NCBI GenBank assembly: GCA_017853555.1
Contig: JAFMJH010000002.1
Coordinates: 62,001 to 126,000 of the forward strand
DNA: 64,000 nt
Reading direction: 5' to 3'
From: Steroidobacteraceae bacterium
GTDB taxonomy: Bacteria; Pseudomonadota; Gammaproteobacteria; Steroidobacterales; Steroidobacteraceae
The position numbers were made by a program, and so were the translations under genes. This document shows, in pieces, positions 1 to 64,000 of this stretch (positions within the stretch are counted from its first letter, which is position 1; every line of letters begins with the position of its first letter). A model generated the notes under the pieces. That model saw only the letters and a list, made by a program, of their open reading frames with translations, had not been told where the DNA came from and made no database searches.

Positions 1-585
1 CCGCTCGAAAGCGGCACCGTGGCACTGGCGCGCGTCGGTGCGCGCGCCGAATACCCGGCCGCATTCCAGTTGGTCGCGGCGATGAATCCGTGTCCATGCG
101 GACATGCGGGCGATGCGAAGCGTCGCTGTCGCTGCACGCGCGCACAACTGGCGCGTTACCGCGCGCGACTCTCCGGCCCGCTGCTCGATCGCATCGATTT
201 GCGCGTCGCGCTCGCCGCCGTGACGGATGCCGAACTGGCCGCGCACCGCGAACGCTCGACGGCGGATTCCGCACGCGCAACGCCCGATGCGCACCGACGC
301 GCGACCATCGCTGCGGCTCGCGCCCGACAGTGGCAGCGACAAGGTTGTCTGAACGCGGCGCTCGATGCGGCCGCGCTCGAGCGTCACGCGAGGCTTGCGC
401 CGGCCGCGCAACAGTTGTTGTTGCGCATACGATCGATGCGCGGTTTGAGTCTGCGCGCGATACATCGTTGCCTGCGCGTGGCACGCACGCTGGCCGATCT
501 TGACGCCCAAAATGAAATCGGCGACGTGAACGTCGCCGAGTCCTTGCGTCTGCGCAGCGCGCTCGAAGAGCCCGCCGACGTCTGA
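1..585 (+). CDS. comM: Mg-chelatase-like AAA ATPase ComM/YifB, C-terminal part (truncated by window start)
   Basis: Open frame from base 1; AAMNPCPCGH...CRCTRAQLARYRARLSGPLLDRIDL is typical of the ComM C-terminus. Confidence 0.92.
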   Translation, partial: PLESGTVALARVGARAEYPAAFQLVAAMNPCPCGHAGDAKRRCRCTRAQLARYRARLSGPLLDRIDLRVALAAVTDAELAAHRERSTADSARATPDAHRRATIAAARARQWQRQGCLNAALDAAALERHARLAPAAQQLLLRIRSMRGLSLRAIHRCLRVARTLADLDAQNEIGDVNVAESLRLRSALEEPADV

Positions 586-592
586 TCGCGAA

Positions 593-1108
593 TTATTTGG
601 CGAGCGCGACCATGTGGTCGACGGCGCCTTTGACCAACTCTTCGGTGAGGTCGGAGCGACCACCCTTCGCCGGCATCACGCCGGCTTTGCCCTGGTAGCC
701 TTCGATCGCGTGCTTGTAGAGCGTCGCCTGGCCTTGCGCGATGCGCGGGCCCCAGGCGCCTTTGTCGCCGGACTTCGGCGCGCCGCCGATGCCTTGCGTA
801 TGACAGGCGCCGCACACCGTTTGGTAGGTCGACAGACCGTCGGTCGGCAGCGCGAGCGCGGCCGTCACCGCGGCGCCTGCGGCCGGGCGAATCGCCAGCG
901 CCGAATTGTCTTGCCCCGCGATGGCTACTCGCGCACCGCTGATGCGTTGATCGACCTGCTCGAGATACTTGGCATCGGCGAGCTTGTGGCCGCCTTGCGT
1001 GTTTTGTCCGACCGCCCGCGAGAAAGCGAAGATCAGGATCGTGATCAGCACCAGGATGCCGAGCACCAGACTGAAAATGTTGAAGAACTTTGAGTCGGAG
1101 TTGGCCAC
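593..1108 (-). CDS. Cytochrome c5 family protein
   Basis: N-terminal TM segment, CGACH heme motif, ...GAWGPRIAQG; GTG start at 1108 inferred. Confidence 0.88.
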   Translation of the reverse strand: MANSDSKFFNIFSLVLGILVLITILIFAFSRAVGQNTQGGHKLADAKYLEQVDQRISGARVAIAGQDNSALAIRPAAGAAVTAALALPTDGLSTYQTVCGACHTQGIGGAPKSGDKGAWGPRIAQGQATLYKHAIEGYQGKAGVMPAKGGRSDLTEELVKGAVDHMVALAK

Positions 1109-1291
1109 GATAGATTCCCGCGTCGACGTGATTTTCGAAGGGGCGGAAGTATAGCCGCTCGCCGGCCATCCTCCCAAGCGGCCATGCCGCGAGGTGGCCA
1201 TTTCGTTGCGAGTCCGCCTGTGCGCGGTCACGGGTCGGCGACAATCGGCGCACGACGCGCGTTCGGGACGCGACAAGGGTCGGGGGTCGGC

Positions 1292-2464
1292 ATGGATCGT
1301 GAGGCGCATATCGCCATCGTCGGCGCAGGCATTTGCGGCTTGACCGCGGCGCTGGCGCTTGCCCGGTTGGGGTTCCGCCGCATCGCGGTCTACGAGCGCA
1401 GTCCGGCGCTCGGCGAGGTCGGCGCGGGCCTGACCTTGAGTCCGAATGCGACGCGTGCCTTGATCGGGCTCGGTCTCGGCGAGACCCTGGAGCGCGCGGC
1501 CGACGAGCCGCACACCGGCCTCACGCGCCATTGGCGCGATGCGCGCGTGCTCACGCGCAGCGAGCGCGGTGCCGCGATTCGTGCCAAGTACGGTGCGCCC
1601 TATCTGCAAATCCATCGCGCCGACTTGCTCGAGATGCTGGCGCAAGCGAGCGCGCGCGAAGCGGCCATCGAAGTGCACACCGCGCACGCGCTCGTCGGCA
1701 TCGACACGCAAGGCGAGCGCAGCGTGCTGCAGTTCGAAAATGGTGCGCGGGTGTCGGCCGACGTCGTGCTCGGCTGCGACGGTCTCAAATCCGCGGTGCG
1801 CAACGCGCTATTCGGCGAGACGCCCGCGCAGTTCAGCGGCTATGTCGCCTGGCGCGCGCTCGTGCCGGCGAGCGCACTTGCCGTGCCGCTCGATCCGCCC
1901 GCGCAGTTGTTCATCGGCATCGAGCGCATGTTCATGCGTTATCTGGTGCGGCACGGCGCGCTCGTCAACGTCGTCGCCGTCGCCCGCTCGCCGGGTTGGA
2001 CCGACGAAGGATGGATGATTCCGTCGACGGTCGCCGAGTTGCGCGCGCAATACGACGGTTGGTATCGCGACATCCAGGATGCCATCGATCACGTACCGCC
2101 CGAGCAGTGCTTCAAATGGGCGATCCACGTGCGCAGCGCTTTGCCGCACTGGCACGCGGGCAATGTCGTGTTGGCCGGTGATGCCGCACACCCGATGGTG
2201 CCGTTCATGGGCATGGGCGCGGCGATGGGCATCGAAGACGGTGTCGTGCTCGCGCGGGCGCTGGCAGCGCGCAATACGCCGCAAGACGCCTATGCCGCTT
2301 ACACCGCCGCACGCCACGAGCGTGCGAGCTTCGTGCAGACGGAGTCGGCGCGCCGCGGCTTGCGTCTGATGTCGCACGATCCGGACTCGTTCGGTCGCGT
2401 GCAGGAAGTGTCGGAGGACACGTTGGGATTGTTCGCCTACGACGTCTTCGGCGTCGCGGTCTGA
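1292..2464 (+). CDS. FAD-dependent monooxygenase (salicylate / 3-hydroxybenzoate hydroxylase-like)
   Basis: GxGxxG motif IAIVGAGICGLTAALAL; GD motif VVLAGDAAHPMVPFMGMGAAMGIED. Confidence 0.9.
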   Translation: MDREAHIAIVGAGICGLTAALALARLGFRRIAVYERSPALGEVGAGLTLSPNATRALIGLGLGETLERAADEPHTGLTRHWRDARVLTRSERGAAIRAKYGAPYLQIHRADLLEMLAQASAREAAIEVHTAHALVGIDTQGERSVLQFENGARVSADVVLGCDGLKSAVRNALFGETPAQFSGYVAWRALVPASALAVPLDPPAQLFIGIERMFMRYLVRHGALVNVVAVARSPGWTDEGWMIPSTVAELRAQYDGWYRDIQDAIDHVPPEQCFKWAIHVRSALPHWHAGNVVLAGDAAHPMVPFMGMGAAMGIEDGVVLARALAARNTPQDAYAAYTAARHERASFVQTESARRGLRLMSHDPDSFGRVQEVSEDTLGLFAYDVFGVAV

Positions 2465-2465
2465 T

Positions 2466-3683
2466 TCACCAGCCGAGAAAACGCGCGAATTCATTGGCCG
2501 CGCGTCGCGTTCCGGCACGCGTCAAATGAATGAGATCACCCGACATCAACGGCGGCTTTGCGCGGGCGTAGTCGTAACTCGAACCGGGCCCGCCCATGCT
2601 GCGTTGCCAATCGAAATGCAGACACCCGCGGGCCGCGGCGACCTCGGCCTGCACGGCGTTGATGCGCGCGTGGATGCGCGCGTAGTGCAATTTGTCTCGA
2701 CGCGGCTTGCGACCGCGCACGCCGCGATCCGGCGGGCCGATCAGCACGCAGCGCGCATCGGGAAACGTCGCGCGCAGTTGCGCGACGCCACGCTCGAGCA
2801 GTTCGCGATAACGCGCCGCGACGAACGGTGCGTTGCCTTCGTTCGTGCCGTATTCGAGCGCCACGAGATCGTAGGCATCGGCGCCGAGTGCGGCGATCAT
2901 CGCCTCCGGTTGCGCGTTCGCCCAACCGGCAACGGTGGCACCCGGAATGCCGAACACGTCGATTTCCACCGCAGGCCTCGTCGCCGCCGCGCGCCGCTGC
3001 GTGATGCCGCGCACCGCGATGCGTCCCGATATCACGCGCAGGCGCACACCGGCGATCGGTGCAGCGCGCGCCAACGCAAGCTCACCAATACCGTGCTCGT
3101 CGCCCGCCAGTCTTACGACTTGCTCCTCGGACTCGTCGAGCGTGATGCCGACGATCGGTTCGGCACCGGCATCGTCAGGCTTTGCTTCGAACAGGATCCG
3201 CAGTCCGAGTACGTCCGCCGCATCGTTGCGGTTGCGCAGATCGAGATGGATGTATTCGTCCGGCGTTTGCGTCGCGAGTTTCGCGAGTGCCGGACCGTGA
3301 TCGACGGCTTCGCGCGCCGCGAATGCGACGTCGGATCGCCAGCCGTTGCTGACGCAGAAGCCGCGCACGGCCAGTGCGACCCCGGCGCGGTCAAAATATG
3401 GCGCGACGAAACGCCGCCGAACATCGATGCCGCGGGCTTCGAGTACGCGCTGCAACTCGGCGGCGAACGTGCCTGCGGCGATATGGCTGTCGCCCCAGAT
3501 CGCGATGCGACGCGGCACATCGTCGTTGCGCGGCACGCCGTCGCGCAGCGGCGGCAGCACCTCGTCGTTGCGCAACGGCAGATCGCGTCGCGCACCGGGC
3601 GGACAGTCGAGTGCGTGCGCAGGCAGCGTGGCGACGAGAGTTGCGCAGAGCAGCGCCCAATGAAAATGCCGACGCCCGATCAC
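2466..3683 (-). CDS. Secreted SGNH/GDSL hydrolase, resembles peptidoglycan O-acetylesterase Ape1/PatB
   Basis: Signal peptide; IWGDSHIAAGTF, GIPGATVAGW, ALEYGTNEGN, block V SGDLIHLTRAG, with a beta-rich insert between blocks. Confidence 0.72.
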   Translation of the reverse strand: MIGRRHFHWALLCATLVATLPAHALDCPPGARRDLPLRNDEVLPPLRDGVPRNDDVPRRIAIWGDSHIAAGTFAAELQRVLEARGIDVRRRFVAPYFDRAGVALAVRGFCVSNGWRSDVAFAAREAVDHGPALAKLATQTPDEYIHLDLRNRNDAADVLGLRILFEAKPDDAGAEPIVGITLDESEEQVVRLAGDEHGIGELALARAAPIAGVRLRVISGRIAVRGITQRRAAATRPAVEIDVFGIPGATVAGWANAQPEAMIAALGADAYDLVALEYGTNEGNAPFVAARYRELLERGVAQLRATFPDARCVLIGPPDRGVRGRKPRRDKLHYARIHARINAVQAEVAAARGCLHFDWQRSMGGPGSSYDYARAKPPLMSGDLIHLTRAGTRRAANEFARFLGW

Positions 3684-6046
3684 TTGGCGGCGACCGGTGG
3701 CGTTGCAGCGAGAGATTCCGCGCGCTCTTGCTGCGCGAGCAAGGCGATGTGCGCGGCGCTGGTCGCCTCGTCATAGACGCCGCTCACCGGCACTTCGAGC
3801 AAGGTTTGCAAGTCGCGCACCGCTTGCCCGCGTTGCGCCCAGCGAAATCTTTGCGCGAGCAGGCTCTCCGGCGTGAACATCGTCAGCGTCGGACGACCGA
3901 TGACGCGCAGGCAACCCCAACCGAAAAATCCGACCGGCTCCTGCTGCGAACCATCCGGTCGCAACCAGCCCTGCGTGGAGATGCGATTGGCGATGACGAT
4001 CTGCTGTTCCGGGGTTGCGAGTTCGGGCGACTCGGCGAACTCGCCGCCGCCCCATTCGCGCCAGGAGCCGACGTAGATACCGAGTCCGCCGGCGAACTCA
4101 CCGCCGTCGCGCCAGTTCGAATTCGATTCGCAGCGCGCCATCTCGCGCCAGAACGAATCCGGCGCGATCGGTTTGGCGAAACGGACCAGAGTCGGGGAAT
4201 AGTCCTGCGGTTCCGACGGTTCGGGCTGCACCGGCAACAGCGCTGCGCGCACGCTCTCCGGCACCGTAGCGTTCACGTCGAGTCGGCGGAATTTTCCGGC
4301 GCGGACGATGCCGGCGACGTAGGCGCGTTTGCCTTCGGCCGAAAGATGGATGCCGTCGGCAACGAAATAACGCGCCTGGTCGACCGCCACGCCGTGCCAG
4401 TCGATGAGCGTCGCGTTCCGATATTGCGGCACGACACGCGCGAGCAGTTCGTTGTTCGCGTCCATCCAGCGTCGCGGCACGCGCGAGTTCATGAACAACA
4501 CCTGCTCGCGATCGCGCAACAGATCGAGCATCTTGCGCAACTGTTGCTCGGTGACGTACCCGTTGGTGCCGAGGTGGATGAGTACTTTGGGACGCAACTC
4601 GCCGGCGGCGTGGATGCGTTGCAGCAATTGCAGCATGTCGGCCGCTTGCCAGCCGACCTGCGCATACACGACGGCGTCGTCGAGCGTCTGTTCCAGTGTG
4701 CCGCGCGCGCCGAGTGCAACCGAGTCGCCGATCACCGTCACCGCGCCGGCATAGCGTACGCCGCGTTCGAGCAGTGGCACGGGCGTGGCCGTTTGCGCAG
4801 GCGTGATGCTCGCGAGCAACGCCGCTTCGGCCGCTCGACGCGCGGCCGCGGTCGCTTCGAAATCGACCCGCAGCGACAGCACCTCCGCAATCGCCATGGC
4901 CGCGACGACGATGCCGATGGCTTGGCGCATGCGCGGCGTCGAATCGCTCGGCATGCGGCCGAGGATCGGCGCTTCGATCCATCGGTACGAGAGCGCGGCC
5001 AGCGTGAAGCTGATGGCGATGCGCAACACGAATGCCGCCGTCGGCGACAGATCGATGTCGATGTCGGGGCGCGTGAACAGATAGATCGGCCAGTGCCAAA
5101 GATAAATGCCGTAGGAGCGTTCGCCGATCCACTTGAGCGGTTGCAGATCGAGCAGCGCGCCGAACGTGCCGCCGGGCTGGATGCAGGCAAAGATCAGCAA
5201 TACGCTGCACAGCGCCGAGGCGAGGAAGCCGTAGGGATACAGCCAGCCGCTGTTTTCTCCCATCTCCGCGAACAACCAGAAAGTGCCGAGCAGGGCGGCA
5301 ACGCCCACGGTGAAGCCGATCGCGTGCGCACGCCGGCTGCGCACGAATTCTTCGTCGGTGAGACGTTGCGCGAATGCCGCGAGCGCGGCGCCGGCGAGCA
5401 AGCCGAGGGCGTGCGTGTCGGTGCCGAAGTACACGCGGCTGACATCGACGCGTTCCGGATAGCCGAGTTGCGTCGCCAGCGTGTCCATCCACACGGTCGA
5501 ACTGATGCCGAGGATGACGGCCGCGACGCCGAGCGCGATGCGACCCCCGATGCGCAGCAGCGCCAGCACCACGAGCGGCCAGAGCAGATAAAACTGTTCT
5601 TCGATGGCGAGCGACCAGAGATGCTGCAGCAGCGGCTGGCGACCGGTGAATTCGAAATAGGTGCGTTCCTGGGCGATGAAGTGCCAGTTCGTGAGGAACA
5701 CCGCCGAAGCGAGCGTGTCGTCGCGCAGCCGCGCGAGCATCTCGGGCGCGAGCAAGGAAGCGAGGATGGTCGTGCCGGCCACCATCGTGAAGAGCGCCGG
5801 CAACAAACGCCGCGCACGACGCGTGTAGAACGCGATCGGCGACAGACCGCCGCTGCGCTCGACTTCGTCGATCAGCAGTCGCGTGATCAAAAATCCGGAG
5901 ATCGCGAAGAACAGGTCCACGCCGAGGAACCCGCCGCGCGCGAAATAGAACTCCGCATGGAAGAGCATCACCGCCAGGACCGCGATGGCACGCAGGCCAT
6001 CGAGCCCCGGCAGTCTGCGCTCGACCGTCTTCACATCCGACGACAT
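3680..6046 (-). CDS. OafA/OatA-type acyltransferase-3 + SGNH domain + C-terminal Rpf (transglycosylase-like) domain + PG-binding-like tail
   Basis: RRLPGLDGLRAIAVLAVMLFHAEF..GVDLFFAISGFLITRLL; SGNH VIGDSVALGA..HLGTNG..DGIHLS; Rpf-like FWREMARCESNSNWRDGGEFAGGLGIYVGSWREWGGGEFAESPELATPEQQIVIANRI. Confidence 0.88.
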   Translation of the reverse strand: MSSDVKTVERRLPGLDGLRAIAVLAVMLFHAEFYFARGGFLGVDLFFAISGFLITRLLIDEVERSGGLSPIAFYTRRARRLLPALFTMVAGTTILASLLAPEMLARLRDDTLASAVFLTNWHFIAQERTYFEFTGRQPLLQHLWSLAIEEQFYLLWPLVVLALLRIGGRIALGVAAVILGISSTVWMDTLATQLGYPERVDVSRVYFGTDTHALGLLAGAALAAFAQRLTDEEFVRSRRAHAIGFTVGVAALLGTFWLFAEMGENSGWLYPYGFLASALCSVLLIFACIQPGGTFGALLDLQPLKWIGERSYGIYLWHWPIYLFTRPDIDIDLSPTAAFVLRIAISFTLAALSYRWIEAPILGRMPSDSTPRMRQAIGIVVAAMAIAEVLSLRVDFEATAAARRAAEAALLASITPAQTATPVPLLERGVRYAGAVTVIGDSVALGARGTLEQTLDDAVVYAQVGWQAADMLQLLQRIHAAGELRPKVLIHLGTNGYVTEQQLRKMLDLLRDREQVLFMNSRVPRRWMDANNELLARVVPQYRNATLIDWHGVAVDQARYFVADGIHLSAEGKRAYVAGIVRAGKFRRLDVNATVPESVRAALLPVQPEPSEPQDYSPTLVRFAKPIAPDSFWREMARCESNSNWRDGGEFAGGLGIYVGSWREWGGGEFAESPELATPEQQIVIANRISTQGWLRPDGSQQEPVGFFGWGCLRVIGRPTLTMFTPESLLAQRFRWAQRGQAVRDLQTLLEVPVSGVYDEATSAAHIALLAQQERAESLAATPPVAAK
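3905..4156 (-). other. Resuscitation-promoting-factor-like (transglycosylase-like) domain within the acyltransferase ORF
   Basis: CESxxNW motif with putative catalytic Glu, GGLxIxxxxWxxxGG, ATPEQQIxIANRI; followed by WAQRGQAVRDLQTLLEVPVSGVYDEAT (PG_binding_1-like). Confidence 0.8.
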
Positions 6047-6081
6047 CGGTGACGCGCGCTAGGCGCGCGTACTCGGCGAAA

Positions 6082-6636
6082 TTATTTGCCTTGCAGCTTC
6101 GCGAGATCCGCGAGCACGACCTTCGAATGACCGTCCGGGTTCACTTCGCGGTAGTACTTGGCGACTTTGCCTTGCGGATCGATGATGAAGGTGTCGCGTC
6201 GCGCGACGTTGAAGATCTTGTATTGCGGATAATCGACCAGCACGCCGTAGGCTTTGGACACTTCGGTCTTCGCGTCCGAGAGCACCGGGAACGGCAGGCT
6301 GTATTTCTCCGCGAAGTCTTTCTTCGACATCACTTCGTCGACGCTTACGCCGAGAATCACCGCATTCGCGCGGCGAAACGCGAAGATGTCGTCGCGGAAT
6401 CCGCAGGCCTGCGTCGTGCAGCCCGGGGTGTTGTCCTTCGGGTAGAAATACAGCACGACCCACTTGCCGCGTTGTTCGGCGAGCGAGACGGTTTTGCCGC
6501 CCTGGTCTTGCAGCGTGAAACTCGGCGCAACCGTGCCGAGGGCGGGCGAGGGGGTTTCGGTCGCCGCGTACGCGGTGCCGATGCCGAGCAGAGCGAGCGC
6601 GAGCGCGCCGACGAAATTCTTGAGGCGGGTGGTCAT
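6082..6636 (-). CDS. Periplasmic peroxiredoxin (Bcp/AhpC-TSA family)
   Basis: Signal peptide; GKWVVLYFYPKDNTPGCTTQACGFRD. Confidence 0.92.
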   Translation of the reverse strand: MTTRLKNFVGALALALLGIGTAYAATETPSPALGTVAPSFTLQDQGGKTVSLAEQRGKWVVLYFYPKDNTPGCTTQACGFRDDIFAFRRANAVILGVSVDEVMSKKDFAEKYSLPFPVLSDAKTEVSKAYGVLVDYPQYKIFNVARRDTFIIDPQGKVAKYYREVNPDGHSKVVLADLAKLQGK

Positions 6637-6653
6637 CGGAATCTCCTTGTCCT

Positions 6654-7520
6654 TCAACCAGGGTGCAGGTTCGCGATCGGAGTATCGAACTGACCGCGAT
6701 CGACTTGCAAGAGTTGCGGAAATTCCCGCTCGGCACGTTGCCGGAATTCGGTCGGCAATTCGCCGATGTCGCGCAATTTGTAGCCACGCCAGGTGGCGAA
6801 CATGTGACCGCCCGCTTTGCCCATGTTCATCCATTCGGGCCACGGGAACACGTAGCCGCCCGACACTTCGGACGGCAACCACTCGAGGCGTGCGTCGTCG
6901 AACAATTCCGCCGGAGTCGATTCGCAACCCATTTCGACGAACGTCACCGGCCAACCGGCCGGCGGCACGCGGATGGCATCGACTTTCACGAACGCACCTT
7001 CACGACGGAACAGACGATATTCGGGACGCGGCGCGGCGCTCGGCGCATCGAGACGGATGATGCCGCGCGGCGAGATCACCGAGCCCGGATCGTTGGTGAG
7101 TGCCATCGGCGGAACTTTGACGCGTTCGCCCGTGAGCGGATTGACGACCGCATCGACGAACTTGCCGCTGTCGAGATCGCGCGGGAAGGAAAGATTGTGG
7201 CCATGGAAGCGATAGCGGTCCGGGCCGATCTTGTGATGGCGCGACAATTCGATGCCTTCCCAGCGCACCACCGGGATCGGCGCCGACTTTTCCGGAATCG
7301 CCACCATGATGAAGTGGTACCAGTGCAGCACGTCGGCGCGGTCGGCGGCGCTGCGCTGCAGGCGCATGCCGTGACGAAAACGCGTGACCGGATCGAAATC
7401 CAGAAACTCTGACGTCCAATGCGTCGCGGTCGGGGCGCGCGTCGCAGCCGCGGCCGAGGTGGCGAGCGTGGTGCCCACGGCGCCGGCGAGCAAAGATTCG
7501 AGGGCTAGGCGTCGGTCCAT
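6654..7520 (-). CDS. DUF1838 family protein, copy A
   Basis: Signal peptide; HNLSFPRDLDSGKFVDAVVNPLTGERVKVPP, shared with the adjacent paralog. Confidence 0.78.
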   Translation of the reverse strand: MDRRLALESLLAGAVGTTLATSAAAATRAPTATHWTSEFLDFDPVTRFRHGMRLQRSAADRADVLHWYHFIMVAIPEKSAPIPVVRWEGIELSRHHKIGPDRYRFHGHNLSFPRDLDSGKFVDAVVNPLTGERVKVPPMALTNDPGSVISPRGIIRLDAPSAAPRPEYRLFRREGAFVKVDAIRVPPAGWPVTFVEMGCESTPAELFDDARLEWLPSEVSGGYVFPWPEWMNMGKAGGHMFATWRGYKLRDIGELPTEFRQRAEREFPQLLQVDRGQFDTPIANLHPG

Positions 7521-8440
7521 GCGGCGAGCTCCTTGGCAATGGGGCGATCGAATTCCTGCCAGCGCGCCTGCAGCAATTCGGGGTTCTCGCCGCGCAGACG
7601 CGTTGCGAATTCTTTGGGCAGCTGGGCGATGTCGTCGAGCTTGCGTCCGCTCCAGGCGCCGAGCATGTGGCCGGCGCGACCTTCGAGATTCATCCACTTC
7701 GGGAACGGGAACACGTAGAACCCCGAGGTTTGATAACGCAACGAGGTGATGGCCGGATTTTCGAAGTCGCGCCGCGCGACGCTGCTCGTCGAACTTTCGA
7801 TGAACTCCTGCGGCCAGCCGTCGGGTGTGGGGCGGATGTGTTCGGCTTTCACGAGGTCACCTTCGACGCGGACGAAAAACGGCGTGTCGAGCCAACGCAC
7901 CGCGCGCGCATCGAGCGGCAGATAGCCGCGCGGGCCATGCAGCACGCCGGGGTCGCCGAGCAATTTCATCGGCGGTACCGCAAGCCGCGAGCCGTCGAAC
8001 GGACTGACGATCTCCCGCACGTACTCGCCGGTGGCGAGATCGCGCGGGAAGCTCACGTTGTGGGCGTGGATTCGGTAGGTGTCGGCCGCGATGCGTCGGA
8101 AATAGGAAAACTCCATGCCCTCGTAACGCACCACCGGATGCGGCCTTTGCCCGGCGAGCAGCGCGTAGACGATGAAGTGGTAGCAGGAGACGGTGGTGCC
8201 CGACTCGCGCAAGTCGCGTTCGAATCGAAACAATGCCCGAAAGCGTGCGCGCGCATCGGCGAAATGAATGAACCCGTCTTGGAGCGGCGCGACGTGCGAC
8301 GCTGGCGCAGCGGTCGCCGGGGTTTCGATCAATGCCGTGGTGGTCAACGCGGCCGCGCCGGTCAGCGCGGCGGCGCCGGTGAGCCAACGACGCCGTGCGT
8401 GATCGACCGGCGCGAAGGTGGCGTGCAAGGTGCGGATCAA
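7505..8440 (-). CDS. DUF1838 family protein, copy B (Tat-like signal)
   Basis: RRRWLTGAAALTG signal; HNVSFPRDLATGEYVREIVSPFDGSRLAVPPMKL; 16-bp overlap with copy A. Confidence 0.78.
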   Translation of the reverse strand: MIRTLHATFAPVDHARRRWLTGAAALTGAAALTTTALIETPATAAPASHVAPLQDGFIHFADARARFRALFRFERDLRESGTTVSCYHFIVYALLAGQRPHPVVRYEGMEFSYFRRIAADTYRIHAHNVSFPRDLATGEYVREIVSPFDGSRLAVPPMKLLGDPGVLHGPRGYLPLDARAVRWLDTPFFVRVEGDLVKAEHIRPTPDGWPQEFIESSTSSVARRDFENPAITSLRYQTSGFYVFPFPKWMNLEGRAGHMLGAWSGRKLDDIAQLPKEFATRLRGENPELLQARWQEFDRPIAKELAAWTDA

Positions 8441-8513
8441 GCGTCCTCCGATGGTTGCGAGCGCGTGAGGAATGGACGTTAATGGAGCCTACCGCGCGAC
8501 GGGGGGAGAAGGC

Positions 8514-9458
8514 ATGCGAATTTTGAATCGCTCGATACTGGTTTTGACGATGTGCCTTGCCACGTTCGCGACGGCCGCCCCGTTGCGCGATTGCGAACTG
8601 TGCCCGGAACTCGTGCGGATCCGCGGCGGCGAGTTCGTCATGGGCGCCGCCATTTCCGAGCCGCGCCGGCTCGGGTTGCCCGAATTCTGGGCAACGCGCG
8701 AACAACCGGCGCACCGCGTGCGCGTCGCGAAGGCGTTCTCGATCGGCAAGTTCGAAGTGACGCGCGCCGAATTCGCCGCGTTCGTCGCCGCGACCGGCTA
8801 TGCGCCGGCGCCCGGATGTTGGCATTTCGTGGGCACCGAGTGGTTGTTCGACGAACAGCGGTCGTGGGCCGATCCGAAAATCGATCAAAGCGACGACCAT
8901 CCCGTCACCTGCGTGAATTGGCACGACGCGACGGCCTACGTCGAATGGTTGCGGCAAAAGACCGGCCGTCCGTATCGGCTGCCGAGCGAAGCCGAGTGGG
9001 AGTATGTCGCGCGCGCCGGCACGAGCACCGCGTATTGGTGGGGCGACGGCACCGAGGACGTCTGCCGCTACGTCAATCTCGGCGATCTCGATGCGCAGGA
9101 TCGTTTCGGTTGGAATCAGACGCGCATCAAATACGACAAACTCGGCGACTGGAAAGGCCAGCCGTGTCGTGATGGCTACGCCACGATGGCGCCGGTGCAT
9201 GCCACGGCCATGAATCCGTTCGGCGTGTACGGACTGCTCGGCAATGCCAACGAATGGGTCGCCGATTGCTGGAACGACGACTATCGCTCGGCACCGGATA
9301 CGCAAACGGCACGGTTGACGGGTGCGGATTGCGGGCTGCGCGCGATGCGCGGTCAAGGCTGGACGGCGAACGCCTCGAGCACGCGGCCCGCGTTTCGCCT
9401 GAAGATGAACGCGACCGACCGGCGTTTTACGTTCGGCTTCCGCGTGGCGCGCGACTGA
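8514..9458 (+). CDS. SUMF1/EgtB/PvdO-type (FGE-sulfatase) domain protein, secreted
   Basis: GGEFVMGA, YRLPSEAEWEYVARAG, GVYGLLGNANEWVADCW, FTFGFRVAR. Confidence 0.9.
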   Translation: MRILNRSILVLTMCLATFATAAPLRDCELCPELVRIRGGEFVMGAAISEPRRLGLPEFWATREQPAHRVRVAKAFSIGKFEVTRAEFAAFVAATGYAPAPGCWHFVGTEWLFDEQRSWADPKIDQSDDHPVTCVNWHDATAYVEWLRQKTGRPYRLPSEAEWEYVARAGTSTAYWWGDGTEDVCRYVNLGDLDAQDRFGWNQTRIKYDKLGDWKGQPCRDGYATMAPVHATAMNPFGVYGLLGNANEWVADCWNDDYRSAPDTQTARLTGADCGLRAMRGQGWTANASSTRPAFRLKMNATDRRFTFGFRVARD

Positions 9459-9840
9459 CGAGTTGCCGCTCGATTTTTTTGAGTGTGGTGCGCACCTTGG
9501 CGACGCCGCGCGGCGTGAGCTCGACGTGCTTGCGGCGTCGCGTACCCGGGAAAAACCGCACCCGCACGAGGCGATCTTCGATCAGCTCATCGAGATTGCG
9601 CCGCGCCGACGCATAGGGCGCTCCCGATGCGCCGGTGGTCGACAACATGTCCATTTCTTCGCCGCGCAACAGGCCCGCATACAAGCCGCTGAGCAGAGCC
9701 CATTTGGTTTGTGCAACCACGACGTCGCCGAACAACTCGCGCCGAAAGGCGTCGACTTTGCCGAGGGCGTCGATGACGCGCAGAGTCGGCGAACGCAACT
9801 CTTTTGATACCGAAGATTTTTTCCGCATCGTTACGTACAT
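9427..9840 (-). CDS. MarR/PadR-like winged-helix transcriptional regulator
   Basis: ASARRNLDELIEDRLVRVRFFPGTRRRKHVELTPRGVAKV wHTH-like. Confidence 0.65.
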   Translation of the reverse strand: MYVTMRKKSSVSKELRSPTLRVIDALGKVDAFRRELFGDVVVAQTKWALLSGLYAGLLRGEEMDMLSTTGASGAPYASARRNLDELIEDRLVRVRFFPGTRRRKHVELTPRGVAKVRTTLKKIERQLVSRAPRGSRT

Positions 9841-9849
9841 TATCAAGGC

Positions 9850-10512
9850 ATGACGACCGAAGCTGGAATTCCTGCGAACGAAGGATGTGCCGCGCCCGGA
9901 CTGAAAAGGGTGTTTTTGGTCGAGGACGATCGCGCGACGCTCGACGCGCTGTCGCGCATGCTGCGTCATCTCGGCTATGCCGTCGATGCGTTCCGGAATA
10001 TCGACTCGTTCCTCGCTCATCCGCGCGATGCCGCGCCCGCAGTGCTCGTCACCGACATGCGTCTCGGCGCCGAGTCGGGTCTCGATCTGCAACGCCGCAT
10101 CGCCGACGCCGCGACCGCGATGCCGGTGATCTTCATCAGCGGCGCGAGCACCACGCGTGAAACCGTGCTCGCGATGAAAGCCGGCGCTCACGAATTTCTC
10201 GCCAAGCCCGTCGCATCCAAGGTGTTGGTGGAGGCCATCGAATCGGCACTCGTCAAGCATCGCATGCTTTTGCACGATGCGGCGCGTCGGGCGCGCGCCG
10301 CACAAAGTCTGGATATGCTCTCGCCGCGCGAACGCGAAGTGTTCTGGCTCCTCGCGCGCGGCTGCAACAACAGTCAAATCGTCGAGCAACTCGGCATATC
10401 GCTGCCGACGGCCAAACAATACAAATCGGAAGTGATGCGCAAACTCGAATTCGACACGCTCGCCGATTTGATCGACTTCAGCGTCTGCTTGCGCACTGCG
10501 TCGGCCGACTGA
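9850..10512 (+). CDS. FixJ/NarL-type response regulator (REC + LuxR HTH)
   Basis: VFLVEDDRATLDAL, phospho-Asp VTDMRLG, LSPREREVFWLLARGCNNSQIVEQLGIS. Confidence 0.92.
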   Translation: MTTEAGIPANEGCAAPGLKRVFLVEDDRATLDALSRMLRHLGYAVDAFRNIDSFLAHPRDAAPAVLVTDMRLGAESGLDLQRRIADAATAMPVIFISGASTTRETVLAMKAGAHEFLAKPVASKVLVEAIESALVKHRMLLHDAARRARAAQSLDMLSPREREVFWLLARGCNNSQIVEQLGISLPTAKQYKSEVMRKLEFDTLADLIDFSVCLRTASAD

Positions 10513-10521
10513 ACTGCCGGC

Positions 10522-12342
10522 GTGCAGGCGATTACCGTCATTTGGTCGATGATCGCCGGCGCCTGCGTGGCGTTCGCGGTCGTCAACGGGCTCGTATGGT
10601 GGCAGAAGCGCGAGGCGAGGCAGAACGGGGCGTTTGCGCTGTTGGCCGCCGGGGCCGCATTGCTCACCCTGATCGAGCTCGAGTTGCTTGCCTCGACCAC
10701 CATCGAACATTACGCACAGTGGTTGGGTCACTATCTGCTGGCGACGAGCCTGATGTTCGTCGCGATCATGCTGGTGTGCCGATATCACGTCGGTGCGGGT
10801 CGCGATCTTCTCGGATGGCTCGCCGTGCTGCTGCGCGCGTTGATGGTGATCGTCAGCGAGTCGGGCGACTACCAACGTCTGTATTTCGAGGTGACCCGTC
10901 TGGAGATCGGCGAGTTGCTCGGCCAGTCGGTGGCGGTCGTGTCGACGAAGCCCGGGCCGCTCACCGTGCTTGGTCAACTGTCGCTCGTGTTGATGACGCT
11001 CTATCTCGTCGATGCGGCCGCGACCGCCTGGCGCAACGGCTTGCGGCAACGCGCCCTGCACGTCGCGTACTTCGCGGTGCTCATATTTCTGGGCGGGATC
11101 TGGGGTTACGTGTCACTGTGGAGCAGCAGTGGTGCACCGTTGATCATCGCGCCGCTTCTGCTGCCGGTCGTCGTGCTGATGCGCTTCGATCTGAGCTCGA
11201 ACGTGATCCGTGCGCTCGAGCTCGAATCGCGTCTGGTCGAATCCGAGCGGCGGCTGTCGCTGACCGCCGACGCCGCGCGCGCGGGGCTCTGGAACATCGA
11301 CCTCAGCACTGGGCGCGCGTGGTTGACGCCGCGTACGCGCGACATGTTTCTGTTGTCTTCGACCGAGGGCATGCACGTCGCTGATGCGGCGCAGATCGTG
11401 CATCCCGAAGATCGGCGTCGTTTCCGGCGCATGTTCCTCGACGAGGCCGGGCAACTCCGTACCGCATCCACGCTCGAGTTTCGCGTGCTCATGCCGAGCG
11501 GCGAAATCCGCTGGTACGAATCGCAGGGCAGTGCCGAGCCGGCCGCAGGCGCTGGCGGCACGATGTTGATGGGCGCGACCATCGACATCACGACCCGCAA
11601 GCGCGCCGAGGAAGAGCGCCTGCAGCGCGCGCAGCAAATCGAGCGGCTCAGTCGGCTCGCGATCATGAGCGAACTGGCTGCCACCGTCGCCCACGAATTG
11701 AACCAGCCCCTCGCGAGCATGCTGAGCAATGCCGAGACGGCGCTGCTGCTGCTCGAGCGCGAATCGCCCGACATCGAAGAAGTGCGCAAGGTGCTCACGG
11801 AGATCGTCGCAGCCGACGAGCGCGCCGCGATGATCGTGCAGCGCTTCCGGTCGCTGCTCAAATCGCGCGAGCCGCAGTTGCAAAACATTTCGCTGCGCGA
11901 CGCGGTCAGCGGCGTGCTCGCCTTCATGCGTGGCGATCTGTCGAGACGCGGCGTGGTCGTGCAGTGGGAGCCGGGTGAAGACCCCTGCAATGCCATGGTC
12001 GATGCCGTACGATTCGATCAACTGCTGATCAACTTGATCATCAATGCCTGTGATGCAATGAATACCAAGCGTCCCGAAGACCGGATCCTCGCGCTCGCCG
12101 TCGCGCAGCGTGGTGATGCCGTGGTGGTCGACGTGCGCGACAGCGGTGCCGGGCTCGCACAGGATTTGAATACCTTGCTCGAGCCGCTCTACACCACCAA
12201 ATCCGATGGCCTCGGCCTCGGGCTCGTGATCGCGCGTTCGGTCGTCGATGCGCACGGCGGGCGGTTGTGGGCCACGTCGAACGCACCGGCATCGGGCGCG
12301 ACTTTTTCATTCTCGATTCCATCGGGCGGAGGTATGGCGTGA
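10522..12342 (+). CDS. PAS-domain membrane sensor histidine kinase (GTG start)
   Basis: Multi-TM N-terminus, PAS, H-box VAHELNQPLASML, N-box LINLIINACDAM, G-box DSGAGL..GLGLVIAR. Confidence 0.92.
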   Translation: MQAITVIWSMIAGACVAFAVVNGLVWWQKREARQNGAFALLAAGAALLTLIELELLASTTIEHYAQWLGHYLLATSLMFVAIMLVCRYHVGAGRDLLGWLAVLLRALMVIVSESGDYQRLYFEVTRLEIGELLGQSVAVVSTKPGPLTVLGQLSLVLMTLYLVDAAATAWRNGLRQRALHVAYFAVLIFLGGIWGYVSLWSSSGAPLIIAPLLLPVVVLMRFDLSSNVIRALELESRLVESERRLSLTADAARAGLWNIDLSTGRAWLTPRTRDMFLLSSTEGMHVADAAQIVHPEDRRRFRRMFLDEAGQLRTASTLEFRVLMPSGEIRWYESQGSAEPAAGAGGTMLMGATIDITTRKRAEEERLQRAQQIERLSRLAIMSELAATVAHELNQPLASMLSNAETALLLLERESPDIEEVRKVLTEIVAADERAAMIVQRFRSLLKSREPQLQNISLRDAVSGVLAFMRGDLSRRGVVVQWEPGEDPCNAMVDAVRFDQLLINLIINACDAMNTKRPEDRILALAVAQRGDAVVVDVRDSGAGLAQDLNTLLEPLYTTKSDGLGLGLVIARSVVDAHGGRLWATSNAPASGATFSFSIPSGGGMA

Positions 12343-13190
12343 CGCCGCAGCAAGCACAAATGATGGTCGCAACCACGGTGTTGCTCGGATTCGCGGCGGC
12401 GGAGTTGTGGCGTGGGCGCTTTTTCGCGCCGGAGGCCACCCGCGAAGACGATCGACTCGATCTCGTGGTGACGCTCGCGTTTCCGCTGACTTCGGGTCTG
12501 GTGTTGTTCCTCGCCAATGCGGCGTGCGAATGGTGGTTGCCCGAATCGAGGGGGGCGCTCGCGCACTGGCCGTGGTGGGCGATGATCGCGACTTTGCTCG
12601 TCGGCGACGACCTCACCCAATATCTTTGGCACCGGTTGTCGCACACGAGTCTGATGTGGCCTTTGCATCGGGCGCATCACTCGGCGGCGTACATGAGCGT
12701 GCGCGTCGTCTATCGCAACAACTTTTTCTACTACCTCTTCATGCCGGGGCTGTGGATCAGTGGCGTGCTGCTCTATCTCGGCTTCGGTTGGGTCTACGTG
12801 GCCTACGCGTCGGTGAAGCTCGCGGTGATCATCGGTGCGCACTCGAGCGTGCGCTGGGACGAAACGCTGTATCGGTCGCGCCTGCTGCGCCCCGTGGCCT
12901 GGGTGTTGGAGCGCACGATTTCCACGCCGGCCACGCACTTTGCACACCACGCCTTGTCGCAGGACGACGGCATCGGCCACTACGGCGGCAACTACGGCAA
13001 TCTGCTGTTTCTTTGGGACGTGATCTTCGGCACGGCGCGCATCACGCGCCGCTATCCGCCTTCGTTCGGACTGACGGACGATCGCGCCCATGGCCCGGAA
13101 AGCTGGGCAACCCAATTTCTGTATCCCTTGCGACGCTCGCGTCGCGCGGGCACAGCGCTCACCTTCCCGCCCGGCACGCCGCCGGCCTGA
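12339..13190 (+). CDS. Sterol desaturase / fatty-acid hydroxylase superfamily membrane protein
   Basis: Di-iron histidine motifs HRLSHTS, HRAHHS, HFAHHAL; GTGA overlap with the kinase. Confidence 0.88.
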   Translation: MTPQQAQMMVATTVLLGFAAAELWRGRFFAPEATREDDRLDLVVTLAFPLTSGLVLFLANAACEWWLPESRGALAHWPWWAMIATLLVGDDLTQYLWHRLSHTSLMWPLHRAHHSAAYMSVRVVYRNNFFYYLFMPGLWISGVLLYLGFGWVYVAYASVKLAVIIGAHSSVRWDETLYRSRLLRPVAWVLERTISTPATHFAHHALSQDDGIGHYGGNYGNLLFLWDVIFGTARITRRYPPSFGLTDDRAHGPESWATQFLYPLRRSRRAGTALTFPPGTPPA

Positions 13191-13196
13191 GAGCCC

Positions 13197-13979
13197 ATGA
13201 ACGCACACATCAAAGGTTGCACGGCATTCGTCACCGGCGCGAATCAAGGCATCGGCAAAGGCTTCGTCGAGGTGTTGCTCGATCGTGGCGTCGCCAAAGT
13301 CTATGCCGCAGCGCGCAGACCCGATACGCTCGCGCCGCTCGTGGCGCTCGATCCGCGACGCATCGTGCCCGTCGCGCTCGATGTCACCGATGCCGCGCAG
13401 CGCGGCGCCGCGGCACAGCGCGCGCAGGACGTCGATCTGCTCATCAACAACGCCGGCATCGGCGGCAGCGAAGATCCCGCCGAGCGGCGCTTTCTCGCCG
13501 CCGGCAGCCTCGCCGATGCACGCGTCGTGATGGAAACCGACTTTTGGGCCCAAATCGAGATGTGTCGCGGCTTCGCGCCCCGGTTGTGTGCCCGCGCCGA
13601 GGCCGGCATCACCCCCGCGATCATCAACATCCTGTCGGTCGGCGCGTTGTTCTGCGTGGTCGAGTACTCGAGCTACAGCGCAGCGAAAGTCGCACTCGCG
13701 TACGCCACCATCGGGCTGCGTGCCGAACTCGAACCGGCGGGCGTACGCGTGCACGGGGTGTATACCGGCTCGGTCGACACGCGCATCTCGGCGCGCAATC
13801 CGCACGCGAAAACCTCGCCGGTCGAGCACGCGCACGAAGTGCTCGACGCGGTCGAGCGCGGCGAGGACGACATTTATCCCGCGCTCGGCGCCAAAGAAAT
13901 CCTCGCCGCCGTGCGCGCCGACCCGGTCGGCTTCCAGCGCGAACGGATCCGGCGCTTTCGCGACAATCCGATGCGTTGA
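13197..13979 (+). CDS. SDR family NAD(P)-dependent oxidoreductase
   Basis: TGANQGIGKGF, NNAGIGG, YSSYSAAKVAL. Confidence 0.92.
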   Translation: MNAHIKGCTAFVTGANQGIGKGFVEVLLDRGVAKVYAAARRPDTLAPLVALDPRRIVPVALDVTDAAQRGAAAQRAQDVDLLINNAGIGGSEDPAERRFLAAGSLADARVVMETDFWAQIEMCRGFAPRLCARAEAGITPAIINILSVGALFCVVEYSSYSAAKVALAYATIGLRAELEPAGVRVHGVYTGSVDTRISARNPHAKTSPVEHAHEVLDAVERGEDDIYPALGAKEILAAVRADPVGFQRERIRRFRDNPMR

Positions 13980-14042
13980 ATACGCGGCGCCGCGTCGCTG
14001 GCATCATGGCGCGCAAGTTCAACGCCCGCGGAGGTTCGCGTC

Positions 14043-14453
14043 ATGAGATCCCAGTCCTGGTATTCGCGTTTCGCCAAGGTGTCGGCCCGGCTGTCGGGAC
14101 GACCCGTCACCTTCGCCGTGGCGGTCGTCGTGCTGCTCACGTGGGCGCTGACCGGTCCGTTGTTCGGGTTCAGCGACACCTGGCAGCTCGTGATCAACAC
14201 CGGCACCACGATCGTCACGTTCTTGATGGTGTTTCTGATCCAGAACACGCAAAACCGCGACACCGAGGCCTTGCACATCAAGCTCGACGAACTGATCCGC
14301 GCGACGCAAGGCGCGCATAACGCGCTGCTGGATCTCGAGGAACTCGAAGAACGCAGCCTGGACGAATTCCGGGCGCGTTACGTCGCTCTGGCGCGTGCGG
14401 CGCGGGCGAGCCGGGAGCGGGGCGGATTCGATACTGATACGCCGGAGGCTTGA
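14043..14453 (+). CDS. Low-affinity iron permease family protein
   Basis: GRPVTFAVAVVVLLTWALTGPLFGFSDTWQLVINTGTTIVTFLMVFLIQNTQNRDTEALHIKLDELI. Confidence 0.92.
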   Translation: MRSQSWYSRFAKVSARLSGRPVTFAVAVVVLLTWALTGPLFGFSDTWQLVINTGTTIVTFLMVFLIQNTQNRDTEALHIKLDELIRATQGAHNALLDLEELEERSLDEFRARYVALARAARASRERGGFDTDTPEA

Positions 14454-14622
14454 GAGCCGCGCAGATTGTCGTTTTTTTACGACACCAACGGATACATCTT
14501 TGATTATCGGAAAGTTGGTGTTAGTGTCGCAAAACAACTGAAGCGAACGAGGACCCCGGTGCCGATGGCTGGGTGCGGTTTCGCGCAGGTTCCTAAGCTT
14601 AGTCATCATCAGGGAGCGACTC

Positions 14623-17589
14623 ATGTCAAAGCGCTATTCCGTTAACGTCGCCGTGAGGGTTGCGATCCTCGGCGCGACGATTCCTCTGACGATCGCGTCG
14701 GGGATTGCCCAAGCCCAAGAAAACGCCGCAGGCGATCTTGCCGAAGTGATCGTCACCGGTACGCGCATCACCGCGCCGGGCGTCACCTCGTCGAGCCCGA
14801 TCCTCTCGGTCACCGCCGCCGACATCGATCAGCTGCAGCAGCCGGAAATCGAAAAGATCTTCCGCACGTTGCCGATCACGTTGCCCTCGGACGGTCAGAA
14901 CGTGAACAACGGCACCGGTGGTGCCGCGACGATCAGCCTGCGCGGCCTCGGTGCGCAGCGCAACCTGATCATGCTCGACGGCAAGCGCCTTACGCCGTAC
15001 AGCGTCGGCGGTGCGGTCGACACCCAGACGATCCCCACGGCGATGATCGAGCGCATCGACATCATCACCGGTGGTGCCTCGGCGGTGTACGGTTCGGACG
15101 CCATCTCGGGCGCCATCAACTTCATCACCAAGCGCGATTTCAGCGGCATCGCCCTGAACACCGACTATTCGCAGACGGGCGAGAGCGACGGCAAGATCAA
15201 GTCGGCCGACATTCTGCTCGGCACGAACATGGCTGATGGCCGCGGCAACATCGTGCTCGGCCTCAACTACTCGCAGCGTGACGGCGTGCAGCTCGGTGCG
15301 CGTCCGCTCGGTCTGCTCGGCATCGTGACCGCCGACGGTTCCGGCCTCACGAACTTCCAGAACGGCGTGTCCCCGACGGCGCCGGCAGCCGGTTGCGGCG
15401 GCCCGAACTCGGTTGCCGCCGGTGGCTCGTCCACCACGATCCCGACCCGCGTCGCCATCGCCGGTGGCCCGGGCCTCGGTCAGTTCCGTGAAGACGGCAC
15501 GCTCGGTGCGAACTGCAGCGTGTTCAACTTCAACCCGTACAACTACTACCAGACCCCGCAAACCCGTTACGGCGGCACGGCCATCGGCCATGTCGAATTC
15601 AACGAGCACGCGGAAGTCTACGGCCGCCTGGGCTTCACCAACACGACCGTGCGTCAGCAGATCGCACCGTCGGGCGTGTTCGGTTCGGCCTTCTGGACGC
15701 CGCTCGCCAACCCGTTCATCTCGACCGCCGCGCGCGCGTCGATCATCGCTGCGGCGGAAGCGGGTCGCTTGAAGAACACGGTCGCCACCGCGGGCAGCTT
15801 CCCGAACTGGCGCGACCTCAACAAGAACGGCGTCGTCGACGCCGCGGACGATCTGTTGATCTCCTACCGTCGCCGCACCGTCGAACTCGGCGAGCGTTCG
15901 TCGACCTACGAAAACACCACCTATCAATTCCAGATGGGCGTGCGTGGCGAATTGTTCGCGGGTTGGGACTACGACTTGTCGTTCCAGCGCGGTCAGGCCA
16001 ATCGCAGCAGCGTTTCTGCGGGCTACACCAACGTCGCCAACATCGAAAACGCCATCAACGCGGTGTCGACCACGACCTGCCGCACGGGCGGCAGCGCGTG
16101 CGTGCCGATCAACCTGTTCGGTGGTGCGGGCACGATCACGCCGGCGATGGCCGCTTATGCGGGCGCGACGGCGATCGAGAAGCAGATCTACACCCAGCAG
16201 ATCGGTTCGGCCTCGGTCTCCGGTCCGATCGAAGCGATCAAGCTGCCCTCGGCCTCCAATCCGTTGTCGGTGTCCTTGGGCGCCGAATATCGTGAAGAGA
16301 AAGGCTCCACGACGCCTGACGAATGCTTGAAGCTCGCTCCGGCGAGCTGCTTGGGCGGCGCGGGTGGCAACACGTTGCCGATCGCGGGTGGCTACAACGT
16401 CAAGGACTTCTTCGGCGAAGCGATTCTGCCGTTGATCGATGGTGCGACCTTCGCGCAGTCCGTCGACCTCGAGTTGGGCTTCCGTTCCTCCGACTACAAC
16501 ATCACCGGTTCGGATGAAACCTGGAAGGCCGGTCTTTCCTGGCGTCCGCTCGACAGCGTGCTCGTGCGCTTCATGAAGCAGCGTGCGGCGCGTGCGCCGA
16601 ACATCGGCGAGTTGTTCGCTCCGCTCACCGCGAGCCTCGACAACGCGACCAAGGACCCGTGCTCGATCGCCAACAAGTCGATCGACGCAACCTTGCGTTC
16701 ACGTTGCGTTGCGACCGGCATGAGCACGGCGCAAGTCGGTACGGTGGAAGACATCGTCGCCGGTCAGATCAACACCTTCAGCGGCAGCGACCTCTCGCGT
16801 CCGCCGAAGCCGGAAAAGGCCGACACGACCACCTTCGGTGTGGTGTGGACGCCGTCGTTCGGCGGTTCGATCACCCGTGCGGTGTTCTCGGCCGACTACT
16901 ACGACATCGACATCAAGAAGGTCATCGGCACCTTCGGCGCCCAAGAAGTGCTCGACCAGTGCTACGTCTCGGGTCTCGCTGACCAGTGCGCACGCATCAA
17001 GCGCGTCGGTGGCACGCTGACCCTGCCGGGCTCCGGCGTCGAGTTGTACACGACCAACTTGAGCTACCTGCGCGCCGAAGGCGTGGAAGTGGCGGCGACG
17101 CTCGGCTTCGGCCTCGGCAACGCCGGCAACTTGACCGTGCAGGCCAACATCAACAACTACCTCACCAAGGAAAGCTTGAGCTCGAGCTTCGCCGACGTGA
17201 TCGATTGCAAGGGCTATTACGGCACGCAGTGCGGTAACCCGTTGCCGAAGATCCGTTGGACGCAGCGCACGAGCTGGGACAAGGGTCCGTTCGGTGCGTC
17301 GATGTTGTGGCGTCACCTCGGCAAGGCCGCGATCGAGCCGGGCCAGGTGCCTGACACCTTCGCGCAGTTCCAGAAGATCAAGGCGTACGATTACTTTGAT
17401 CTCTCGGCCAGCTACAAGTACAACGACCATTTCTCGGTGCAGGCGAGCGTCTACAACATCACCGACGAAGATCCGCCGGTCGTTGGCAACGAAGCCGGCA
17501 CGACCAGCGCGAACAGCGGCAACACCTTCCCGAGTGTCTACGACACCCTGGGTCGCGTGTACGCGATCGGCTTCAACGTGAAGTTCTGA
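14623..17589 (+). CDS. TonB-dependent receptor
   Basis: Signal peptide, plug AEVIVTGTRI...IERIDIITGGASAVYGSDAISGAINFITK, C-terminal beta strand YAIGFNVKF. Confidence 0.95.
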   Translation: MSKRYSVNVAVRVAILGATIPLTIASGIAQAQENAAGDLAEVIVTGTRITAPGVTSSSPILSVTAADIDQLQQPEIEKIFRTLPITLPSDGQNVNNGTGGAATISLRGLGAQRNLIMLDGKRLTPYSVGGAVDTQTIPTAMIERIDIITGGASAVYGSDAISGAINFITKRDFSGIALNTDYSQTGESDGKIKSADILLGTNMADGRGNIVLGLNYSQRDGVQLGARPLGLLGIVTADGSGLTNFQNGVSPTAPAAGCGGPNSVAAGGSSTTIPTRVAIAGGPGLGQFREDGTLGANCSVFNFNPYNYYQTPQTRYGGTAIGHVEFNEHAEVYGRLGFTNTTVRQQIAPSGVFGSAFWTPLANPFISTAARASIIAAAEAGRLKNTVATAGSFPNWRDLNKNGVVDAADDLLISYRRRTVELGERSSTYENTTYQFQMGVRGELFAGWDYDLSFQRGQANRSSVSAGYTNVANIENAINAVSTTTCRTGGSACVPINLFGGAGTITPAMAAYAGATAIEKQIYTQQIGSASVSGPIEAIKLPSASNPLSVSLGAEYREEKGSTTPDECLKLAPASCLGGAGGNTLPIAGGYNVKDFFGEAILPLIDGATFAQSVDLELGFRSSDYNITGSDETWKAGLSWRPLDSVLVRFMKQRAARAPNIGELFAPLTASLDNATKDPCSIANKSIDATLRSRCVATGMSTAQVGTVEDIVAGQINTFSGSDLSRPPKPEKADTTTFGVVWTPSFGGSITRAVFSADYYDIDIKKVIGTFGAQEVLDQCYVSGLADQCARIKRVGGTLTLPGSGVELYTTNLSYLRAEGVEVAATLGFGLGNAGNLTVQANINNYLTKESLSSSFADVIDCKGYYGTQCGNPLPKIRWTQRTSWDKGPFGASMLWRHLGKAAIEPGQVPDTFAQFQKIKAYDYFDLSASYKYNDHFSVQASVYNITDEDPPVVGNEAGTTSANSGNTFPSVYDTLGRVYAIGFNVKF

Positions 17590-17612
17590 TTCGCGTCACC
17601 GTCTCGTACGGG

Positions 17613-17645
17613 AAAACGGCGGGCTTCGGCCCGCCGTTTTTTTTT
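17613..17645 (+). terminator. Intrinsic terminator after TonB-dependent receptor
   Basis: AACGGCGGGC-TTCG-GCCCGCCGTT stem-loop followed by a T tract. Confidence 0.93.
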
Positions 17646-17682
17646 GGTTGCCCGATGATGCGCCGCGGCTCACAATGAGGCC

Positions 17683-18051
17683 ATGAAATCGAGCAACAAT
17701 ATTTGGTCCTGTTCGCTGCTGTGGATCGCGTTGTCGTCGACGGCGATCGCGCAACAGCAAGCCGTGCAACCGACGGATGCCGCGGCCACGCCGGCCGTCA
17801 GTGCGCCTGCCGCCTCGGCGACTCCTGCGGCGATCACGCCGGCGCCTGCAGCGGCTCCGGCCGTCGCGAATGCGAAGCCGGCGGCAGAGCAGCAAGTCGT
17901 CTGCCGCGTCATGAAGGTCACCGGGTCGCGTTTGCGCAAGGAGCGCGTCTGCAGTTCTCGCGGCACATCCGACAATGCGCAAGAGTGGCTGAAGGAACAG
18001 CAAGACAAAGGCGCGAACGAAGGCAGCAATGCCGTGGTGAACGGCGGTTGA
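17683..18051 (+). CDS. Small exported Ala/Pro-rich hypothetical protein
   Basis: Signal peptide, A/P-rich linker, C-terminal CRVMKVTGSRLRKERVCSS motif. Confidence 0.7.
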   Translation: MKSSNNIWSCSLLWIALSSTAIAQQQAVQPTDAAATPAVSAPAASATPAAITPAPAAAPAVANAKPAAEQQVVCRVMKVTGSRLRKERVCSSRGTSDNAQEWLKEQQDKGANEGSNAVVNGG

Positions 18052-18055
18052 CCCT

Positions 18056-19315
18056 TTGACATCGACTCGTGCGCAGTTGGTCGATGCGGCCACGGCGGCC
18101 GCCAAAGCCGGCAAGCACGTCGAGGCCGAGCGGCTCTGGCAAGAGGTCTTGAACCGGGACCCGCTCGATTCGCAGGCTCTGTTCAGTCTCGGCGTGCATG
18201 CGCTGCAGCGCGGCGATTTTGCACGCGGCCGACAATGGCTGTTGCAAGCCCATCAACGCTCGCCCGACGATTTGCTGGTGTTGATGACCATCGCCTCGGC
18301 CTCCCGATTTCTGAAAGATCGCGACGGCGAACGCGAAGCGATCGACGCCGTGCTGGCGCGCGATCCGTATCATTTGCCGGGCATTCTGGCGCTCGGCTAC
18401 TGGCTCGAAGCGCATGCGACGCTGTCGGCCGCCGCCGCCACTTTTCGCAACGCGTTGCGAGTCGCGCCGCCCGAGCCGCAATGGCCCGATTTTTTGCGCG
18501 AGCAATTGCGTCACGCCAGCGAGCTCGTGCGTCGCCATTCGCTCGACTATGAAAAATATCTGCGCGGGAAACTGGCAGACCTGCACGCCGACTTGCCTGC
18601 CGGCGCCCAGCCGCGTTGGCGTGAAGCGGTTTCGATTTTCGCGGGGCGTAGCCGACCGTACGTCGCCGACAGCAACCAACTGCATGTGCCGCGCTTGCCG
18701 GCGATCCCGTTTTTCGAGCGCGAACATTTTGCGTGGGCCGAGGCGCTCGAAGCGCAGACGAGCGCAATCCGCGGCGAACTCGAACAGGTGCTGCAAACGC
18801 ACACCGAGGGTTTTGCCCCGTACATCGGCTATCGCCCCGGTGAACCGGTGAACCAATGGGCCGAACTCAATCATTCGACGCGTTGGAGCGCCTATCATCT
18901 TTGGCGCGCGGGCACTCCGGTCGAGGACAATCTCGGTCGCTGTCCGACGACGCGCGCGGCGTTGACGGCCGTCGAGATGGCCGACATCGGCGGGCTTTGT
19001 CCCAACGCCATGTTCTCCGCGCTCGCGCCGAAGACGCGCATCCCGCCGCATCACGGCGAAACCAACGCACGCATCGTCGTCCACTTGCCGCTGATCGTGC
19101 CGCCCGGTTGCCGTTATCGCGTCGGCTATGACGAGTGCGATTGGGAAGTCGGGCGTATTCTGGCCTTTGACGATACGCTGGAACACGAGGCGCGCAACGA
19201 CGGCGATGCGTTGCGCGTGGTGTTGATCTTCGATGCCTGGAATCCGTTGTTGAGCGTCGCCGAGCGCCGCATGGTCACGGCAATGGCCGAAGCGGCGCGT
19301 ACCTTCGGGCGCTGA
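18056..19315 (+). CDS. TPR-containing aspartyl/asparaginyl beta-hydroxylase family protein (TTG start inferred)
   Basis: TPR-like N-terminus; C-terminal IPPHHGETNARIVVHLPLIVPPGCRYRVG...AFDDTLEHEARN. Confidence 0.88.
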   Translation: MTSTRAQLVDAATAAAKAGKHVEAERLWQEVLNRDPLDSQALFSLGVHALQRGDFARGRQWLLQAHQRSPDDLLVLMTIASASRFLKDRDGEREAIDAVLARDPYHLPGILALGYWLEAHATLSAAAATFRNALRVAPPEPQWPDFLREQLRHASELVRRHSLDYEKYLRGKLADLHADLPAGAQPRWREAVSIFAGRSRPYVADSNQLHVPRLPAIPFFEREHFAWAEALEAQTSAIRGELEQVLQTHTEGFAPYIGYRPGEPVNQWAELNHSTRWSAYHLWRAGTPVEDNLGRCPTTRAALTAVEMADIGGLCPNAMFSALAPKTRIPPHHGETNARIVVHLPLIVPPGCRYRVGYDECDWEVGRILAFDDTLEHEARNDGDALRVVLIFDAWNPLLSVAERRMVTAMAEAARTFGR

Positions 19316-19328
19316 TCCGGTGCGGCGG

Positions 19329-19847
19329 TCAACCCTGCGTCGGCATCGAACGATAAACGTTCACCGCTGACGCATTCGCGGTCAGCGACTTGCACTCGAC
19401 GAAAGCGAAGCCCAATTTTCCGAGCACGTGGATCGACCGCAGGTTGTGCGGCGAGGTGATGGCGAGCAGCGCCCCCAAGCCGAGAGTGTCCCGGCCGTGT
19501 GCCATGACCGCGCGCGCAGCTTCGGTCGTGTAGCCGCGGTTCCAGAACTCGGGAAACAGCGCGAAGCCGACGTCGGCATGGTCCAAACCGTCGCGCTTCA
19601 AAAGTCCGCACATGCCGATCGCGCTGCCGTCGCCGGCCAAAGAAACATGCAGCAGGCCGTGACCGTGTTGCACATAACTTGCGCAGGGGCCTTGTTGCAG
19701 ATACTGCTCGGCCTCGGCGAGCGTGCGTATCCCGCGATCGCCGATGAATTCGTGGAACGAGGGTTCGTTGAGCAGGCGCAGCACCATCGCGGCATCGCTC
19801 GCCGTGAATTCGCGCAATCGCAAACGGGTCGTGTGTAGTTCGATCAT
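19329..19847 (-). CDS. GNAT family N-acetyltransferase (RimJ/RimL-like)
   Basis: TTRLRLREFTASDA...HADVGFALFPEFWNRGYTTEAARAV. Confidence 0.9.
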   Translation of the reverse strand: MIELHTTRLRLREFTASDAAMVLRLLNEPSFHEFIGDRGIRTLAEAEQYLQQGPCASYVQHGHGLLHVSLAGDGSAIGMCGLLKRDGLDHADVGFALFPEFWNRGYTTEAARAVMAHGRDTLGLGALLAITSPHNLRSIHVLGKLGFAFVECKSLTANASAVNVYRSMPTQG

Positions 19848-19939
19848 TGGAAAAACTGTGGTCCACCGCACAGAAGGCCGGAGAGGAGATTCCGTAACGT
19901 AATCCTATCAAGAACGAAACTCTGGACTGGAGCTTCTGA

Positions 19940-20764
19940 ATGAATGCAGAACAGTGGCGGCTACACGATCACCTGTCATCCAGATCCGACAACCACTTTC
20001 TGAAGTCTTTGCCCGAAGACGCTTATCTGCGACTGCGGCCATTCCTCGAAACCTTCGACGTCCCGAACGGCTACGTCATCCCGAACACCCGGGCCGCGTA
20101 CTCGTATCTCTATTTTCCGCTCACCTGCGTCCTGAACATTCAGGGCGAACTGACCGACGGCGCGACCACCGAGGTCGCCACGATCGGCCGGTACGGCTTC
20201 TTCGGCGTGAACGCCATGATGGGGGTGTCCGGCATGGGTGGTTCGGCCATCGCCATCCACGGCGGACGCATGGTGCGGCTGCGCAACCTGCCGGGTGGCT
20301 CGATTTTGATGAGCGTGCCCAGCATCGTGCGCGACATGCTGCGCTACTTCGTGTTTCGAAACCACCTCGCGACGATGGCCGTGATTTGCCAGCGCCACCA
20401 CAGCCTCGAGCAGCGCCTCGCGCACTGGTTGACGATGATGCGCATACAGACGCGCATCGATGATCTCGACGTCACGCACGAACAACTCGGCCGACTGCTC
20501 GGCGTGCGCCGCGAAGGCGTGTCCGAAGCGATGAAACATCTGGAGGTGGCGGGCATCGTTTCGCAAACCCGCGGCCACTTGCATCTGGCCGATCCGTCGC
20601 GTTTGCGACACCACGCCTGCGGCTGCCTCGACGAATCGCGTGCGATACACGCGAAGTTCTTTCCCAACCGTACGCTCGACTTCTGGGAGTTGTTGCCGGG
20701 TTCGGCACCGGCCGCTGCGCCGAACGAACGCCGCGAGTCGGCATGCGTCAACGCAAGAGGTTGA
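19940..20764 (+). CDS. Crp/Fnr family transcriptional regulator
   Basis: cNMP-binding-like N-terminus; C-terminal HTH LDVTHEQLGRLLGVRREGVSEAMKHLEVAGIV. Confidence 0.87.
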   Translation: MNAEQWRLHDHLSSRSDNHFLKSLPEDAYLRLRPFLETFDVPNGYVIPNTRAAYSYLYFPLTCVLNIQGELTDGATTEVATIGRYGFFGVNAMMGVSGMGGSAIAIHGGRMVRLRNLPGGSILMSVPSIVRDMLRYFVFRNHLATMAVICQRHHSLEQRLAHWLTMMRIQTRIDDLDVTHEQLGRLLGVRREGVSEAMKHLEVAGIVSQTRGHLHLADPSRLRHHACGCLDESRAIHAKFFPNRTLDFWELLPGSAPAAAPNERRESACVNARG

Positions 20765-20790
20765 GTCGAGCGTAGCGGCATTTGCGAGAT

Positions 20791-20867
20791 TGGCGCGCCC
20801 GGCGAGATTCGAACTCACGACCCCTGCCTTCGGAGGGCAGTACTCTATCCAGCTGAGCTACGGGCGC
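20791..20867 (-). tRNA. tRNA-Arg (anticodon CCG), 3' CCA encoded
   Basis: Reverse complement GCGCCCGTAGCTCAGCTGGATAGAGTACTGCCCTCCGAAGGCAGGGGTCGTGAGTTCGAATCTCGCCGGGCGCGCCA folds as a cloverleaf; loop CTCCGAA. Confidence 0.97.
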
Positions 20868-20877
20868 GGCGTCCGCA

Positions 20878-21855
20878 TTATAACCATCCGCGGCGCTTGA
20901 ACATCAGGAACGGCGCGATGGCCGACAATACCATCAGCACGATCGCGACCTCGAAGCCGAACGGTTCCTGCGACATCGGTATGCGCGCGAAATTCATGCC
21001 GAAGATCGCGCCGATCACCGACGGCGGCAGCATGATCAGCGTCACCACGGAAAAGATTTTCAAAATATTGTTCTGATCGATGTTGATCATGCCGAGCGTG
21101 GCGTCGAGCATGAACTGCACCTTGTTGCCGATGAAGGTCGCGTGATCGCTCATCTGCGCGATGTCGCGCCCTAGGGTGCGCAGGCGGTTGCGCGCGTCGT
21201 TCTGGATTTGCGGGTGGTTCGCCTGCTGCAGAAAAACGACCAACCGACCGAGGCTCGCCAGCGTCTCGCGCGCTTTGGAGACGAGATCGCCATTGCGGCC
21301 CACGCGTTCGAGCACGATCCTGAAGTCGCGGCTGCGATGCACGCTGCCGCCGCTCGGTGCGGTGAAGACTTCGCTCGACAGGGCGTCCATGTCGCCCCCG
21401 ATGCGCTCGAGCACGTCGGCGATCCGGTTGACCACCGACTCCAGCAAGCCGGCGAGAATCGCCGGCGCGCTGTTGCATTGCGCGGGGTGCTTTTCGGCAT
21501 ATGCGACATAGCGGCGAAACGGCAGCGGATCGACGTAGCGATTGGTGACGAGGCGGTCGGGCGTGAGGATGAAGGTGATCTGGTCGTTGGTCGGGCGATC
21601 GGTGTCGAGTTTGGTGACCACGGTCGCGGTCATGTAGAGCGCGTCGCCTTCTTCATAGAGGCGATTCGAGGATTCGATCTCGCGCATTTCTTCGCGGGTC
21701 GGCACATCGATGCCGAGATCCCGCTCGATCTTCAATTCTTCTTCGGCGGTCGGCTCGAGCAGGTCGATCCACAACGCATCATGCGGCAGGATGGCGGCCG
21801 CGGTGCTGCTGCTGCACCGCAGGCCGTGCGGGTCCAGCGAAAAATAGTTGATCAT
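20878..21855 (-). CDS. corA: CorA-type magnesium/cobalt transporter
   Basis: C-terminal GMN motif IFGMNFARIP between two TM helices. Confidence 0.93.
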   Translation of the reverse strand: MINYFSLDPHGLRCSSSTAAAILPHDALWIDLLEPTAEEELKIERDLGIDVPTREEMREIESSNRLYEEGDALYMTATVVTKLDTDRPTNDQITFILTPDRLVTNRYVDPLPFRRYVAYAEKHPAQCNSAPAILAGLLESVVNRIADVLERIGGDMDALSSEVFTAPSGGSVHRSRDFRIVLERVGRNGDLVSKARETLASLGRLVVFLQQANHPQIQNDARNRLRTLGRDIAQMSDHATFIGNKVQFMLDATLGMINIDQNNILKIFSVVTLIMLPPSVIGAIFGMNFARIPMSQEPFGFEVAIVLMVLSAIAPFLMFKRRGWL

Positions 21856-21885
21856 GCGCGCAGGTTCCGGACTGCGCGCACGCGA

Positions 21886-22686
21886 TCAGCGGCGCTGCTC
21901 CGCAGCGGCGAGGTCGTTGACGAGTGCAAGCAACTGGGTGTGGCCACCCGCGGTGCCGACGTCGAAGCTGTACTTGCCGTTGACGATCATGTGCGGCACG
22001 CCTTCGATCTGATAGCGGCGCAGCAACTCGTCTGCCTGCTTCACCTTGGTCGACACCCACATGGAATTCCACGCATCGGCGAATTGCTTGCCGTCGATGC
22101 CGTTTTGTTTGGCCCAGGCGACTTGCATGTCGAGACTCGCCTTCTCGTCGTTCAGCGCGAGCATGTTGCGTTGCCGATGGATGGTGTCGAACACCTTCAC
22201 GTGCAGGTCTTCACGCTTGAGCGCTTGCAGGGTGTAGAACAGGCGCGCATGCGCCTTGTGGCCGCCGCTCCAGGTCACGGGCAAACGCACGAACTCGACG
22301 TTCGCGGGCTTGTTCTTGCGCCAGGTTTCGAGGAACGGATCGAGGTCGTAGCAATGCGGGCAGCCGTACCAAAACACTTCGATCACTTCGACTTTGCCCG
22401 GGCCGACGTTGGTCGGTTGCGCGGGCACCAGCACGGTGTAATTTTTTCCGGCTTGCCAGCGTCCACCGGGCAAGCGATCTTGCGCCGGCATTTGCGCGAG
22501 GCGTTCGATGGCCGCTTCGCTGTCGGCGCGCGGCTCGTTGTCGTCGATCTTTGCGGGTGCCGCGGCCGCAGGCGCCGTGGTGGTCGGTGCTGCAGCGGTT
22601 GGCGTCGGCGCCTTCGCACCCGAGCAGGCCACGAGACTCGTCGCGACGAGCGCGACGGCGGTCAACCACGACGTACGGTTCATCAT
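21886..22686 (-). CDS. dsbA: Thiol:disulfide interchange protein DsbA-like lipoprotein
   Basis: Lipobox LVACSG; active site FWYGCPHCYDLDPFL. Confidence 0.93.
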   Translation of the reverse strand: MMNRTSWLTAVALVATSLVACSGAKAPTPTAAAPTTTAPAAAAPAKIDDNEPRADSEAAIERLAQMPAQDRLPGGRWQAGKNYTVLVPAQPTNVGPGKVEVIEVFWYGCPHCYDLDPFLETWRKNKPANVEFVRLPVTWSGGHKAHARLFYTLQALKREDLHVKVFDTIHRQRNMLALNDEKASLDMQVAWAKQNGIDGKQFADAWNSMWVSTKVKQADELLRRYQIEGVPHMIVNGKYSFDVGTAGGHTQLLALVNDLAAAEQRR

Positions 22687-23333
22687 CAGCGCAGGCCCTC
22701 GATGTAGCTCGCGAGATTTTTGACGTCATCGGCCGACAGACGTTTGGCGATGCTCGTCATCATGTGACCATTCTTGGACTTGACCTTCGCGCCGCTCGGA
22801 TCGACGTAACGCGCTTCGGCGGCGTAGTCGGTGAGTTGTTTGATCGTGTAGGTGGCGTGCTGGCCGCGCAGCGAAGGATACCCCGAGCCCGGATTGCCGA
22901 GACCGACGGGGCCGTGGCACGAGGTGCACGACGGGATGTTGCGTTTGTGATCACCGGCACGATAGAGCGCGGCGCCGGCTTGCCAGGTCGCCGGGTCGGC
23001 TTCGCCGCCGGTCGGTGTTTGCGAGGCGAAGTAGGCCGCGACGTCGGCAATGTCTTCGTCGCTCAAGCCTGCGGCGAGCGGATACATGATGGCGTTGTTG
23101 CGATGCGAAGCGCGGAACAACTTCAGTTGTTCGGTGATGTAGACGGCGTTTTGCCCGGCGAGCGAGGGCCACTCGGGGTTGGCGCTGTTGCCGTTCTGGC
23201 CGTGGCAGGCGGTGCAGACGGCGGCCTTGGTCGCGCCCGCTTCCGCATTACCTTTGGCCAGTGCCACCGGCGCCGTGAAGGCGAGGGCGAGCAGCGCGGC
23301 GATCGCGGGGGCGAAGGGCTTGGAGATACGCAT
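22686..23333 (-). CDS. Cytochrome c4 (diheme)
   Basis: CTACHGQNGNSANPEWPSLAGQNAVYITEQL and CTSCHGPVGLGNPGSGYPSLRGQHATYTIKQL. Confidence 0.95.
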   Translation of the reverse strand: MRISKPFAPAIAALLALAFTAPVALAKGNAEAGATKAAVCTACHGQNGNSANPEWPSLAGQNAVYITEQLKLFRASHRNNAIMYPLAAGLSDEDIADVAAYFASQTPTGGEADPATWQAGAALYRAGDHKRNIPSCTSCHGPVGLGNPGSGYPSLRGQHATYTIKQLTDYAAEARYVDPSGAKVKSKNGHMMTSIAKRLSADDVKNLASYIEGLR

Positions 23334-23364
23334 TTTCCGGGCTCCGAAACGTCGAATTCGAGGC

Positions 23365-23991
23365 ATGGAGTTTACACTACTCGCCCTTTTGCCGGCTTCA
23401 GGTGGCTGCGTGTCCCGTTTTCCTCAAGCCGACTTCATGTTGAGTGTTGCCGCCCCCGCACAGTTCCCCGCCGACGAGGGCAGCGAGGTCGCCTTCGCCG
23501 GTCGCTCGAACGCGGGCAAGTCGAGTGCGATCAATGCCATCGCCGGCCGCAAGGCGCTCGCGCGGACGAGCAAAACGCCAGGGCGTACGCAGTTGCTCAA
23601 CTATTTCGACTTGGGCGAGCGGAGGCGGATCGTCGATCTGCCCGGCTACGGCTACGCCGAGGTGAATCCGCTCGAGCGGGCGAAGTGGGCGCCGTTGATC
23701 GACGCCTTGCGTGCGCGGGCGAGTTTGCGCGGCCTGTGCCTGATCGTGGATTCGCGCCGCGGTTTGCGCGACGAGGATTTCGGCCTCATCGATTGGGCGG
23801 ACCCGGGTCTGCGCACGGTGCACGTCCTGCTCGCCAAGGCGGACAAACTCAACCAGGCCGAGCGAGCGGCGGCGCTCGCGGCGGCGCGTCAGGCGCTCGG
23901 CCAACGCGCCAGCGTGCAGATGTTCTCGGCCCACGGCGGCCTCGGGGTGCGCGAGGCGCAGGATCGATTGCTGCAGCTCTGGGCGGCATGA
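23365..23991 (+). CDS. engB: Ribosome biogenesis GTP-binding protein EngB/YsxC/YihA
   Basis: GRSNAGKSSAINAIAGRKALARTSKTPGRTQLLNYF, DLPGYGYAEV, LLAKADKL. Confidence 0.97.
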   Translation: MEFTLLALLPASGGCVSRFPQADFMLSVAAPAQFPADEGSEVAFAGRSNAGKSSAINAIAGRKALARTSKTPGRTQLLNYFDLGERRRIVDLPGYGYAEVNPLERAKWAPLIDALRARASLRGLCLIVDSRRGLRDEDFGLIDWADPGLRTVHVLLAKADKLNQAERAAALAAARQALGQRASVQMFSAHGGLGVREAQDRLLQLWAA

Positions 23992-24000
23992 CGAGGCGAT

Positions 24001-24038
24001 AAAAAAAGCCCCGACGACCGTTTCCGGCCGGTCGGGGC
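24001..24038 (-). terminator. Intrinsic terminator oriented on the minus strand
   Basis: GCCCCGACCGGCCG-GAAA-CGGTCGTCGGGGC then TTTTTTT on minus; no minus-strand CDS lies directly upstream. Confidence 0.9.
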
Positions 24039-24112
24039 ACACGAACCCGGCACAGGTCTCTTGCGGCCGGGGCCCGCTCAGGGAGGGGAGGAGCGGGGAA
24101 CGCGGGGCGTTC
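24001..24112 (-). ncRNA. Putative sigmaE-type-promoter sRNA at the polA-engB (Spot42/ErsA) synteny position
   Basis: Minus strand: GAACCA-N16-TCTGA promoter, 5' hairpin GAACGC-CCC-GCGTTC at predicted +1, hairpin CCCGCTC-CTCCCCTCCCT-GAGCGGG, hairpin CCCGGC..GCCGGG, GAAA-loop terminator with 7 T. Confidence 0.75.
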
Positions 24113-24118
24113 GCTCAA

Positions 24119-24145
24119 TCAGACCGGGGCGCGCGTCATTGGTTC
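24119..24145 (-). promoter_or_regulatory. Candidate sigmaE/AlgU-type promoter
   Basis: Minus strand GGAACCA (-35), 16-bp spacer after GAACCA, TCTGA (-10), versus consensus GAACTT-N16/17-TCTGA. Confidence 0.65.
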
Positions 24146-24178
24146 CGTGGTCGCGCAACGGTTTCGTCACCGCGCAAC
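24141..24178. repeat. Two exactly abutting 19-bp direct repeats (15/19 identical)
   Basis: ggttccgtggtcgcgcaac | ggtttcgtcaccgcgcaac. Confidence 0.8.
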
Positions 24179-24402
24179 GCAGCAGCGGTGACGCCGTACG
24201 ACGACCGAAGATTGTTGCGATTATGCAACATCCGGGACGCGACCGAGGCGCCGACTCGGGTATATTCCTGCAAGTTATGCCGGCTTCACCGCAATCTATG
24301 CCAGCGTGCGCGGGTACTGTCATCCTGTGTAGTACGCCGGCAACGATTCCGATTCGAGCGTAGCCGAAGTGTTCAAACTGCGATTTCAAAAGGGGGACAA
24401 CG

Positions 24403-26820
24403 ATGAAGTCACGTAACGGATTGGAGCAGGGACGCGTGCGACGAGCCGTCGCCGTGTCGTTGCTGATGGCGCCGGGCCTGTTGGCCGTCGCGCCTGCATA
24501 CGCACAAGAAAAAGCGGCTGCGATCGAACTCGAAGAAGTCGTGGTCACGGCCCGCAAGGCCGAAGAAAAGCTCACCGAAGTGCCGCTGTCGATCGCTGCA
24601 TACAGCGCCGACGAGCTCGCCAAGCGCAACACCACGAGTCTCTACGACATCGCGCAGTACACCGCGGGTTTCTCGTTCGAGAACTACTCGGGTGGCACGG
24701 CGCCGGCGCCGTTGATGCGCGGTCTGACGCAGAACGCGCTCACCGATCGCAACCAGAACGTCGGTTCGTTCGTCGACGGCGTGCACGTGCAGCAGCAGGG
24801 CAACATCGATTTCAGCTTGCTCGATCTCGAGCGCATCGAAATCGTCAAAGGCCCGCAGAATGCGCAATACGGCCGCAGTTCGTTCGCCGGTGCGATCAAC
24901 TGGGTGCCGAAGAAACCCTCGCTCGACAAGGTCGACGGCTCGCTGCGCATGACGCTCGGCACCGACGAACGTCGTGACCTCGCCGTGTCGGTCAGCTTGC
25001 CGATCATCAAAGATATGCTCGCGATCCGCGTCGGTGGCACGAACACCGAATTCGACGGCACCTGGAAGAACAACTATCCGGGTTCGACGAAAGCGGTCAA
25101 GACCACCGTGTTCGGCAAGAAATTCGATGGCACCGACGGCAATCTCGGCGGCTACAACAACCGCTCGCGGCAGGTGTCGGCACGCTTTCGTCCGATCGAA
25201 CAATTGACGGTCGATGCGATGTACTACCGCTCGGAGAACATCTACGAAGCCGGTGCGAGCTACAACCTGCAGCCCCGCGCGGCTACCGTGGTGCCGGCGC
25301 TCGGTTACTTCAACCCCCTCAATTGCAGCCCGCGTCTCGTGACCAACACGGCGCAGCTGCTGTGCGGCGAGATGAAGATCACGCCGTCGCAAATCGTCGC
25401 CGATCCGCGCGCCAGTGGTAACCACACGCACTCGGACCTGACGGTCGGTCGCGTCGAATACAAAATCAGCGACTCTTTGACGGCGACCTATGTCTACGGT
25501 CGCGGTTCGTACGATGCGGCCAACTACGGTGCCTCGTTCAACCAGCCCGAAGTGCTCGTCAACGGTGACCGCACCGCCGCGATTCCGGGTGGTTTGATCT
25601 TCGTCGCCAACCCGCTGGGTGATCAGAACTCGCGCTCCAACGAGTTCCGTCTCGACGGCAAGGTCGGTGACATCGGCTGGCGCGTCGGTTACTACAAGAG
25701 CAACGTCACCGACATCGGTGCGCTCGGCTTGTACACCTTCCGTCTGCCGCTCAGCGTCGACCCGACGGGTCAGTCGATTCCGTTCTCGCTCGCCGATGCG
25801 AACTTCCAATCGCGCTTCACGGACGCGACCAAGGCGACCTTCGCCTCGATCACGATTCCGTTCAACAGCTTCACGCTCGAAGCGGAAGGTCGCTCGGCCA
25901 AAGAAAACCGCAGGCAGCAACCGCAGTTGCCGACGGCTTTCGTGCCGGCTCCGAAGAACTTCAGCGAATTCACGCCGCGCGTGAACCTGAAGTGGCAGCC
26001 GCAAGCGGGCTGGATGTTCTACGGCTCGATCGCCAAGGGCAGCAAGGCCGGCGGCTTCAACGGCGTCACCGCGGACGTGGCGACCTTCGATCCGGAAAAG
26101 AACACCACCTATGAAATCGGCGGCAAGCAGTCGTTGATGAACGGTACGCTGCAGTTGAACTATGCGGCGTTCTTCATCGACTGGAAGAAGTTGCAGTTGT
26201 CGGTGCCTGACACGATCCCGTCGAAGCCGGGCATCCAGGACGCCAACTACATCGGCAACGTTTCGGGCGCCGAGTCGAAGGGCGTCGAGCTCGAGGCGAT
26301 CTACCTCGCGGCCGACAACCTGAAGCTCAACTTCGCCGGTTCGTACGTGCAGTCGACCTTCAACAGCGACGTCGTCGACACGACTTTCGGCCGTCTCTGC
26401 GAAACCGGTGGCACGGCGGCATGCACCTTCCTGCCGCGTTCGACGCTGTATCCGCTCGGTGGCTCGCCCATCGGTGGCAACGATCTGCCGCGCACGCCGC
26501 GCAGCAAGTTCTCGGCCGGCGCCGAGTACCTGATGCCGCTGTCGGCGGGCATCTCGCTCACCTTGCGTGGTGACCTCAACTACCAGAGCAAGTACTACGT
26601 CGAGAACCTCAACCTCGCGTACATCCCGAACCGTACGCTGGTGAACCTCGATGCGACCTTCTCGAGCGAAGATCGCAAGTGGAGCGCGAGCTTGTGGGCC
26701 AAGAACGCCACCGACAAGACCTACGTGTCGAGCGCGTTCGCGGTTTCGGTCATCAACCAGTACATCCCGGCGATCGCCGACGGACGTACGATGGGTATGA
26801 CGCTGCGTTACAGCTTCTGA
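24403..26820 (+). CDS. TonB-dependent receptor
   Basis: Signal peptide, LEEVVVTARKAEEKLTEVPLSIAAYSADEL, plug GPQNAQYGRSSFAGAINWVPK, C-terminal MGMTLRYSF. Confidence 0.95.
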   Translation: MKSRNGLEQGRVRRAVAVSLLMAPGLLAVAPAYAQEKAAAIELEEVVVTARKAEEKLTEVPLSIAAYSADELAKRNTTSLYDIAQYTAGFSFENYSGGTAPAPLMRGLTQNALTDRNQNVGSFVDGVHVQQQGNIDFSLLDLERIEIVKGPQNAQYGRSSFAGAINWVPKKPSLDKVDGSLRMTLGTDERRDLAVSVSLPIIKDMLAIRVGGTNTEFDGTWKNNYPGSTKAVKTTVFGKKFDGTDGNLGGYNNRSRQVSARFRPIEQLTVDAMYYRSENIYEAGASYNLQPRAATVVPALGYFNPLNCSPRLVTNTAQLLCGEMKITPSQIVADPRASGNHTHSDLTVGRVEYKISDSLTATYVYGRGSYDAANYGASFNQPEVLVNGDRTAAIPGGLIFVANPLGDQNSRSNEFRLDGKVGDIGWRVGYYKSNVTDIGALGLYTFRLPLSVDPTGQSIPFSLADANFQSRFTDATKATFASITIPFNSFTLEAEGRSAKENRRQQPQLPTAFVPAPKNFSEFTPRVNLKWQPQAGWMFYGSIAKGSKAGGFNGVTADVATFDPEKNTTYEIGGKQSLMNGTLQLNYAAFFIDWKKLQLSVPDTIPSKPGIQDANYIGNVSGAESKGVELEAIYLAADNLKLNFAGSYVQSTFNSDVVDTTFGRLCETGGTAACTFLPRSTLYPLGGSPIGGNDLPRTPRSKFSAGAEYLMPLSAGISLTLRGDLNYQSKYYVENLNLAYIPNRTLVNLDATFSSEDRKWSASLWAKNATDKTYVSSAFAVSVINQYIPAIADGRTMGMTLRYSF

Positions 26821-26848
26821 TCCGACTCTTCGAAGCGGGACGGGGCGC

Positions 26849-29611
26849 CTAGTGCGCCTCGTCCCAATTCGAGCCGGTGCCCACATCCACTTTGAGCGGC
26901 ACCGATAGCGCGCCTTCTCCGGCCGCCACCATTTTCTTCCGCACCGCTTCGGTCACGCGCTGCACGGCCGTGTCGCGCACTTCGAGCACGAGCTCGTCGT
27001 GTACCTGCATGATCAGGCGCGCCTCGCCGCCGCCATGTACGCGGCACCAATCGTCGACCGAGATCATCGCGCGCTTGATGAGATCCGCTGCCGTACCTTG
27101 CATGGGCGCATTGATGGCGCTGCGCTCGGCGTATTGTTGCAGCGCGCGATTGCGCGAGCGGATCTCCGGCAGATAGAGCCGACGGCCGAATACGGTTTCG
27201 ACGTAACCCGTTTCGCGCGCCCGCTCGCGGGTGCGATCCATGTACGCCTTCACGCCCGGATAGCGCGCGAAATACAACTCGACGTAGCGCTGTGCGGCGC
27301 CGCGTTCGATGCCGAGCTGGCGCGCGAGTCCGAACGCGGACATACCGTAAATGAGACCGAAGTTGATGGCTTTGGCCGAACGCCTTTGCTCTGCGGTGAC
27401 GTCGTCGAGGGCGACGTCGAACACCTCGGCCGCGGTCGCCTGGTGCACGTCGCGATCCGCCGCGAACGCGTTCTGCAGACCTGCGTCGCCCGACAAGTGC
27501 GCCATGATGCGCAATTCGATTTGCGAGTAGTCCGCCGCGAGCAGCACATGGCCCGCCGGTGCGATGAACGCCTGTCGAATGCGTCGACCTTCGGGCGTGC
27601 GAATCGGGATGTTCTGCAGATTCGGGTCGCTCGAGGAGAGGCGCCCGGTTTGCGCCACGGCCTGGTGGTACGAGGTATGCACGCGGCCCGTGCGCTCGTT
27701 CACCTGTTCGGGAAGTTTGTCGGTGTAGGTGCTGCGCAATTTGGCGATGCTGCGATATTCGAGAATCAGTCGCGGCAATGCGTGTTCTTCGGCCAGCTCT
27801 TCCAATACGTCTTCGGCGGTGGAGGGTTGCCCCGTCGGGGTTTTGCGCAACACGGGAATCTGCATTTTTTCGTACAAGATCGCCTGCAACTGTTTGGGCG
27901 AATCGAGATTGAACGGCCCGCCGGCCGCCTCGTGCGCCGCAGCCTGCAACTCGAGCGCGCGTCGCGCGAGCTCTCCGCTCTGGGTGCGCAGCATGGCGCG
28001 ATCGACCAGCACGCCGCGGCGCTCCATGCCGATCAGCACTTTGACCAGCGGCTGCTCGAATTCCTCGTACAACCGCTTCAAGAGCGGCTCGTGATCGATC
28101 GCGGGCCACAGCGTGCGATGCAAGCGCAGCGTGACGTCGGCATCTTCGGCGGCGTATTCGCCCGCGGTCTCGACCGAAACCTGGCTGAACGGGATCTGTT
28201 TGGCGCCTTTGCCGGCGACGTCTTCGTAATGGATGGTCGCAAGACCGAGATAGCGCTCGGCGGCCGAGTCCATGTCGTGGCGCGTGGCGACGCTGTTCCA
28301 CACGTAGCTCTCGAGCATGCTGTCGAAACGCAAGCCGGCGAGCGCGATGCCGTGATTGGCGAGTACGTGCGCATCGTATTTGAGGTTGTGCCCGATTTTC
28401 CCCGGTGACTCGGCTTCGAGCAGCGGCTTCAAAAGTTTGAGCACCGTGTCGCGATCGAGCTGATCGGGCGCACCCGGATAGTCGTGACGCAAGGGCACGT
28501 AGGCCGCGCTGCCGGGCTCCACCGCGAACGACACGCCGACGATCTCCGCCTGCATGTAATCGAGACTGGTGGTTTCGGTATCGAAGGCGAACGCATCCGC
28601 GGCGCGCAGCGTTTCGAGCCAGCGATCGAGCGCGGAGCGCGTGAGCACGACTTCATACTCGCGGGCGGCTTCGGCGACGGCCCGCGGAATCTCGAGCACG
28701 GCATTGCCGGAAGGGGCGCTGTCCGCACCGCCGCTCGGCGGCGTCTCGGGCGCATCAGCGCCGAGTTGCCGCAGGAGATTGCGAAATCCGAGTCGCGTGT
28801 ACAAGTCGCGTAAGGCTGCTTCGTCGGCCGGTCTGCGACGCAGATCTGCCGCCTCCGGCGGCAGATCGAGATCGCAACGGATGGTTGCCAAACGCCGCGA
28901 CAACTCGAGCGTCTCGAGTCCGGCGCGCAGGTTCTCGCCGACTTTGCCGGTGAGTGCTTCGCGGTGTTCGATCAGTGCATCGAGCGTGCGGTACTCGGCG
29001 AGCCACTTCGCCGCGGTCTTCGGGCCCACTTTGTCGATGCCCGGAATGTTGTCCGATGCATCGCCGATCAGCGCCAGATAGTCGATGATCTGTTCCGGCC
29101 ACACGTCGAATTTGTTTTTGACGCCATCGCGATCGTAACGCGAGTCGGTCATGGTGTTGACCAGGGTCACGTACGGTCCGACGAGTTGCGCCATGTCTTT
29201 GTCGCCGGTCGAGATCAGCACCTTGCGACCGGCGTCGGCGCCGCGGCGCGCGAGCGTGCCGATCACGTCGTCCGCTTCGACGCCCGCAATGCGCAGCAAG
29301 GGCAGACCGAGCGCGCGCACGGCCTCGAGCAGCGGTTCGATCTGCGCCCGCAGATCATCGGGCATGGGCGGGCGGTGTGATTTGTATTCGGCGAACAGTT
29401 CGTCGCGAAAGGTTTTGCCGGGGGCATCGAACACCACGGCGAGTTGTGCGTCGGGTTGTTCGCGCAGCAGTTTTTGCAGCATGTTCACCACGCCGAGCAC
29501 GGCACCGGTCGGTTCGCCGCGGGCATTGGTGAGCGGAGGCAGCGCGTGAAAGGCGCGATAGAGGTAGGAAGATCCGTCGACGAGGACGAGATCGGCAGCG
29601 TGTGCGGTCAT
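26849..29611 (-). CDS. polA: DNA polymerase I
   Basis: 5' nuclease LVDGSSYLYRAFHALPPL; pol motifs DYSQIELRIMAHLSGD, RRSAKAINFGLIYGMSAFGLA, QVHDELVLEV. Confidence 0.98.
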   Translation of the reverse strand: MTAHAADLVLVDGSSYLYRAFHALPPLTNARGEPTGAVLGVVNMLQKLLREQPDAQLAVVFDAPGKTFRDELFAEYKSHRPPMPDDLRAQIEPLLEAVRALGLPLLRIAGVEADDVIGTLARRGADAGRKVLISTGDKDMAQLVGPYVTLVNTMTDSRYDRDGVKNKFDVWPEQIIDYLALIGDASDNIPGIDKVGPKTAAKWLAEYRTLDALIEHREALTGKVGENLRAGLETLELSRRLATIRCDLDLPPEAADLRRRPADEAALRDLYTRLGFRNLLRQLGADAPETPPSGGADSAPSGNAVLEIPRAVAEAAREYEVVLTRSALDRWLETLRAADAFAFDTETTSLDYMQAEIVGVSFAVEPGSAAYVPLRHDYPGAPDQLDRDTVLKLLKPLLEAESPGKIGHNLKYDAHVLANHGIALAGLRFDSMLESYVWNSVATRHDMDSAAERYLGLATIHYEDVAGKGAKQIPFSQVSVETAGEYAAEDADVTLRLHRTLWPAIDHEPLLKRLYEEFEQPLVKVLIGMERRGVLVDRAMLRTQSGELARRALELQAAAHEAAGGPFNLDSPKQLQAILYEKMQIPVLRKTPTGQPSTAEDVLEELAEEHALPRLILEYRSIAKLRSTYTDKLPEQVNERTGRVHTSYHQAVAQTGRLSSSDPNLQNIPIRTPEGRRIRQAFIAPAGHVLLAADYSQIELRIMAHLSGDAGLQNAFAADRDVHQATAAEVFDVALDDVTAEQRRSAKAINFGLIYGMSAFGLARQLGIERGAAQRYVELYFARYPGVKAYMDRTRERARETGYVETVFGRRLYLPEIRSRNRALQQYAERSAINAPMQGTAADLIKRAMISVDDWCRVHGGGEARLIMQVHDELVLEVRDTAVQRVTEAVRKKMVAAGEGALSVPLKVDVGTGSNWDEAH

Positions 29612-29672
29612 GCGACCGATCTTAACCGGTCGCAAGTCGGCATCGGGTGGCGTGAGGTACGCCACCCGATGC
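29611..29672 (-). promoter_or_regulatory. Tandem perfect hairpins in the polA 5' region
   Basis: GCATCGGGTGGCGT-N5-ACGCCACCCGATGC (29640-29672) and TGCGACCG-N8-CGGTCGCA (29611-29634), the latter reaching the polA start codon. Confidence 0.75.
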
Positions 29673-29686
29673 CACGATCGAGATGA

Positions 29687-30025
29687 TCAGGTTCCGGGAG
29701 CCTTGACCCAGACTTTGCACCAGCCCGGGTTCTTCACCAGCTTGCCGGGGAAGAGGTTGCACTTCGAGACCGGCGCAGCGCGGTTCTTGTCCACCCACTG
29801 CAGGCAATTGCCGCAGTGCTGCTCCGCTTTGTGCATCGGGTTCGCTTTCGCATCGACTTTGGTCGTGTCTTCGACGTAGCCGAGCGCTTTCGCAGCCGGA
29901 TCGGTCGGATTCAGCAGCGTCGGTGCCGCCTGTGCCAGCGCGGTTTCGACGATGACGGGAATCGCGGACACGCCGAGCAGCGAGGCACCGAGCAAACTGC
30001 GGCGCGTCAACTTTTCAGATTTCAT
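29687..30025 (-). CDS. High-potential iron-sulfur protein (HiPIP)
   Basis: Tat-like signal TRRSLLG; HCGNCLQWVDK..SKCNLFPGKLVKNPGWCKVW Cys pattern. Confidence 0.92.
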   Translation of the reverse strand: MKSEKLTRRSLLGASLLGVSAIPVIVETALAQAAPTLLNPTDPAAKALGYVEDTTKVDAKANPMHKAEQHCGNCLQWVDKNRAAPVSKCNLFPGKLVKNPGWCKVWVKAPGT

Positions 30026-30157
30026 GGACAGTCCTCTGAGTTTTGGGAAACGACATCCTTGCCGAGTTCGGGCGGACCCTGAACTCGCCGCCATTATACG
30101 CCCGGCCGTAATAGGTCGTCGCGCGCGGCCTGTCGTGACCGAAGCGGCGGGCTTGCG

Positions 30158-30319
30158 CTATTTGGGCAACGGCGTTGCGGGGGTCGGCGCGGCCTCGGGG
30201 GGCGTGCGCGTGGGGCGGGTGATCACGTTGCCGTTGGCATCGGGGAGGTACAAGGGTCCCATTTGTCCGCACGCGCCGAGCGCGAGCGTCGCGGCGAGCG
30301 CGCACAGGACGCGCTTCAT
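30158..30319 (-). CDS. lptM: LptM (YifL)-like small lipoprotein
   Basis: Lipobox LGACGQMGPLYLPD. Confidence 0.88.
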   Translation of the reverse strand: MKRVLCALAATLALGACGQMGPLYLPDANGNVITRPTRTPPEAAPTPATPLPK

Positions 30320-30744
30320 GCGCCACCCATGGGCAAGGGGCGGCGATCGCGCAGCGCGACCCAGCCGCGCAGCACCCGGTACGCCACCCACAGACCGACC
30401 AATACGATGCCCATCCAGGCGGTGGCGAAACCGATCAAGATGAACATCAGCGGCGCCGAGACGATCAGCACCAGCAGCGACCAAAGAAACGCGAACCAGA
30501 ACGTGCGGATCTGCCAGCTGAAGTGCGACGCAAGCCAAGTGTCGCGTACCTCGCTGCGTTTGACGTAGTTCAGGATGACGGCGGCGATCGACGGCACGCC
30601 GAAGATGAAGCTGCCGGCAATGGTGGCGGCGCTGGTCACGCCGATGAGTACGCTGAGCGCGTGCAAACCGTAGATCACGTTGGTCCACGTGACGAGGGCG
30701 GCGATGCGCTCGGGTTCGTTGTCGAGATTCGAGTCGGTGTGCAT
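30316..30744 (-). CDS. Conserved membrane protein (DUF4870-like)
   Basis: Four predicted TM segments, KRSEVRDTWLASHFSWQIRTFW; ATGA overlap with lptM. Confidence 0.75.
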   Translation of the reverse strand: MHTDSNLDNEPERIAALVTWTNVIYGLHALSVLIGVTSAATIAGSFIFGVPSIAAVILNYVKRSEVRDTWLASHFSWQIRTFWFAFLWSLLVLIVSAPLMFILIGFATAWMGIVLVGLWVAYRVLRGWVALRDRRPLPMGGA

Positions 30745-30755
30745 GGATCGAATGC

Positions 30756-31226
30756 TCAGCGCGGTGCGGGAGGATAGCCCGTCGGTTTCCCGGGGCCGTC
30801 GCCGCCGGTATCCGGATTCGCATAATAGACGATCATCTTCGCAATGCGCCCGTCGCGAACCCAAAAGAAATTGCAGTTGTAGAGGGTGAGTGCGCCGCGC
30901 GTCACATAAGGCGACCCCGCCTTAGGGCGCAAGGTCACATTGAAGGTGGCGGCGCAACGCTGTGCGGGCTCGTCGACGAAATGTTCAAAATCGGTGAACG
31001 AGGCGTCGAAGTTGCCGTTCAGATGCAACCAGAATTCGCTGATGTGCGGCACGCCGGGACTCGGGTTCGCACGCATCGTGCGCGTCGGCTGGTCACCGTG
31101 CCGGATGATGATTTCGGCATCGTCGGTGAAGCAGTCGAGTACGGCGGCGAGATCGCCGCGCGCGACGGCGCCGAAATAGCGCTGTTCGGCGAGCTCGGCG
31201 AGTTCATCACGATCGAGACGCGTCAT
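30756..31226 (-). CDS. NTF2-like/SnoaL-type protein
   Basis: ARGDLAAVLDCFTDDAEIII...VRDGRIAKMIVYYANPD. Confidence 0.78.
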   Translation of the reverse strand: MTRLDRDELAELAEQRYFGAVARGDLAAVLDCFTDDAEIIIRHGDQPTRTMRANPSPGVPHISEFWLHLNGNFDASFTDFEHFVDEPAQRCAATFNVTLRPKAGSPYVTRGALTLYNCNFFWVRDGRIAKMIVYYANPDTGGDGPGKPTGYPPAPR

Positions 31227-31672
31227 GCGCGCACTTCGCGATCGATCACCGCCATGGTGATGCGCGATACGCAGACGAGTTTGCCGCGCTCGTCGACGAT
31301 CTCGACGCTCCACACTTGCGTGCGATTGCCGAGATGCACGGGGCGCGCGGTACCCGTCACCGCGCCGCCGACCGCCACCGGGCGCAGATGATTGGCATTG
31401 ATTTCCTGGCCGACGGCCGCGCGGACGGTGAAGTCGAGCGTGCAATTGGCCGCGACGCTCGCGAGCGATTCGGCGAGCACCACCGACGCTCCGCCGTGCA
31501 GCTGCCGCATGGGCTGGCAGGTGCGCTCGTCGACCGGCATGGTCGCGCTCACATGCGCTGCGCCGAGTTCGGTGAACACGATGCCGGTGTGCGCCAACAT
31601 CGTGCCGGCCGACAGCGCATTGCAATGCGCGAGCGTCACGCCCGGACGCCAGATCGATTGCGGTGCCGTCAT
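31223..31672 (-). CDS. PaaI/YbdB-type hotdog thioesterase
   Basis: MRQLHGGASVVLAESLAS..NCTLDF..GQEINANHLRPVAVG..VTGTARPVHLGNRTQVWSVEI. Confidence 0.92.
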   Translation of the reverse strand: MTAPQSIWRPGVTLAHCNALSAGTMLAHTGIVFTELGAAHVSATMPVDERTCQPMRQLHGGASVVLAESLASVAANCTLDFTVRAAVGQEINANHLRPVAVGGAVTGTARPVHLGNRTQVWSVEIVDERGKLVCVSRITMAVIDREVRA

Positions 31673-31688
31673 TCGAACGCCGCCCCGT

Positions 31689-32882
31689 TCACTCGGGCTT
31701 GCGTGCGAGCGCGGCGCCGACGCGGCGATAGGCTTCGCGGAACGGTATCCCCTCGCGCACCACGAGTTCGTTGGCGCGCTCGGCCGCATGGATCGAAGGA
31801 TCAAGCAGCACGTTCTCCGGTCGGAAGCGCATGGCATCGATCGCGGGCCCGAGGATGTTCGTGCTCGCGAGCGCAAGATCGATGCCGCGGAACAGCGGCG
31901 CCTTCAAAAGTTGCAGATCGCGCTGATAGCCCGAAGGCAGCTTGGCGAAGATGCCGAGCGCTTCGACGAGACAGCCGTGCGCGGTCGCGGTGCGCCCGCG
32001 CAGCAACTCGAATACGTCCGGATTGCGCTTCTGCGGCATGATCGACGAGCCGGTGGTGAACGCGTCGGGCAGTTCGACGAACGCGAACTCCTGGGTATAG
32101 AACAGGCATACGTCGGCGGCGAACCTTCCGAGGTCCTGCATCAAAAGTGCGATCTCGAACAGAACCTGCGCCTCTGCCTTGCCACGCGACAATTGCACCG
32201 CGGTCACGGGCTCTTGCGGCGCATCGAAGCCGAGTGCGCGCGTCGTCGCGGCACGATCGAGCGGCAGTGCCGGCGTGCCGTAGCCGGCGGCCGACCCCAA
32301 AGGATTGCGACCGAGTCGGCGTTGCGTCGCCTCGAGCCCCGCCGCATCGTCGCGCAGTTCGGCCGCGAAGCCGCCGGCCCACAAGGCGACCGAGCTCGGC
32401 ATCGCCTGCTGCATGTGGGTGTAGCCGGGGATCACGAGCGCGCCTTCGCGTGTCGCGAGACGCTCGAGCGCTTCGGCCACGTCGATGGCGCCATGCGCGA
32501 TTTGTTTGACGGCATCGCGCAGATAAAGGCGCAGTGCGGTCAACACCTGATCGTTGCGCGAACGACCGAGATGCACGCGGCCGCCCGCAGCCCCGATCAT
32601 CGCCGTGAGGCGTTGCTCGAGGGCCGTCTGTCCATCTTCGTCGAACAGTTCGATGCGCCACTCGCCGAGTGCATGCGTGGCTGCGAGTGACTCGAGGCCG
32701 CGCTCGATCGCCGCGCAGTCATCGCCCGACAACAAGCCTTGCGCATGCAGCATGCGCGCATGGGCGATCGACGCTTCGGCGTCGTAGCGCACGAGTCGTT
32801 CGTCGAGGGCGTGATCTTCACCCGCGGTATAGGCAAGCACGCGCTCGTCGAGCGGTGCGCCTTTGTCCCACAACCGGCTCAT
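31689..32882 (-). CDS. argH: Argininosuccinate lyase
   Basis: GRVHLGRSRNDQVLTALRLYLRDA, GSSIMPQKRNPDVFELLR. Confidence 0.96.
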   Translation of the reverse strand: MSRLWDKGAPLDERVLAYTAGEDHALDERLVRYDAEASIAHARMLHAQGLLSGDDCAAIERGLESLAATHALGEWRIELFDEDGQTALEQRLTAMIGAAGGRVHLGRSRNDQVLTALRLYLRDAVKQIAHGAIDVAEALERLATREGALVIPGYTHMQQAMPSSVALWAGGFAAELRDDAAGLEATQRRLGRNPLGSAAGYGTPALPLDRAATTRALGFDAPQEPVTAVQLSRGKAEAQVLFEIALLMQDLGRFAADVCLFYTQEFAFVELPDAFTTGSSIMPQKRNPDVFELLRGRTATAHGCLVEALGIFAKLPSGYQRDLQLLKAPLFRGIDLALASTNILGPAIDAMRFRPENVLLDPSIHAAERANELVVREGIPFREAYRRVGAALARKPE

Positions 32883-33826
32883 GCCTGCGCGGCACCGCCG
32901 GCAGCGAGTTCCGCCGGCGCGAGTGCCTTCATGTTCGACACGACGAGCGTCCCCGTGCCTTCGTTGGTGAAGATTTCGGCGAGGATGGCATCGGCCGATT
33001 TGTAGGTGATGACGTGCACGCGGCGCACGCCGCCGTGCAGTGCACTCTCGATCGCCTTCACTTTCGGCAACATGCCGTCGATGACGCGCTTTTCCTTTTT
33101 GAGGCGTTCGAGACCGGCGAGGTCGGTGATCGAGATCACCGAGGACGGGTCGTCGACGTTCTCGAGGATGCCCGGCGCGCCCGTGCACAGCACGAGCTTT
33201 TCGGCGCCGAGCGCCGAGCCGATGGCCGACGCCACCGTGTCGGCGTTGATGTTGAGCAAGGTGCCGGAGCCGTCGCTCGAGAGCGGCGAGATGACGGGCA
33301 TCAGACCGTTGTCGAGCAATTTGCGGATCACGTCGGTGTCGATGTAGTCGATGTCGCCGACGAAACCGTAATCGACGGTCGCGTCGCTGCTCTGCAACTT
33401 CACCGGCGCGCGCTTGTGAGCCTGGATCAGGCCGGCGTCGACGCCGCTGATGCCGATCGCCGGCACGTTCAACTCGCGACATGCGGCGAGGATGCGCGTG
33501 TTGATGAGACCGCTCAGCACCATGGCGGTCGCATCGATGGACTGCGCGTCGGTGACGCGGCGCCCTTCGATCATCTGCGTCGGCACGCCGAGCTTCTCGG
33601 TCACTTCGGTGAGTTGCGGACCGCCGCCGTGCACGAACACGACCTTGATGCCGAGCGAGTGCAGGATCGCCACCTGCTCGATCAGACCACGAGTCGCCTC
33701 CGCATCGCCGAACACGCCGCCACCGGCTTTGACGACGAAAGTCTTGCCTTTGAACAGGCGGATGTATGGCGCCGCGCTGCGCAAGGCGCGAATCACGGCG
33801 GCAGGGTCGGGTTTGTGCTTGATCAT
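32879..33826 (-). CDS. argB: Acetylglutamate kinase (or N-acylglutamate kinase)
   Basis: FVVKAGGGVF, VVFVHGGGPQL, LLNINADTVASAIGSALGAEKLVLCTGAPGIL. Confidence 0.93.
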   Translation of the reverse strand: MIKHKPDPAAVIRALRSAAPYIRLFKGKTFVVKAGGGVFGDAEATRGLIEQVAILHSLGIKVVFVHGGGPQLTEVTEKLGVPTQMIEGRRVTDAQSIDATAMVLSGLINTRILAACRELNVPAIGISGVDAGLIQAHKRAPVKLQSSDATVDYGFVGDIDYIDTDVIRKLLDNGLMPVISPLSSDGSGTLLNINADTVASAIGSALGAEKLVLCTGAPGILENVDDPSSVISITDLAGLERLKKEKRVIDGMLPKVKAIESALHGGVRRVHVITYKSADAILAEIFTNEGTGTLVVSNMKALAPAELAAGGAAQA

Positions 33827-33845
33827 GGGCTTGGCTCCGGAGAAA

Positions 33846-34844
33846 TCAGTGGGCGAGCAGGCGGTGCAACACCGCCATTTGCGCAGGCAGACGGTTGTGC
33901 GCTTCCTGTTGCACGATGCTGCGTGCGCCGTCGAGCACTTCGTCGGCGACGGCGACGTTGCGCCGCACCGGCAGGCAGTGCATGAACTTGCAGTCGGCGT
34001 GCGTGGTGGCGAACCAGTCGTCGCGCACGCACCAGTCGGCGAGATTCGAGCGCAATGCGGCATCGCCCGCGGTGTCGCCGTAATGCGTGGTCGAACCCCA
34101 TTCTTTGGCGTAGAGCACGTGCGCGCCGGCCAATGCTTCGTCGCGGTTGGAAGTTTCGCGCACCGTGCCGCCCGAGGCCGCGGCCGCCGCGCGGGCTTTG
34201 TCCATGATTTCGGGTGGCAGTGCGAAGCCTTCGGGGCGCAGCACCACCACTTCCATGCCGCGATGCGCGGCCATGTGCACGGTTGCCGAAGGCACGGCGA
34301 TCGGCGTGACGCGCGGATGGTTCACCCACGAGAGCACGAATTTCGCGCGTTGCGGTACGCCGAGATCTTCCATGGTCTTCCAGTCCGCGAGCGACTGGCA
34401 GGGATGATTGACGGCGGACTCGAGGTTGATCAGCGGCTTTTTGACGACCGAGGCCATGGCTTTGAAGTTGGTCTCGGCGAGGTCGTAGCGCAAATCTTTG
34501 CCTTCGGCGAAGGCACGGATGCCGAGCGCGTCGCAATACGAGGCGAGCACGGGCAGCCCTTCGCGGATGTGTTCGGCCGCAGCGCCGTTCATCACCGCGC
34601 CGAGTCTGGTTTCGAGTTGCCAGGTGCCTTGGCCGGGCGTGATGACGAACGACGAGCCGCCGAGACGCAGCATCGCCACCTGGAACGAGGCGAGCGTCCG
34701 CAGCGAGGGATTGAAGAACACCAGGCCGAGAATCTTGCGCGCGAGCGCCTGCGGTTCGGGGTGCGTTTCGAGCCGGCGTGCCAGCGCGACGAGGTCCATG
34801 ACCTCTTCGCGCGGGAAGTCGGCGAGATCGAGAAAGTTTTTCAT
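33846..34844 (-). CDS. N-acetyl-/N-succinyl-ornithine carbamoyltransferase (ArgF' family)
   Basis: FFNPSLRT, GQGTWQLETRLGAVMNGAAAEHIREG, HPCQSLADWKTM, FMHCLPVRRNVAVADEVLD match AOTC/SOTC rather than canonical OTC. Confidence 0.87.
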   Translation of the reverse strand: MKNFLDLADFPREEVMDLVALARRLETHPEPQALARKILGLVFFNPSLRTLASFQVAMLRLGGSSFVITPGQGTWQLETRLGAVMNGAAAEHIREGLPVLASYCDALGIRAFAEGKDLRYDLAETNFKAMASVVKKPLINLESAVNHPCQSLADWKTMEDLGVPQRAKFVLSWVNHPRVTPIAVPSATVHMAAHRGMEVVVLRPEGFALPPEIMDKARAAAAASGGTVRETSNRDEALAGAHVLYAKEWGSTTHYGDTAGDAALRSNLADWCVRDDWFATTHADCKFMHCLPVRRNVAVADEVLDGARSIVQQEAHNRLPAQMAVLHRLLAH

Positions 34845-35977
34845 AGGCTCGCGAGGGCCTCCCTGAGAAGATCGACGTGCTCGGCCGCGAGCGTATAAGG
34901 CGGCAGCAAGCGCACGATGTGAGGATCACCGCTGGTGCCGGTGAGGATGTTCCGGTCGAGCAGCGCCGCCTGGATTTCTTTGGCCGGCCGCGAGACGCGC
35001 AGGCCGTGCAGGAACCCCGCGCCCTGGTGACCGACGACGGGACCGACGTTGCACTGCTCGCGCAGCAAGGCGGACACGCGACGCACGTTCTCGAGCAGCC
35101 CTTCGTGTTCGATGGCATCGATCACCGCTTCGATCACCGCGCAGGCCATGGGGCCGCCACCGAAGGTCGTGCCCAGCCCTTCGAGTTTGATCGAAGCCGT
35201 GACCGCAGGCGCCATCAACAAAGCGCCGCAGGGGAAGCCGTTGCCGAGGGCTTTGGCGGTGGTGATCATGTCGGGCGTGACGCCGTACATGTTGGCGGCG
35301 AACGGCCAGCCGCTGCGTCCGACGCCGATTTGCACTTCGTCGAAGATCAGCAGTGCGCCGACTTCGTCGCAACGCTTGCGCAGCGCGGCGAGATATTCGG
35401 CGCCCATGTCGAAGGCGCCGCCGACGCCCTGCACGGGCTCGACGATCACCGCGGCGACGTCGTCGCCGATGCCCGCCGCGACCGCAGCCACGTCGCGGCG
35501 CGGCAAAAACGTGACGTCAAAAGGCGCGCGCGGAAACTCGTACCATTTTTTGTCAGCACCCCAGGTGACGGCCCCGGCGGCGGCCGTACGTCCGTGGAAT
35601 GCGCCTTCGATCGCCACCACGCGCGTGCGTCGCGTCATCTTGAACGCCATGCGCAAGGCGTTCTCGTTGGCTTCGGCGCCCGAGTTGACGAAGAACACGC
35701 TGTCGTAAGCCCCGCCCGCGAAGCGCGCGAGTTTCGTGGCCGCGCGCACGCGCACGTCCATCGGCACGGCGTTGCTCTGGAAATTGCAGGCTTGCGCCTG
35801 CTCGGTCAGCGCGCGCGTCCAGCCCGGATGCTTGTAGCCGAGGGCTGCCACCGCGTGGCCGCCGTAGAGATCGAGGATGCGCCGACCGTCGCGCGTGTGC
35901 AGCCACACGCCTTCGGCGTCCACGACCTCGATGGGATATTGCGCAAATACGGGCGCGAGATGATCTTTGGGGCTCAT
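34841..35977 (-). CDS. argD: Acetylornithine/succinylornithine-type PLP aminotransferase
   Basis: FFVNSGAEANENALRMA, LLIFDEVQIGVGRSG, TTAKALGNGFPCGA. Confidence 0.93.
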   Translation of the reverse strand: MSPKDHLAPVFAQYPIEVVDAEGVWLHTRDGRRILDLYGGHAVAALGYKHPGWTRALTEQAQACNFQSNAVPMDVRVRAATKLARFAGGAYDSVFFVNSGAEANENALRMAFKMTRRTRVVAIEGAFHGRTAAAGAVTWGADKKWYEFPRAPFDVTFLPRRDVAAVAAGIGDDVAAVIVEPVQGVGGAFDMGAEYLAALRKRCDEVGALLIFDEVQIGVGRSGWPFAANMYGVTPDMITTAKALGNGFPCGALLMAPAVTASIKLEGLGTTFGGGPMACAVIEAVIDAIEHEGLLENVRRVSALLREQCNVGPVVGHQGAGFLHGLRVSRPAKEIQAALLDRNILTGTSGDPHIVRLLPPYTLAAEHVDLLREALASL

Positions 35978-36002
35978 GATGAATTCTTCGGAGTGGGTGC
36001 GC

Positions 36003-37064
36003 TCACGTCCAGCCGGGCGCTGGCGCGGTGAGACCGGTGGTCTCGGGCAGGTCGAACAGTCGGTTCATCCATTGCATGGCGCCACCGGCCGCCCCTTTGT
36101 CGAGGTTGTCGATGGCGCACATCACGGCGACGCTGCGACCGTCGGCCGCGGCGCTCAAGTGTGCATAGTTGCTCGCCACGACGTCTTTGACGCGCGGCGC
36201 GGTTTTGCTCACGCGCACGAACGGTGCACGCGCGTAATACTCGCGAAACTTCGCGAGCACGGCTTCAGTATCGAGGTTTTCGGTGAGCGTCGCTTGCACT
36301 GTCACGTGAATGCCGCGCGCGAACGGTCCGGAATGCGGCACGAAGGAAAACTCCGCTTCGACACCCGACGCCGCTGCAGCGCAGGCGGTGACCTCGGGCA
36401 CGTGCCGATGTCCGAGTGCGTTGTACGAATACAGATCCGAATGCCGCGTCGGGTGATGCGTGCCTTCGGTCGGCTTGCGACCCGAGCCCGTGCTGCCGGT
36501 CACGCCGCTCACGAACAGTTGCGGCTGCACGATGCCGAGCGTCAGCAGCGGCACGCTTGCCAGCAGCATCGCGGTGGCGAAACAGCCGGGGTGTGCGACG
36601 TGCGGCGTCGTCACGCGGGCGAGATGTTCGGGCACGGCGCAGGTGAACTGCGCGATGCGCGCCGGCGCGCCGTGCGCATGCTTGTACACGGCGGCGTAGG
36701 CGTCGGCAGTCGAGTAACGGTAATCGGCCGAGATGTCGACCACGCGCGGCTGCGTGCCCGCGGCTTCCGCGGCCGTCAACAAGGCATCGATGAGCGCCGC
36801 GCTCACGCCGTGCGGTGCGGCGGAAAAAATCGCGCTGCGCGGCAACGTCGTCACGCGTTGCGTGATCGTCTGCTGCGACTCGAACGCGAGGTCACCGAGC
36901 GCCGCCGCCAAATGCGGGAACGCCTTGCCGACGCTCTCGCCCGGTTGCGAATCGGAGAGCACGCCCGTCAACTCGAACTGCGGATGTCCGAGTACGAGGC
37001 GCAGCACTTCGCCGGCCACGTAGCCGGTGCCGCCGAGCACGATGACGGGTATGCGTGCGCTCAT
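36003..37064 (-). CDS. argC: N-acetyl-gamma-glutamyl-phosphate reductase
   Basis: VLGGTGYVAGEVLRLVLGHP, HVAHPGCFATAMLL, NLDKGAAGGAMQ. Confidence 0.95.
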   Translation of the reverse strand: MSARIPVIVLGGTGYVAGEVLRLVLGHPQFELTGVLSDSQPGESVGKAFPHLAAALGDLAFESQQTITQRVTTLPRSAIFSAAPHGVSAALIDALLTAAEAAGTQPRVVDISADYRYSTADAYAAVYKHAHGAPARIAQFTCAVPEHLARVTTPHVAHPGCFATAMLLASVPLLTLGIVQPQLFVSGVTGSTGSGRKPTEGTHHPTRHSDLYSYNALGHRHVPEVTACAAAASGVEAEFSFVPHSGPFARGIHVTVQATLTENLDTEAVLAKFREYYARAPFVRVSKTAPRVKDVVASNYAHLSAAADGRSVAVMCAIDNLDKGAAGGAMQWMNRLFDLPETTGLTAPAPGWT

Positions 37065-38134
37065 GACACGGCCGGAAATTTCGCGCCGAGACCGATGGCC
37101 TCGATGACGCAGTCGGCCAGACCCGCGCCGTCGGTGAGCGCATTGAAGGCGGGCACTTTCATTTGCTCGCGGATGATGTCGACGCCGACCGCGTTGTCGG
37201 TGGCCGGGCCGGTGACGGCGCAGGGCTCGACGCCGAAACGCTCGCGCAGCAATTTCACGCCACCCCAGGCGGCGACCGGGTCGTTGGCCGAGAGCACGAC
37301 GCCGGTCAAAGATTTGCGGATGTCTTCGCAATCGAGGATGGCATCGACGCCATAAGTGCCGAGGATGCCGTCGCCGAGTTCGAAGACGATCACGTCCGGC
37401 TTCTTCGCGGCGAGCTCGGTCATCATGGTGCGCGTGAGCGCAGGGCCGGTGGCGCGATTGGTCGAGATCACCCCGAGGTCGGTGAAGATCATCGAGTTGC
37501 GCGCACCGGCGTCTTCCATGGCGAGGATGTCGCGTCGCAGCGAGACGCCGGTCGCCTTGAAGCAGTCGACCACGAGGCCGCGATGCCGCATGCGACTCAC
37601 CATCGCGCAGGCCGCCGCGGTCTTGCCGGCTTCCATGCAGGTGCCGGCGAGCGCGACGACGGGCACGCCTTGGGTGTCGAGCGTCGTCTGCGGATCTAGC
37701 TTGCGATAGCCCGCGCGTGCGGGCACGCCGATGCGTTCGCCGAGATACGGGAACGTGAGCACCACGCCGAGCACGCGACAATCGAAGGGCTTGCCCTTGT
37801 CGGGGTTCGCCGAGTCGCACACGCCGAGTACGCCGCCGATGTTGAGCATCTGGATGATGTCGCCGGCGGCGAGCGTCTTCGGTACGTGACCCGAATAGCC
37901 GAACAAAGCCTTGCGGTGTCCGAGTGCGCCGACGACGATGTCGCCCTTGTTCACCTTGGCCATGCGGCCGCTGGTGAGCTCGAGGGTGTTGTAGTTCGCC
38001 TTGCTGGTGAGCACCTCGACCACCACGACGATGCCTTCTTCGGCCGGCAGGTCTTCGGTGGCGATGCGGACCTCGTGTCCGAGGCCGCAGGCCTGCGTCA
38101 CGGAAGCGACTTTGTCGACGACGATCGTTCTCAT
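37061..38134 (-). CDS. DUF1611/BioD-like P-loop protein embedded in the arginine operon
   Basis: P-loop VALAGTCMEAGKTAAACAMV; DVIVFELGDGILGTYG; ATGA overlaps with both neighbours. Confidence 0.65.
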   Translation of the reverse strand: MRTIVVDKVASVTQACGLGHEVRIATEDLPAEEGIVVVVEVLTSKANYNTLELTSGRMAKVNKGDIVVGALGHRKALFGYSGHVPKTLAAGDIIQMLNIGGVLGVCDSANPDKGKPFDCRVLGVVLTFPYLGERIGVPARAGYRKLDPQTTLDTQGVPVVALAGTCMEAGKTAAACAMVSRMRHRGLVVDCFKATGVSLRRDILAMEDAGARNSMIFTDLGVISTNRATGPALTRTMMTELAAKKPDVIVFELGDGILGTYGVDAILDCEDIRKSLTGVVLSANDPVAAWGGVKLLRERFGVEPCAVTGPATDNAVGVDIIREQMKVPAFNALTDGAGLADCVIEAIGLGAKFPAVS

Positions 38135-39342
38135 TTCTTTGCAGCCCTCTCACCGGCACGGTGATGAAACATTCCGGACAATCCGACGATGCGCGAGAAG
38201 CCGAGCGCATCGGCCGCGCTCCATTCGCCGGTGGCTTCGCCGTAGACGCCCTTCGAGGCCGCCATCAACGAATATGCGGAGTCGACGCCCTCGACGAACA
38301 CCGAGCCGGGGCGGAACAGCACGTTCACCACGCCCGTGACGCGCTGCTGCGATTTCAGGAACAGCGCTTCGATGTCGCGACACACCGGGTCGAGCAACTG
38401 ACCCTCATGCACCCAGTCGCCATAAGGGCCGGCGAGCATTTCTTTGATGCGCTGCTGGCGCGCGCTCAGCACGAGCTTCTCGAGTTCGCGGTGCGCATTG
38501 AGCAGCACTTCGGCGGCCGGAGCTTCGAAAGCCACGCGACCTTTGGTGCCGATGATGGTATCGCCGAGATGGACGCCGCGACCGATGCCGTAGGGGCCGG
38601 CGAGCAACTCGAGTTTTTCGATCACTTCGACCGGCGAGAGCGTCTGGCCGTCGAGGCCGCAGGGCACGCCGTGTTCGAAGTGGATCACGTGACGCTCGGG
38701 CGCGCGCGGCTTCGTGAACGCATCGCGCGAGAGCACCCATGCGTCATCGGGGATGCTGCCTTGCGAGGTGAGCGTTTCTTTGCCGCCGATGCTCACGCCC
38801 CACAGGCCGCGATTGATCGAGTACGCCGCACCGTGCGGCGGCACCGGCAGATTGCGCGCTTGCAGGAAGTCGAGCTCTTCCTGGCGCTTGAAGGTCTTGT
38901 CGCGCACCGGCGCGATGATCTCGAGTTCGGGCGCGAGCGTGCGCAACGCGACTTCGAACCGCACTTGGTCGTTGCCGGCGGCGGTGCAACCGTGGGCGAT
39001 GCTGCCGGTGCCGAGCTGGCGCGCCATCAGCGCGATGGTCTGCGCCTGCATCACGCGTTCGGCGCCGACGCAGAGCGGATACAACTGGCCGCGGCGCACG
39101 TTGCCCATGATCAAAAATTTCAGCACTTGCTCGAAGTAGTCGGCGCGCGCGTCGATCTGGTGGTGTTCGCTCGCGCCGAGCGCGAGTGCCCGCTCGCGCA
39201 GCGTGTTGCGCGTGGCCGCATCGATGCCGCCGGTGTCGACGGTGACCGTGATGATCGGTCGGCCGTAATTCTCCTTGAGCCAAGGCACGAGAAACGAGGT
39301 GTCGAGTCCGCCGGAGTAGGCGAGGACGATGGGCTGGGACAT
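38131..39342 (-). CDS. argG: Argininosuccinate synthase (Bacteroidetes/Acidobacteria-like form)
   Basis: IVLAYSGGLDTSFLVPWLKENYGRPIITVTVDTGG; GCTAAGNDQVRFEVALRTLAPELEIIAPVRD. Confidence 0.95.
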   Translation of the reverse strand: MSQPIVLAYSGGLDTSFLVPWLKENYGRPIITVTVDTGGIDAATRNTLRERALALGASEHHQIDARADYFEQVLKFLIMGNVRRGQLYPLCVGAERVMQAQTIALMARQLGTGSIAHGCTAAGNDQVRFEVALRTLAPELEIIAPVRDKTFKRQEELDFLQARNLPVPPHGAAYSINRGLWGVSIGGKETLTSQGSIPDDAWVLSRDAFTKPRAPERHVIHFEHGVPCGLDGQTLSPVEVIEKLELLAGPYGIGRGVHLGDTIIGTKGRVAFEAPAAEVLLNAHRELEKLVLSARQQRIKEMLAGPYGDWVHEGQLLDPVCRDIEALFLKSQQRVTGVVNVLFRPGSVFVEGVDSAYSLMAASKGVYGEATGEWSAADALGFSRIVGLSGMFHHRAGERAAKK

Positions 39343-39356
39343 GAAGGGACCTTGTG

Positions 39357-39830
39357 TCAGAGGCGAAATAGAGAGCGCAGTCTCGCGACCACGGTGCTTT
39401 GCGCGGTGCTGCCGTCGGTGGCGATGAAGATGGTGTCGTCACCGGAGATGGTGCCGACCACTTCGGGCCAGGCCGCTTTGTCGATCGCGATGGCGACGCT
39501 TTGCGCCGCGCCGATCGTGGTGCGCAACACGGTGAGCGCATCGCCCGCGGTCGCCACGCCGCGCACGAACTGCCGCAGGGTGCCGAAGTCGTCGAGCGTG
39601 CGTACGTCGTCGTCGGAGGGCGGCAGATATCGACCGCCGGCCTTGAGCACGCCGAGTTCGCGCAAATCGCGGCTGATGGAGGACTGCGTCACTTCGTGGC
39701 CTTGCTCGCGCAGCAGGCGCACGAGCTCATCCTGCTTGCGCACGGGCGCGCCGCGCAGGATGCGCAGGATCGCCGTTTGGCGGGTCGAGTGATGGAGGTC
39801 GGCGTGCATAAAATTGCACGAATTATTCAT
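39357..39830 (-). CDS. argR: Arginine repressor ArgR (start uncertain; 39809 possible)
   Basis: RQTAILRILRGAPVRKQDELVRLLREQGHEVTQSSISRDLRELGVLK. Confidence 0.93.
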   Translation of the reverse strand: MNNSCNFMHADLHHSTRQTAILRILRGAPVRKQDELVRLLREQGHEVTQSSISRDLRELGVLKAGGRYLPPSDDDVRTLDDFGTLRQFVRGVATAGDALTVLRTTIGAAQSVAIAIDKAAWPEVVGTISGDDTIFIATDGSTAQSTVVARLRSLFRL

Positions 39831-39834
39831 AATT
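39804..39834. promoter_or_regulatory. Two adjacent palindromes at the argR 5' end (candidate ARG boxes)
   Basis: GTGCA-TAAAAT-TGCAC (39804-39819) and AATTAT-TC-ATAATT (39821-39834), AT-rich in a GC-rich genome. Confidence 0.55.
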
Positions 39835-39895
39835 ATGCGGCGCCAGTCAAGACCGCCCCGGGCGCCGAAGGGGTATGGAGCGACGGCGGGCCCGG

Positions 39896-41011
39896 TCAGC
39901 GGGCGCGCAGGGCGATGCTCCACAGGAAATTGGTGCGCAACTGCCCCGGGCGGAAGGCGGGGTCGCGGCGCAGGTCCGCCGCCCCCCGGGTCACCGGCAG
40001 GAACCCGGGCGAGGGGTAACTGGCGCGCTGGTGGCAGGCGAGGCAGTTGCTGCGGGTGCCGCCGCCTGCGCCGCCGTCCGGGAAACGGGCCTCGAGCCAC
40101 GGGTTGTAGGCGACATGCGGACCGCCGTCCGCCGCCGCCGGGGTTGCGGGGTCGAAGGCGACCTCCAGCCGGTAACGAAGGTAGGGGGCGGTCAGCGTCG
40201 CCGGCGCCGCCGGGTTCGGCTCCGGCCGGTCGTGCCACCACAGGGTGATCCACACCCAGTCGCGGATTTCTTTGGTGGCGATGTGTGCGGCGACCATCAC
40301 GAGCGTGTCCCCCGCGGCGAGCGGGCGACCGAGCGCGATCACGGCAGCTTTGCGTCGCGAGGGGTCGCGCATCAGTGCACTTGCGAGGGTCGCGTCGACG
40401 CGGCGCCGGATGAAATCTTTGGTGGTGAGCGGCGCACGCGAAACGTCGCCCGATGCGATGCGCACGCGGCGCGTCCAACTCGTGTAGTCGTTGCCACCGC
40501 GGCGGATCGGGTTCGATTCCGCGTCCCACACGGGCAGCGTGGTGCCGCCATCGCGTGCGATCGGCCACCAGGCCGACTTCACGATCACTGCGGTGCGCGG
40601 AAAATCCGGTATCGACCGAAAGGACGCATAGGTTGCATCGGGCGCACCTTGCGTGACCAACGCATCGAGGCGTGCGCGCGAGGCGAGTTTCGCGTCGCGC
40701 AGATGCGCCGCGGCCGGCGCGTTGAAATAGGTGAGCGTGATGAGCGGCGCATCGGCGCGTTGATGCGCGCTCGGCGTTTCCGGCGTGGTCGCGCCGAACA
40801 GCGCGTCATCGTCCTCCCACGCGGTGAAATCGCCGAGCTGCGCGACGACGGCACGCGCATGCGCGCGTTGGCCGGCGAGATTCGCCGTCTTGCGTAGCGC
40901 ATCAAGATCGGAGTCGGAGGGTGCAGCGAAGGCCGCGACACACGCCGCTGCCGCACACAGCAGCGCGGCGATGCGGCGTTTCAGCGTCCGCTCTGACGTT
41001 GCAGCAGACAA
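39896..41011 (-). CDS. Exported hypothetical protein with one c-type heme motif (TTG start inferred)
   Basis: Signal-like LLCAAAACVAAFAA; CLACHQRASYPSPGF near C-terminus. Confidence 0.65.
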   Translation of the reverse strand: MSAATSERTLKRRIAALLCAAAACVAAFAAPSDSDLDALRKTANLAGQRAHARAVVAQLGDFTAWEDDDALFGATTPETPSAHQRADAPLITLTYFNAPAAAHLRDAKLASRARLDALVTQGAPDATYASFRSIPDFPRTAVIVKSAWWPIARDGGTTLPVWDAESNPIRRGGNDYTSWTRRVRIASGDVSRAPLTTKDFIRRRVDATLASALMRDPSRRKAAVIALGRPLAAGDTLVMVAAHIATKEIRDWVWITLWWHDRPEPNPAAPATLTAPYLRYRLEVAFDPATPAAADGGPHVAYNPWLEARFPDGGAGGGTRSNCLACHQRASYPSPGFLPVTRGAADLRRDPAFRPGQLRTNFLWSIALRAR

Positions 41012-41370
41012 TCGATTTGCACCGTCGCATCGGGGCCTGCGGGGCTTGCGCGCTTGTTGATGCGCAGCAGCCGGTAGCCGGGCTTCGAGCAACTCGCGCG
41101 TACGCTCGCGAGCGTGCTGCCGGGCGGCAGTTTGGCGCGAAACCGGCCGCGCACGTCGGTGACCAGCGTGTAGTTCGTCTGGATGTTCTCGAGCACGACC
41201 AGCACGTCGGCGACGTAGGCGCCGCGCTCGTCGCGTGCGGAACCGAAATAGAGGATGCCCGGCTTGTCGAGCTCATCGGCTGCCGAAGGGTCGTAGGTGT
41301 ATTGCGCCAAGGCGAGGCCGCTCGCGCAGCCGAGCAGGATGGCGACGCTGCGTGCCGCGTGCTTCGTCAT
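40981..41370 (-). CDS. Exported carboxypeptidase-regulatory-like domain protein
   Basis: Signal peptide; LVTDVRGRFRAKLPPGSTLASV beta-sandwich-like. Confidence 0.7.
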   Translation of the reverse strand: MTKHAARSVAILLGCASGLALAQYTYDPSAADELDKPGILYFGSARDERGAYVADVLVVLENIQTNYTLVTDVRGRFRAKLPPGSTLASVRASCSKPGYRLLRINKRASPAGPDATVQIDCLLQRQSGR

Positions 41371-41678
41371 GCGAAAAAGAACTTCAGACGCCATGCGCAG
41401 ACACCGAGTACCGATACCGGCAGCAACCAAAGAAATGCTGCGCCGCGTCCCGCGAACATCCGGGGCGGCACGAGCAGTGCGACGGGCGCGGCGACGAGCG
41501 CGGCAGCGGCGACGAGACCGTACCAGGCCATCGCCGGACCGATGGATGCATAAGGTGCCCAGCTCCACGCGAATCGGCCTTCCATGGGGTAATAGAGAAA
41601 CAGCGGCGCATCGAGCACGAATACGACGGCATAAGCGATGCAATACGCGAGACTGTACGCGGGCGCGAAGGCTTTCAT
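41367..41678 (-). CDS. Hypothetical membrane protein
   Basis: About three TM segments; overlapping start/stop with neighbours. Confidence 0.7.
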   Translation of the reverse strand: MKAFAPAYSLAYCIAYAVVFVLDAPLFLYYPMEGRFAWSWAPYASIGPAMAWYGLVAAAALVAAPVALLVPPRMFAGRGAAFLWLLPVSVLGVCAWRLKFFFA

Positions 41679-42133
41679 GCGAGCCCCCGGATGTTGTTGA
41701 GCACGTGGCCTACCAGAAAATCCCACCAGACGATGGCCGCGAGCAGCACGGTGATGCCGATGCGCGCCCCGCGTTGCGCCGGCGTCGCGTCGCTGCGCCA
41801 AAGAAATGCGTACGCCGGCAGCAAGCCGAGCCCGATGCCGCCGGCGTGTTCCTTCAATTCGAACAGTCCGACGGCCCAGCCGAGCGACATCTCTTCGAAG
41901 GGGATGCGTACGTCGATGCGATATGACGGATAGATGAGTGCGGCCAGAATCAGATCGGCCGCGAAGCAGACCACGACGGCGCGGACGAAGCGCTGCGGAT
42001 TCACGGCGGCGTAGCGCGCCGCGAACGAGCTGCCGCCACGACCTGCGAACCACAGCGACGCGCACTGGTGGCTGAGCGCGCCGAGCAACGCCACGGCGAT
42101 CAGCCCGTGCAGAATGAGTAGCGTCGTGATCAT
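41675..42133 (-). CDS. Hypothetical membrane protein
   Basis: About four TM segments; ALSHQCASLWF...YPSYRIDVRIPFEEMSLGWAVGLFELKEHAGGIGL. Confidence 0.72.
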   Translation of the reverse strand: MITTLLILHGLIAVALLGALSHQCASLWFAGRGGSSFAARYAAVNPQRFVRAVVVCFAADLILAALIYPSYRIDVRIPFEEMSLGWAVGLFELKEHAGGIGLGLLPAYAFLWRSDATPAQRGARIGITVLLAAIVWWDFLVGHVLNNIRGLA

Positions 42134-42230
42134 GCGTACGGCGTACGGCGTGCGGACATGGTGTACCTGGTTGCATCTCGCGGCGGCGGAGCCGATGATT
42201 TCACGAATCCCGAGGCTACGGAACTCCTGC

Positions 42231-44126
42231 ATGCATCGCATCCTTCTGCTCGCTCTGCTCTCGCTATGGCCAACTGCGCAGGCCTCGATCGCCGGTACCG
42301 GTACGCTCGAGGGCGCGGTACAAGCCGACGCGGCGCTCGGTCAGTTGTCGGTCTATGCCTACAACGCGCAGAAGCGAGTCGGCTACATGGTGTTCGTCGT
42401 CGACGGCCGCTACCGCGCGACCAATCTGTTCCCCGGTCGATACGAAGTGACCTTGCGCGGTACGCCGGGGCAGCGCAGCTGGGGGTTGCCGCCGCGTTCC
42501 GTGCCGACCAATGTGGCAGCGGGCAAAACCGCGCGCGCGGATTTCGTCGTCGCCGAGCGCAGCTTGCCGGCGACCTACGTCGGCGGCATGACCTATCCCG
42601 ACGCGAAGATCGCCAAGTACGACGAGATCTATCCGCCCGGCGAAGCGCGGCAAGTGCTCGAGCGCGTGTGCTTCGGTTGTCACACCTCGAGCTTCTATCC
42701 CTACAACGCGGTGCGCACCTATCCGACCGGGCGCAACCAGTTCGATCGCGAAGGCTGGCGCATCACCATCGAGCGCATGGCCAACGGCGTGGCGTTCGGC
42801 GCGAAAGGCAAACCGTCGTATTTCGATCCGCTGTTGATCTCGCCGCGCGAGCGCGACTTGCTCGCCGATTATCTCGGCACCCATTTCGGTCCCGACTCGA
42901 CGCCGCGCGCCGTGCAACAGGAGAGCGACCCTGCGCTCGATCCTCTCGTGCTCGCGAAGGCGCAGTACGTCGAATACCGCTTTCCGAATACGCCCGGCGA
43001 GCCCGATCGGTTCACGCACACGCCCGACTTCGACGGTCAGGGCAACGTCTGGATCATGGATCGCGGTGGCGAGAGTCTGGTGCGCGTGGACCCGGTGACG
43101 GCGAAGATCACCGACCACAAAGGTCACGGCGGGGGCGAATTTTTGTCGCTCGATCGCGACGGCAGCGTCTGGTACGGCGGTTTGTCGCATTTCGATCCGC
43201 GACAAAACGTCCACGACGAATACAAATTCGAGTGGAAGCAAAGTTTCCGCGCGATTCCCATCAGTTCGATGATCATGGATGCGCAGGGCGACATCTGGTT
43301 GACCCTGCTGACATCAGGCGGACTCGGCAAACTCGATCGCAAGACCAACAGCATCGTGTGGTGGGACGTGCCGATCGCGCGCGCGCGCCCTTACGGCATC
43401 GCGCTCGATCGCGACGACAAAGTCTGGTTCGCCGGATATCACACGAGCGGCATCGAACGCTTCGATCCGAAAACCGGCAGCTTCCGACATTACCGTCTCA
43501 CCACCGGCGCGCCGACCAACATCCGGCGTCCCGCGGTCGATTCCAAAAATCAGGTGTGGTCGGCGACCTGGGGCAGTCTCGCGTTGCAGAACGGCGCGCT
43601 CTATCGCGTCGATCAGACCACCAATCAGGTGGACGAATTCAAGTTGGGCATCCCGTACACCAACCCTTATGACGTCGAGCCCGATGCCGCCGACAACATC
43701 TGGGTGGCGACGGACAACCACATCCTGAAGTTCGATCCGGGCACTCGAGCGTTCACGCGTTATCCGGTCACGACGCGCACCGACATTCCGAAGATCGCCG
43801 TGACGCGTGATGGTGCCGTGTGGTTCGGTCCGCGCAACGCCGGACAGTCGGGCGGTTATGGTGGCGCGCTCACGGCGCTCTATCCGGACAAAGATGCGAT
43901 CACGTCCTTTGCCGCGTATTACGACGCGGGCAATACGCGCAATCGCAAGGCGGCCCACGAGTGGCCGAACATTCCGGTGCAAGGTCGACGCATCCTCGTG
44001 CCGGCGGCACCGAAGAATCCCTGCGAGTTCGCCGAAACGATGGGACTCGGCGCCGGTTGCGCGACAGCGGCGCCCGTCGAGGGCGCAGCCGGCGCCGCGA
44101 TTGGCGGTGGTGCGGCGCGCGAATAA
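42231..44126 (+). CDS. Exported Vgb/SMP-30-like beta-propeller protein with carboxypeptidase-regulatory-like N-terminus and c-type heme motif
   Basis: Signal peptide; VCFGCHTSSFYPYN; repeated propeller strands DGQGNVWIMD, DRDGSVWYG, DAQGDIWLT. Confidence 0.82.
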   Translation: MHRILLLALLSLWPTAQASIAGTGTLEGAVQADAALGQLSVYAYNAQKRVGYMVFVVDGRYRATNLFPGRYEVTLRGTPGQRSWGLPPRSVPTNVAAGKTARADFVVAERSLPATYVGGMTYPDAKIAKYDEIYPPGEARQVLERVCFGCHTSSFYPYNAVRTYPTGRNQFDREGWRITIERMANGVAFGAKGKPSYFDPLLISPRERDLLADYLGTHFGPDSTPRAVQQESDPALDPLVLAKAQYVEYRFPNTPGEPDRFTHTPDFDGQGNVWIMDRGGESLVRVDPVTAKITDHKGHGGGEFLSLDRDGSVWYGGLSHFDPRQNVHDEYKFEWKQSFRAIPISSMIMDAQGDIWLTLLTSGGLGKLDRKTNSIVWWDVPIARARPYGIALDRDDKVWFAGYHTSGIERFDPKTGSFRHYRLTTGAPTNIRRPAVDSKNQVWSATWGSLALQNGALYRVDQTTNQVDEFKLGIPYTNPYDVEPDAADNIWVATDNHILKFDPGTRAFTRYPVTTRTDIPKIAVTRDGAVWFGPRNAGQSGGYGGALTALYPDKDAITSFAAYYDAGNTRNRKAAHEWPNIPVQGRRILVPAAPKNPCEFAETMGLGAGCATAAPVEGAAGAAIGGGAARE

Positions 44127-44159
44127 GGCTTGCGTCGTCGCGGGCCGATGGCCGCGCGA

Positions 44160-45041
44160 TCAGCCTGCTTCGCGCAACGCCGCGCGCACGGCGGTGGTGT
44201 CCGGTCGAACGCCGCGCCAAAGAAAAAACGATTCCGCGGCCTGTTCGACCAGCATCCCGAGTCCCTGCGCGGCGTGCTCGATGCCGACGCTGCGCGCCCA
44301 GCGCACGAAGGGCGTGTCGGTGGCCGCGTAACCGAGATCATAGGCGTAGGCGCCTCGCGCGAAGATGCTCGCGTCGACGGCGGGCAGTTTGCCTTCGATG
44401 CCGGCCGAGGTTGCGTGGATGACGAGATCGAACGCGCCGTGCGCCGCGATTTCGCGCGGCAAATCTTCGTAGGTGCAAGCGACGATCGGTGCGAGATCCG
44501 CGAAGGCCTGCTGCAGCTCGGTCGCGCGCGGCAGGCGACGGTTGGCGATCGCGAGCGCCGCGGGGTTTTTGCCGAGCAAGGGCGCGAGGATGCCGCGTGT
44601 CGCGCCGCCTGCACCGAGGATCAACACGCGCTTGTCGCATACCGCGACTCTCAAAAATTCGAAATCGGCGACGAGCCCCGCGCCGTCGGTGTTGTCGCCG
44701 AGCAGGCGACCGTCGGCTTGCAGCGCGAGCGTGTTCACCGCACCGGCGCGTTGCGCGCGGTCGGTGAGTCGGTCGGCGAGGCGCGCTGCCGCTTCTTTGT
44801 GAGGTACGGTGACGTTGAGTCCGCGCAGTCCCGCAGCGAAGAGTGCACGCACGTCCGCCTCGAAGCGCTCGGGCGCAATGTCGTAGCGATCGTAGATCAG
44901 ATTTTGGGTCGTCGCGGCGGCGAACCGCGCGTGGATGAACGGCGAACGGCTATGCGCGATCGGGTGACCGACGACGCCGTAGCGATCGGGCGCGACACCT
45001 TCGGGTGCGTGCACGGCAGCGGGTCGCGTCGTCTCGCTCAT
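44160..45041 (-). CDS. aroE: Shikimate dehydrogenase
   Basis: GVVGHPIAHSRSPFIH, GLNVTVPHKEAA, GDNTDGAGL, ILGAGGATRGILAPLL. Confidence 0.96.
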   Translation of the reverse strand: MSETTRPAAVHAPEGVAPDRYGVVGHPIAHSRSPFIHARFAAATTQNLIYDRYDIAPERFEADVRALFAAGLRGLNVTVPHKEAAARLADRLTDRAQRAGAVNTLALQADGRLLGDNTDGAGLVADFEFLRVAVCDKRVLILGAGGATRGILAPLLGKNPAALAIANRRLPRATELQQAFADLAPIVACTYEDLPREIAAHGAFDLVIHATSAGIEGKLPAVDASIFARGAYAYDLGYAATDTPFVRWARSVGIEHAAQGLGMLVEQAAESFFLWRGVRPDTTAVRAALREAG

Positions 45042-45051
45042 CGGTCGCAGT

Positions 45052-45942
45052 CTAACGCACCCGCCAACCGCCGCGGGCGGGGGCCGGGTCGAGCAAGGCG
45101 TGCAAGGCCGGCAGCCAATGTTGCATGCGCTCGGCGATCTGCCACGGCGGATTGACGATGACGATCCCCGAACCGTTGAGTCCGACGCGCGTATCGCGCG
45201 GATGGATCCACACTTCACTCTGCAAAAATTGTGGTGGATGCGCCGCGTCCTGGGGCAGTCGGCTCGGGAGCGAGGCGAGCCATTGATCGGTGTCGCGTCC
45301 GTCCTTGATCGGATACCAGATGGCGATCACCGCCGTCGGCAGACGCTTGAGGATTTCGGCGGTTGCATTCGCCGCCGCGGAAAAATCGCCGCGGGTGTCT
45401 TCATAGGGCGGATCGATCAGCACCAGTGCGCGCCGCTCGACGTTCGGCAACCAGTGTTTCAAGCGTGCGTAACCGTCGGCGCACTCGAGCACCAGATGAT
45501 TGGCGGTGACGGCCGAGTTGCGCACCGCATCGCGCATCGCCTCGCGCAACGCGACGTGTTCGCTCTGCTGCGTCTCGATCAGGACTGCGCGATCCTGCGC
45601 GCGCAGGCGTTGCAGTGCGAGCCAGGGCGAGCCCGGACAAGCGTGTCGCGCATGGGGCTGGTTGCGCAGCGCGCGCACCAAGTGGGCGTAGTCCTGCAAT
45701 TCTTCCGGCAAGGCGCGTGCATCGCTGCCGCCGACGCCGAGCAACCGTTCGACGCCGCCACGGAATTCTTCGCCCTTGCGCGCATCAGCCGAGGCGAGAT
45801 CGTAGCAACCGCGACCGGCATGCGTGTCGACGAACAAAAACCCCTTGTCCTTGCGCGCGAGTGCGCCCAACAAGGCGAGCAAGGTGACGTGCTTGTGCAC
45901 GTCGGCGAAGTTGCCGGCATGAAACGCGTGGCGGTACTTCAT
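45052..45942 (-). CDS. rlmJ: 23S rRNA (adenine(2030)-N(6))-methyltransferase RlmJ
   Basis: MKYRHAFHAGNFADVHKHVTLLALL; VLIDPPYE. Confidence 0.95.
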   Translation of the reverse strand: MKYRHAFHAGNFADVHKHVTLLALLGALARKDKGFLFVDTHAGRGCYDLASADARKGEEFRGGVERLLGVGGSDARALPEELQDYAHLVRALRNQPHARHACPGSPWLALQRLRAQDRAVLIETQQSEHVALREAMRDAVRNSAVTANHLVLECADGYARLKHWLPNVERRALVLIDPPYEDTRGDFSAAANATAEILKRLPTAVIAIWYPIKDGRDTDQWLASLPSRLPQDAAHPPQFLQSEVWIHPRDTRVGLNGSGIVIVNPPWQIAERMQHWLPALHALLDPAPARGGWRVR

Positions 45943-45956
45943 GCCCGCATGCGCGC

Positions 45957-48455
45957 TCAGTCAGCCGCGGTTTTGGTCTTGGACTTCGCTTTGGCCTTCG
46001 ACTTCGCCTTCGTCTTTGCCTTGGCTTTGGCTTTTTTCTTGACCTTGGGTTCGGCCTTCGCCTCGGGTGCGACGTCCGCTTTTTTGGCCGGCGTCTTCTT
46101 GGCGAAGCGGCCGCGACCGGGGCGTTGCGGCGCGGCGGCGAGCAGCGTGCGACATTCGTCGAGCGTCAGCGTCTTCGGGTCGCGCTCTTTCGGGATGCGC
46201 GCGTTGCGTGCCTTGTCGGTGATGTACGGGCCATAGCGGCCGTTCAACACCTGGATGTTGTCGATGCCGAAGTCCTGGATGATGCGATTCGCATCGGCCA
46301 ATTTCTTGGCGGCCACGACTTCGCAGGCGCGTTCGAGCGTGATGGTGTACGGATCGTCTTCGACCTTGAGCGAGGCGTACTTGGCGCCGTATTTGATGTA
46401 GGGCCCGAAGCGACCGATGTTCGCTTCGAGCGGTTCGCCTTCGGGCGTCTCGCCGAGTTTGCGCGGCAACTGGAACAGCTGCAGCGCCGCATCCAGTTTG
46501 ATCGTGTCCATCTTCTGGCCCGGACGGAGTCCGGCGAAGCGCGGCTTTTCTTCGTCGTCGCGCGTGCCGATCTGCACGAACGGTCCGAAACGACCCATGC
46601 GCACCGAGACGGGTTTGCCGCTCGCCGGGTCGACGCCGAGTTCGCGTGCCTGGGCCGCTTCGTCGCGCGAGACGTTCTTTTCGGTGTGCTCGACGAGATC
46701 GATGAACGGTTGCCAGAATTTCTGCAGCGGCTCCGTCCATTCTTCTTCGCCGCGCGATACGGCGTCGAGCTCGTCTTCCATCGAGGCGGTGAAGCCGTAT
46801 TCGACGTACTTGCCGAAGTGCGTGCTCAGGAAATTGTTGACGATCTTGCCGATGTCGGTCGGGATGAAGCGTCGGCTATCCATGTCGACGTATTCGCGAT
46901 CCCGCAGCGTCGAAATGATCGAGGCATAGGTCGAGGGACGACCGATGCCGTGTTCTTCGAGCGCCTTCACGAGCGAGGCTTCGGAATAACGCGGCGGCGG
47001 CTCGGTGAAGTGCTGCGCGCCGCGCAACTGCGACAGTTGCACGACGTCGCCTTCGGCGAAGTCGGGCAGGATGCGATCGTCTTCGTCGTCGGCCGAATCG
47101 TCCTGGCCTTCGAGGTAGACGGCGATGAAGCCTGGTTTGACCAGGGTCGAACCGTTGGCGCGCAGCAGGTGGCGTGCGTCGCCGTCGGGCCCGGCGAGCA
47201 AATCGACGGCGATGGTGTCGAACACGGCGTGCGTCATCTGGCAGGCGACCGCGCGCTTCCAGATGAGCGAATACAGTTTGTGCAGGTCGGCGTCGATGCG
47301 GCCTTCGAGCAGCTGCGGCGTGACGGCCGCCGAGGTCGGGCGTATCGCTTCGTGCGCTTCCTGGGCGTTGCGCGATTTGTTTTTGAAGTAGCGCGGCGCT
47401 TCGGGCACGGAGTCGGTGCCGTAGAGCTTGCCGATCACCTGCCGGATTTCGCCGATCGCCTCGTTGGCGAGGTTCACCGCGTCGGTACGCATGTAGGTGA
47501 TGAGACCGACCGCGCCTTCGCCGTAGTCCACGCCTTCGTAGAGTTGTTGCGCGAGTCGCATGGTGCGTTGCGCCGACAGACCCAATTTGCGCGCAGCTTC
47601 CTGCTGCAGCGTCGAGGTCGTGAACGGCGGCGCCGGATTGCGATTGCGCTGTTTGCGATCGATCGAGAGCACGCGCAGCTGCCCCGGCGGCGCGAGCGCG
47701 CGTTCGGACTCGGCCGGCATGCCGGCACCGCTCGCTTTGCAGAGCGTGCGTTCGACGTCACGCGCCGACGCTTCGTCGGTGAAACTGAACTGCTCGACCT
47801 TGCGACCCGAATACTCGACCAGGCGCAAGGGAAACTTTTGACCGTCGCGTGCGCCTTCGGCATCCAGCGTCCAGTATTCGCGCGGCACGAAGGCCTGAAT
47901 TTCGGCTTCGCGCTCGCAGATCATGCGCAGCGCCGGGCTTTGCACGCGGCCGGCGGAGAGTCCGCGCCGCACTTTCTTCCAGAGCAGCGGCGACAGATTG
48001 AAACCGACGAGGTAATCGAGCGCGCGTCGCGCCTGTTGCGCGTTCACGAGATCGAGCGACAGATCGCGCGGTTCTTCGATGGCTTGGCGGACGGCGTTCT
48101 TGGTGATTTCGTAGAACGCGACGCGATGCACCTGCTTGCCTTCGAGATCCCCGCGACCCTGCAGAAGTTCGCGCAAGTGCCAGGAGATCGCTTCGCCTTC
48201 GCGATCCGGGTCGGTCGCCAGATACAAGGATTTGGCTTTGCGCAAGGCGCGCGAAATGGCGTCGACGTGCTTTTCGTTCTTCTCGAGGATGTCGTACTTC
48301 ATGGCGAAGTGGTGTGACGGATCGACGGCACCTTCTTTGGGCACCAGGTCGCGCACGTGGCCGTACGAGGCGAGGACTTCGAAATCCTTGCCGAGATATT
48401 TTTTGATGGTCTTCGCTTTGGCGGGCGATTCGACGATGACTAGGTTGTCGGGCAT
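45957..48455 (-). CDS. topA: DNA topoisomerase I with Lys/Ala-rich C-terminal tail
   Basis: LVIVESPAKAKTIKKYLG, TDPDREGEAISWHL, active-site region AVGLITYMRTDAVNL. Confidence 0.97.
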   Translation of the reverse strand: MPDNLVIVESPAKAKTIKKYLGKDFEVLASYGHVRDLVPKEGAVDPSHHFAMKYDILEKNEKHVDAISRALRKAKSLYLATDPDREGEAISWHLRELLQGRGDLEGKQVHRVAFYEITKNAVRQAIEEPRDLSLDLVNAQQARRALDYLVGFNLSPLLWKKVRRGLSAGRVQSPALRMICEREAEIQAFVPREYWTLDAEGARDGQKFPLRLVEYSGRKVEQFSFTDEASARDVERTLCKASGAGMPAESERALAPPGQLRVLSIDRKQRNRNPAPPFTTSTLQQEAARKLGLSAQRTMRLAQQLYEGVDYGEGAVGLITYMRTDAVNLANEAIGEIRQVIGKLYGTDSVPEAPRYFKNKSRNAQEAHEAIRPTSAAVTPQLLEGRIDADLHKLYSLIWKRAVACQMTHAVFDTIAVDLLAGPDGDARHLLRANGSTLVKPGFIAVYLEGQDDSADDEDDRILPDFAEGDVVQLSQLRGAQHFTEPPPRYSEASLVKALEEHGIGRPSTYASIISTLRDREYVDMDSRRFIPTDIGKIVNNFLSTHFGKYVEYGFTASMEDELDAVSRGEEEWTEPLQKFWQPFIDLVEHTEKNVSRDEAAQARELGVDPASGKPVSVRMGRFGPFVQIGTRDDEEKPRFAGLRPGQKMDTIKLDAALQLFQLPRKLGETPEGEPLEANIGRFGPYIKYGAKYASLKVEDDPYTITLERACEVVAAKKLADANRIIQDFGIDNIQVLNGRYGPYITDKARNARIPKERDPKTLTLDECRTLLAAAPQRPGRGRFAKKTPAKKADVAPEAKAEPKVKKKAKAKAKTKAKSKAKAKSKTKTAAD

Positions 48456-48558
48456 TGGGTTTCGCTATGCAAAATTCGCTGTGGGCCAGATAGACGAAAC
48501 CGCGGACGAGCCGCGGTTGGTGGCGTCGCGCGGTCCGTACCGCGCCGCGGCATGAGGG

Positions 48559-49041
48559 TCAGTGCGGTTGCTCCGGCAGGTCGAATACCAGATCTTCCAT
48601 GCGCGAGCAGGCGAGTTCTTCGCCGGGCTGGCTCGACAACACCATCAGCACGACCCACTTCAATTGATTGACGTCGAGTTCGTTCGCGTCGAGCGCGAGC
48701 AGACGCTCGATGACGATCTCGCGCTGCTGCGGCGAGAGGATGCCGGTGCGTTCGAGCGTGAGCAGGTAGCCGCGGCAGTCCGAGGGCAGATGGTGCCGTT
48801 CGGCGTCGGTGAACACGCGCATCGCGCGCGAGCCGGCATCGGCCAGCAAGGGGCGGTCGCGTTCACCGGCCAGATCGGCGAGCCAGTCGAGCGCGCGCTC
48901 GACCTTGTCGCCTTCGAAGCCGGCGTCTTCGAGGTCCTGGGCGAGTTCGTCGCGCTCGGGCACCACTTCTATGTCGGCCAGCATGTACCGGTCGAATACA
49001 TATATGAGGATGTCGAGCACGCTGCCGTCGAGTTCTGTCAT
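48559..49041 (-). CDS. smg: Smg family protein (DUF494)
   Basis: DILIYVFDRYMLADIEVVPERDELAQDLEDAGF; between topA and dprA. Confidence 0.92.
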   Translation of the reverse strand: MTELDGSVLDILIYVFDRYMLADIEVVPERDELAQDLEDAGFEGDKVERALDWLADLAGERDRPLLADAGSRAMRVFTDAERHHLPSDCRGYLLTLERTGILSPQQREIVIERLLALDANELDVNQLKWVVLMVLSSQPGEELACSRMEDLVFDLPEQPH

Positions 49042-49055
49042 AAGGCGTAGTCAGT

Positions 49056-50228
49056 TCAAGCTGTCGGGCCGCCCCGCGGGGCGAGCACCCGGAAATACCG
49101 TCCGAAACCGTCCGAATCGACGCGTCCCTCGAATTCGAGGTGCAGGAGCAGGGACGCTACAGAAGTGCTGGAGAGGCCGGTGCTCGCGATGAGCGCGTCG
49201 ACGCTCGTCGGCTCGAAGCCGAGGGCATCTAACAGGATTTCGGCAGGGTTGTCCAACCGGGGGGAGGGGTTTCGCGGCGCTTCGGCAGGATTTCGGACGC
49301 CGTCAACCAATTGATTTTTATAGGTAAATTGGATTTCGGAGAGGATGTCGTCGAGGTTTTCGACGAGTTTGGCCCCTTGGCGGATCAAAGCGTGGCAGCC
49401 CTGCGACAGCGGGCTGTGGATCGAGCCGGGGATGGCGAAGATCTCCCGGCCCTGCTCGCCGGCGCAGCGAGCGGTGGCGAGCGAACCGCTGCGACGGGCG
49501 GCTTCGACGACCAGCACCCCGAGCGCGAGACCGCTGATGAGCCGATTGCGTTGCGGAAAGTGCGCCGGCAAGGGCGGGGTGCCGGGTGGAAATTCCGACA
49601 CGAGTGCGCCTGCGGCGGCGATGCGTTCGGCAAGCTCGAGGTGACTTTCGGGATAGGTGCGGTCGAGCCCGGTGGCGCAGACGGCGACGGTCGTACCGCC
49701 GCCGAGCAACGCGCCTTCGTGGCTCGCCGCGTCGATGCCGAGCGCGAGACCGCTGGTGATCACGAGGCCGCAAGCGGCCAATTCATAGGCGAATTCGCGT
49801 GCGCTGCGCTCGCCGGTGGCGGTGGGGTTGCGGCTGCCGACGACGGCGAGCTGCGCGCGACCGAGCACCGCCGTGGCGCCGCGCACGAACAGCACCGCGG
49901 GCGCGTCGCGGATCTGGCGCAACTGCGGCGGATAGCCCGGTTCGTGCGCCGCGAGCAGTTGCAGCGAGTGGCGTTCGAGCGCGCACAGGTCGGACTCGAG
50001 CGCGGCGTGATCGCGAGCGGCGAGATCACGCGCCGCGGCCGGACGCAGGCCGAGCTTGCGCAGCGCCGCGGCGTCGGCGTCGAGGAGCGCCTGCAGGGAA
50101 CCTGTTTGCGCGAGCGCGGTCTCGAAGGTGTCGGCATCGAGCCCGTTGCAGCGTGCGAGTGCGCACAGCGCGAGGGTTTCGTGCTCGGGACGAGCGGGGC
50201 GGACGGAGTGCGTGGTCGGCTGCGGCAT
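49056..50228 (-). CDS. dprA: DNA-processing protein DprA
   Basis: AVVGSRNPTATGERSAREFAYELA, SGLALGIDAASHEGAL, GREIFAIPGSIHSPLSQGCHALIRQGAKLV. Confidence 0.96.
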   Translation of the reverse strand: MPQPTTHSVRPARPEHETLALCALARCNGLDADTFETALAQTGSLQALLDADAAALRKLGLRPAAARDLAARDHAALESDLCALERHSLQLLAAHEPGYPPQLRQIRDAPAVLFVRGATAVLGRAQLAVVGSRNPTATGERSAREFAYELAACGLVITSGLALGIDAASHEGALLGGGTTVAVCATGLDRTYPESHLELAERIAAAGALVSEFPPGTPPLPAHFPQRNRLISGLALGVLVVEAARRSGSLATARCAGEQGREIFAIPGSIHSPLSQGCHALIRQGAKLVENLDDILSEIQFTYKNQLVDGVRNPAEAPRNPSPRLDNPAEILLDALGFEPTSVDALIASTGLSSTSVASLLLHLEFEGRVDSDGFGRYFRVLAPRGGPTA

Positions 50229-50287
50229 GCGGCGAGCATAGGCAGCGGAGCGGCAGGCTTCGTGGCCCAAAACCCGCGCGTTCGCAC

Positions 50288-50296
50288 TGATATAAT
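50288..50296 (+). promoter_or_regulatory. Extended -10 promoter element for def-fmt operon
   Basis: TGaTATAAT, about 37 bp upstream of the def start. Confidence 0.6.
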
Positions 50297-50332
50297 CGAA
50301 CGCCACGAATTACCTTGGCAGAAGAGGCCCCC

Positions 50333-50878
50333 ATGGCGCTGCTCGAAATTCTCGAATTCCCCGATCCGCGTTTGCGCACCCGCGCCGAACCCGTCACCCG
50401 ATTCGATGCCGAGCTCGTGCGTCTGGTCGACGACATGTTCGAGACCATGTACGCCGCACCCGGCATCGGGCTCGCCGCTTCGCAGGTCAACGTGCATCAA
50501 CGTCTGCTCGTGATGGACGTGTCGGGCGATCGCAGTGATCCGATGGTGTTCGCGAACCCCGAGATCATCGCGCGCGACGGCATCGGCTTGATGGAAGAAG
50601 GCTGTCTGTCGGTGCCCGGCATTTTCGACGAGGTCGAGCGCGCACAGCGCGTGACCGTGCGCGCCCAGGACCGTCACGGCATCACCTTCGAGCGCGAACT
50701 CACCGAGCTCGCCGCCGTGTGTCTGCAGCACGAGATGGATCATCTCGACGGCAAATTGTTCGTCGACTATCTCTCCTCGCTCAAGCGCGATCGCATCCGT
50801 CGCAAACTGGAAAAAGACCGTCGTGCGCGCACCGAGCGTCACGACGCCAAAGTTCCGGTCGGCGCGGCGCGCGTCTGA
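50333..50878 (+). CDS. def: Peptide deformylase
   Basis: [47 protein letters not shown]. Confidence 0.97.
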
Positions 50879-50897
50879 CGTCGTCGCGGGCATCGTC

Positions 50898-51839
50898 GTG
50901 CGCATCGTCTACGCCGGTACTCCGGAGTTCGCCGTGCCGCCGCTCGCGGCGCTGCTCGCGTCGCGGCACGAACTGGTCGGCGTGCTCACGCAACCGGACC
51001 GGCCGGCCGGTCGCGGCCGCAAGCTCGCCGTCGGTGCCGTCAAAGAATTCGCCGTGCGGCACGGTCTCCCGATCGAACAACCGCGCACTTTGCGCACGCC
51101 CGAGGGACGCGCGGCACTCGCGGCTTGGCAGCCGGATCTGCTGGTGGTGGTCGCCTACGGGCTCATCCTGCCGCCCGAGGCGCTGGCGATTCCACGGCTC
51201 GGTTGTCTCAACATTCACGGCTCGCTGTTGCCGCGCTGGCGCGGCGCCGCGCCGATCCAGCGCGCTTTGCTCGCCGGCGATCGTGACACCGGCGTCACGA
51301 TCATGAAGATGGATGCCGGTCTCGACACCGGGCCCACCTTGCTCACGCGTGCGTGGCCGATCGGCGCGGCGGATACCTCCGGCAGTCTGCACGCCGCGCT
51401 CGCAACGCTCGGCGCAGAGGCGCTGATCGAAGCGCTCGATGGTCTCGAGGCAGGCCGTTTGCCGGCCGTCGCGCAGCCGCAGCTCGGCGTGACCTATGCC
51501 GCGAAGATCGACAAGAGCGAAGCGCGCATCGATTGGCGCGAATCGGCCGAAGCGATCGAACGGCGCGTACGCGCCTTCGTGCCCTGGCCGATCGCCGAAA
51601 CCACGTATCGCGGCGAAGCCTTGCGCATCCATCGCGCCATCGCGCTCGATGATCTCGCCGTCGGCCGCAGCGCGCAGCTCGCGCCCGGCACGGTGCTCGG
51701 TTTGCGCGACGAATTTTTGGTCGTCGCCTGCGGCAGCGGTTGTCTCGGCATCGCCGAGTTGCAACGCGCCGGCCGACGCACGCTCGCCGCGCGTGAATTT
51801 TGCAACGGAATCGATTTGTCAGCCGAGGTGCTCGCATGA
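50898..51839 (+). CDS. fmt: Methionyl-tRNA formyltransferase
   Basis: RIVYAGTPEFAVPPLAALL, NIHGSLLPRWRGAAPIQRALLAGDRDTGVTIMKMD; GTG start. Confidence 0.97.
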   Translation: MRIVYAGTPEFAVPPLAALLASRHELVGVLTQPDRPAGRGRKLAVGAVKEFAVRHGLPIEQPRTLRTPEGRAALAAWQPDLLVVVAYGLILPPEALAIPRLGCLNIHGSLLPRWRGAAPIQRALLAGDRDTGVTIMKMDAGLDTGPTLLTRAWPIGAADTSGSLHAALATLGAEALIEALDGLEAGRLPAVAQPQLGVTYAAKIDKSEARIDWRESAEAIERRVRAFVPWPIAETTYRGEALRIHRAIALDDLAVGRSAQLAPGTVLGLRDEFLVVACGSGCLGIAELQRAGRRTLAAREFCNGIDLSAEVLA

Positions 51840-53260
51840 ACGCGCGCGTGAAATCAGGGCGCGTGGCGACGCACGCCAAGCCGAACAAACTCGCACCCGG
51901 TGCGGATACGCTGGTCGCCGCCGTCAGCGCGGTGCTTGCGGTGGTGCAGGAGGGTCGCTCGGCCGACGACGCGCTCGCGTTCGCCGAAGCGCGCGCGGAC
52001 CGCGCGGCCGTCCGCGCGATCACGCTCGGGACGCTGCGCTGGTATTTCCGTCTCGTGCCGGTGCTGCGCACGCTCGTCGAGCGCGACGTCGAGAGTACTG
52101 CGCCGCTGCTGCGCGCCTTGCTCGTCACTGCCGCGCATCAAGTGGAGTATTCGCGCGGCGCGCCCGAGGTGAGCGTGCACCTGGCCGTCGAAGCGGCGCG
52201 CGGGCTCGGTCTCGAGCGCGCCACCGGTTTCGTCAACGCCGTGCTGCGTCGCTTCGTGCGCGAACGCGACGCGGCCTTCGCGTCGGTCGATGGGGATCCG
52301 GCCGTGCGCACTGCACATCCGGCATGGTTCGCCGCCGCAGTGACCGAGGCCTGGCCGGAGCAGGCGATTTCTTTGCTCGAGGCGAACGACGGTCATCCGC
52401 CGATGGTGTTGCGCGTCGCGCGCCGTGGCAACGAGTCGCTCGCGATCACCACGCAAAACTATCTGCAGGAACTCGCCGCCGAAGGGCGCGCGGCGGTGGC
52501 GCTCGGCTGGTGTGCCGGCGCGGTGCGACTCGAACATTCGGCGCCGGTGTCGGCGTTGCCGGGATTTCGCGACGGACGCGTTTCGGTGCAGGACGCCGGT
52601 GCGCAACTGGCGGCGCGACTGCTTGCGCCGCTGCCCGGTGATCGCGTGCTCGATGCCTGTGCCGCACCGGGCGGCAAGACCGGGCATATACTCGAGTGCG
52701 AGCCCGGCGTGGGGTCGCTGCTCGCGATCGACAGCGACGAATCCCGGCTTTCTTTGGTGCGCGGCACTCTGGAGCGCCTCGCGGAGTCGAATGCGACCAT
52801 GGCCGAGGCGTGCCGGCGCGTGAATTTGCGCGCGGCGGATCTGACGGTCGCCGAGACCTTGGCCGACGAAGATGCTTTCGATCGAATCCTGCTCGATGCG
52901 CCGTGCTCGGCGACCGGCGTGATCCGTCGTCATCCCGACATCAAACTTTTGCGCCGCGCCGAAGACATCGCGGCGCTGGCGCGCATCCAGCAACGTCTGC
53001 TCGAGCTGTGCTTCGCGCGGCTCGCACCCGGGGGGCGTCTCGTGTACGTCACCTGTTCGGTGCTGCCGGCCGAGAACGAGTCGGCCGTGCAGGCCTTCGT
53101 CGCGCGTACGCCCGCCGCACGGCTTCTGCCCTGGCCGGCCGAGGTCGACTTGCCGCCGGGTGCGCTGCGTCTGCAGGCCGGCGTGCAGTTGCTGCCGAAT
53201 GCCGCGGGCGATACCGACGGCTTCTATTATTGTCTCCTCACCAAAGGTGACGGGGCATGA
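51836..53260 (+). CDS. rsmB: 16S rRNA (cytosine(967)-C(5))-methyltransferase RsmB
   Basis: NusB-like N-terminus; DACAAPGGKTGHILE, DAPCSATGVIRRHPDIK. Confidence 0.96.
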   Translation: MNARVKSGRVATHAKPNKLAPGADTLVAAVSAVLAVVQEGRSADDALAFAEARADRAAVRAITLGTLRWYFRLVPVLRTLVERDVESTAPLLRALLVTAAHQVEYSRGAPEVSVHLAVEAARGLGLERATGFVNAVLRRFVRERDAAFASVDGDPAVRTAHPAWFAAAVTEAWPEQAISLLEANDGHPPMVLRVARRGNESLAITTQNYLQELAAEGRAAVALGWCAGAVRLEHSAPVSALPGFRDGRVSVQDAGAQLAARLLAPLPGDRVLDACAAPGGKTGHILECEPGVGSLLAIDSDESRLSLVRGTLERLAESNATMAEACRRVNLRAADLTVAETLADEDAFDRILLDAPCSATGVIRRHPDIKLLRRAEDIAALARIQQRLLELCFARLAPGGRLVYVTCSVLPAENESAVQAFVARTPAARLLPWPAEVDLPPGALRLQAGVQLLPNAAGDTDGFYYCLLTKGDGA

Positions 53261-53838
53261 TGGGGCGTAATGCGATGGCGGCGTGCATGCGATGGGTGTG
53301 GCTCGCCTGGTTCGGGCTCGTGCCGTTGGCCGAGGCCGATGCGCTCGATGGCGCGCTCGAAGTCCAGTCCGCGTTCGTGAGTACGACCGCAGGGGTCTAT
53401 CAGCTCAACGCGCACATCCGCTATCCGAACAACGACGAAACCGCTGCCGCCCTGCGCGACGGGGTGACGCTGTTCTACGACCTCGATCTTGAAGTGACGC
53501 GCGAGCGTCGCTATTGGACGAACGCGATGATCGTCGCGCTGTCGTTGCGGCGCGAACTCGCTTACCACTCGGTGAGCGAACGTTACGTGGTGCGCGATCC
53601 GCTCGCGCCCGAACAACGCACTTTCGCCACGCTCGTGGAGGCGCTCGATTACATGGGCAACGTCGAAAACTGGCCCATCCTGGTCGCCGCCCAAGTGCCC
53701 GGCTCGGCGAATTACAAAGTCGGCGTCCGCGCCAGCATCCATCGCGGCAAACTCACCGATGCGTTGCGTACGCTGATGTTCTGGTCGGACGATTGGCAGC
53801 GCACCAGCGAATGGTATTCATGGTCGTTGCCGCGCTGA
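53257..53838 (+). CDS. DUF4390 domain-containing exported protein
   Basis: Signal peptide; LRDGVTLFYDLDLEVTRERRYW; position between rsmB and ntrY-like gene. Confidence 0.85.
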   Translation: MMGRNAMAACMRWVWLAWFGLVPLAEADALDGALEVQSAFVSTTAGVYQLNAHIRYPNNDETAAALRDGVTLFYDLDLEVTRERRYWTNAMIVALSLRRELAYHSVSERYVVRDPLAPEQRTFATLVEALDYMGNVENWPILVAAQVPGSANYKVGVRASIHRGKLTDALRTLMFWSDDWQRTSEWYSWSLPR

Positions 53839-56051
53839 AACGTTATCGCTTTGCCTGGACCGTCGCCGTGGCGGTGGTGGCGGTGCTCGCCGCTTTGTTC
53901 GCCTTGTCGCTGTCGGCTCAAAACTCGGAACAGTTCAGTCGTTTGCAGCCGTGGATCCTGCTCGCGAGCGCGATCGGCGTCGTCGTGCTGTCGATTTTGC
54001 TGGCCCGCAAGGTGTTGCAGCTGATTGCCGCCTACCGCGCGAACGTCGCCGGCTCGCGACTCACGGTGCGCACCGTGACGGTGTTCGGCACACTGGTCGC
54101 GTTGCCGCTGCTCACCGTATATCTCTTCTCGCTCGAATTTTTGAATCGCGGCATCGACAGCTGGTTCCGCGTCGAGATCAAGCAGGGCTTGAACGATGCG
54201 GTGGTGCTGTCGCGCTCGGCGCTCGATTTGCGGATGCGCGAGTTTTCGTCGCGCACCGAGGCGTTCGCGCGCCGGCTCGGCGACAATCCGCCCGCGTCGG
54301 TCGCGTTCGAACTCGAGAACGAACTGCGCGCCTCCGGCGCGAGCGAGATCGTGCTCTATGGCCCCTACGCGCGCATCCTCGCGGCCACCAGCCGTTCGGT
54401 TTCGGACGTGTTGCCGTCGAGTCCGCCGGAAGATCTGCGGCGTCAGGTGAGCAACGGCCGCGTGTACGTGAGTCTCGATCCGGTCGGCGAATCGCAGTAC
54501 GTGATTCGTACCGCCGCGCCGCTCACGGCACGTGGTTTGCCCGATGCGCGGTTCGTGCTCGTGGTGTACGAATTGCCGCGCCAATTCGCCGAACTCACCG
54601 ATGCCGTCCAAAGATCATATTCGCAGTACGGCGATCTGGCGGCGCTGCGCGAACCGCTCAAATACAGTTTCAGGTTGACGTTGACGCTGGTGCTGCTGGT
54701 GACTTTGCTGACGGCGATCTACGGCGCGATCTATTCGGCCGAGGTGCTGTTCAAGCCCGTGCAGGATTTGATGGCCGGCACGCGTGCGGTCGCCAAGGGC
54801 GACTTCGCCACGCGCGTGCCGCTCACCTCGCGCGACGAGATGGGGTTTCTGGTGCAGTCATTCAACGACATGACCAAACGGCTGCGGCGTGCGCGCGAGG
54901 AGACCGAGCGCAGTCGGCTCGCCGTCGAGCGTGAACGCGAACGTCTGGCGATCATCATGGCGCGTTTGTCGACGGGCGTGCTGACGGTCGATCGCGATCT
55001 CGTGCTGCGACTCGCGAACGCGTCGGCGGGTGCGATCCTCGGCGTCGATCTCGTGCGCGAGGTTGGTCGGTCGCTCGCCGAGATCGGCGCGTCGAGCGAT
55101 CGCTTGCGCCAATTCGTCGACGAGCTGCGGGCGCGGTTCACCGCCGGACAGGACGAGTGGCGCGAGCAGATCGAAATCGGCGGTGAGGCGGGTCGCAGCA
55201 CGGCGACCGTGCTGGTGTGTGCCTGCGTGCCTTTGCCGGCGGAGGATGCGACGCCACGCAGCTACGTGATCGTGTTCGACGACGTCACCAATCTTTTGCA
55301 GGCGCAGCGCGATGCGGCCTGGGGCGAGGTGGCGCGTCGGCTCGCGCACGAAATCAAAAATCCGCTCACGCCGATCCAGTTGTCGGCCGAACGCATGCGG
55401 CGCAAGTTGCTGCCCGGCCTCAACGTCGCGGACGCCGAGATGGTCGAGCGTTCGACGCACACCATCGTGCAGCAGGTCGAGTCGATGAAGCAGATGGTCA
55501 ATGATTTCAGCGAGTATGCGCGCGCGCCGTCGATGCACGTGGCCAACTTCGATCTGAACCAGTTGGCGACCGAGGTGGCCGATCTGTACCGCTCGCAGGG
55601 CACGCTGGTGACGATCGACACGGTGCTCGACGCGGGTGTCACCAGCATCGAAGCCGATCGCGGCCGTATCCGCCAGGTGCTGAACAATCTGCTCACCAAC
55701 GCTTTCGAAGCGCTCGAGCAAGTTCAGGGTGCACGCATCGAATTGCGCACCGAACTTGCGGCGAACGAGCCGCTGCCTGCGGTCTGGATGACGGTGCTCG
55801 ACAATGGTCCGGGCTTCCAGCGCGACCTGCTCGCGCGGATTTTCGACCCGTACGTGACCAGCAAGCCGCGTGGCACCGGCCTCGGGCTCGCGATCGTCAA
55901 GAAGATCGTCGAAGATCACGGCGGTCGCATCGAGGCGGACAATCAACCCGATGGCGGGGCGCGGGTCCGTGTTATGTTGCCGCTCAAGGAACGCCAGCGT
56001 ACGGGCGCGATCCGCGAGCGGCGAACCGAGTTGCGGAGGGAGCGGGCATGA
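53820..56051 (+). CDS. NtrY-like sensor histidine kinase (HAMP, PAS, HisKA, HATPase)
   Basis: TM N-terminus, HAMP, H-box RRLAHEIKNPLTPIQLSAERMRRK, G-box GTGLGLAIVKKIVEDHGG. Confidence 0.94.
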   Translation: MVVAALKRYRFAWTVAVAVVAVLAALFALSLSAQNSEQFSRLQPWILLASAIGVVVLSILLARKVLQLIAAYRANVAGSRLTVRTVTVFGTLVALPLLTVYLFSLEFLNRGIDSWFRVEIKQGLNDAVVLSRSALDLRMREFSSRTEAFARRLGDNPPASVAFELENELRASGASEIVLYGPYARILAATSRSVSDVLPSSPPEDLRRQVSNGRVYVSLDPVGESQYVIRTAAPLTARGLPDARFVLVVYELPRQFAELTDAVQRSYSQYGDLAALREPLKYSFRLTLTLVLLVTLLTAIYGAIYSAEVLFKPVQDLMAGTRAVAKGDFATRVPLTSRDEMGFLVQSFNDMTKRLRRAREETERSRLAVERERERLAIIMARLSTGVLTVDRDLVLRLANASAGAILGVDLVREVGRSLAEIGASSDRLRQFVDELRARFTAGQDEWREQIEIGGEAGRSTATVLVCACVPLPAEDATPRSYVIVFDDVTNLLQAQRDAAWGEVARRLAHEIKNPLTPIQLSAERMRRKLLPGLNVADAEMVERSTHTIVQQVESMKQMVNDFSEYARAPSMHVANFDLNQLATEVADLYRSQGTLVTIDTVLDAGVTSIEADRGRIRQVLNNLLTNAFEALEQVQGARIELRTELAANEPLPAVWMTVLDNGPGFQRDLLARIFDPYVTSKPRGTGLGLAIVKKIVEDHGGRIEADNQPDGGARVRVMLPLKERQRTGAIRERRTELRRERA

Positions 56052-57433
56052 GTGCAGCACGCATACTAGTGGTGGATGACGAGGCGGACATCCGTGACCT
56101 CGTCAAAGATATCCTCTCCGAGGAGGGTTACGACGTCGATGCGGCCGCCAACGCCGCCGAAGCGCGTGCCGCACGTGCGCGTCAGGAACCCGATCTCGTG
56201 TTGCTCGACATCTGGATGCCCGATGTCGACGGCATCACCTTGCTGCGTGAATGGTCGACCGGCATCGCCGACGGTTGTCCGGTGGTGATGATGTCGGGAC
56301 ACGGCACGGTGGACACCGCCGTCGAAGCGACGCGACTCGGCGCATTCGATTTCGTCGAGAAGCCGTTGTCGCTCGCCAAATTGTTGCGCACGGTCGAGCG
56401 CGCACTCGACGCCGGGCGCAAACGACGCATCACCGGACGTCTGCTGGCGAACGCCGGCGCGACGCCGGTCGGCAAAAGTCGCGTGATCCAGCAATTGCGC
56501 ACCCAACTGTCGAAACTCGCGAGCACCGACCATGCGTTGTTGCTCAGCGGCGAGGTCGGTGCCGGTCGCAGCGCGTTCGCACGGTACGTGCACGAACAAA
56601 GCCCGCGCGCCGCGCGACCGTTCGTGACGGTGGTGGCGAGCGCCTTGCGCGACGGCGACGCCGAAGCGACTTTGTTCGGCCGCGCCGAGGCCGAAGGCGG
56701 CGCGGCGGGACTTTTGGAACAAGCCGCCGACGGTACGCTGTTCGTTTCCGAAATCGGCGATCTGCCGCCGGCGGCGCAGCGTCTGCTGCTCGGCGTGCTC
56801 GAGACGGGCAGCTATTCACGTCTCGGCGAGAGCCGCGTCCGTCCGCTGCTCGCGCGCATGATCGCGTCGGGCCGACCCGACGTCGAAAACACGGCCGGCA
56901 GCGACGCACCCGGCGCCGTGCGTCGCGATCTGCTCACGCAGCTGGCCACGGTCGCGGCGCGCATTCCGGCGCTGCGCGAATATTCGGAAGACGTGCCCGA
57001 ATTGCTGCGTCACTACGTCGATCGTCTGGTCGACGCCGAAGGCTTGCGGTTCCGGCGCTTCGGCATCGCCGCGCAAAATCGTCTGCGCAACTATCCCTGG
57101 CCGGGCAACGTGCAGGAACTGCGCACGCTCGTGCATCGCCTGCTGTTGCGCGGCGGCAGCGAAGAAATCGCCCTCGAAGAAATCGAGCGCGAACTCGCCG
57201 CCTCGGGTCCGTCGGGCGGCGATACGGTGGTCAAACAGGATTTGCTCGCGCTCGGCTTGCGCGAAGCGCGCGAACACTTCGAGCGCGCCTACCTCACGCA
57301 GCAACTGCAGTTGTGCAACGGCAAAGTGGGGCAGCTGGCCAAGCGCGTCGGCATGGAGCGCACGCATTTGTATCGCAAGTTGCGCGCGCTCGGCGTCGAT
57401 TTTCGTGCCGCCACCGACGACGGCGACGGCTGA
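56048..57433 (+). CDS. NtrX-like sigma54-type response regulator
   Basis: REC ILVVDDEADIRDLVKDILSEEGYDV; AAA-like core; Fis-type HTH at C-terminus. Confidence 0.92.
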   Translation: MSAARILVVDDEADIRDLVKDILSEEGYDVDAAANAAEARAARARQEPDLVLLDIWMPDVDGITLLREWSTGIADGCPVVMMSGHGTVDTAVEATRLGAFDFVEKPLSLAKLLRTVERALDAGRKRRITGRLLANAGATPVGKSRVIQQLRTQLSKLASTDHALLLSGEVGAGRSAFARYVHEQSPRAARPFVTVVASALRDGDAEATLFGRAEAEGGAAGLLEQAADGTLFVSEIGDLPPAAQRLLLGVLETGSYSRLGESRVRPLLARMIASGRPDVENTAGSDAPGAVRRDLLTQLATVAARIPALREYSEDVPELLRHYVDRLVDAEGLRFRRFGIAAQNRLRNYPWPGNVQELRTLVHRLLLRGGSEEIALEEIERELAASGPSGGDTVVKQDLLALGLREAREHFERAYLTQQLQLCNGKVGQLAKRVGMERTHLYRKLRALGVDFRAATDDGDG

Positions 57434-57448
57434 GAGCCGTCTCGTCGA

Positions 57449-58048
57449 TCAGTCGCCGACGCGGATCAACACCGCGTCGATGTCCGCCGCGCGCAGCTTG
57501 CCGCGGATGCGATTGAGTTCGCCGAGATCGGCGATGGGGCCGACTCGCACGCGGTGAAAGACGTCGGTATCGATCGAGACGCGCTGGACGCTCGCCGAAA
57601 CGCCGAGGCGCGCGAGTTTCGCCTGCAGTCGTTCGGCTTCCTCGAGATTGCGATACGCACCCGGTTGCAGCACGTACGTGCCCGGGCGCTCGATCGGCGA
57701 ATTGGGTTTGGACGGCGGCGGCGCTTTGGCCGCGTCGCGTTCGTTCTCCGGGATCACGACTTCCTGCTGCGGCAGCATGTCGTAGAACTTGAAATCGTGT
57801 CCGGGCTCTTCGGTCGTCTCGGTCGAGGCGTCGGGGCGTCGCTCGCGCGGCGCCGCGGGGCGCGGTTGCGCCTGCGCTTCGGCGGCCGCGACGATTTTCT
57901 GCAAAGCGCGTTGCTGATACACGAACAAGCCGAACGCGACCGCGAGCCCGATCGACAGGCCGATCAAAAATTCACGGCCGAAGAACGAAAACTCGAGGCC
58001 GGTCTTGCGTCCGCTGCGTTTGAAGTCGCGACCGATGGGCGTGTTCAC
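57449..58048 (-). CDS. FtsN-like SPOR domain protein (GTG start)
   Basis: Single TM; SPOR YVLQPGAYRNLEEAERLQAKLARLGVSASVQRV. Confidence 0.87.
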   Translation of the reverse strand: MNTPIGRDFKRSGRKTGLEFSFFGREFLIGLSIGLAVAFGLFVYQQRALQKIVAAAEAQAQPRPAAPRERRPDASTETTEEPGHDFKFYDMLPQQEVVIPENERDAAKAPPPSKPNSPIERPGTYVLQPGAYRNLEEAERLQAKLARLGVSASVQRVSIDTDVFHRVRVGPIADLGELNRIRGKLRAADIDAVLIRVGD

Positions 58049-59817
58049 ATCGACTCCGGTGCCGATACGCCGAGCACGGCAAGACCGTTGCGCAGTACTC
58101 GTTGCACCGCAAGCAAAGCATAGATGCGCGCGTGGCGCGGCTCGTCTTCCGGCACGAGCACGCGCTCGGCGTTGTAGAACGCGTGCAAGGTGGTGGCGAG
58201 ATCGCGCAGATAGTGCACCAGCGTGTGCGGTGCACGCGTGGCGGCGGCATGCTGGATGGTCTCGGCGTATTTCGACAACGACGCGAGCATCGCCTGGGCG
58301 TGTTCGCCCGCGAGCAGTTCCGCGCCGCGTTCGGTGACGATGGCTTGCGCGCGCGCCGGGTCGTAGCCGATGCCGCGCGCGACCAGTTCTTTCATCACGC
58401 TCGCCACGCGCGCATGCGCGTACTGGATGTAGAACACCGGATTTTCGTTGGACTTGGATTTGGCCAGTTCCAGGTCGAAATCGAGCGGCTGATCGTTGCT
58501 GCGCATCAAATAGAACAGTCGGCAGGCGTCGTTGCCGACTTCGTCGCGCAATTGCCGCAACGTGACGAACGTGGCTTCGCGCTTGCCCATCGAGAGCTTC
58601 ACGCCGTTGCGATACAGGCTCACGAGCTGGATCAAACAAACTTCGAGGCAATCGCCCGGATGACCGAAGGCCTGCAGACCGCCGCGCAAGCGCGCGACGT
58701 AGCCGTGATGGTCGGCGCCGAGCACGTCGATCAAAGTGTCGAAGCCGCGCTCGCGCTTGTCGAGGTGGTAGGCGATGTCGCTGGCGAAATAGGTTTTGAC
58801 GCCGTTCTCGCGCACGACGACGCGATCTTCGTCGTCGCCGAATTGCGTGGCGCGGAACCACGTCGCGCCGTCTTTGACGTACAGCAGATCTTTGGCGCGC
58901 AACCGCTCGAGCGCGCGATCGATCGCACCGCTCGCGGTGAATTCGCGCTCCGACGTCCAGCGATCGAAGCGTACGCCCAGGCCGTCGAGGTCGTCGCGGA
59001 TTTCGTCGAGCATCGCGCCGAGCGCGAGCGCGAGCACACGCTGCCACGCCGCTTCGCCGATCAGACTGCGTGCGCGCGCGATCACCGCATCGACGTACGC
59101 GTCCTTGTCGCCTGCGGGCGCATCGGGCGGGAGATTCGCGAGCACGGTGGCCGACGGATGCCGCAAGGCATCGCCTTCCTGCGCATGCAATCGGACCGCG
59201 ACCGGCAGCACGTAATCGCCGCGATAGCCGTTTTGCGGGAAAGGCAAAGATTCACCGCAGGTTTCGAGATAACGCAGCCACACCGACACGGCGAGGATTT
59301 CCGTCTGTCGGCCGGCGTCGTTGATGTAGTACTCGCGAAATACGTCGTCGCCCGCGGCCGCGAGCAGATTGCCGAGCGCATCGCCGTAGACGGCTTGACG
59401 GCCGTGGCCGACGTGCATCGGTCCGGTCGGGTTCGCCGAGACGAACTCGAGCAGCACTTTGTGCGGCTGCGCGCGCGTGCCGCGACCGTAACGCTCACCC
59501 TGTTCGTGCACGCGCACGAGTTCGCGTGCATACAAATCTTTGACGAGGAAGAAGTTGATGAAGCCGGCGCCGGCAATCTCCGTGCGTTCGATCAACGCGT
59601 TCGGCGGCAGCGCCGCGACGATCGCCTGCGCGAGTTCGCGCGGATTGCGGCCGGCGGCTTTCGCGTAGCGCATGGCGACGTTCGAGGCGAAGTCGCCGTG
59701 GGTGGCGTCGCGCGTGCGTTCGACGACGATGGCGGCGGGGTCGACCGGGCCCGGAATCACGCTGCCCTGCAGCGTCTCGAGCGCCGTGCCGAGCAATTGC
59801 TGGAGGGCGTTTTTCAC
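58045..59817 (-). CDS. argS: Arginyl-tRNA synthetase
   Basis: FVSANPTGPMHVGHGRQAVYGDAL (HIGH), LSMGKREATFVTL, N-terminal Arg-S domain. Confidence 0.97.
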   Translation of the reverse strand: MKNALQQLLGTALETLQGSVIPGPVDPAAIVVERTRDATHGDFASNVAMRYAKAAGRNPRELAQAIVAALPPNALIERTEIAGAGFINFFLVKDLYARELVRVHEQGERYGRGTRAQPHKVLLEFVSANPTGPMHVGHGRQAVYGDALGNLLAAAGDDVFREYYINDAGRQTEILAVSVWLRYLETCGESLPFPQNGYRGDYVLPVAVRLHAQEGDALRHPSATVLANLPPDAPAGDKDAYVDAVIARARSLIGEAAWQRVLALALGAMLDEIRDDLDGLGVRFDRWTSEREFTASGAIDRALERLRAKDLLYVKDGATWFRATQFGDDEDRVVVRENGVKTYFASDIAYHLDKRERGFDTLIDVLGADHHGYVARLRGGLQAFGHPGDCLEVCLIQLVSLYRNGVKLSMGKREATFVTLRQLRDEVGNDACRLFYLMRSNDQPLDFDLELAKSKSNENPVFYIQYAHARVASVMKELVARGIGYDPARAQAIVTERGAELLAGEHAQAMLASLSKYAETIQHAAATRAPHTLVHYLRDLATTLHAFYNAERVLVPEDEPRHARIYALLAVQRVLRNGLAVLGVSAPESM

Positions 59818-59863
59818 GGCCGCGATTCTACAGGGTCGGATGCCGCCGCCAACCTCGTTGCAC

Positions 59864-62105
<2,242 letters not shown>

Positions 62106-62113
<8 letters not shown>

Positions 62114-62140
62114 AGAGGGTGTGGATAACGCTGTGGACAG
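62106..62140. promoter_or_regulatory. Cluster of DnaA-box-like 9-mers at the priA 5' end
   Basis: TTGTCCACA (62106), TGTGGATAA (62120; perfect TTATCCACA on minus), TGTGGACAG (62132). Confidence 0.5.
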
Positions 62141-62388
62141 CGGCCGCGCGCGGGCGAAAAACCGCGTGATTTGCGCAGTTTCTCGTTCGACTGGTCAAAG
62201 ATTAACCAGTTTGAAAAAAATCGATATGAATCAGACAGTTGCATATCCGCAAGGGCCCCGCAGGGGCAGTTTATGACGCAAAAATGACATGCTTTCTTCG
62301 CCAGTGTGCGTAAGTGTCTGATTTACCGAGAAGGCCGCGGTGCGAAAGCGCACCGACACCGGCATCCGAGCCTGCTGCGGTGCGCCGC

Positions 62389-63243
62389 TTACCGTAGCGC
62401 GTCGAAGCCCTGCGGGTGCCGCGCGGCGAACAGTGCCCGCCAAGTGGCGGGCAATTCCTCGAAGGTGGCGACTTTCGAGCCGGTGCAGCGCGAGATGCTC
62501 GAGCCGGGACGATCGCCCATCTCGAAGCGCGGCGACCAGTCGTTGAAGTCGTTGAAGGCGGCGAGTGCAGGCGTGAAGGCGAGCGGCGCAGCGAGGTCCG
62601 CGGCGGCGACCGAATAGGTGTACATGTCGTGCACCTTCATCGGTGGCGTGCTGCCGCGATCGACGCGGATGTAACTCGCCTCGTCGAGCCACACGCGCCC
62701 GGCATCCGCGCGCGCCGGGCCGACGAAGTGTTTGCGTTCGGAGCGGGCGCCCGGCGCCTCGGGCTCGGCGAGCACCCCGTCGCGCAGCGAGTAGCTCGCG
62801 AGCGTCACGCGCGGCGCCGGGTAATCGAACTTCACCTCCGCGCCCGTGACGGGATTCGGCCAGCGTTCGAGCAGCGTGGTCGCGCCCGTGGCGGTGTAAT
62901 AGATCGCCGAGGCGGAGCTGATCTCGTAGCGATCGGCGTCGAGGTCGCGCCGGCGGTGGATCGAGGCGACGTGCATGTCGAAGAACGGCGTGAGGACGTT
63001 GTCGACCAGACCGTAGCGCGTGCCGTGCAGCCACCAGTACACGGCGGCACCGTCCGCGCCGAAGCGGATGCGTCGATAGAGCTTGTGCAACGACGCCGCG
63101 GCGAGCGGCTCGCGCAACGGCGCCTCGGGCTGCGCCGCGGCTGCGGTCTTGCCGCGTGTCGCGGCTATGGCGGCATCGGTGCTCGCGACGCCGAGCGCGC
63201 CGAGCGCGAGCGAGTTCTGCAAAAGGCGGCGGCGTGTGGTCAT
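62389..63243 (-). CDS. DUF1838 family protein, copy C (Tat-like signal)
   Basis: RRRLLQNSLALGALGVAS signal; RYEISSASAIYYTATGATTLLERWPNPVTGAEVKFDYPAPRV. Confidence 0.72.
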   Translation of the reverse strand: MTTRRRLLQNSLALGALGVASTDAAIAATRGKTAAAAQPEAPLREPLAAASLHKLYRRIRFGADGAAVYWWLHGTRYGLVDNVLTPFFDMHVASIHRRRDLDADRYEISSASAIYYTATGATTLLERWPNPVTGAEVKFDYPAPRVTLASYSLRDGVLAEPEAPGARSERKHFVGPARADAGRVWLDEASYIRVDRGSTPPMKVHDMYTYSVAAADLAAPLAFTPALAAFNDFNDWSPRFEMGDRPGSSISRCTGSKVATFEELPATWRALFAARHPQGFDALR

Positions 63244-64000
63244 GCGCGATCCTCGCGTGCTTGATCGGGCGTCGATGCTGCGCCAGTTTGTCCGTAGAGC
63301 GCAACGTACAACCCGGCCGCGACCACCAGCGTCGCACCGGCGAACACGTTGGAGGCCGGCGTCGCTTGCCAGACGACCCAGTCGATCCCGGCGCCCCACA
63401 GCAAAGCGGTGTATTCGATGGGTGCGACGGTGGCGGCCGGCGCGTCGCGAAATGCGGTGGTGATGTAGTGCTGGCCGATGGCGCCGGTTACGCCGACACA
63501 GGCGAGCGCGAGCCAATCCTCCGCCTGGATGGGTGTCCAGCTGCCGAGTGACAGCAGTGTTGCGCCGACGGCGACGACCACCAGAAACGACAACACGATG
63601 GCGGCCGAATGCTCGCTGCGGGTCAGCACGCGCGCGGTGATCGCGGCCGCGGCGTAGCACAGCGCGGAGATCACCGTGCCGAGACCTGCGACCAGCGGCA
63701 GACCGTCGCTGCGCGGCTGCAGGATCACCAGCACGCCGATGAAACCGATGCCGATCGCGATCCATTGGCGCACGCCGACGCGCTCGCCCAGCAAAAATGC
63801 CGCCATCGCGGCGATCAAAAGTGGCGCGCCCATGTACACCGAATAGACCGACGCGAGCGACGCTTCGCGCAGCGCGAACACGAAGGTGCCGAGCATCGCG
63901 ATGCCGAGCACGCCGCGCAGCAGATGCAATTCCCAGCGCACCGGCTGCAATTCCCGCAGCCGGCCCTGCCACCACAAGGGCAGCAATATGAACGGTATCG
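63240..64000 (-). CDS. EamA/DMT-family transporter (truncated by window end)
   Basis: Multi-TM; FALREASLASVYSVYMGAPLLIAAMAAFLLGERVGVRQWIAIGIGFIGVLVILQP; ATGA overlap with the DUF1838 gene. Confidence 0.9.
   Translation of the reverse strand, partial: IPFILLPLWWQGRLRELQPVRWELHLLRGVLGIAMLGTFVFALREASLASVYSVYMGAPLLIAAMAAFLLGERVGVRQWIAIGIGFIGVLVILQPRSDGLPLVAGLGTVISALCYAAAAITARVLTRSEHSAAIVLSFLVVVAVGATLLSLGSWTPIQAEDWLALACVGVTGAIGQHYITTAFRDAPAATVAPIEYTALLWGAGIDWVVWQATPASNVFAGATLVVAAGLYVALYGQTGAASTPDQAREDRA

Follow-up and report, generated by a model that had tools for sequence, protein, structure and literature searches.

ErsA of Pseudomonas (Rfam RF01719, Pseudomon-1) is encoded at the polA-engB locus, has a sigma22/AlgU (RpoE-type) promoter and carries a C-rich terminator loop, features that it shares with the family of small RNAs (sRNAs) described here. 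It is sigma22-dependent and, together with Hfq, pairs to the algC ribosome-binding site and represses algC (PMC6321483). sX13 of Xanthomonas (RF02232) resembles the same family in lying downstream of polA on the same strand and in having several C-rich loops, which repress mRNAs with G-rich motifs near their start sites; repression is lost in loop mutants (PMC3771888). It differs from the RNA analyzed here in being reported as Hfq-independent in Xanthomonas and in having a hypothetical gene, not engB, as its flank (PMC3771888). According to the 2013 study of sX13, this RNA occurs only in Xanthomonadaceae; the authors raised the question of whether sRNAs are also encoded at the polA loci of other bacteria (PMC3771888). 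A third RNA, anti-hemB (RF02837; also Burkholderia RNA 7 or ncS04), is curated in Rfam solely as a Burkholderia RNA. It is a 105-nt transcript with reported Hfq binding, and its level was unchanged in the B. cenocepacia conditions tested, none of which was a specific envelope stress (PMC5688073). In Rfam and in the papers searched, ErsA, sX13, and anti-hemB/ncS04 are treated as lineage-restricted and unrelated.

We analyzed a 64,000-nt stretch of DNA from a Steroidobacteraceae bacterium (the window), in which the original prediction had placed an sRNA of ~110 nt with a sigmaE-type promoter at the polA-engB position. The features of the locus are as follows.

23365..23991 (start approximate), plus strand: engB/yihA GTPase gene, convergent neighbor, from the window gene map and relatives
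24001..24112, minus strand: predicted sRNA gene (~112 nt) of the polA-engB locus family, with the 5′ end placed by means of the promoter
24141..24146, minus strand: sigmaE-type −35 element GGAACC, read from the sequence, with GAAC kept in nearly all relatives
24119..24124, minus strand: sigmaE-type −10 element GTCTGA, with a spacing of 16 nt to the −35 element, from sequence and conservation
24098..24112, minus strand: SL1 hairpin GAACGC-CCC-GCGTTC, from predicted fold and covariation
24073..24097, minus strand: SL2 hairpin CCCGCTC/CTCCCCTCCCT/GAGCGGG, from predicted fold and covariation
24080..24090, minus strand: 11-nt C-rich SL2 loop CTCCCCTCCCT, candidate pairing seed of the anti-Shine-Dalgarno type
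24046..24071, minus strand: SL3 hairpin CCCGGC...GCCGGG, from predicted fold and covariation
24008..24038 (hairpin) and 24001..24007 (seven T), minus strand: intrinsic terminator GCCCCGAC...GAAA...GTCGGGGC, from sequence, fold, and covariation
24403..26820, plus strand: TonB-dependent receptor gene, divergent from the sRNA and separating it from polA, from the gene map
26849..29665, minus strand: polA, upstream on the same strand as the sRNA, from the gene map and relatives

Read on the minus strand, the promoter, the three hairpins, and the terminator with its seven T were base for base as originally named. The predicted RNA fold consists of these four hairpins, at −59.2 kcal/mol (z = −3.3), which was equalled by 0 of 200 shuffles. 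Scans of the window for generic sigma70 promoters and terminators gave no useful information and missed the sRNA terminator. A 185-aa antisense open frame (24078-24635, minus strand) runs over the 5′ half of the sRNA and the start of the TonB-receptor gene, with no sign of a gene.

By DNA similarity, 27 of 60 relatives carry the element. Across 22 relatives, four covarying hairpins surround a near-invariant C-rich loop; 94.8% of the cells in this alignment were paired, 47 cells carried double changes compared to 15.6 in shuffles, and controls with a slid structure fell far below the true pairing. Compensatory changes were present in SL1 (an A-U to G-C change in 7 of the 22), SL2, and SL3 and were strongest in the terminator. 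A covariance model of homologous polA-engB intervals had been proposed as a check; R1, built solely from own-family loci, widened detection to 49 of the 60 relatives and also detected loci across the class (E-values of R1, and of R2 below, are rough because of a shortened calibration). The C-rich loop, promoter, and terminator, on whose conservation in relatives the prediction depended, were found to be conserved. In one same-genus copy (L024, from genome G014) SL3 is missing and SL1, SL2, the promoter, and the terminator are kept, which suggests that SL3 may be dispensable.

At the loci of relatives, engB directly flanks the sRNA, as does polA in most of them with no gene between. Because of this direct flanking, the TonB-receptor gene is, by comparison of loci, an insertion that only this one of the compared genomes has, in agreement with the converging polA and engB genes and inserted receptor gene that had been described. 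In Steroidobacteraceae relatives (L003-L027), an (A/C)TGATT motif combined with A/T-rich sequence is conserved about 33-45 nt ahead of the −35 element and may be an UP element or the site of an activator. It was not seen in the window, where the TonB-receptor insertion changed the DNA upstream of the promoter.

At curated cut-offs, Rfam returned nothing in the window except one tRNA. When an E-value threshold was applied, the interval matched anti-hemB (RF02837) with 44.0 bits (E = 3.6e-9), the sole strong match, over model positions 1-81 of 81 and including the CCUCCCU-loop hairpin and the terminator. The SL2 stem, CCUCCCU loop, SL3, and terminator of the two RNAs align; the Rfam model differs from the window RNA in being without SL1. 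We do not file the window RNA as an Rfam anti-hemB member because its score is under the gathering cut-off of 49.5 bits, and we conclude that the predicted RNA is homologous to anti-hemB, below that cut-off. The original prediction had missed this match and had pointed to the Spot_42, ErsA, and sX13 models, none of which matched the interval. For ErsA (RF01719) the interval gave nothing at E ≤ 10 and the organism's own genome nothing at E ≤ 0.05, and for sX13 (RF02232) neither of them gave a match.

Over 369 genomes of the class, RF02837 gave matches at E ≤ 0.001 in 168, and in 20 these were above the cut-off. R1 recovered 30 of the 30 top RF02837 loci and nearly all of the wider locus set, and vice versa; therefore, both models identify one another's loci. 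R2, a covariance model from an expanded class-wide alignment with the window among its training rows and no ErsA included, matched 166 of the 369 genomes, so that RF02837 and R2 together covered 196, and in 173 genomes neither model detected a copy. The window scored 69.3 bits with R2, in whose training set it sits. In the class alignment of 113 distinct sequences, every one of the 28 pairs showed changes on both sides, and double-change cells numbered 594 compared to 155 in shuffles, a count that leans in favor as the alignment was fitted to the structure model.

Gene order was examined at 90 RF02837 loci. Seventy-six are beside polA and/or engB, 71 as polA > sRNA > < engB, convergent to engB like the window RNA; 14 are not beside polA or engB within the stretch examined, and five matches are in reverse orientation. 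The motif GAAC[TC]-N15-19-GTC[TA] precedes 56 of the 90 loci compared to about 0.6 (0.56) in shuffles; RF02837 itself starts at SL2 and carries no promoter information. The window has the same promoter pattern, the four hairpins, the CUCCCU SL2 loop, the terminator, and the position of the family, with a same-strand polA upstream, a convergent engB downstream, and one gene inserted. The SL2 loop core CUCCCU is unpaired, and in 97 sequences from beyond the own family its columns are 95-100% conserved. Across the class, C makes up 61% of the terminator loops on average; the GNRA terminator of the original prediction is present in the window as a GAAA loop that is specific to its own lineage, and a general role for such a loop was not supported. 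polA and engB are linked in 6 of 50 genomes without a model match versus 40 of 61 with one, and several genomes without a match still hold sub-threshold copies adjoining engB.

A DNA-pattern scan of named genomes pointed the same way. Among the 80 loci listed, engB was convergent downstream in 60 and polA upstream in 25, with 0 reversed; the promoter found at 59 of 60 loci is there by construction and is not evidence, because the search pattern contained the promoter. The matches listed include Methylovorus, Methylobacillus, Ectothiorhodospira, Dechloromonas, Sideroxydans, Nitrosospira, Ca. Nitrotoga, Thiomonas, Oxalobacteraceae, Burkholderiales, Acidiferrobacteraceae, Steroidobacteraceae, and others. 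When 20 class loci were compared with all 4227 Rfam families, 44 matches at E ≤ 0.5 were obtained, nearly all of them to anti-hemB, ErsA, or sX13 at the sRNA position. Taken together, these sequence comparisons indicate that predicted sRNA genes occur at polA loci throughout the class, most of them having a sigmaE-type promoter and a C-rich loop that hardly varies. For the window, conservation, covariation, synteny, and reciprocal covariance-model matches bear out the ~110-nt sRNA with a sigmaE-type promoter at this position; on these grounds it is strongly supported that 24146-24001 (minus strand) holds a real, unannotated, stand-alone sRNA gene with a putative envelope-stress-type promoter.

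The link to ErsA was approached from both sides. RF01719 finds bona fide ErsA beside polA in Pseudomonadaceae (L212; G221 at 121.3 bits), and R2 marks the L212 ErsA at the locus with 30 bits, a score that is not significant genome-wide; a reverse search with RF01719 was therefore used. Over the class genomes this model gave 36 matches besides one above the cut-off, and 19 of the 36 share position and strand with a match of RF02837 or R2, where about 0.002 would be expected. Sixteen of these 19 loci, when fetched, adjoin polA or engB. We regard the reverse search as decisive for the predicted link, and what had been proposed as an analogy to ErsA becomes a probable homology. ErsA in Pseudomonas differs from the window RNA in that a different segment replaces the SL2 CCUCCCU hairpin. 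As for sX13, two bona fide genes downstream of polA were each matched by R2 with 30.9 bits, and in genomes other than the two with scores above its cut-off, the four best RF02232 matches are at positions that R2 also marks. Anti-hemB, ErsA, sX13, and the window RNA are thus probably one family.

In the mechanism that we propose, an RpoE-type sigma factor would transcribe the sRNA from GGAACC-N16-GTCTGA under envelope stress, and the transcript would end at its own terminator to give an RNA of ~112 nt. The C-rich loop CUCCCCUCCCU, presented on a rigid stem and probably helped by Hfq, would then pair with many mRNAs at G-rich Shine-Dalgarno sequences or start regions, and their translation would be blocked. 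The organism's own genome encodes both RpoE (281.7 bits) and Hfq (102.9 bits). Our main reading, to which we assign a probability of about 83%, is that this is a stand-alone, class-orthologous sRNA gene that is sigmaE-induced and represses G-rich ribosome-binding sites in trans through its C-rich loop. For this organism, we infer transcription, control by sigmaE, binding to Hfq, and the targets. The constancy of ncS04 is not expected of a strongly stress-induced RNA and counts against the sigmaE-induced reading.

That the C-rich loop pairs with ribosome-binding sites is plausible by analogy with the described relatives of this RNA. A loop that hardly varies and sits on a conserved stem would suit a protein site equally well, and it is conceivable, if unlikely, that the RNA is real and uses its loop to bind a protein or to titrate another RNA instead of blocking ribosome-binding sites. 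The loop gave no match above background with start regions in the window or with that of the own-genome hfq, which would fit such a site; the Shine-Dalgarno sequence of the TonB-receptor gene, AAGGGGGA, is complementary to part of the loop at −10.7 kcal/mol, inside the random range (5th percentile, −11.8). What speaks for repression in trans is that the relatives sX13 and ErsA base-pair with G-rich or ribosome-binding-site regions (PMC3771888, PMC6321483) and that it is the loop mutants of sX13 that lose repression (PMC3771888). The loop is also without a CsrA-type GGA motif, which argues against a protein site.

We consider it improbable that the window RNA is a Spot 42 ortholog controlling carbon metabolism. 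spf in E. coli has the same polA > sRNA > < engB (yihA) position and orientation, and Spot 42 was the best match of R1 and R2 in the 5.5-kb E. coli locus (15.9 and 17.0 bits), but these scores are weak and come mostly from the terminator. The Rfam Spot_42 model (RF00021) matched neither the window nor the 20 class loci, Spot 42 lacks the C-rich SL2 loop, and the window promoter is of the sigmaE type, whereas Spot 42 is CRP-repressed. Unlike the window RNA, Spot 42 has no sigmaE promoter, and no significant similarity of sequence or structure connects the two. Sequence homology to Spot 42, given weak R1 and R2 scores resting on the terminator, was rejected as unproven; the placement of the sRNA at the ErsA/Spot 42 position held for the locus shared with both and failed for sequence homology to Spot 42, with no significant match.

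It is very improbable that the element is mainly a terminator or antisense element for the end of engB, or the end of polA read-through, with its hairpins serving termination, since the strong terminator hairpin and the 3′ end 10 nt from the engB stop, which would suit such a role, are set against a T run that serves the minus strand only, where no gene except the sRNA lies within 2.7 kb upstream, against conservation of SL1-SL3, the loop, and the sigmaE-like promoter far beyond the needs of termination, and against the persistence of the gene where polA and engB have separated and the existence of tandem duplicates.

Returning to an sRNA that represses in trans, we think it likely that the class ancestor (betaproteobacteria included) had one sigmaE-driven, anti-Shine-Dalgarno sRNA at polA-engB, from which ErsA, sX13, and anti-hemB/ncS04 descend, with Spot 42 maybe a re-wired descendant. 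In the open-licence literature, no paper was found that names two of Pseudomon-1, sX13, anti-hemB, and ErsA together. The unification of anti-hemB, ErsA, and sX13 is apparently unreported, as judged from open-licence papers, with subscription literature outside the search. If the three Rfam families belong to a single one, findings made with ErsA, sX13, and ncS04 could be carried over to hundreds of unannotated genomes, it could be tested whether one ancestral envelope-stress RNA arm was re-targeted in each lineage, and the sRNA gene would be a core noncoding arm of the response to envelope stress throughout the class.

The alphaproteobacterial ar14 and ar7 sRNAs have C-rich loops of the anti-Shine-Dalgarno type as this family does, with ar7 located at polA (PMC3771888); they differ from the window RNA in belonging to another class and gave no match to the window. 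The ar14 model (RF02344) weakly matches two class loci, L031 and L364, at the sRNA position, hinting that the alphaproteobacterial C-rich sRNAs may be similar by convergence or descent. Two to four tandem sRNA copies per locus are present in several families (L120/L364 at G229:C33:13149-13903, L129, L124, L039, and L052, and further L125, L103, L109, L033, and L038), an arrangement reminiscent of sibling sRNAs. Within the L364 tandem array, different copies are best matched by different Rfam models, namely, sX13, anti-hemB, and ErsA.
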